In this document: positions 1 to 21,903 of the stretch, piece after piece
Numbering within the stretch: position 1 is the stretch's first letter
How the letters are laid out: every line of letters starts with the position of its first letter
DNA from: a virus
DNA: 21,903 nt
Direction: 5' to 3' (one strand)
IMG/VR virus record: IMGVR_UViG_3300030104_006977
Location: 11,368 to 33,270 of that record
The notes under the pieces: model-generated
What the model saw: the letters and a program-made list of their open reading frames with translations, nothing else
Database searches by the model: none
Told to the model about the DNA's origin: nothing
Translations under genes and position numbers: made by a program

Positions 1-369
1 ATCAAGGAGGCTTCCCGCTTGGGGGATGTTATTATCATCCTGAATAGCGATGCGTGGCTCGAAGATAAGAAGGGTTATGTTTTTATGCCCTTCGTAGAAA
101 GAGCTTATATTATGAAGAACATCAAGGGTGTTTCTCAGATCACTTCTGTGGAAGACTCAGATGGAACTGTATGCGAGGCTTTGGAGAGAATGAAGCCAGA
201 CTATTTTGGAAATGGTGGTGATAGAACCAAACAAAATACTCCTGAAATGGAAGTATGTGAGCAATTCGGTATCGATACGATTTGGAACTTGGGAGGAGGT
301 AAAGCTCAGAACAGTTCCGGTTTAGTTGAACGTTGCTATCAAAACATCAAAAGATTACGAAAGGAGTAA
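1..369 (+). CDS. Nucleotidylyltransferase of the RfaE/GCT (HxGH) family, N-terminus cut by window edge
   Basis: The frame is open from the first base, so the protein starts before the window; the TTG at 19 is only an internal codon. The visible part matches the second half of the cytidylyl/adenylyltransferase fold seen in RfaE-type ADP-heptose synthases and glycerol-3-phosphate cytidylyltransferase: LGDVIIILNSD (third strand), a lysine-rich loop DKKGY, a helix with FVERAYIMKNIKGV, a VEDSDGT segment followed by LKPD-like MKPDYF, and NGGDRT in the place of the family's KGGDYT. The HxGH ATP-binding motif would lie upstream and cannot be checked. The end, with GKAQNSSGLVER, occupies the position of the STTxIIxRI motif of the family. 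The next gene starts 6 nt downstream. Substrate is unknown; sugar-nucleotide or cofactor activation are both possible. Confidence 0.75.
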   Translation: MKEASRLGDVIIILNSDAWLEDKKGYVFMPFVERAYIMKNIKGVSQITSVEDSDGTVCEALERMKPDYFGNGGDRTKQNTPEMEVCEQFGIDTIWNLGGGKAQNSSGLVERCYQNIKRLRKE

Positions 370-375
370 CACGAT

Positions 376-1020
376 ATGTTTAAAGATATTTATTGGGTCG
401 GAGGCAAAGGAAGCCAGAAAGAAGACAATACAGAGAATACTGTAATCTCTTCTCCAGTGGGTGCTAGAAAAGACGACAACAACGTTGTTGATAGTGTTAA
501 TAATACAATCTATTTTTATTCTGAGGTTCTTCGCCAAAAGAATTTGTTGCTCAACAAAACACTTAGAAACCTTGAGACAAACCTCATCAACCAGACGAAC
601 CTTCTTCGTTCAGAGAACCCTTCTGCTATTCATCTTCACATCAATAGTTATGGAGGAAGTGTATTCGCAGGGCTCTCCAGCGTTGATGTTATTTTGAACA
701 GCAAGGTTCCTGTCTATTCTTATGTTGAGGGTTGTGCTGCTAGTGCTGCCACTTTGATGAGTGTTGTCGCAGAGAAACGATTTATGCACAGAAACTCTTT
801 TATGCTTATCCACCAACTCTCAGGAGGAATGTGGGGAAAGTTTGAAGAGATGAAGGATAGCCTCGAAAACAGTACGTTACTTATGGACGTTCTCAAGAAG
901 ATTTACCTTGAGCACACAAGCATTCCAAAAAGAAAACTTAATGAAATTCTCAAGCGAGATCTGTGGTTTGACGCAGAAGAATGCTTGAAGTATGGACTTG
1001 TAGACGAAATCATCGGATAA
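376..1020 (+). CDS. ClpP-like serine protease
   Basis: 214 aa, close to ClpP length. The Clp/crotonase protease fold is visible from about residue 80: HINSYGGSVFAGL, then the nucleophile segment EGCAASAATLM with Ser123, the His segment MLIHQLSGG with His146, and the Asp195 region LKRDLWFDAEECLKYGLVD. All three catalytic positions of ClpP are therefore present. The first 45 residues are polar and do not match ClpP; they may be a propeptide or adaptor. A good ribosome site (AAGGAG) precedes the ATG by about 10 nt. It lies between a nucleotidylyltransferase and a W8-leader protein. No ClpX/ClpA partner is in the window. It could be a virion-maturation or host-takeover protease; ClpP-fold proteases do serve as prohead proteases in some phages, but which role applies here is not decided by the sequence. 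Confidence 0.85.
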   Translation: MFKDIYWVGGKGSQKEDNTENTVISSPVGARKDDNNVVDSVNNTIYFYSEVLRQKNLLLNKTLRNLETNLINQTNLLRSENPSAIHLHINSYGGSVFAGLSSVDVILNSKVPVYSYVEGCAASAATLMSVVAEKRFMHRNSFMLIHQLSGGMWGKFEEMKDSLENSTLLMDVLKKIYLEHTSIPKRKLNEILKRDLWFDAEECLKYGLVDEIIG

Positions 1021-1033
1021 GGAGAAAAGATAG

Positions 1034-1618
1034 ATGAAGAAGATATTAGATAAGTGGGAAAAATGGCGTGAAAGCATTAATGAATCAAGCCTTTCTCGTG
1101 TTTATGGCCACATCATGGAACACGATAGTGCGATTCTTTCTGCTTTTAGAAATGAATATACTAATAAAGAGAACTACGAAAGAAGTAGAAAATTAAAAGC
1201 TGATCTTCTTTCAAAAGGATATGGAGTTACTAAGGTAAAGGGCTCATTCATTGAAGGTTTTGATACCGATGAAGCGGTAGAAGTCAGTGAACAAAGTATG
1301 TTTGTTGTAAACTTAAAAGACGATAACGATTTTAATTCCAACATTATCAACCATGGTAGCGAATGGGAACAAGATTCAGTGTTGATTATCCCCAAAGGTG
1401 GAAAAGATGCATATCTTTATGGAACCAGTGAGACCAACGATTTCCCGCCATTCCAAGAAAAGCAATTGGTTGGTAGTTTGAAGATGGGAGAAGAGGATGA
1501 GTTTATGACTAGAGTCAGCGGCAGACCTTTTATTTTTAAAGAAGAACTAGAAACTTACGACAACCTTTCTAAGAATTCAAAATGGGCACTTAAGAAGATG
1601 ATTGAGGAGAAAAAATGA
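1034..1618 (+). CDS. Uncharacterised protein with W8 leader, DUF3293-like
   Basis: 194 aa, ATG 13 nt after the ClpP-like gene with GGAG upstream. The N-terminus MKKILDKWEKWRESINE has Trp at position 8, like five other proteins in the window, and a hydrophobic-x-Glu at residues 15-17 followed by Ser-Ser. After it, residues 35-95 have the pattern of the DUF3293 family: SAFRNEYTNKENYERSRKLK, then LLSKGYGVTKVKGSF, then SEQSMFVVN. A second part (about 105-140) contains SEWEQDSVLIIPKGG and reads as a beta-strand pair. No catalytic motif is evident. Function unknown; I infer that residues 1-17 are a leader and the rest is the cargo. Its last bases overlap the kinase gene by 4 nt (ATGA), so the two are translationally coupled. 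Confidence 0.75.
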   Translation: MKKILDKWEKWRESINESSLSRVYGHIMEHDSAILSAFRNEYTNKENYERSRKLKADLLSKGYGVTKVKGSFIEGFDTDEAVEVSEQSMFVVNLKDDNDFNSNIINHGSEWEQDSVLIIPKGGKDAYLYGTSETNDFPPFQEKQLVGSLKMGEEDEFMTRVSGRPFIFKEELETYDNLSKNSKWALKKMIEEKK

Positions 1619-2319
1619 ACCGTGGAAAGGTTGCTATTGTTGAAGGAATCATTGGAGCGGGAAAGAGCACTTTCTCCAAAGAATTAGGACAGGCTCTCGG
1701 AGAAGACACACTGCTTCTCTTGGAGCCTGATGAAAAAAACAATGCTAACCCCTATCTGGCTAGTTTTTACGAAGACCAGGGTAGATGGGCCTTCACAATG
1801 CAGATTCACCTCCTTCAGGCTCGCTATAAGATGCACTTAAACGCACAGTGGCACGCCATGAATGGAAATGGTAATGCTGTGTTGGATCGTTCTTACTTTG
1901 GAGATACGGCTTTTGCTCGGCTTCAAATCAAGAACGGTGTTATGAGCGAGAATGAGTTTCAGACTTATCGAAGTATTTATCATTCAATGACTTCTACGGT
2001 TCTCCTTCCAAACTTCTGTGTACATTTGATGGTCAATCCTGTAATTGCTATTGACCGAATCAAGGCCAGGATGGAAGAGGAGACTGGTAGAAAGTGTGAG
2101 ACAACAATTGATATCGGCTATCTTTACAGCCTTTATGAAGAGAATGTCCATATGATTAACGTCTTACGAAAGCAAGGTGTTGAAATCATTGAAGTTCCTT
2201 GGGATCAAGAGAGAAACTGTAAAAAATCACGGGCCAGTATCGTGAAGAAAGTTGCTAATCAAATTCTTTCTGCTCCTTCACCTTCTCCGTTTTTGGACTT
2301 ACATCGTAGAACAATTTAA
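1615..2319 (+). CDS. Deoxynucleoside kinase (dNK/dCK/dGK family)
   Basis: 234 aa. It phosphorylates deoxynucleosides to dNMPs in nucleotide salvage. The P-loop is EGIIGAGKST (G11-T19), the DRS motif that follows the catalytic strand is at residues 91-93 (LDRSYFGDTAF), and the Arg-rich lid is RIKARMEEETGRK (148-160). The YEDQGRWAFTMQIHLLQAR segment matches the substrate-binding helix (Q, W/F and R positions) of this family. Length is typical. The start overlaps the upstream stop by 4 nt, and tRNA-Thr begins at the base after its stop codon. With the HAD nucleotidase, Nudix hydrolase and PurA-family gene elsewhere in the window, it fits a phage-managed dNTP pool. Which base it prefers cannot be read from the sequence. 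Confidence 0.9.
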   Translation: MNRGKVAIVEGIIGAGKSTFSKELGQALGEDTLLLLEPDEKNNANPYLASFYEDQGRWAFTMQIHLLQARYKMHLNAQWHAMNGNGNAVLDRSYFGDTAFARLQIKNGVMSENEFQTYRSIYHSMTSTVLLPNFCVHLMVNPVIAIDRIKARMEEETGRKCETTIDIGYLYSLYEENVHMINVLRKQGVEIIEVPWDQERNCKKSRASIVKKVANQILSAPSPSPFLDLHRRTI

Positions 2320-2394
2320 GCCCGAATAGCTCAGTGGTAGAGCGGCTGATTTGTAATCAGCGGGTCGGGGGTTCAAATCCCTCTTCGGGCTCCA
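2320..2394 (+). tRNA. tRNA-Thr(TGT)
   Basis: Complete cloverleaf: acceptor GCCCGAA pairs with TTCGGGC; D-arm GCTC/GAGC; anticodon stem GCTGA/TCAGC with loop TTTGTAA, anticodon TGT; T-arm with loop GTTCAAATCC. Discriminator T and an encoded CCA end at 2394. It starts directly after the kinase stop codon, so it must be processed out of the polycistronic transcript. Confidence 0.96.
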
Positions 2395-2413
2395 TTATAC
2401 TATTTATTTTAGA

Positions 2414-2929
2414 ATGACATTAATAGAAAACAAAGTGTTGCTTCTGAACTCTAATTACAGGGTATTACGCTTTGTTCGCTGGAGCAGGGCTTTGAAGCTT
2501 GTCTTCCGTGATAAGGTAGAAATCTTAAGTGAGTGGGATAAAAAAATAAGTTCTTATGAATCCACGCACAACATTCCAGCAATTATCAGATTAAAGAGTA
2601 GAGTGAAATACTTCCCAACACAAGTTAAGTTTACCAAGTTGCTCGTAAAGAAGCGAGACAGTTACACTTGTCAGTATTGTGGAAAGTCACCTACCAAGAA
2701 GAACCTTACCATCGACCACGTAATTCCAAAGTCTCGTGGTGGTAAGACAGATTATCAGAACTGCGTCGTTGCTTGTTATCGGTGCAATAACAAGAAGAAC
2801 AATCGGACGCCTAGTGAGTGTGGTTATAAACTATTAAGAAAACCCAAGGCCCCACCGCTTTCAATTTATTTTGGGTTAGCCGCTGGAACGCAAAGGCATT
2901 CCAGTTGGGAGACATTTTTAAATTTTTAG
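2414..2929 (+). CDS. HNH endonuclease-family protein
   Basis: 171 aa. Residues 1-70 form the leader domain usual in this group (LLLNSNYRVLRFVRWSRALKLV, then a short beta part). The HNH module runs from about 80 to 133: zinc ligands C86 and C89 (TCQYCG), catalytic DH at 101-102 (TIDHVIPKSRGG), the middle Asn in DYQN (116), and the second zinc pair C121/C124 in CYRCNNKK. This domain order is common in stand-alone bacterial and phage HNH proteins and does not resemble a group-I-intron homing enzyme with a split host gene; the neighbours here are intact. It may cut DNA in replication, recombination or host attack. It sits 19 nt after tRNA-Thr; an ACTATTTAT element lies at 2399-2407, just before its start. 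Confidence 0.85.
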   Translation: MTLIENKVLLLNSNYRVLRFVRWSRALKLVFRDKVEILSEWDKKISSYESTHNIPAIIRLKSRVKYFPTQVKFTKLLVKKRDSYTCQYCGKSPTKKNLTIDHVIPKSRGGKTDYQNCVVACYRCNNKKNNRTPSECGYKLLRKPKAPPLSIYFGLAAGTQRHSSWETFLNF

Positions 2930-2937
2930 GAGGAATG

Positions 2938-3141
2938 ATGTCTAATTACGAGATTCATGTTTTAGAGCAAATTGAGATGCTCGCAGAGTATAAGATGGAA
3001 GAAGCCGAAGAGGACTTCGGTAAAGAGATCATCGAGAATTTGTTCTTGAACAAACTCATTGCTATTCATTGCCGCAGCGCATCAATCGATGGCGCATTCT
3101 ACGCTGTCACCCCAAAAGGCAAGCAGTACATCCAGTCTTAG
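2938..3141 (+). CDS. Small winged-helix-like protein, unknown function
   Basis: 67 aa from the ATG at 2938. Two ATGs are adjacent (2935 and 2938); the AGGAGG at 2928-2933 sits better for the second, and that Shine-Dalgarno overlaps the last codons of the HNH gene. The protein is helical and acidic at first (LEQIEMLAEYKMEEAEEDF), followed by LFLNKLIAIHCRSASIDGAFYAVTPKGKQYI, a pattern that resembles a winged-helix recognition helix and wing (YxVTxKGkxyI). No further family assignment. Its stop codon overlaps the stop of the convergent beta-helix gene. Confidence 0.7.
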   Translation: MSNYEIHVLEQIEMLAEYKMEEAEEDFGKEIIENLFLNKLIAIHCRSASIDGAFYAVTPKGKQYIQS

Positions 3142-4430
3142 TCTTTTCCGGTTGTGACTTTGTAAGCAGCGTGCCTATGACGGAGAGTAGGAACGCCTGG
3201 TATGTTCATTGATATAGGGGTTTGGTTTGTCTGAGGATAACCAGACTTCTCTGAGTCAATGACTAGAGGAACATCTGTGTCGGATGTATTCTGGATGATA
3301 AAATCACTGCTTACAAAACTTCCAGAATTATAACCTTCCGCACTAACTCTCCAAATAGCCTCAATAGCTAGAGCCCCGATATCTCTATTTCTTGTTGTTT
3401 GAATGTCAAGATTGGAAATAACATTTTCTCCCCACGCACTTCCGGAAAAATCACCTGCAATTGTTGCATCGCTGGTTCCACCGTTGTAGGCCGACCCATT
3501 TGCTGTAATGTTAAAATTCTGTTCGGCTGCGTCAACATAGCCAGGATCGTCGTTAGAAGTATCACTAACAGTGCCTCCTCCCACTCGATTGGCTGCGGAG
3601 CCGTTTGTAGAATTATATACAACACAATTCTTGACAGTGCCTCCGTCTGCGGCATAAATTGCGTAACCACTTGAATTATAATTACTGTTGGATACAATAC
3701 AATTATAAAAAGTATTACCATCTGCACGATTAGTTCCCGCAATTGATGATTGTCCACCAGAAGAGTCTGTTACATGGCAAGAATCAATAGTCAGTTGCTG
3801 GTTCGTACCCATTCCGTTGTATACAATAAATCCAGTATCCCCGTCAAAATGGCAATCTTGAAAAATACAACTGTTAAATCTTGGAGTCGCAGTGGAATTT
3901 CCAGAGGTTAAAACACTTGCAGCGCTGGCTGTGATCGTTTGGAATTTACAAGCAACAACTTCTGATTGACCTGGAGCACTAACAGCGGACCCCTCTAGGA
4001 GTCCTGTGAATGTACATTGGTCATATTTATTTCTTAGCGCATTATCATTTCCATTTGAAGATTGGCACGCAAACGTGATAGAGCCAGTAAGAATGAATCC
4101 TCTAAGAATAGTGTAATGATACATCTTAAAGATATAATTATCTCTTTCAGCATTAATCGTAACATTATACGACGACGTCACCGCTTGGATGGTTAGGTTC
4201 TTTTTTATCGCCTCGGCAGCGCCAAAGCTTTGCAATTGCAAAAGACTCTCATAGTAAGTTGCAGGACCAGAAGCACTTGGATAAACCAAAATCGTATCCC
4301 CGTTGCCATAGCCATTTCCTGAACCATTAGACGCTATATCAATTGCACCACTAATGGTCAACTTGGAAGTCCCAATGGAAGTACCATTGTTTGAATCGCT
4401 ACCAGTTGGAGTTACGTATAACGTAGCCAT
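3138..4430 (-). CDS. Right-handed beta-helix protein (DUF1565-like), candidate tail fibre, tailspike or adhesin
   Basis: 430 aa, no signal peptide. The start MATLYVTPTGSDSNNG is the hallmark opening of DUF1565/pectate-lyase-type beta-helix proteins (YVsptGsDsNnGt), followed by a GDTILVYPS turn and YYESLLQL. From about 75 to 320 the protein shows short strands rich in Asn, Gly, Ser and Thr with repeated turn patterns such as FNSCIFQDCHF, IDSCHVTDS, FYNCIVSNS and VKNCVVYNS, as expected of stacked coils. The C-terminal 110 residues are a separate domain ending RHRHAAYKV. It follows the acidic 244-aa gene by 3 nt. Phage beta-helix proteins of this type usually bind or cut surface polysaccharide; no catalytic residues are assignable, so receptor binding is inference. 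Confidence 0.8.
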   Translation of the reverse strand: MATLYVTPTGSDSNNGTSIGTSKLTISGAIDIASNGSGNGYGNGDTILVYPSASGPATYYESLLQLQSFGAAEAIKKNLTIQAVTSSYNVTINAERDNYIFKMYHYTILRGFILTGSITFACQSSNGNDNALRNKYDQCTFTGLLEGSAVSAPGQSEVVACKFQTITASAASVLTSGNSTATPRFNSCIFQDCHFDGDTGFIVYNGMGTNQQLTIDSCHVTDSSGGQSSIAGTNRADGNTFYNCIVSNSNYNSSGYAIYAADGGTVKNCVVYNSTNGSAANRVGGGTVSDTSNDDPGYVDAAEQNFNITANGSAYNGGTSDATIAGDFSGSAWGENVISNLDIQTTRNRDIGALAIEAIWRVSAEGYNSGSFVSSDFIIQNTSDTDVPLVIDSEKSGYPQTNQTPISMNIPGVPTLRHRHAAYKVTTGKD

Positions 4431-4433
4431 TGT

Positions 4434-5168
4434 TTAAAACCCCAGTTCTTCTTCACCTGTCTCCGCAGCCTCGATCTCAGCCTCTTCAGCGCCTGTGTCT
4501 GGCTCTGGAACTGTGGTTTGAAGCTCGTCCTCAAACTTGTTGAAATAGAGTTTGATGTTGGTAAGGAGATATTCGTAGAAAACATCTTGGTCTTCTTTGT
4601 TGGAGAGCATGTCGTAAGAATCTACAATGTTCTGCTCAATCTTCTTGAAAGTGGTATAAGCCATATTACGACCGGTCTTATCCTCACCTTCAATGCCGAA
4701 CTCTTCTACTTCTGCGTCTTCGACCTCTTCCTCTTCTGGCTCGATGTCAATAAACTTTTCACCTTTGTCATCGTCACCTACACGGACGGAGATTTCATCT
4801 TCCTGTTCCTCAAGAGGAGTATCGTCATCAATTCTCTGAGTGGCTAATGTATTTTCCGTAGCATTTAGGATATGAGCGCTAAAAGACTGTCTCTGCTCCT
4901 CACTTGTTGTGAGTTGCTTGTAATCATCTTCTAGGACGGGAACAATTCTTTTAAGTAAGTCTTCAAGAACATTAATTCCTGTGTTCTCGTGTGGAACTTT
5001 GTCGCCAACAGCGGCTTTTTCTTGAAGTAACATCTCTCTGATAATTCCTCTCAGTTGTGTTTCTTCATCAAGCTCTTGTTGTTTCTTCTCTGTAACAAAT
5101 TTAATCGCTTCACGAATGTGCTCACGAAGTGCTAATTCCTCTAAAAATTGTTTTCTATCAATCTGCAT
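4434..5168 (-). CDS. Acidic helical phage protein, unknown function
   Basis: 244 aa. Residues 1-50 are helical and carry hydrophobic/charged repeats (QFLEELALREHIREAIKF and LRGIIREMLLQE) that resemble the leader helices of other proteins in this window. Residues 110-160 are extremely acidic (DEISVRVGDDDKGEKF, EPEEEEVEDAEVEEF), residues 165-215 are helical with aromatic positions, and the last 25 residues are again Glu-rich. Such composition is seen in scaffold-like, chaperone-like or DNA-mimic phage proteins. The start overlaps the upstream stop by one base (TAATG); GGGAG lies 8 nt before it. A candidate late promoter sits 23 nt upstream, inside the preceding gene. No family was recognised with confidence. 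Confidence 0.8.
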   Translation of the reverse strand: MQIDRKQFLEELALREHIREAIKFVTEKKQQELDEETQLRGIIREMLLQEKAAVGDKVPHENTGINVLEDLLKRIVPVLEDDYKQLTTSEEQRQSFSAHILNATENTLATQRIDDDTPLEEQEDEISVRVGDDDKGEKFIDIEPEEEEVEDAEVEEFGIEGEDKTGRNMAYTTFKKIEQNIVDSYDMLSNKEDQDVFYEYLLTNIKLYFNKFEDELQTTVPEPDTGAEEAEIEAAETGEEELGF

Positions 5169-7381
5169 TATTTTGCTCCCATCTTCTTTAATAAGTAGTC
5201 TAAAATCTTCTCAACGAGTTCGTCTTCTCTAATTAGGCCGTTGAAATTGTTTTTCTTTTTGGTTCCAGCGTAGCCAGCGCCCATTCCTCCACCCATTGAT
5301 GAAGTCTCTTCCAAGCCATCCTCTTCAAGGGCCGAGAAGCCCACAGGACCGCTCTTAGCTCTTTTACTTGGTCTTTTCTTTGTGTAAGGGCTTCCGGGCT
5401 TCTGAGGGCCAGATCCGAGCATTTTATGCCAGTCTTTCATGTAGCTCTTGATTCGCTCGCTGTCCTTCTGATAATCTCGCTCGTCTAGCACCTCTTCTAC
5501 TAGCCCACGAATATAGGAAAGAAGCTCGTCTCTTTTTGATTTTTTTTTATTTTCGGGCAGTGCGCCTGATAAGCCGAGAACTTTAAGTATTTCTTCTTTC
5601 TTTCCCATCGCATCGTCAGGGACGAAGGATAGGACCTTTTCTATGTCGCCTTCTTTCGCTGCGACTCGGATATCTGTAGCGCTTAAGTTTTCGGTTGGGT
5701 CAAATGCGTATTGAAGAGGGTTAGGAACTCTAACTCCTTCACCAGCATACTTTTGCATGTTGTTAGCAAAGCGGGACTGGTCTCCTCCCTTAGTGCTAGT
5801 TCCCAAGATAACACAATCCCCTGGCTCGGCCTGCTCACCTACAAAGTCGAGGGAGGCACGAACTGGAGAGCGCATTGGGGAAAGCTGAACTTCAACATTT
5901 GGAAGGCCAGCGGTGTATAGGTTCCAAAGAGCCAAGGACTGCTCATTATCCACGTCTGATTGTGTTTCTGGATTGAAACTCTTTCTCTCGCTTGCTTTGA
6001 TTGGTGAGATCATAACAATAACTTTTCCACCATTTCCGACGATGGAACTATAATGTTTCACCATGTCGTAGTGGCCTCTGTGAGGTGGCTTGAAAGCACC
6101 TGGTACAATTGCTACCAATCGCTCACAACGTTCTAATGTTCCACCCTCCTCCTGTTCGGCAAGAGATAAAGGTGGAACACTTCCACGACCATACCTAAAC
6201 AGACCCAGGATTTGGTTGATAGGGGCAAAGTTACCAGTGAACTTATAAGTCTGCCCGTCATAATCAAACACAAAACCTTCCGCAGCCGTAGAGATGTTTT
6301 CAACACCCTTCAGCTTACGCATCTGTTGATTCAGTATTGCTATAGCTTCTTCACTTCCTGAAGCTTCAATAGCATCAATTGCTTTTGAAACTTCTTGTCT
6401 TATTCTACTCACCTCCTTGGGGTTGTCTAAAATGAAAGCACTCTGAAGACCCTTTAGCATTTCAACTGAAAAGTCGTGGACGATATCTTCGATTGGAGCA
6501 ATGGCATCTTTTAAAAGTTTTTTTGAACTCTTGACGATGGCTCTTACGATTTCTTTCTTCTCTTTGTCGAGACCTTTTACAACGTGATTGAAGGTAACTC
6601 CCTTAACTCCAAGCATTCTTTGGAGAAGTAGCTTTTTACTGTCCTCGGGCAAATCTACGTTGGCTTCAATAAATGGTACGATGCGGGCAACCAGGTAATC
6701 GGCAATAGTGTGATTATCGCTGATCCCTGCTGCTTGTGTCGCTTGTTCAATTCTTGAGATGGTCTTGGTAAGTTCTGTATCATCTCCAAGTCCTTCTAAA
6801 TTCCTAATAGCATTCTTTTGAATGTTGTATTCATCATCTTCGATGGACTGTTGCATTTTTTCAAGCGCAGCATCCAAAGTCGCAGCGTTCTTGGAAATGT
6901 CAACATCTTTGATAGTACCTGTCTCTCTATCGAACTCTGCGTGACCTACATCATGGATGTTCAAGGTCTTAGTGTCGTAGTTAATTACGTTTGCTGTCCG
7001 AGGGTCTTGGATTTCGGCATTATAATAAATGTTAGCGTCAGGGCCAAATATTTCTACTTGAACCTCTTGGGGGAGGGAGCGAACGGCTTTTTCAAACGCT
7101 TGAAACGATTCATTGAATGTTTTTTCTAAGGCTCCTCGTCCAGCAAATTTCTGGGCTAGACCAGCGGGTGATAATCCGCCTGTCTTAATGTTGCCCTTGT
7201 TTCGTGCAGCACGAGCTTCTCCGTCTTTTACAGAATAAGAAATGAACAGATTCTGACCGTCAGTCTTCTCTGTCCCTTCCAATTCACCTGCGGAGGCTGC
7301 TGTAAAGATGTCTTTAATCTTTGTAAAAGTGAGACCAGGGTTCTCATAAATGTGGGACATATGTCCTGCTACGCCACCCAT
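5168..7381 (-). CDS. Fusion of ligase-like covalent nucleotidyltransferase and HxGH nucleotidyltransferase
   Basis: 737 aa. The N-terminal half has the motifs of the DNA/RNA ligase superfamily: motif I EKTDGQN with candidate nucleophile Lys39, an AARNKGNI segment (residues 58-65) near the usual Arg, motif III VEIFG (109-113), then a long helical insertion (about 155-360), and motif IV AEGFVF (367-372) with TYKFTGN holding a motif V-like Lys380. The second half begins at 423 with VAIVPGAFKPPHRGH, where HRGH (434-437) is the HxGH site, and continues to LSATDIR (566-572), the equivalent of the ISSTxIR motif; this is the NMNAT/cytidylyltransferase fold. The last 130 residues are charged and end in the helix ELVEKILDYLLKKM. 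SD AGGAG is 8 nt before the ATG. Similar proteins are known in large marine myoviruses; the substrate is not known. RNA repair, NAD metabolism or protein modification are possible. Confidence 0.85.
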   Translation of the reverse strand: MGGVAGHMSHIYENPGLTFTKIKDIFTAASAGELEGTEKTDGQNLFISYSVKDGEARAARNKGNIKTGGLSPAGLAQKFAGRGALEKTFNESFQAFEKAVRSLPQEVQVEIFGPDANIYYNAEIQDPRTANVINYDTKTLNIHDVGHAEFDRETGTIKDVDISKNAATLDAALEKMQQSIEDDEYNIQKNAIRNLEGLGDDTELTKTISRIEQATQAAGISDNHTIADYLVARIVPFIEANVDLPEDSKKLLLQRMLGVKGVTFNHVVKGLDKEKKEIVRAIVKSSKKLLKDAIAPIEDIVHDFSVEMLKGLQSAFILDNPKEVSRIRQEVSKAIDAIEASGSEEAIAILNQQMRKLKGVENISTAAEGFVFDYDGQTYKFTGNFAPINQILGLFRYGRGSVPPLSLAEQEEGGTLERCERLVAIVPGAFKPPHRGHYDMVKHYSSIVGNGGKVIVMISPIKASERKSFNPETQSDVDNEQSLALWNLYTAGLPNVEVQLSPMRSPVRASLDFVGEQAEPGDCVILGTSTKGGDQSRFANNMQKYAGEGVRVPNPLQYAFDPTENLSATDIRVAAKEGDIEKVLSFVPDDAMGKKEEILKVLGLSGALPENKKKSKRDELLSYIRGLVEEVLDERDYQKDSERIKSYMKDWHKMLGSGPQKPGSPYTKKRPSKRAKSGPVGFSALEEDGLEETSSMGGGMGAGYAGTKKKNNFNGLIREDELVEKILDYLLKKMGAK
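5191..5199 (-). promoter_or_regulatory. Candidate late-promoter element ACTACTTAT
   Basis: On the minus strand ACTACTTATTAAAG lies 22 nt before the ATG of the acidic 244-aa gene, with GGGAG in between. The same core recurs at 8109-8117, 18325-18333 and 21784-21792 with 21-25 nt spacing to a start. It also encodes part of the upstream protein's last residues, so coincidence is possible for this copy. Confidence 0.35.
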
Positions 7382-7396
7382 TAAAAAGTCTCCTGA

Positions 7397-7645
7397 TTAT
7401 GATTTAGTAGTTTTCTTTGCAGTTGTTGCAGTCTTGGTCTTAGCTGTTGTTTTAGTGGCAGTAGTACCACCAGTAGCTTTAGTAGTGGTTTTCGTAGCTG
7501 TCGTCGCAGTAGTTGCCTTTGTAGTGGTCTCTGTGACAGCCTTAGTTGTTGTAACAGTGGCCTCTTCAACGACCGTCGCAGCAGCAGCAGCAGCAGCAGC
7601 TTGGTTTTGTAATCTACGGTTTCTTCTTGCTCTTGGATTTGGCAT
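7397..7645 (-). CDS. Thr/Ala/Lys-rich basic low-complexity protein, histone H1-tail-like
   Basis: 82 aa. It starts MPNPRARRNRRLQNQ, goes into an eight-alanine run (residues 16-23), and then consists almost only of Thr, Ala, Lys and Val in loose repeats (TTTKA, TTATKTTTKA, TAKKTTKS). Strong positive charge and the absence of a hydrophobic core suggest an unfolded DNA-binding tail, like the C-terminal tails of H1-like bacterial and viral proteins. Start choice is well supported: AGGAG lies 7 nt before the ATG, overlapping the stop codon of the upstream gene. Because the DNA is repetitive, other frames are open too, but they lack this ribosome site. A role in condensing packaged DNA is inference. 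Confidence 0.75.
   Translation of the reverse strand: MPNPRARRNRRLQNQAAAAAAAATVVEEATVTTTKAVTETTTKATTATTATKTTTKATGGTTATKTTAKTKTATTAKKTTKS
7578..7598. repeat. (GCA)7 trinucleotide run
   Basis: Seven GCA units on the plus strand, read as GCT on the minus strand, encode most of the polyalanine tract of the 82-aa basic protein. Such a run is prone to slippage in steps of one Ala. Confidence 0.9.
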
Positions 7646-7655
7646 TGTTTAACTC

Positions 7656-8084
7656 CTACTTGGCCCACAATTTAGTGAGCTTGCCATAAAGGGAATCCTC
7701 ATACCACTCTTTAAGCGGAGCAGCTTCTGTAGTTTCCTCTACGACCTCTTCAGCGGACTCTTCGACAACCTCTTCTTCAGTGACTGTCTCTGCGTCTTCC
7801 TCGTTGATCTTCTCACCAGTGTCGGCAAGATAGCCTCTACGACCACCAGCTAATTTAGGATCGTCCTTTCCGGACACCTTCTTGCGGCGCTCATCGACGT
7901 CTGCCTCTTCAACAGCAGCTTCTTCTACGACCTCTTCCTCGTTGATTTCCTCATCGACGACGGTCTCTTCAACAACCTCGGTTGTCTCTTCTAAAGCCTC
8001 TGTTGTGTTGCTTTGAGCAGCGATTTCAGCAAGTTTGCTTTTCACTGTCTCTAAGATAATTTGTTTGAGTTGCTCGTTGTTCAT
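7656..8084 (-). CDS. Possible separate in-frame product: acidic protein with LKQII leader (internal start)
   Basis: 142 aa, nested in frame in the peptidase gene from Met154. Before this ATG is AAAGGGAG with 10-nt spacing, and 24 nt before it ACTATTTAT, the same element found before several other starts. Its N-terminus has the LKQII-x-E leader of the two proteins at the right end of the window, which begin at their own ATG. I infer that this product is made on its own as well as, or in place of, the fusion. The body is very acidic (EEINEEEVVEEAAVEEADVD region) around a short basic stretch RRKKVSGKDDPK and GGRRGY. Function unknown; scaffold-like or internal head protein are possible. Confidence 0.45.
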   Translation of the reverse strand: MNNEQLKQIILETVKSKLAEIAAQSNTTEALEETTEVVEETVVDEEINEEEVVEEAAVEEADVDERRKKVSGKDDPKLAGGRRGYLADTGEKINEEDAETVTEEEVVEESAEEVVEETTEAAPLKEWYEDSLYGKLTKLWAK

Positions 8085-8543
8085 AGTAATATTACTCCCT
8101 TTACCCTTATAAATAGTTTCTTGTAACGGTTTCGCCTTTTCTTCATCCTCAAAATCTCTGAAACAAAGGTTTCCCGTGGTATATGCTTCCTCTTCCATTT
8201 TTCGAAGGTGTTCATCTGTCTGTGCATAACCTTCATCCGTGCTTCCCATGTTTTCTAAGTCACCACGACAATTTTGGGTATGATGAACTAACTCGTGAGA
8301 GATAGATCTCATCATATCCTTTGGATGCCTTCCGTCAACATAGATTGTTATCTTTGAAGTATCGGGCTCATAGTAAGCAGTTCTGCCGAGAGGATTGGCG
8401 GCATTTTGCTCGTCTGAGATGAGAGAAATTGAAACTGGTTTATCGTATCCCATTCGCTCTTGAGCATACGGGAGATACTTCTCAATGAGACCCTCTAAAA
8501 CAGAGAGATCTTTATTTGAGTTATTTTCAATAGTTACGCTCAT
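7656..8543 (-). CDS. HExxH metallopeptidase fused to an acidic leader-bearing protein
   Basis: 295 aa. Residues 1-140 are a compact zinc peptidase: YLPYAQERMGYDKP, IYVDGRHPKDMMRSISHELVHH with HExxH at 83-87, then GYAQTDEHLRKMEEEAY whose Glu at 117-119 is the likely third ligand, and it ends NLCFRDFED, as in a known phage family. Residues 154-295 form a second protein: MNNEQLKQIILETVKSKLAE matches the MKITKxxLKxII leader of the genes at 20832-21758, and the rest is Glu/Val-rich and ends in a short hydrophobic tail with LYGKLTKLWAK. The linker (142-153) is the translation of an apparent promoter element and ribosome site, so this looks like two genes joined by loss of a stop. No strong SD is seen before the first ATG. 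Confidence 0.8.
   Translation of the reverse strand: MSVTIENNSNKDLSVLEGLIEKYLPYAQERMGYDKPVSISLISDEQNAANPLGRTAYYEPDTSKITIYVDGRHPKDMMRSISHELVHHTQNCRGDLENMGSTDEGYAQTDEHLRKMEEEAYTTGNLCFRDFEDEEKAKPLQETIYKGKGSNITMNNEQLKQIILETVKSKLAEIAAQSNTTEALEETTEVVEETVVDEEINEEEVVEEAAVEEADVDERRKKVSGKDDPKLAGGRRGYLADTGEKINEEDAETVTEEEVVEESAEEVVEETTEAAPLKEWYEDSLYGKLTKLWAK
8109..8117 (-). promoter_or_regulatory. Candidate late-promoter element ACTATTTAT inside the fusion gene
   Basis: Minus-strand ACTATTTATAAGGG, 24 nt upstream of the internal Met154 start at 8084, with AAAGGGAG between. It matches the elements at 5191, 18325 and 21784. On the plus strand the same bases read TATAAATA, the T4 late-promoter box, but no gene lies downstream in that direction. 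Confidence 0.4.
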
Positions 8544-8578
8544 CTTACATAAGTAGTGTGCATAACTAGATAAAGCGA

Positions 8579-9580
8579 CTAGATTTCGTTGGGGTTATCC
8601 GAGAAGAAAACTTCCTTCATCGTTGGAATCGTGAAGGCTTTCTTACCAATCCATTTTGTCATCTCTGACTCGCCGCTAAACTGTGTTTGCTCTCCATCCT
8701 CGTAAGCATTCCAATGGTTCACTTCACGTAGGACATCCATCTTATTAAACACCAAATGGGTTACACCATTAATGTTTGCGGCTTGCTCAAGCAAGTTCCA
8801 GTTCATCCAGTTACACTGTCGAGGTCGGCCTGTTGTTGCTCCATACTCTCCACCAACCTCACGGATGCGATCAAAGACCTCTCCATCACCGTGAAAGCTC
8901 TTGGCTCCGACGTAGGTCTCATAGATCTTTGCCACTCCCCAGACATTCCTGATAGCCTGTGGAGGAACACCGTTTAGAAGGGCCGAGGCGCTCGTACAAT
9001 GGCTGGAAGTGACGTAAGGGTAGTCACCCCAATCAATGTCCAGTCCGAAGCCTTGTGCGCCCTCAAAAAGGATTTTTACTTCATCTTCTGATTTATGAAG
9101 CTCTTGGTAGAGATCGATAGTATACTTAGAAAGTTCAGGGACTTCACTTGCCCTTACTCCTACTCTCGCATACTTGTCTCGATACGCAGGACCGTTCCCA
9201 CGCTTGGTGGTTCCAATCCTTTGGTCTTTGCCGTCCTCTTCAAGATGGTCAGGAGTAATGACGTGAGTGTTGTTGGCAATAAAAACCAAGTTCTCAATGT
9301 CCTCTCCTAGACCTTCCTTGAGTTCGTTCAACTCCTTGAAGAACTGTTCTACGTTTACAACGCAGCCAGGACCAATAACAGACTTAACGCCGAAGAATAC
9401 ACCTGCGGGGATGTGGTGGGTCACGAACTTCCTTCCTTCGTGGAAGATAGTGTGGCCAGCATTACAACCTCCGTTGTATCTTACTACGTGTGTGTAGTTT
9501 CCTGTTTTACAAAGATGATGGGTAATTTTACCCTTTCCACAATCGCCATACTGAAGATCTACAACTACGTCTGCTATCAA
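8579..9580 (-). CDS. purA: Adenylosuccinate synthetase-family enzyme (PurA/PurZ), short form
   Basis: 333 aa from the TTG at 9580, chosen because CAGGAG lies 6 nt before it and because the upstream in-frame ATG at 9607 overlaps a TATAAT box. The enzyme joins aspartate to a purine monophosphate using GTP. Motifs: YGDCGKGK (Asp13 in this numbering aligns with the catalytic Asp of PurA), NGGCNAGHTI with the catalytic His, IGTTKRGNGPAYRDKYARVGVR, FEGAQGFGLDIDWGDYPYVTSS, GATTGRPR, and FNKMD, the guanine-specificity motif. Bacterial PurA is about 430 aa; this length matches archaeal PurA and phage PurZ. Phage PurZ makes the 2-aminoadenine precursor from dGMP; as I recall its catalytic Asp is replaced, whereas here it is kept, favouring the PurA reaction or a PurZ0-like enzyme. 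No other Z-genome gene is in the window. Confidence 0.9.
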   Translation of the reverse strand: MIADVVVDLQYGDCGKGKITHHLCKTGNYTHVVRYNGGCNAGHTIFHEGRKFVTHHIPAGVFFGVKSVIGPGCVVNVEQFFKELNELKEGLGEDIENLVFIANNTHVITPDHLEEDGKDQRIGTTKRGNGPAYRDKYARVGVRASEVPELSKYTIDLYQELHKSEDEVKILFEGAQGFGLDIDWGDYPYVTSSHCTSASALLNGVPPQAIRNVWGVAKIYETYVGAKSFHGDGEVFDRIREVGGEYGATTGRPRQCNWMNWNLLEQAANINGVTHLVFNKMDVLREVNHWNAYEDGEQTQFSGESEMTKWIGKKAFTIPTMKEVFFSDNPNEI

Positions 9581-9605
9581 TTTGTTCTCCTGAGTGAATA
9601 ATAGC

Positions 9606-9634
9606 ATTATAACACTCTAGGCAAGAAAAGTAAA
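9606..9634 (-). promoter_or_regulatory. Sigma70-like promoter for the PurA-family gene
   Basis: On the minus strand TTTACT (9629-9634), a 17-nt spacer and a perfect TATAAT (9606-9611). Transcription would start near 9599, leaving a short leader with the CAGGAG site before the TTG start at 9580. It lies in the 67-nt gap after tRNA-Ala. This suggests expression by unmodified host RNA polymerase. Confidence 0.6.
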
Positions 9635-9647
9635 GGAAATTATGAAA

Positions 9648-9723
9648 TGGTGGAGGCGACAGGAATCGAACCTGCGACCTGAGCCTTGCAAAGGCCCTGC
9701 TCTCCCGACTGAGCTACGCCCCC
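9648..9723 (-). tRNA. tRNA-Ala(TGC)
   Basis: Complete cloverleaf on the minus strand: acceptor GGGGGCG with CGCCTCC (one G-T pair), D-arm GCTC/GAGC, anticodon stem GGGCC/GGCTC with loop TTTGCAA, anticodon TGC, T-loop GTTCGATTCC, and an encoded ACCA end. It begins one base after the stop codon of the vWA lipoprotein gene, so it is probably cotranscribed with it. Confidence 0.96.
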
Positions 9724-9724
9724 A

Positions 9725-11800
9725 TTATTCACATGCTGTGGAATCAAGAATCTCCATAAGATTGTTAAACATCTCTTCAGCGTCAGTGGTTAGATCGAAG
9801 TGCTTTCCACCATCGCCAGCGGCGAGGAGAGGTCCAAATCCAACAATCTTTCCGGCGATAACTGGTGCTGTCGCAATTGACGGAGGACAAAAAGCGTAAA
9901 GTCTTATATCATCTATAGTATCCATCATACCTGCGATGTCCTCTACTAAAATCTTAGGGTTGAGATAGGTCTGAAGTTTTTCATCTGTGAAGACAATAAC
10001 AACTTTTTCCGCATCTTCTCTCCAATTCAGTTCAAACGAAGAAATAGGAGGCATAGAATGTATGTCGTATGATAATACCCAACTTAACTCATTCATCCAG
10101 GGTACAAAAGGGACCACTGAAATGTCTGCGATTGGTGCCAGGGCGAGATAGATGGCGTCCAAGAGCATTTCTTGAGAGCCAAACGTAATCACAGGCAGAC
10201 TAGATAAAGCGTTTAAAAAAGTTGAAAAGTTTGTTAAATTACATTCAATCTTTAAATACTGTCCACCACCTTGTAGTTCAATTGGTAAGCTTACAGGAGC
10301 AGGAATTGGTCCAATAATCAATGACCAGTGAATCACCTCCTGGTCACTATAGTAAGCGGAGAATGTGGTCAGAGCACTTAGAATCGCATTGATTTCTTGC
10401 ATCATGGAACCAGACATATCGACGATAAATACGATGTCTGTTTCTTTCATATTGTCCTCCAGTTCCCCGTCACAGTTGTCGTCCAAGCCGTTGCACAATT
10501 CTTGTTCTAGGGGAAGAACCTCCCCATCACACAACTCTGGAACGAAGCTCTGGTCCTGGTCATTATACTCGCCCCAAACACCGGCTAAACAAGTTTGTAG
10601 TCCTGGCTTGCAGATTCCGATGTCAATAGTCTCTTCTGGACCTGAATAGCAGGCTCTGTATAGGTCTTCGTCAATCAAGTCATTGCAGTTATCATCCCAA
10701 TTATTACACGTCTCTTGGACAATCATACCGCCTGTGGGGTCGCATTGAACCCCTGGTGTTGGAAAATAAGCACAAAGAGCAGCGCAGGATGATACTTCTA
10801 TTTTTTCACAGTTATCGTCTTTACACTCGCACATCTTATAACCTTGACCACAAACCACAGGGTCTTCCCAGCATGGAATCAAAATACCAACCTGGTCAAC
10901 TGTACATTCACACTTGATACCATCATCAACCTGACCATTACAGTCATTGTCAAAACCATCGCAGATTTCTGGCGATGGCTGTTGGGCTGAACAAACAGAC
11001 CACACGCCGTTGATGCACATTTCAAAACCTGTCTCGCAGATGGTGGAACACTCTTGAATCAAATCTTCATCTGTATCCCCATCGCAGTCGTCATCTATAC
11101 CATTACAAGTTTCTATCGCCAAAGGACCACAGTTACCGCACGCATTCGTCTGCCCTTCGTCAATTTGACCATCACAATTGTTGTCTATTCCATCACAAAT
11201 CTCTTCTTCTGGTTCTGGAGCCATACATACCAACTCACCGTCGATGCAGAACGCCTCGCCGGGGCCACATTCTGAAGAGCAGGTCCATTCTCCTTCATCT
11301 ATTTCACCATCACAGTCGTTATCTTTACCGTCGCAGACCTCGTCTTCACATAAAATGCAATCGGTCTTAACAATAGTCCCTTTGTCGCAAATTACATCAC
11401 GCTGACCAGTAGAGCCGTCTTCCATCTCACACTCCTCAAATCCCATATATGGAACTGAAGGGTCACATTCAAATCTGAACTCGCATGGGCCAACCTGGAT
11501 GATCTTGTTTCCATCGCACTTATCAATCAAAGCAGAAGCAAACCAAAGCTCATTCCATGGTGGGCACTGAACCCACGTATCTTCCAGACAATATTGTTGG
11601 TAAATGTCTGAGTAAAAGTTGATGTCTATTGTTTGGTCACCCAGGATGTGGTCTAAGGATTCGTATACCACAGTGTCATAGTTCTTTGTGTCTTTTACGT
11701 CGCCCGATGATGCGTCCGGGGACACTCCGTGGGGCACTCTCCCTGTACAAGACAGGAAAAATAACATAAAGAGTAAAAAGGGTATTTTTTTAAAAGACAT
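9725..11800 (-). CDS. Lipoprotein with six MopE-type repeats and a C-terminal von Willebrand A domain
   Basis: 691 aa. Residues 1-18 are a lipoprotein signal peptide (KK, hydrophobic core, FLSC with Cys18). A Cys-rich part follows with six copies of the Ca/metal-binding motif C-D/N-G-x-D-x-x-C-D/N: at about 155, 201, 231, 279, 364 and 435 (for example VCDGKDNDCDGEIDE). From 454 to the end is a vWA domain: IVFIVDMSGSMM gives the MIDAS DxSxS (D461, S463, S465), and VVIVFTDEK is the later strand with the TD motif. This architecture is typical of surface proteins of Myxococcota and related bacteria and is unexpected in a phage. GAGGAA lies upstream of the ATG. I infer a protein displayed on the infected host cell or captured from a host; adhesion or blocking of superinfection are possible. 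Confidence 0.88.
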   Translation of the reverse strand: MSFKKIPFLLFMLFFLSCTGRVPHGVSPDASSGDVKDTKNYDTVVYESLDHILGDQTIDINFYSDIYQQYCLEDTWVQCPPWNELWFASALIDKCDGNKIIQVGPCEFRFECDPSVPYMGFEECEMEDGSTGQRDVICDKGTIVKTDCILCEDEVCDGKDNDCDGEIDEGEWTCSSECGPGEAFCIDGELVCMAPEPEEEICDGIDNNCDGQIDEGQTNACGNCGPLAIETCNGIDDDCDGDTDEDLIQECSTICETGFEMCINGVWSVCSAQQPSPEICDGFDNDCNGQVDDGIKCECTVDQVGILIPCWEDPVVCGQGYKMCECKDDNCEKIEVSSCAALCAYFPTPGVQCDPTGGMIVQETCNNWDDNCNDLIDEDLYRACYSGPEETIDIGICKPGLQTCLAGVWGEYNDQDQSFVPELCDGEVLPLEQELCNGLDDNCDGELEDNMKETDIVFIVDMSGSMMQEINAILSALTTFSAYYSDQEVIHWSLIIGPIPAPVSLPIELQGGGQYLKIECNLTNFSTFLNALSSLPVITFGSQEMLLDAIYLALAPIADISVVPFVPWMNELSWVLSYDIHSMPPISSFELNWREDAEKVVIVFTDEKLQTYLNPKILVEDIAGMMDTIDDIRLYAFCPPSIATAPVIAGKIVGFGPLLAAGDGGKHFDLTTDAEEMFNNLMEILDSTACE

Positions 11801-11833
11801 TAATTTGGATTCCTCATTTGTATTTTAAAATAA

Positions 11834-12148
11834 TTAGATGAGATTGTATAAAAAGTGAAACATAAGGCCAATGTATACTAATAAAACAAACAAAATAGCA
11901 AATTGTGCGCCCCGAGTTTTCCTCTGAGCCCAGTATACAATACAAACCAATCCAACCATAAGAAGTTTTACAACAACAAACAGGACTAAACTCCTGTCCG
12001 TCAAGACTCTCATAAAGGGGTTGGCCTCTTCAGCCCAGCCGTTTGCTAAAAATCGTGTGGTAACGACAGCATCAACAACATTCATAAAAAAGATGGAAAA
12101 TAGACATAGAATGACCGCACGATCTTCTTTTTCGTCTATTTTGAGCAT
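11834..12148 (-). CDS. Small membrane protein, DUF5658-like
   Basis: 104 aa with three probable membrane helices (about 12-32, 53-73, 81-102). The segment FMNVVDAVVTTRFLANGWAEEANPFM fits the DUF5658 pattern (D-x-x-x-T at the first helix and a conserved ExNP before the second). Acidic/basic N-terminus MLKIDEKEDR faces the cytoplasm by the positive-inside rule only weakly. It starts 3 nt after the stop of the nucleotidyltransferase gene and precedes the vWA lipoprotein, so all three are probably one transcript. Role unknown; such small membrane proteins in phages can be holins or superinfection-exclusion proteins, but there is no specific evidence. Confidence 0.75.
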   Translation of the reverse strand: MLKIDEKEDRAVILCLFSIFFMNVVDAVVTTRFLANGWAEEANPFMRVLTDRSLVLFVVVKLLMVGLVCIVYWAQRKTRGAQFAILFVLLVYIGLMFHFLYNLI

Positions 12149-12151
12149 CCA

Positions 12152-12943
12152 TTATGACTCCTCTTGAAGTGAAAGCATTGCGTCGTAAGCTAAATCTTGT
12201 AAATTGGATAATTTTTCCAAATATCCGTTACGACGGAGCACTTTGAAGGCTAAATTTTCAATTGAGTACTCTCCACCAGTCTCCAAACCGGCTTTTCTGA
12301 AATTTCTGAGCTTCTCTTTAGTCTTTACGACAAAATCATGCGCTTCCTTGAATTTTTCATTCAAATAGAGCACTTCAATGTTGTCTACGATGTCCATAAT
12401 GGCCGCTGCTTTGATTCTGATGTTGTCATAATCAATTTCTGGGTCTTCTTTCTCTGGTTTTTCAAGCCACTTATCATCTAAGACAGAATAAACACCTGTA
12501 GATGCGTGCGGCTCTTTGACATCTTGAAAATAAAGCTCAACTTCATGGTCTTTAACCATTATTTTATGTTTTCTGTTCCAATTTACCCTCTTTGCGGTCA
12601 AAAGATCGCTGATTAACTCGGGATTGTCGCCAATTTGGTCGTAATCAACCAAAATGTGGAGGTCGATGTCGGAAAACTCTGACCAATTGAAGTTAGCGAT
12701 GGAACCGGTGAGGGTAATATCTAAAATTTGCATGTTTGGGAAGCCTAAACTATCAATAAAATCGTTTGCAATCTCTAAGAGTCTCTCTCGAACGTCCGGA
12801 TCGAGCCTGTCGTCGGACCAAAAATCAGGTTGGAGACTATCTTTCACTTGAAAACTAGACAAGTCTATGGTTTGAGGGTCCACATCTTCTTCCATGTCCC
12901 CTTCCTTAACAAAGTTTCTCCAGTTTTCAACAATAATTCTCAC
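12152..12943 (-). CDS. Pol-beta-superfamily nucleotidyltransferase with W8 leader
   Basis: 263 aa, GTG start with AGGGG 6 nt upstream. Residues 1-14 are the shared leader (IIVENWRNFVKE, Trp8, Glu14). The nucleotidyltransferase core is LTGSIANFNWSEFSDIDLHILVD, with the GS pair at 80-81 and the metal-binding D92-x-D94, followed by HEVELYFQD (133-141), which supplies the third acidic position. The C-terminal 110 residues are helical (IKAAAIMDIVDNIEVLYL), as in other minimal or substrate-binding nucleotidyltransferase helical domains. Such enzymes transfer NMPs to tRNA, small molecules or proteins; the target is not evident here. As a capsid-loaded enzyme it could modify host components right after infection, which is inference from the leader only. 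Confidence 0.85.
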   Translation of the reverse strand: MRIIVENWRNFVKEGDMEEDVDPQTIDLSSFQVKDSLQPDFWSDDRLDPDVRERLLEIANDFIDSLGFPNMQILDITLTGSIANFNWSEFSDIDLHILVDYDQIGDNPELISDLLTAKRVNWNRKHKIMVKDHEVELYFQDVKEPHASTGVYSVLDDKWLEKPEKEDPEIDYDNIRIKAAAIMDIVDNIEVLYLNEKFKEAHDFVVKTKEKLRNFRKAGLETGGEYSIENLAFKVLRRNGYLEKLSNLQDLAYDAMLSLQEES

Positions 12944-12961
12944 AAGTAACCCCTTTTTTAT

Positions 12962-13138
12962 TTAATTAGGTAGTGAAACTCTTCTAATGCCGCTTAAAGG
13001 TTTACTTTTATTCATTTTGTTCGTCTTTTTTCGGCTTCTTCGGTCAACGATGACCTTCACGTTAGGATCTTTTTCAAAAATCTCTTGAATAATTTTTTTT
13101 AGCTCTGGGCTGTGTTGTGATACGATGAAATAGTTCAT
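12962..13138 (-). CDS. Small VDRR-motif protein
   Basis: 58 aa, between the HAD phosphatase (5 nt) and the nucleotidyltransferase (18 nt). AGGAG lies 10 nt before the ATG, inside the end of the upstream gene. The sequence YFIVSQHSPELKK, IFEKDPNVKVIVDRR and a basic tail RSRKKTNKMNKSK follows the pattern hpeLyexlxxxFxxdpxVxVilDRR seen in many small or terminal domains of deltaproteobacteria and other host bacteria. No enzymatic motif. Fits the codon frame cleanly and has a consistent ribosome site; confidence is limited by length. Confidence 0.65.
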   Translation of the reverse strand: MNYFIVSQHSPELKKIIQEIFEKDPNVKVIVDRRSRKKTNKMNKSKPLSGIRRVSLPN

Positions 13139-13143
13139 TCAAT

Positions 13144-13755
13144 TTAGACTCCTCTTATAAGTTGTTGTAATTTTTTGATAGTATCTTCGGTTGATGTGTG
13201 ATGGATTGCAATCCCACCAGCATTTTCCCAAGGTATATAGTATTTTTCCATGTCATCTATCAAAATATTTGGAAGATTTGTCTCTTTGTTGTATGCATAC
13301 TTGAACTTATCGTGTGTCAAGAACACTTTTTCTGGTTGTGGGCTCAAATGCTCATCAACCCAGACCAATTTGCCCTCGGCTGAGTCTTTATCCCATGGTG
13401 CTGAGAGGACATACGGGTCGAATGGTGCTAAAAAAGACCATAATTGTTGAGCATCTTCCTTCATAGGGAGAGAAACCCAGAATTCTCTGTTACGGTTGAG
13501 CACTTTATAGATGTGCTTCAGACCTTTTGCTAAAACTGGGTCATTTTTGAAGACATTAAAGTCTTTCCCAGAGGCCATGATCTTATATACGGCCTTTTGT
13601 TTGTCTGCATTGGTGGTATCTTGGTGTGTTGCCTGGAGTAATCCCTTAGCAAAATCCACTAAAACTCCATCCATATCGCAGTAGATTTGGTATGGAAATT
13701 CCATTTTTTCGTTTTCCTTTATAAAGTTTCTCCAACTTTTCATTACATCAGTCAT
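13144..13755 (-). CDS. HAD-superfamily phosphatase, 5'(3')-deoxyribonucleotidase-like, with W8 leader
   Basis: 203 aa. AAGGAG lies 6 nt before the ATG. Residues 1-14 are the leader (Trp8, FIKE ending at Glu14). HAD motif I is YCDMDGVLVDF (nucleophile Asp at about 27 and Asp at 29), motif II is YVLSAP, motif III is the Lys in THDKFKYA, and motif IV is LIDDMEKYYIPWENAGGIAIHH. The order and the WENAGG segment match phage and bacterial 5'-nucleotidases that dephosphorylate dNMPs. It overlaps the upstream coiled-coil gene by 8 nt. A dNMP phosphatase beside a dNMP-forming kinase gene in the same phage is odd unless the two act at different times or on different bases; packaging in the head would separate them. 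Confidence 0.87.
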   Translation of the reverse strand: MTDVMKSWRNFIKENEKMEFPYQIYCDMDGVLVDFAKGLLQATHQDTTNADKQKAVYKIMASGKDFNVFKNDPVLAKGLKHIYKVLNRNREFWVSLPMKEDAQQLWSFLAPFDPYVLSAPWDKDSAEGKLVWVDEHLSPQPEKVFLTHDKFKYAYNKETNLPNILIDDMEKYYIPWENAGGIAIHHTSTEDTIKKLQQLIRGV

Positions 13756-13981
13756 TTTTGTCTCCTTTACCGACTTTTCCTTTCAATAAGGCTCGGTAAT
13801 ACGCCGTTTCTTGGGCATTTATGATTGTTTCTTGGAGTTGTTCCGAGAATCTACGGATATCTGAACTTCTTATTTCGTCTAAAAGGTCCCAAAGAGTATC
13901 ACATTCGTCTCTTAGTTTGACATTTTTCTCTTTAAGTTCAGCAACTTCTTGCTTTAGTTCTTCAATCGTCTTCTCTTTCAT
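13748..13981 (-). CDS. Small coiled-coil protein
   Basis: 77 aa from the ATG at 13981, chosen because AGGAG lies 7 nt upstream; the longer frame starting at 14047 has no such site and would run through the 56-codon gene. Residues 3-30 form a clear heptad coiled coil (IEELKQEVAELKEKNVKL), followed by a second helix with SEQLQETIINAQETAYYRALLKG. Basic at the end. It overlaps the gene before it by 20 nt and the gene after by 8 nt. Function unknown. Confidence 0.75.
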   Translation of the reverse strand: MKEKTIEELKQEVAELKEKNVKLRDECDTLWDLLDEIRSSDIRRFSEQLQETIINAQETAYYRALLKGKVGKGDKND

Positions 13982-14132
13982 CTTTTTGCTCCTCATCGGT
14001 GGCTTCTTTAAGTAAATCAATGACTTTCCAGGTATGTTCAGTACCAAGTTCGTCAGTAAGTTCTCTCAAATTGCGCCATGCTTCTTGTAAAGTGAGCTTT
14101 TTTGCTTGCCATTCTACACAAATGATGCACAT
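13962..14132 (-). CDS. Small MCIIC phage protein
   Basis: 56 aa, fitted between the HExxH peptidase and the coiled-coil gene. Its ATG overlaps the peptidase stop by one base (TAATG) and GAGAGGG is directly upstream. The sequence begins MCIICVEWQAKKLTLQEAWRN and goes on with LRELTDELGTEHTWKVIDLL. A protein of this type, with the CxxC at the very N-terminus and the KLTxxEAWRN helix, recurs in large phages; no function is known to me. Two cysteines could bind metal together with residues from a partner. Confidence 0.75.
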   Translation of the reverse strand: MCIICVEWQAKKLTLQEAWRNLRELTDELGTEHTWKVIDLLKEATDEEQKDEREDD

Positions 14133-14872
14133 TACCCTCTCTCCCCTGTATCTGAAAGTGGATATCGTGAATCAACGTAGTAGGCCCACCAATCTCTCAT
14201 ACGGAGAATTAGCGGCTTTAGTTGTTCTTCTTTGAAACCATAGCTCATACCTGTATAATACACGCCTGTGAGGTAATCGTCAAGTACTTCGTGAAAAGGT
14301 TCCTTAAGTTCTTTTGATTTTAGGTATAATCCAACAGCGTGAGCTTTGGTTTCTGATTCGCTGGTGTAGTAATCGAACGCACCCTTGAGGGATTGCCAGA
14401 TTTCTCCCTCTGGCATACGCTCTTGAACCCAGTCTAGGACTTCCGTCGATTGAATGCTGTGCTCCAACTCGTGACGGATTGCTTCTTTAATTTCTGGGAT
14501 GAGGTCAGAAAGAATATTAAACTCATACTTTCTTGGAAGTTTAATCATAATGTATAAATCAGAAGTCTTTCTCTCATCATCATCGCCATTCATTGTGTAT
14601 TCGTATTTCCCAGCAACGGCTGTTGAAGGATCCCAGTCATCAGGGTTGACTGAATAAAGCGTTACATACATATCTCGAACGTTTCTCATTTTATCCAGCA
14701 GCACGGTGTCGAGTTTAAAAGCGACTTTGCCTCTGGAATTGAAAAATTCACGAAGATCTTCGTCCTTGATTGCGTCAACAACCTCTCTGGAAAGAAGGCG
14801 AGCCTTCGTATCCATCTTTCTACCATTGCTCTCGCTTAGGTGTTTTCTCCAATTTTCAATTATGAGTTTCAT
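14132..14872 (-). CDS. HExxH metallopeptidase-like protein with W8 leader
   Basis: 246 aa. Leader residues 1-14 (LIIENWRKHLSE, Trp8, Glu14, then Ser-Asn). The zinc motif is AIRHELEHSIQ with H134-E135-x-x-H138, followed about 35 residues later by SESETKAHAVGLYLKSK, where a Glu (172 or 174) is well placed as third ligand, as in phage peptidases with an ExxAxxxGLY helix. The middle part (60-115) is beta-rich. It is not related by obvious sequence to the other HExxH protein at 8543. Start overlaps the upstream gene by 4 nt (ATGA). The target is unknown; if it is carried in the head it could process host proteins or head-internal proteins. Confidence 0.82.
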   Translation of the reverse strand: MKLIIENWRKHLSESNGRKMDTKARLLSREVVDAIKDEDLREFFNSRGKVAFKLDTVLLDKMRNVRDMYVTLYSVNPDDWDPSTAVAGKYEYTMNGDDDERKTSDLYIMIKLPRKYEFNILSDLIPEIKEAIRHELEHSIQSTEVLDWVQERMPEGEIWQSLKGAFDYYTSESETKAHAVGLYLKSKELKEPFHEVLDDYLTGVYYTGMSYGFKEEQLKPLILRMRDWWAYYVDSRYPLSDTGERG

Positions 14873-15240
14873 ATTAATTCTCGTGCCTTTTCTTCTGCAT
14901 ACTCAAACTCCTCATCGCTGTATGTGCCAAATATCTTTTCTACTTCTTCTGGAGATGTTTCACGATAGGTGTTTCTTTCACCACTTATATTGTCAAGCAC
15001 GTTTTCCAATGGTATCCTGCCACGGCAGTCAATCGCTTCTTTTGTTTGAGAATCATAAGCAAAAACATGATGCATGTCTCCTCGTTCATCAACGATGCCA
15101 TACATGGGAAAATCAGAAATTCCACTAATGGCTTGTGCCAGCAACGAGCAGTCTCGCCTCATAAAATTAATATATTCGGAGGGATGGTGCTCCTCTTCCT
15201 CTTTCAAATACCCTCGCCAATTTTCAAGTAGTTGTTTCAT
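14869..15240 (-). CDS. Uncharacterised protein with W8 leader and His/Asp core
   Basis: 123 aa. Leader residues 1-14 (QLLENWRGYLKE, Trp8, Glu14, then three more Glu). The body reads DCSLLAQAISGI, MYGIVDERGDMHHVFAYD and EAIDCRGRIPL, a spacing of Cys/Leu-rich helix, a 'hHvF' strand and an 'iDcrG' turn that resembles several small bacterial and phage proteins with a papain- or transglutaminase-like layout (Cys in the first helix, His in the strand, Asp after it). That assignment is weak. The C-terminal part is an acidic helix (SPEEVEKIFG, DEEFEYAEEKARELI). Overlaps both neighbours by 4 nt. Confidence 0.75.
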   Translation of the reverse strand: MKQLLENWRGYLKEEEEHHPSEYINFMRRDCSLLAQAISGISDFPMYGIVDERGDMHHVFAYDSQTKEAIDCRGRIPLENVLDNISGERNTYRETSPEEVEKIFGTYSDEEFEYAEEKARELI

Positions 15241-15644
15241 TTTGTAATGCTGCTCCCTATTCTACGAAATCTTTTATCCAAGTCTCTCAGGGCACAATCC
15301 TGAATTCCAAGAGCACAAGAAATCTCTTTTGTATTGAACCCGACGATGATTGTCTCTCCGATCACGACGATGGGGACAACGTTGAGCTTCTCTACATCAA
15401 AGTTTACAGTCTTGGCGAAAGCAAATAAACTCTCTCGCTCTTCTTTAATCTCGACGTTCTTCTCGGTGTATTTCACCCCGTTTCTCTCAAGGTATTGTTT
15501 TGCATAAACGCAATAGCGACACCAAGTCGTAGTATACACCGTCACAGCCATCTGTTGTTTGGCTTCAGGGGGTTCTTCTACCTTGTTTGGTTTACATCCG
15601 AGAACACATAAGATAAAAATAATAAAATAAATAAGTTTCTTCAT
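15237..15644 (-). CDS. Glutaredoxin-like lipoprotein
   Basis: 135 aa. Residues 1-17 are a lipoprotein signal peptide (MKK, hydrophobic core, VLGC with Cys17), followed by a Pro/Glu-rich spacer and a glutaredoxin/NrdH-type fold: VTVYTTTWCRYC with the redox pair C42/C45, YLERNGVKYTEKNVE, and the cis-proline loop NVVPIVVIG (Pro91) followed by VGF. Two further cysteines (about 110 and 117) lie in the last part. So this is a thiol-disulphide protein anchored outside the cytoplasm, most likely in the periplasm, rather than a cytoplasmic electron donor for ribonucleotide reductase as phage glutaredoxins usually are. Overlaps the Nudix gene by one base and the following gene by 4 nt. Confidence 0.85.
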   Translation of the reverse strand: MKKLIYFIIFILCVLGCKPNKVEEPPEAKQQMAVTVYTTTWCRYCVYAKQYLERNGVKYTEKNVEIKEERESLFAFAKTVNFDVEKLNVVPIVVIGETIIVGFNTKEISCALGIQDCALRDLDKRFRRIGSSITK

Positions 15645-16069
15645 TAGCGTAGTGCCTTTTCAATTGCTGTTTTGGTTTCGTCTCTCATCTTATAATTAGG
15701 AAGGTCTTCCTCCGAAATCATTTTATAATCAACATGTTCGCTACTCAGGACGAGAGGTTGGTCAGTTGGATACTCTCCTCTATAGTAAGATCTGGTTTCA
15801 ACTGAAAAGAACAAAGGAGAGAAGGTGTCTATTTCAAAACCAGTCTCTTCCCTTACTTCTCTTTTCAAACCTCTCTCTGGTGTGGAAACCTCTTTGTCTT
15901 TAAGGTGCCCACCAGGCAGGTCCCATTGAAGGTTGTCGCTTCTTTGCAACAACAGGAACTTTCCTTCTTCATCAACAAGAACTGCCTTAACAACATCTTT
16001 GATATCGTTCTCATTGTTCTCGTTTAAAAAGTCGCTCCATTTAATCATTGCTTCTAACATATCTTTCAT
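15644..16069 (-). CDS. Nudix hydrolase with leader
   Basis: 141 aa from 16069 (GGAG 10 nt upstream). If read from the second Met (16060) the leader MLEAMIKWSDFLNE has Trp8 and Glu14 exactly like four other proteins here, so the shorter start may be the real one. The Nudix box runs LPGGHLKDKE (Gly54, Glu60) to KREVREETGF (Arg70, Glu71, Glu74, Glu75); between Glu60 and Arg70 there are nine residues instead of the usual seven, a small loop insertion. LLLQRSDNLQWDLPGG is typical of MutT/NUDT-type hydrolases of nucleoside diphosphate-X compounds. The substrate is not predictable. Overlaps the thioesterase gene by 4 nt. Confidence 0.87.
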   Translation of the reverse strand: MKDMLEAMIKWSDFLNENNENDIKDVVKAVLVDEEGKFLLLQRSDNLQWDLPGGHLKDKEVSTPERGLKREVREETGFEIDTFSPLFFSVETRSYYRGEYPTDQPLVLSSEHVDYKMISEEDLPNYKMRDETKTAIEKALR

Positions 16070-16461
16070 CTAGTGATGTCTCCGTATTTCTCTTTCACAT
16101 AAGTAGAGATTGGAACAGGTTCTCCATCACCATCGACACGAACAAATTTCATATTTGTCAAACAAACAACCTTTTCAGACCCATTATAGGAACTGTAACG
16201 CCGTGCTTCCACCTTAATGGTACACGATGAGTTTCCCACTGTGAGCACTTTGCCATAGATTTTGATTATCTGACCCGGTCGAACAGGTTTCAAAAACTCA
16301 ACCTTGTCCATAGAAACAGTTACCATTCGTGGGGTTTCGCAAGCTTGGCAGGCAAACGCCACTGCGGACTCATCAAGCCAAGCGAGCATAAACCCGCCGA
16401 ATAGATTTCCATGATAGCCAACATCGTTGACTTTGCACATGTGCGTTGAAATTAATTCCAT
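16066..16461 (-). CDS. Hot-dog-fold acyl-CoA thioesterase (YciA-like)
   Basis: 131 aa, standard single hot-dog length. The family signature is NLFGGFMLAWLDESAVAFAC, in which the Asp of WLDES is the catalytic position of YciA/BACH-type thioesterases, followed by VTVSMDKVEFLKPVRPG (the central strand and turn) and VTVGNSSCTIKVEA. YciA hydrolyses acyl-CoA to free CoA. It is unusual in a phage and sits between the endolysin and Nudix genes with 1- and 4-nt overlaps, so it is part of the same transcript. A role in altering membrane lipids or CoA pools late in infection is inference. Confidence 0.85.
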   Translation of the reverse strand: MELISTHMCKVNDVGYHGNLFGGFMLAWLDESAVAFACQACETPRMVTVSMDKVEFLKPVRPGQIIKIYGKVLTVGNSSCTIKVEARRYSSYNGSEKVVCLTNMKFVRVDGDGEPVPISTYVKEKYGDITR

Positions 16462-17105
16462 TATGGGAGCCTTGCGAATCCAATCAGTCTTGTATCCTTA
16501 AGAACATCATGCATGAACCTTCTGACCTTTGCTGGATAGCGACCTACGTTTCCTTCAACAGTGTGAAGGATGCCGTCTTCGTATTTCTCAACGAAGCCGA
16601 TGTGTCCCATCCAAGAACCAGGGTTTCCACGGTCCCAACAGACCACGTCGCCTGGTTGTGGGTTGGAAACCTCAGAGCCAGCCATTTTGATGTTTCTGAA
16701 GAGACGCTTTGCTCCTCCGCTGCGCTGGATAGGCATGTCTACCCCAAGACGATCTGAGGCTTGCTCAATACACCAACCAACAAAGTCGGCACACCACGCA
16801 CCATCATCATCGTTGTCGCCATCCCAGACTTCACCTTTCAACATTTCAACGAAAGGTCCGCTGTTGTTTCCGCCTTCCTCTCCGTTTCCAATGTTTTCAA
16901 TGGCTACGTCGAGGGCCTCTTTGGCAACATCTGAAGTAGGTGGTCCCATCGCTGCCTCTAAGGTTTCTCGTGTTGCAGGTCCACATTTACCGTCCACACT
17001 TAAACCAGAATGGTTGTCTTGCCAAAAGGCAGTGAGTGCTGTAATATGTGCTGGAGTTAAGTCTCCATTATCTAATTGTTGTTTATTATAATCATTTGCG
17101 TTCAT
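16461..17105 (-). CDS. Endolysin: peptidoglycan-binding domain plus CHAP amidase/endopeptidase
   Basis: 214 aa, no signal peptide. Residues 10-55 match a PG_binding_1 helix bundle (LTPAHITALTAFWQDN, LSVDGKCGPATRETLEAA). The CHAP domain covers 75-214: WCADFVGWC gives the catalytic Cys105, GHIGFVE the His168, and HTVEGN (181-186) the third polar residue; PQPGDVVCWDRG is the conserved PGDvv turn. It cuts the cell wall peptide or amide bond at lysis. The acidic patch GDNDDDGAW just before Cys105 may bind calcium, as in some CHAP enzymes. Lacking an export signal, it needs a holin; candidates are the small membrane proteins at 18802-19047, 19231-19338 or 11834-12148. It shares one base with the thioesterase start (TAATG). 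Confidence 0.9.
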   Translation of the reverse strand: MNANDYNKQQLDNGDLTPAHITALTAFWQDNHSGLSVDGKCGPATRETLEAAMGPPTSDVAKEALDVAIENIGNGEEGGNNSGPFVEMLKGEVWDGDNDDDGAWCADFVGWCIEQASDRLGVDMPIQRSGGAKRLFRNIKMAGSEVSNPQPGDVVCWDRGNPGSWMGHIGFVEKYEDGILHTVEGNVGRYPAKVRRFMHDVLKDTRLIGFARLP

Positions 17106-17362
17106 TGTTTGCTCCTTGTTACTTTTGCAATTATGTTTATGTGTTCTTCCTCAGAGAGATTATCAAAAATAAATTGTGCTTGAGGTGTAAGTTCTTCATC
17201 TCCAAGAAAGCATCTCTCGGAGAACCACCGAACATTTACAAATTTCTGCATTCCGTTTGTAACATCGGTGTGCATAACCAAGCCGTATCTGATGATTCTG
17301 AAATCTCCTTCCTCAAATAATTCGCTAACCAAATCTCCTACTTCTATTCTCTGTCCTATCAT
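17102..17362 (-). CDS. Small GDLV-type (SH3-like barrel) protein
   Basis: 86 aa. The start MIGQRIEVGDLVSELFEEG, then RYGLVMHTD and VNVRWFSE, has the strand pattern vGDLV ... GlV ... vrW common to six small proteins in this window, a pattern seen in KOW/SH3-like barrels. A C-terminal helical part (ELTPQAQFIFDNLSEEE) is particular to this copy. Overlaps both neighbours by 4 nt. Function unknown. Confidence 0.7.
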   Translation of the reverse strand: MIGQRIEVGDLVSELFEEGDFRIIRYGLVMHTDVTNGMQKFVNVRWFSERCFLGDEELTPQAQFIFDNLSEEEHINIIAKVTRSKQ

Positions 17363-18303
17363 CTCACCAAAACCTCAAAGACATCTAAGTCTACTTCTTT
17401 AAAGATAATTACCTTTTCGTAAGTATTTCCGGGTCTTCGAGATTTTAGATATAATTTTACAATTTTATGACGAGTAATGTCAATCTTATAAGCAAACCAA
17501 TTCCCAGGAAGAACCCTGGATGTTAGGCCAGCCGAAAAAACGAGTCGGTGCCTTACATCGTGATAGTTTGCTTTAAATTGAATTCTCTTCTCTCCGTTTG
17601 TTTCAAACACTGTAAGTTTTATGTCTGGACCGAGAACTGAAGAAATGAGAGACATGTTATTGCTGGTTTGTGGTGATACGTTAGAATATCTAAGCCTCTC
17701 ACGATTTGGATAAGCTTCTCTAGGATTCTCTATTCCGTCATCTGGTATGTGAACCCCATTATATCTTTTTCTATTGTAAGGAACGGGGTTAGGTCCAACT
17801 CCAGCGGTATAATGATCTAAGAACCTTCTGGAGAGGTTTACAGTGAGTTTTACTTGCCTCTTATGTTTGGCAGTACATTTTCCTCCAACACTATAGAAGT
17901 CGCATAATGCCTTATGATAATAATCATCCCTTTTACTATAGATGTGCTCTTCGAGATAAGTGTCTATCAGATCTCGGAAGTATCTTGGCGCAATGCGGAA
18001 TGGATGGCAACCACTCCTTATCCACTTTCCTGGCTTCTCACAACTGTATTCTTTGAGAATCTTTCTATAAAGTTTTGATTTCTTCGCTTTCTTGGATGAA
18101 AACTTGGTTGTCTTGTAAACGAGTGCTGAGAGAATGTATGGGTCAACACCCAATTCGAACGCTCTCTCCACAGTATAAATACACGCAGAGTAAGAAGAAT
18201 TATAATCTTCATAAATGGGCATGTTTGCACAACGACCTGAAGGATCGGGACAAACAGATTCGGGCGCTAACAGAGAGGAACAAAAAAGTAAAATTTCAAA
18301 CAT
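17359..18303 (-). CDS. Secreted lysozyme-like protein with degenerate active site
   Basis: 314 aa. The start MFEILLFCSSLLAPESVC looks like a short export signal. Residues about 36-75 (YTVERAFELGVDPYILSALVYKTTKFSSKK) follow the first helices of soluble lytic transglycosylases (xxxGvDPyLlxAlixxESxF), but the catalytic Glu-Ser is replaced by Thr-Thr. Further on, GCHPFRIAPRY, CDFYSVGGKC and the helix RQVKLTVNLSRRFL keep the layout of such a domain, with several cysteines. The C-terminal 90 residues are a beta-rich domain (IKLTVFETNGEKRIQF, WFAYKIDITRHKIVKLYL). I infer a wall-binding or structural role without transglycosylase chemistry. Overlaps the following gene by 4 nt; a candidate promoter lies 21 nt upstream. 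Confidence 0.75.
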   Translation of the reverse strand: MFEILLFCSSLLAPESVCPDPSGRCANMPIYEDYNSSYSACIYTVERAFELGVDPYILSALVYKTTKFSSKKAKKSKLYRKILKEYSCEKPGKWIRSGCHPFRIAPRYFRDLIDTYLEEHIYSKRDDYYHKALCDFYSVGGKCTAKHKRQVKLTVNLSRRFLDHYTAGVGPNPVPYNRKRYNGVHIPDDGIENPREAYPNRERLRYSNVSPQTSNNMSLISSVLGPDIKLTVFETNGEKRIQFKANYHDVRHRLVFSAGLTSRVLPGNWFAYKIDITRHKIVKLYLKSRRPGNTYEKVIIFKEVDLDVFEVLVR

Positions 18304-18324
18304 CTTATGCCTTTTTCAGTGCTT

Positions 18325-18333
18325 ATAATTAGT
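18325..18333 (-). promoter_or_regulatory. Candidate late-promoter element ACTAATTAT
   Basis: Minus-strand ACTAATTATAAGCAC, 21 nt upstream of the start at 18303; nearly identical to ACTACTTATAAGCAC at the right end of the window. AAGG precedes the ATG. Confidence 0.4.
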
Positions 18334-18592
18334 TTTCATTATAATCAATTTTCCTTTTCTTTTTAATAGAAACCGGATAATATTTGATTATTTCTTTTTC
18401 TATGTCTTCTCTCAGCCTATCTTCTACCCACGGCAGGATATCTTTATACCCATCATACCATAGAACATACCAGGCAGTTGTCCCGCCGCCTGTGGTCCAT
18501 TTTGCTGATGACCACGTTACGACAGTTTTCTCTATAAGAACACCTGTGGTTCCATCTCGTTCTACAATTAAATCACCAATATTAAATTCCAT
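18329..18592 (-). CDS. Small GDLI-type (SH3-like) protein
   Basis: 87 aa. MEFNIGDLIVERDGTTGVLIEK, a middle part with WTTGGGTTAWYVLWYDG, and the segment ILPWVEDRLREDIEKEI, then a basic tail SIKKKRKIDY. It follows the vGDLV ... GvL ... vlW pattern of the local family. Overlaps the upstream paralogue by 11 nt. No strong ribosome site. Function unknown. Confidence 0.7.
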   Translation of the reverse strand: MEFNIGDLIVERDGTTGVLIEKTVVTWSSAKWTTGGGTTAWYVLWYDGYKDILPWVEDRLREDIEKEIIKYYPVSIKKKRKIDYNEN

Positions 18593-18821
18593 CTTGATTT
18601 GCCTTCGAGATTACCTCCAGAGATTCAATCCCAATCCATTCTATTTCCGAGAAAAGAAAAAATTGATTTACAACCCACTTTACTTTGGCCTGGATAAAGA
18701 CGTAATCTTCCACATAGTCATCTCCATAAATCGAAGTGTGGTTCAGGTCTAAGACTAAGCCAACGAGGGCACCTCCGCAACTTTGAACCAAATCTCCAAT
18801 TTCAACTCTTTCTTTTTTCAT
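18582..18821 (-). CDS. Small GDLV-type (SH3-like) protein
   Basis: 79 aa from the ATG at 18821, preferred because it puts VEIGDLV near the N-terminus as in its paralogues and shortens the overlap with the upstream gene to 20 nt; an in-frame ATG at 18845 would add eight residues. Sequence: ERVEIGDLVQSCGGALVGLVLD, AKVKWVVNQFFLF and WIGIESLEVI, the local vGDLV ... GLV ... vkW ... L pattern. Function unknown. Confidence 0.65.
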   Translation of the reverse strand: MKKERVEIGDLVQSCGGALVGLVLDLNHTSIYGDDYVEDYVFIQAKVKWVVNQFFLFSEIEWIGIESLEVISKANQDGI

Positions 18822-19047
18822 CTCTGTAGGATTTCCATTTTCCATACCAAGCTGGGATGGTCCAAGTAAATAGATGGGCCAACGTAACAGAGAAGACCCA
18901 AGCTCCAGTTATGAATTGAGTGAGATTGTTTTTAATTGGAAGAGGGAGCTTCACCTGGAGGAATATTTCTATGCACATTGTGAGGGCGACGAGGAAAAGG
19001 TAAATCAAAACGGCCCCACCGATTCCAACTTGCAAGAAATACTTCAT
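18802..19047 (-). CDS. Small membrane protein, holin candidate
   Basis: 81 aa with two probable membrane helices (about 7-31 and 43-63) and a basic tail KWKSYRDEKRKS. Its size, two helices and charged C-terminus fit a holin, and the endolysin lies 1.7 kb downstream on the same strand, but nothing in the sequence is specific. It starts one base after the preceding gene's stop. Confidence 0.65.
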   Translation of the reverse strand: MKYFLQVGIGGAVLIYLFLVALTMCIEIFLQVKLPLPIKNNLTQFITGAWVFSVTLAHLFTWTIPAWYGKWKSYRDEKRKS

Positions 19048-19048
19048 C

Positions 19049-19234
19049 TCAAATACTCTTCAGGATTTTGGCCAACATTTGACTACGCTCTTCAGCTTCT
19101 TCTGTTTTGGCCGTTGAAAAAATAATTTTCCCATTACACTCGATTTGTAATCCGCCATCAACTTCACGAATTTTATAGATATCGTCTTGTATTGCGACTT
19201 TGATGGATTCTACGTTTTTATATTCAATTTTCAT
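19049..19234 (-). CDS. Small uncharacterised protein
   Basis: 61 aa with AAAGG 6 nt before the ATG and a 4-nt overlap (ATGA) with the upstream 35-codon gene. Alternating strands in the first half (YKNVESIKVAIQDDIYKI, LQIECNGKIIFST) and a helix in the last third (TEEAEERSQMLAKILKSI). No family recognised. Confidence 0.65.
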   Translation of the reverse strand: MKIEYKNVESIKVAIQDDIYKIREVDGGLQIECNGKIIFSTAKTEEAEERSQMLAKILKSI

Positions 19235-19338
19235 TTGGTACCTTTTGCGGGAAAAATAATTGGGAGGAACAAAGCAAGAGAGCCGCCAAAAGCGATCAAT
19301 TGCAAAAATAAAATAAATTTGAAAAAAGCAGTCAGCAT
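19231..19338 (-). CDS. Very small single-helix membrane protein
   Basis: 35 aa. One membrane helix (about residues 5-29, FFKFILFLQLIAFGGSLALF) with a Lys at the end. AGAGGTG lies 5 nt before the ATG, its start overlaps the 57-codon gene by 7 nt and its stop overlaps the next start by 4 nt, which supports it as a real gene despite its size. It could be a holin or spanin-like accessory; unknown. Confidence 0.55.
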   Translation of the reverse strand: MLTAFFKFILFLQLIAFGGSLALFLPIIFPAKGTK

Positions 19339-19505
19339 ATATACACCTCTTTTGATTTGTGTTTTACGGCTTGGTATTGCTGCCACAGCGCACGGGCGCA
19401 CATCTTAGCCTCGAAGGGCGTGATGGGTGATTCAATTGGCAGTGCCTTCATAATCTCAGCGGCGAGGACAATTTCACGAAATCTATTTGTGTGAGTATCG
19501 AACAT
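19332..19505 (-). CDS. Small uncharacterised protein
   Basis: 57 aa: MFDTHTNRFREIVLAAEIMK, LPIESPITPFEAKMCARALW, QQYQAVKHKSKEV. Amphipathic helices, no known motif. Lies between a GDLV protein (32 nt away) and the 35-codon membrane gene, overlapping the latter by 7 nt. No clear ribosome site, so the start is less certain. Confidence 0.55.
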   Translation of the reverse strand: MFDTHTNRFREIVLAAEIMKALPIESPITPFEAKMCARALWQQYQAVKHKSKEVYIC

Positions 19506-19537
19506 TTTATGACCAAACGAAATTTTTTATCCAGAAT

Positions 19538-19768
19538 CTACAAAGGAGAGCGTGAAAAAAATTTTAGCACAGTTCTCCTTTCCCAAGAAGAGCCGTTACG
19601 ATAATTAGGGTCTAACCATTGGATTTTGTAAACCCATTGTTTTTTATCCATGTCAACTCCGTGAGTGGTTTTTGCGATCACTTCCCCTAACACCTCGTCG
19701 TGAGGGTAGCGGAGCATAACCACATCACCAATTAAGAAATCTTTTTTAACCATTTCATTGGATACCAT
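19538..19768 (-). CDS. Small GDVV-type (SH3-like) protein
   Basis: 76 aa. KDFLIGDVVMLRYPHDEVLGEV, WVYKIQWLD, SSWERRTVLKFF: the local family pattern with a W in the third strand and a final LK. GGGGAG lies 11 nt before the ATG at 19768; a second ATG at 19753 is possible. It overlaps the upstream paralogue by 37 nt. Function unknown. Confidence 0.68.
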   Translation of the reverse strand: MVSNEMVKKDFLIGDVVMLRYPHDEVLGEVIAKTTHGVDMDKKQWVYKIQWLDPNYRNGSSWERRTVLKFFSRSPL

Positions 19769-19911
19769 TTTATTAGAGGCTCCCCTTTGTAACCAGGTTT
19801 AATCATCCAGTGTACTTTACACATGTTGTTATGAGCTAAGTCCGTAATGATACCAAGACTATCCTCATTCAGGTTTCCGTACATTCTAATCAGATCACCA
19901 ACCTTAAACAT
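19732..19911 (-). CDS. Small GDLI-type (SH3-like) protein
   Basis: 59 aa with AAAGGA upstream. MFKVGDLIRMYGNLNEDSLG, IITDLAHNNMCKVHWM, YPMKWLKKI. The clearest minimal version of the local family: vGDLI ... GiI ... kVhW ... WLkkI. It starts 3 nt after the coiled-coil gene's stop and overlaps the next GDVV gene. Confidence 0.68.
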   Translation of the reverse strand: MFKVGDLIRMYGNLNEDSLGIITDLAHNNMCKVHWMIKPGYKGEPLIKWYPMKWLKKIS

Positions 19912-19914
19912 AAC

Positions 19915-20079
19915 TTATTTTTTATCCTTTTTTAAGATTAAAACTTCTCTTTTTAATTTTTCAATGATTTTCTCTAAATTCGCAATCCTTTCATTGAGTT
20001 GGTTGATATAATCCATCATCATGTGGTTGCGAGATTCCGCCAAAATCAGCTTTGTAAACGATTTGGTGTCTTTGTCCAT
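19915..20079 (-). CDS. Small coiled-coil protein
   Basis: 54 aa. N-terminal part SFTKLILAESRNHMMMDY, then a heptad coiled coil INQLNERIANLEKIIEKLKR and a Lys-rich end. LILAE-Ser at 11-16 resembles the hydrophobic-x-Glu ends of the leaders elsewhere in this window, but Trp8 is missing. It is the first gene of the long minus-strand array; the start is 36 nt from the divergent gene at 20116, so a bidirectional promoter may lie between. The ribosome site is weak. Confidence 0.6.
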   Translation of the reverse strand: MDKDTKSFTKLILAESRNHMMMDYINQLNERIANLEKIIEKLKREVLILKKDKK

Positions 20080-20115
20080 TTTGTTCTTTCATCCCTTATC
20101 ATTGTAATTACTAGC

Positions 20116-20418
20116 ATGGATACGCAAACAATAATTATAGCACTACTTGGCTTTTCCTACACCGTAATGATGGCAGTGTGGGCTTGGCACGCTCATGTGA
20201 GCGAGAAACACTTACGTGAGCAATTAGAGCGGGTTAATCTATTCTTTGACGAACAGATAGTAACTAATGACCGTTACCTTGACCGCCTAGCCCTTATCGA
20301 AAACAAAGTGAGCACAATCACCAAAGAGTTGGTCGCTCATGATATCGCAGAGGTTGCAAAAAAACTAAAGCCACCCATTGAGGATGACGAAACAACCACC
20401 AAGATTGTTTGGTACTAA
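20116..20418 (+). CDS. Membrane-anchored coiled-coil protein
   Basis: 100 aa from the ATG at 20116; the frame is open further upstream, but that would run across the divergent gene. Residues 4-23 are a membrane helix (TIIIALLGFSYTVMMAVWAW), followed by a long polar helix (EKHLREQLERVNLFFDEQI, LDRLALIENKVSTITKEL) and a short tail ending IVWY. It is the only plus-strand gene in the right part of the window. Its stop overlaps that of the convergent GDLV gene. No family recognised; a type-II-like anchor with cytoplasmic or periplasmic coiled coil. Confidence 0.7.
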   Translation: MDTQTIIIALLGFSYTVMMAVWAWHAHVSEKHLREQLERVNLFFDEQIVTNDRYLDRLALIENKVSTITKELVAHDIAEVAKKLKPPIEDDETTTKIVWY

Positions 20419-20690
20419 TCCTCCTCATTTCGGTTTAAAACCCTTAAAAGGCTAATACTCGTGAGAGAAATCTCACCAGTTTGCCAGAGAACACGGCACC
20501 AGGGGTTCAAACGGTTGCCAAGCCTACCGTAAAAATCGGCTACGTCTACTTCTAAGACAATACCGATTTCACGGTAATGGGCGATAATTGACCCATATGC
20601 CGCATACTCTCTGTTGGTTAGACCGTCACCATCTAAGGTAACCAGATCTCCAACATGCACAATACCCCATTCGCCCTCATCTATATCCAT
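20415..20690 (-). CDS. Small GDLV-type (SH3-like) protein
   Basis: 91 aa. VHVGDLVTLDGDG, a middle loop, REIGIVLEVDVADF, WCRVLWQTGEISLTSISLLRVL: the local vGDLV ... GIVL ... vrVlW ... LL pattern in full. An in-frame GTG at 20660 preceded by GGGG would give MHVGDLV, closer to the paralogues, so the true start is open. ACTACTTAC lies a few bases before the ATG. Function unknown. Confidence 0.7.
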   Translation of the reverse strand: MDIDEGEWGIVHVGDLVTLDGDGLTNREYAAYGSIIAHYREIGIVLEVDVADFYGRLGNRLNPWCRVLWQTGEISLTSISLLRVLNRNEED

Positions 20691-20831
20691 AAGGTAAGTA
20701 GTTTTGGTTCAGACATACGGCTTACTGCGCCGCATTTCGCCTGTGTTGCCCTCAACGCCCAATAAGGGGGAACTTTGCGCTATTTGGCACAACGGGCCTT
20801 ACATCGCATTTATGAGCCCTATATTGGCGGA
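20691..20831. other. 141-nt intergenic stretch, no gene seen
   Basis: Lies between the GDLV gene and the MKITK protein, both on the minus strand. No reading frame of useful length, no clear hairpin followed by T residues. The stretch is more G/C-rich than its surroundings and has repeated short GC words (GCGCC, GGGCG). It may hold the 3' end signal of the 20832 gene, but I see none that I can name. Confidence 0.5.
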
Positions 20832-21212
20832 TTAGGCTGGCGGGCCAACGAAGCCCTGCTCAACATGCTCAATGAGCTTAGTTAAAAGCAGGTTTAGCAC
20901 GTCAACAACAGCAGCCTCACTGAGACCCATTTCGGCCAATTCGTCACTAAGGCCGTTAAGGCTTTCTTCGATATCGGTTTGTGCTTGCTCAAGCATACCG
21001 TCAATGGCCAATTCTTGCTCGTTTAGTTCGTGATGAGCCTCATTTTTTTCTTCTTCGGCTTTTTCGGCAGCTTTTGCAGCAGTGGCTGCGGACCTGCGGG
21101 CGGCATCGGCACGGGCCATGTTGGCCATCATTGCGTCTTCGTCATTTTTTTCCTGAAGTTTGGCAACCTCTTCGGAAATAATTTGCTTAAGTTTTGTTTT
21201 TGTAATTTTCAT
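20832..21212 (-). CDS. Helical phage protein with MKITKxxLKxII leader
   Basis: 126 aa. The leader MKITKTKLKQIISEEVAKLQE is shared with the gene directly upstream and with the internal start at 8084. The rest is nearly all helix: an Ala/Glu/Lys-rich coiled-coil part (ARADAARRSAATAAKAAEKA, EEEKNEAHHELNEQELAI) and a C-terminal helix pair (LSEAAVVDVLNLLLTKLIEH). It begins at the base next to the upstream stop. Proteins with this opening recur in large marine phages, often several per genome; I infer a head-internal or scaffold-associated role, with possible cleavage after one of the Glu residues in the leader. Confidence 0.78.
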   Translation of the reverse strand: MKITKTKLKQIISEEVAKLQEKNDEDAMMANMARADAARRSAATAAKAAEKAEEEKNEAHHELNEQELAIDGMLEQAQTDIEESLNGLSDELAEMGLSEAAVVDVLNLLLTKLIEHVEQGFVGPPA

Positions 21213-21758
21213 TTATTTGTCCTCACCTTTGTTTTCGTCTAAGTCTTCCTCTTCTCCCTTGTCGAAGAAGTCTGTGACGTCTGTCCAAGCGTCGTATTCT
21301 TTTTCCTCTTCGGGAGTGATGTCGAATTCATGCATCCTGGCGACATATTTTACAACGTCTTTTACGGTGTCTGATGGGAGCGCTCTGATAACTGACTCTA
21401 AGGCGTTCTCGTGGCCCATGGCCTGGATCATGGCATCGACCATTTCCCACTCTTCGTTTGTTGCGCCTTCTTTCATAAGCTCTTCCTTGGTTGGGTATGT
21501 TAAGCTGGGACCACCACCCTTGGCCTTGGAGAATGTAACTGCGAGGCTTGCTTGTTTAGCACGCTTACCGCCCATCTTGGCAGCACGGTCTATGCAGGCT
21601 TGCGTGACGCCATCTTTACCACACCACTCGGAAAAGTCGCCTTCTGTACCTTTTTTTTCAATGTCCTTGGCGAGCTTTTGAAGGGGTTGCTCTGCCTCCT
21701 CAAATCTGGAAATTTCTTCTGCGATTATTTTTTTGAGTCGGTTTTTTGTGATCTTCAT
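21213..21758 (-). CDS. Phage protein with MKITKxxLKxII leader, unknown function
   Basis: 181 aa. Leader MKITKNRLKKIIAEEISRFEE, then a basic central part (CGKDGVTQACIDRAAKMGGK, RAKQASLAVTFSKAKGGG) and a helical acidic C-terminus (EEWEMVDAMIQAMGHENAL, DFFDKGEEEDLDENKGEDK). The two cysteines (WCGKDG, QACID) are close to each other. AAAGGA lies 8 nt before the ATG and a candidate promoter 25 nt upstream. No enzyme motif. It is the first gene after the promoter element at the right edge and is directly followed by its leader-sharing neighbour. Confidence 0.75.
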   Translation of the reverse strand: MKITKNRLKKIIAEEISRFEEAEQPLQKLAKDIEKKGTEGDFSEWCGKDGVTQACIDRAAKMGGKRAKQASLAVTFSKAKGGGPSLTYPTKEELMKEGATNEEWEMVDAMIQAMGHENALESVIRALPSDTVKDVVKYVARMHEFDITPEEEKEYDAWTDVTDFFDKGEEEDLDENKGEDK

Positions 21759-21783
21759 CAGATGGGTCCTTTTGTGTGTGCTT

Positions 21784-21792
21784 ATAAGTAGT
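21784..21792 (-). promoter_or_regulatory. Candidate late-promoter element ACTACTTAT
   Basis: Minus-strand ACTACTTATAAGCAC, 25 nt before the ATG at 21758 with AAAGGA in between; nearly the same 15 bases occur at 18319-18333. Best-formed copy of the recurring element. Confidence 0.45.
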
Positions 21793-21886
21793 TACAGCGA
21801 TTGCAAAATCTCCAATTTTTCTCATCCATTGAAAGCGTGTATCTAGTGCAGCCATATCGCCCCTAGCCTAGTGGACCCTAGTCTCC

Positions 21887-21903
21887 GGGGGGGTAGGGGG
21901 GGG
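21887..21903. other. G-homopolymer end of the window
   Basis: Seven G, TA, then eight G, preceded by three CCTAG words within 30 bases. It is unlike anything else in the window. Either a contig-end artefact (poly-G calls of two-colour sequencing) or a real low-complexity junction. Confidence 0.6.

Follow-up and report, generated by a model that had tools for sequence, protein, structure and literature searches.

In phage T4, the internal proteins IPI–III carry a capsid-targeting sequence (CTS) that is processed by gp21. Mutagenesis of the T4 CTS assigned residues 4 and 7 to targeting and residues 8 and 10 to processing, T4 core proteins are also cleaved at L/I-x-E, and the leader by itself packages and delivers a foreign protein, which has been shown only for T4 (PMC9026906). 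Enzymes have also been reported in cyanophage virions: mature S-CREM2 particles hold a SAM lyase, a kinase and a cytidylyltransferase, although co-purification was not excluded by the authors (PMC10665884). Injected phage proteins are difficult to find, and those acting before transcription are unknown in most phages. Here, we compare with these systems a short leader encoded several times on a viral DNA stretch of 21,903 nucleotides, hereafter the window.

Results

The earlier note on this DNA had described a leader with Trp8 and Glu14 on four ORFs. Trp8, a hydrophobic residue at position 12 and Glu14 are exact in all four translations. The observation is thus confirmed, and it extends beyond the set first described: a SAM-lyase ORF carries a related leader whose INE end lies immediately before the body, and two small proteins carry a second leader type, with a different motif and a hydrophobic-x-E end also at residue 14. 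The features are as follows.

1034..1618, plus strand: SAM lyase (PF23780), leader MKKILDKWEKWRESINE followed directly by SSLSRV
1034..1084, plus strand: leader of the SAM lyase, 17 residues
12152..12943, minus strand: Pol-beta-type nucleotidyltransferase, phrog_36119 family, leader MRIIVENWRNFVKE
12902..12943, minus strand: leader of the Pol-beta ORF, 14 residues, GTG start
13144..13755, minus strand: NT5C-like HAD phosphatase, leader MTDVMKSWRNFIKE
13714..13755, minus strand: leader of the HAD ORF, 14 residues
14132..14872, minus strand: putative metallopeptidase, HExxH (RHELEHS), leader MKLIIENWRKHLSE
14831..14872, minus strand: leader of the HExxH ORF, 14 residues
14869..15240, minus strand: 123-aa protein of unknown function, leader MKQLLENWRGYLKE
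15199..15240, minus strand: leader of the 123-aa ORF, 14 residues
15644..16069, minus strand: Nudix hydrolase, leader MKDMLEAMIKWSDFLNE, or MLEAMIKWSDFLNE from the second Met
16019..16069, minus strand: leader of the Nudix ORF, 17 residues counted from the first Met
20832..21212, minus strand: small protein, second leader type MKITKTKLKQIISE
21213..21758, minus strand: small protein, second leader type MKITKNRLKKIIAE

The Nudix protein had been fitted to the leader by reading it from its second Met. That reading does give an exact fit, but translation probably starts at the first Met, which is favoured by the Shine-Dalgarno spacing (cggagacatcactagATG). Counted from there, the W-x2-F-L-x-E register is unchanged.

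Chance is ruled out as the source of the leader by internal-Met controls. On the contig, Trp8, hydrophobic residue 12 and Glu14 are found together from the start codon in 5/53 genes and from none of 169 internal Met codons; across eight genomes the figures are 46/1590 genes and 2/6902 internal Met codons. A profile built solely on the five leaders of the window retrieved about 45 further N-termini from six related phages of 148–203 kb, with Glu exactly 14 from the start codon in nearly all of them; few of its strong matches lay anywhere but at an N-terminus. The alignment of 48 leader proteins reads MKLLxENWRxFLxE, after which no residues are shared. In an IMG/VR sample of 84 unrelated bodies, collected with a pattern that leaves positions 9–14 free, an aromatic residue or His occupies position 11 in 75, Leu, Ile, Val or Met position 12 in 73 and Glu position 14 in 61, and conservation vanishes past residue 14–15. 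A hydrophobic-x-E end falls at residue 12–17 in 71 of these bodies; the other 13 have none by residue 17, and several of them resemble chance matches to the pattern. Bacterial proteins with the same first residues would have counted against the capsid-targeting reading proposed in the earlier note. When bacterial and archaeal genomes totalling 257 Gb were scanned with a DNA pattern for ATG plus the leader in its E13 spacing (hydrophobic11-x-E13, a minor variant), only two matches were obtained, both at internal Met codons of unrelated cellular ORFs.

Family searches agree that the bodies behind the leaders are unrelated, comprising a Pol-beta fold, an NT5C-like HAD, an HExxH protein, the 123-aa protein, a Nudix domain and a SAM lyase. 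The SAM lyase scores 60 bits against the PF23780 profile (curated cut-off 28). The Pol-beta ORF has weak Pfam matches and a strong phrog_36119 match, and the only PADLOC match is on the Nudix domain. The same searches assigned neither the HExxH protein nor the 123-aa protein to a family, and a PDB sequence search with the SAM lyase and the Pol-beta protein gave nothing useful. The 123-aa gene shares 92–96% nucleotide identity with two phage contigs that are otherwise diverged. Its AF2 model has a good body and, as in the other models, a leader of low confidence. Comparison of this model with PDB folds gave nothing significant (best E 0.53), so the protein remains unnamed; its matches to ubiquitin-protease and papain-like folds are weak. 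HAD homologues in two related phages (G001, G004) and Nudix homologues in three (G001, G003, G005) likewise start with Trp leaders, and some Pol-beta homologues in other phages lack such a leader. Some of the other bodies behind Trp leaders have a DUF2441 match or a YHxT-type motif, and are possible ADP-ribosyltransferases (ART), an activity that is only inferred.

A T4-type CTS is expected to be a short N-terminal leader (10–20 residues) common to unrelated proteins, to have aromatic residues at both targeting positions, to end in the L/I-x-E processing motif, and to occur in genomes with a gp23-type major capsid protein and a scaffold. The first three expectations are met by the leaders described above, including those of the 84-body sample, and the last by relatives of the window, whose gene order is TerL-portal-protease-scaffold-MCP; the G005 capsid protein matches the gp23-type capsids of 2500 phage records. 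A T4-type prohead protease in the full genome was a further prediction. No PF03420 protease is encoded on the 33-kb fragment that contains the window, while all 13 leader contigs of at least 148 kb encode a gp21-type S77 protease, among them a 185.5-kb contig (G022) that has the leader-bearing 123-aa gene in common with the window. The co-occurrence is observed, but since the protease is widespread in T4-like contigs, and is also encoded by one that bears a spurious pattern match (G034), its presence is necessary and not discriminating.

The position of some leader genes leaves room for another role. In four relatives (G001, G003, G004 and G006), leader ORFs adjoin S77 protease or scaffold genes and, given that the identical motif is the cleavage site in T4 core proteins, the leader might send core or assembly components into the prohead, where they are degraded or stay, instead of enzymes for injection. 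We regard this as very unlikely: most leader genes are clustered far from the head genes, the identifiable bodies are soluble enzymes, and the enzymes reported from S-CREM2 were found in mature virions. Virion proteomics had been suggested as a check, and the published data do not refute the capsid-targeting reading. Homologues of two window proteins, the SAM lyase (2.5e-18) and the Pol-beta protein (ORF156, 3e-38), were detected in S-CREM2 virions by mass spectrometry, and the PhoH, HNH and glutaredoxin homologues were undetected (PMC10665884). However, S-CREM2 is a more distant T4-like phage, and there is no proteome of a Trp-leader phage. In the same data, a T4-type N-terminal motif is present on seven non-structural S-CREM2 proteins, of which five were detected in virions, versus 23/188 without the motif (p=7e-4); the Pol-beta homologue has no FxxFLxE leader. 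The available S-SCSM1 proteome data, covering 50 kb of the genome, place the single leader protein in the virion (1/1), but most virion proteins are leaderless and the comparison has no statistical power.

The leader can be superimposed on the T4 CTS MKTYQEFIAE in a single register, with Tyr4 at Trp8, Phe7 at the aromatic residue 11, Ile8 at Leu/Ile12 and Glu10 at Glu14. It is also modular. In ten other phages, the SAM-lyase body likewise begins with SSLSR or SSxxR, behind unrelated N-termini ending in Glu, which include MKTFKEFLEE and MQFKQYILGE; in one relative (G004), a single Met stands between the leader Glu and the SAM-lyase body. In another (G005), an HExxH domain is fused to a Pol-beta domain, with the second leader still present internally but lacking a Met. 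These observations also bear on the possibility that the leader is an intracellular tag, unrelated to the capsid, that docks the protein to a phage compartment, a membrane or a partner enzyme. Partner binding through the conserved Trp of an N-terminal helix is conceivable, and residues 2–14 are helical in AF2 models, with low confidence. Docking nonetheless appears highly improbable, as it would explain neither why conservation ends at hydrophobic-x-Glu nor the match to the T4 register, the T4-type leaders at the same SAM-lyase junction, or the homologues reported in virions.

Within one genome (G001), leader codons are near-identical copies (ATGAAACTCCTACTTGAAAATTGG repeats), and the 5' ends were therefore probably copied or converted. 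It is scarcely credible that the leader is merely a relic of translation initiation or recombination, a 5' gene end duplicated for expression without any role in the protein: between genomes the leader DNA diverges while Trp8, aromatic 11, Leu/Ile12 and Glu14 persist and positions 10 and 13 are more variable, and a leader is also found between two fused domains. Because residues and not codons are kept across genomes, codon copying was rejected as the sole cause.

Discussion

The capsid-targeting proposal of the earlier note is supported, with packaging, cleavage and injection remaining inferences for these phages. The Trp leader is very probably the capsid-targeting sequence of T4-like, mostly marine phages, directing proteins to head loading, cleavage after Glu14 and injection with the DNA. 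Trp8 and aromatic 11 would bind the prohead core during head assembly, and the attached enzyme would, as proposed, be enclosed as a consequence. The S77 protease may then cleave after Glu14, at hydrophobic12-x-Glu14, freeing the mature enzyme within the head, from which it would enter the host along with the DNA. About 4–10 unrelated proteins per genome carry the leader and would make up the delivered kit: SAM lyase, Nudix, NT5C-like HAD, Pol-beta nucleotidyltransferase, the HExxH protein and possibly ART- and kinase-like proteins.

Such a kit could act ahead of phage gene expression and has a clear anti-defence logic. The SAM lyase could starve SAM-dependent restriction at once, and the Nudix, nucleotidase, nucleotidyltransferase, kinase and possible ADP-ribosyltransferase bodies could target nucleotide signals or host proteins. 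Capsid targeting would also account for the SAM hydrolase, kinase and NMNAT that recur in cyanophage virions, which the authors could not separate from co-purification. The regularity of the leader offers a sequence test for injected proteins, and the leaders themselves provide new, short tags with which proteins might be loaded into phage heads. There is about an even chance that the marine T4-like phages include a large group with interchangeable leaders (ENWR, KITKxxLKxII, FxxFLxE) at one enzyme junction, moving between phages as cassettes and also placed inside fusions that the prohead protease splits in the capsid. If this holds, injected phage effectors would be predictable from sequence alone. 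We found no description of the Trp leader in marine phages, but most subscription papers lay outside the search and a prior description is not excluded.

Among known systems, the closest is the CTS of T4 IPI–III. Both have a short N-terminal leader with aromatic residues at +0 and +3, Ile or Leu at +4 and Glu at +6, a hydrophobic-x-Glu end, one leader on unrelated bodies, and a genome that also encodes a gp23-type capsid and an S77 protease. The window-type leader differs by Trp in place of Tyr, four added N-terminal residues and an E-N-W-R core, by its clustered leader genes with mainly enzymes as identifiable cargo, and by one leader internal to a fusion. T4 Alt, an injected ADP-ribosyltransferase with an N-terminal propeptide, is likewise an enzyme that is packaged and cut by gp21, whereas the Trp-leader system spans many more enzymes under one standard motif. 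The ejection proteins of phiKZ and SPN3US are also packaged, and a gp21-related protease cleaves them behind a Glu; however, SPN3US propeptides often exceed 100 residues, the phiKZ motif is S/A-x-E and, unlike in the Trp-leader phages, no short leader is common to many unrelated proteins. The virion enzymes of cyanophages S-CREM2, S-SCSM1 and S-SZBM1 (SAM hydrolase, APH/ChoK kinase, NMNAT/cytidylyltransferase) include homologues of the window SAM lyase and Pol-beta protein. The accessible passages on these enzymes link no targeting sequence to them, and N-termini such as MKDFDSFLEE, MKRFDAFLTE, MKNFSSFLTE and MKSFLQFLKE fit the T4 CTS, being Phe-based and near T4 in contrast to the Trp leader. 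Judged on its residues and register, the Trp leader thus appears to be a variant of the T4 CTS system with an unusually broad cargo.

Leaders in the window

The window spans positions 11368-33270 of a viral contig 33,270 bases long. The earlier note had claimed that four ORFs with unrelated bodies share Trp8 and a hydrophobic-x-Glu ending at position 14. Their N-termini bear this out exactly, with Trp8, a hydrophobic residue 12 and Glu14 in each. A Shine-Dalgarno sequence is plausible for most of the four, and the HExxH start overlaps the 3' end of its upstream neighbour. The Nudix protein, proposed to fit from its second Met, is in exact register there, but a 17-residue leader from the first Met, with internal register unchanged, is predicted to be more probable because the first Met has a better spaced GGAG. 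A SAM lyase and two adjacent ORFs at the window end had been missed.

Leader ORFs of the window
12152-12943, (-), Pol-beta protein
13144-13755, (-), HAD protein
14132-14872, (-), HExxH protein
14869-15240, (-), 123-aa protein
15644-16069, (-), Nudix protein
1034-1618, (+), opposite strand to the four ORFs, SAM lyase, leader MKKILDKWEKWRESINE
20832-21212 and 21213-21758, both (-), adjacent ORFs, N-termini MKITKTKLKQIISE and MKITKNRLKKIIAE

The last two carry a second leader type, MKITKxxLKxIIxEE, whose hydrophobic-x-E end likewise falls at position 14. It recurs in members of a group of six related phage genomes of 148-203 kb, G001-G006 (G005:1-2087, G005:172592-174349, G004:96008, G006:42243 and G001:117224), adjoins protease or terminase in some relatives, and is probably another head-targeting leader. 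Separately, window 8579-9607 (-) encodes an adenylosuccinate-synthetase-like protein that scores below the cut-offs NCBIfam sets for PurA and for PurZ and could relate to modified adenine in the phage DNA.

Leader frequency and profile

Counted from the start codon, W8, hydrophobic 12 and E14 coincide in 5 of 53 genes of the contig and in 46 of 1590 genes across eight genomes, against 2 of 6902 for internal Met controls. The leader's occurrence is not due to chance. When a score matrix built from the five window leaders alone was run along the whole length of six other phage genomes, about 45 high-scoring N-termini were found, mostly with Glu 14 residues from the start; internal matches were few. 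Full-length alignment of 48 leader proteins, drawn from six genomes, gave the consensus MKLLxENWRxFLxE with invariant Trp and nothing conserved beyond.

IMG/VR was scanned with MKxhhENW, positions 9 onward being unconstrained, and a sample of matches was obtained. Among the matches listed, at least 84 clusters of mutually unrelated bodies follow the pattern. Over the 84 listed clusters, R9 is found in 54, aromatic or His11 in 75, LIVM12 in 73 and E14 in 61. Entropy is 1.8 bits at position 14, climbs to 3.3 at position 15 and reaches about 4 by position 20. In several of the exceptions Glu is displaced by one to three residues. Leader bodies match Nudix, NT5C and other HAD, Pol-beta or NTP-transferase, SAM lyase, DUF2441, tRNA-ligase-phosphodiesterase-like and polynucleotide-kinase-like families, and one in a 185.5-kb relative (G022) weakly matches protein kinases. 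Family searches gave no known family for many others. In 257 Gb of cellular genomes, scanned with ATG plus leader in the E13 spacing variant only, just 2 matches occurred, both a Met within an unrelated ORF.

Leader and body as modules

In nearly every SAM lyase the body starts at SSLSR, behind a leader whose last residue is Glu. Since such bodies stand behind varied leaders, leader and body are separate modules that meet at the predicted cut.

SAM lyase junctions (source: leader, then body)
window: ..SINE, SSLSR
G022: MKQLIENWNKFVINE, SSLSR
L263 (another phage): MKVLLENWKSFTDTLTE, SSLSR
G004: MTNKIHDNWKKFLNE, MSSLSR (body with its own Met)
Microcystis phage: MQFKQYILGE, SSLSR
marine virus AG-345-L05: MKTFKEFLEE, SSLSR
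S-CREM2 and S-N03: ..LEE, SSLSR
Slicko01: ..LSE, SSLSR
CP220: ..FNE, SSLAR
Lak: ..INE, SSINR

HExxH and Pol-beta proteins are two window genes, each with its own leader, and form one ORF in G005 (22410-24602; L127:2410-4602), which reads MKPLFENWRKFLGE, HExxH domain, KPIFENWRGFLEE without Met, Pol-beta domain. A complete leader is kept at the fusion junction without a Met; this is an informative case among the few internal matrix matches. The 123-aa gene (window 14869-15240) shares 92% DNA identity with G022:159618-159989, limited to the gene while the remainder is diverged, and 96% with a gene of the otherwise diverged contig G023 (about 58904-59298). Because this identity is confined to the gene, gene and leader appear to travel as a cassette, with a putative recent single-gene exchange.

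Protease and head genes

The T4-type prohead protease (S77, gp21, PF03420) that the earlier note required was not found in the 33-kb fragment but is present in 13/13 leader contigs of at least 148 kb, G022 included. This condition is met; it does not discriminate because S77 is common to T4-like contigs. Gene order in relatives is TerL, portal, three small genes, S77 protease, core protein, scaffold and gp23-type capsid. Leader ORFs adjoin the protease in G001 (MKLLLEHWNRYLQE; WRTFLNE), as do ORFs with the other leader type in G004 (MQIKKSRLRQIIKEE) and G006 (MRISRAELDRLIEAE). Window PhoH, glycosyltransferase and nuclease genes share about 47-68% identity with their counterparts in the six genomes; judged by sequence, the window phage is a member of this group.

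Virion proteome comparisons

In the published virion proteome of S-CREM2, a more distant T4-like cyanophage (PMC10665884), ORF6 (SAM hydrolase), a match to the SAM lyase of the window (2.5e-18), and ORF156, a match to its Pol-beta protein (3e-38), are both detected. The S-CREM2 proteins homologous to PhoH, HNH and glutaredoxin of the contig are not detected. The cytidylyltransferase ORF154 (N-terminus MKNFSSFLTE) is also detected; the window 5168-7381 protein has a domain of the cytidylyltransferase superfamily, and blastp found no link between the two. MKSFLQFLKE is the N-terminus of the NMNAT that S-SCSM1 carries in its virion. Among S-CREM2 non-structural proteins, 5 of the 7 meeting a T4-type rule ([FYWL]xx[FYW][ILMFV]xE within the first 16 residues) are in the virion, versus 23 of the 188 that do not meet it (p=7e-4). 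This value is optimistic because the rule was sharpened after a looser first one had been seen (p=0.016). According to the authors, co-purification is not ruled out (PMC10665884). ORF12 of S-CREM2 (OR473000 7704-10313), a Cas9/Csn1-annotated nuclease detected in the virion, has FASFMAE at about residues 19-25, a putative T4-type leader moved inward.

Comparison with T4

T4 IPII and IPIII begin MKTYQEFIAE. In this capsid-targeting sequence (CTS), genetics assigns residues 4 and 7 to targeting and 8 and 10 to processing; ten residues are enough, and Asp at 10 leaves the protein targeted and unprocessed (reviewed in PMC9026906). With Glu aligned on Glu, MKLLLENWRKFLNE gives W8=Y4, F11=F7, L12=I8 and E14=E10. 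Asp-ending leaders occur in G002 (82502-83131, WRSFLTD) and G003 (104177-104983, WKSFIDD), and because T4 Asp10 targets without processing we infer that they would be packaged and uncut. In the capsid pro-region of relatives, (N/S/E)KWExTGLLEG (G001:134213, G002:173583, G005:82272, G022:90620) resembles LLNKWKPLLEG of T4 gp23; one surface of the core may bind both the leader and the capsid propeptide. In Flavobacterium phage immuto (NC_055915 102880-118931; L182), several proteins encoded close to terminase and protease share another repeated N-terminus, FDLKKFLVENKLTxNSxLLKE, which may be a capsid leader peculiar to that phage.

With leader, register, modularity, protease in relatives and published virion homologues established, the most likely course is that the leader would attach to the prohead core via Trp8 and the aromatic at 11, thereby enclosing the enzyme, that S77 would cleave after Glu14 and that the freed enzyme would enter the host alongside the DNA; binding, cut and injection are inferred. 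All features of T4 CTS family membership testable in sequence are met, which does not cover the experimental ones. The CTS itself is already known, and the idea that T4-like phages employ it for cargoes of several kinds has been put forward before (PMC9026906). The features that appear to be new are the Trp variant and how widely marine phages use it, together with the enzyme kit, the leader inside a fusion and the mobile cassette.
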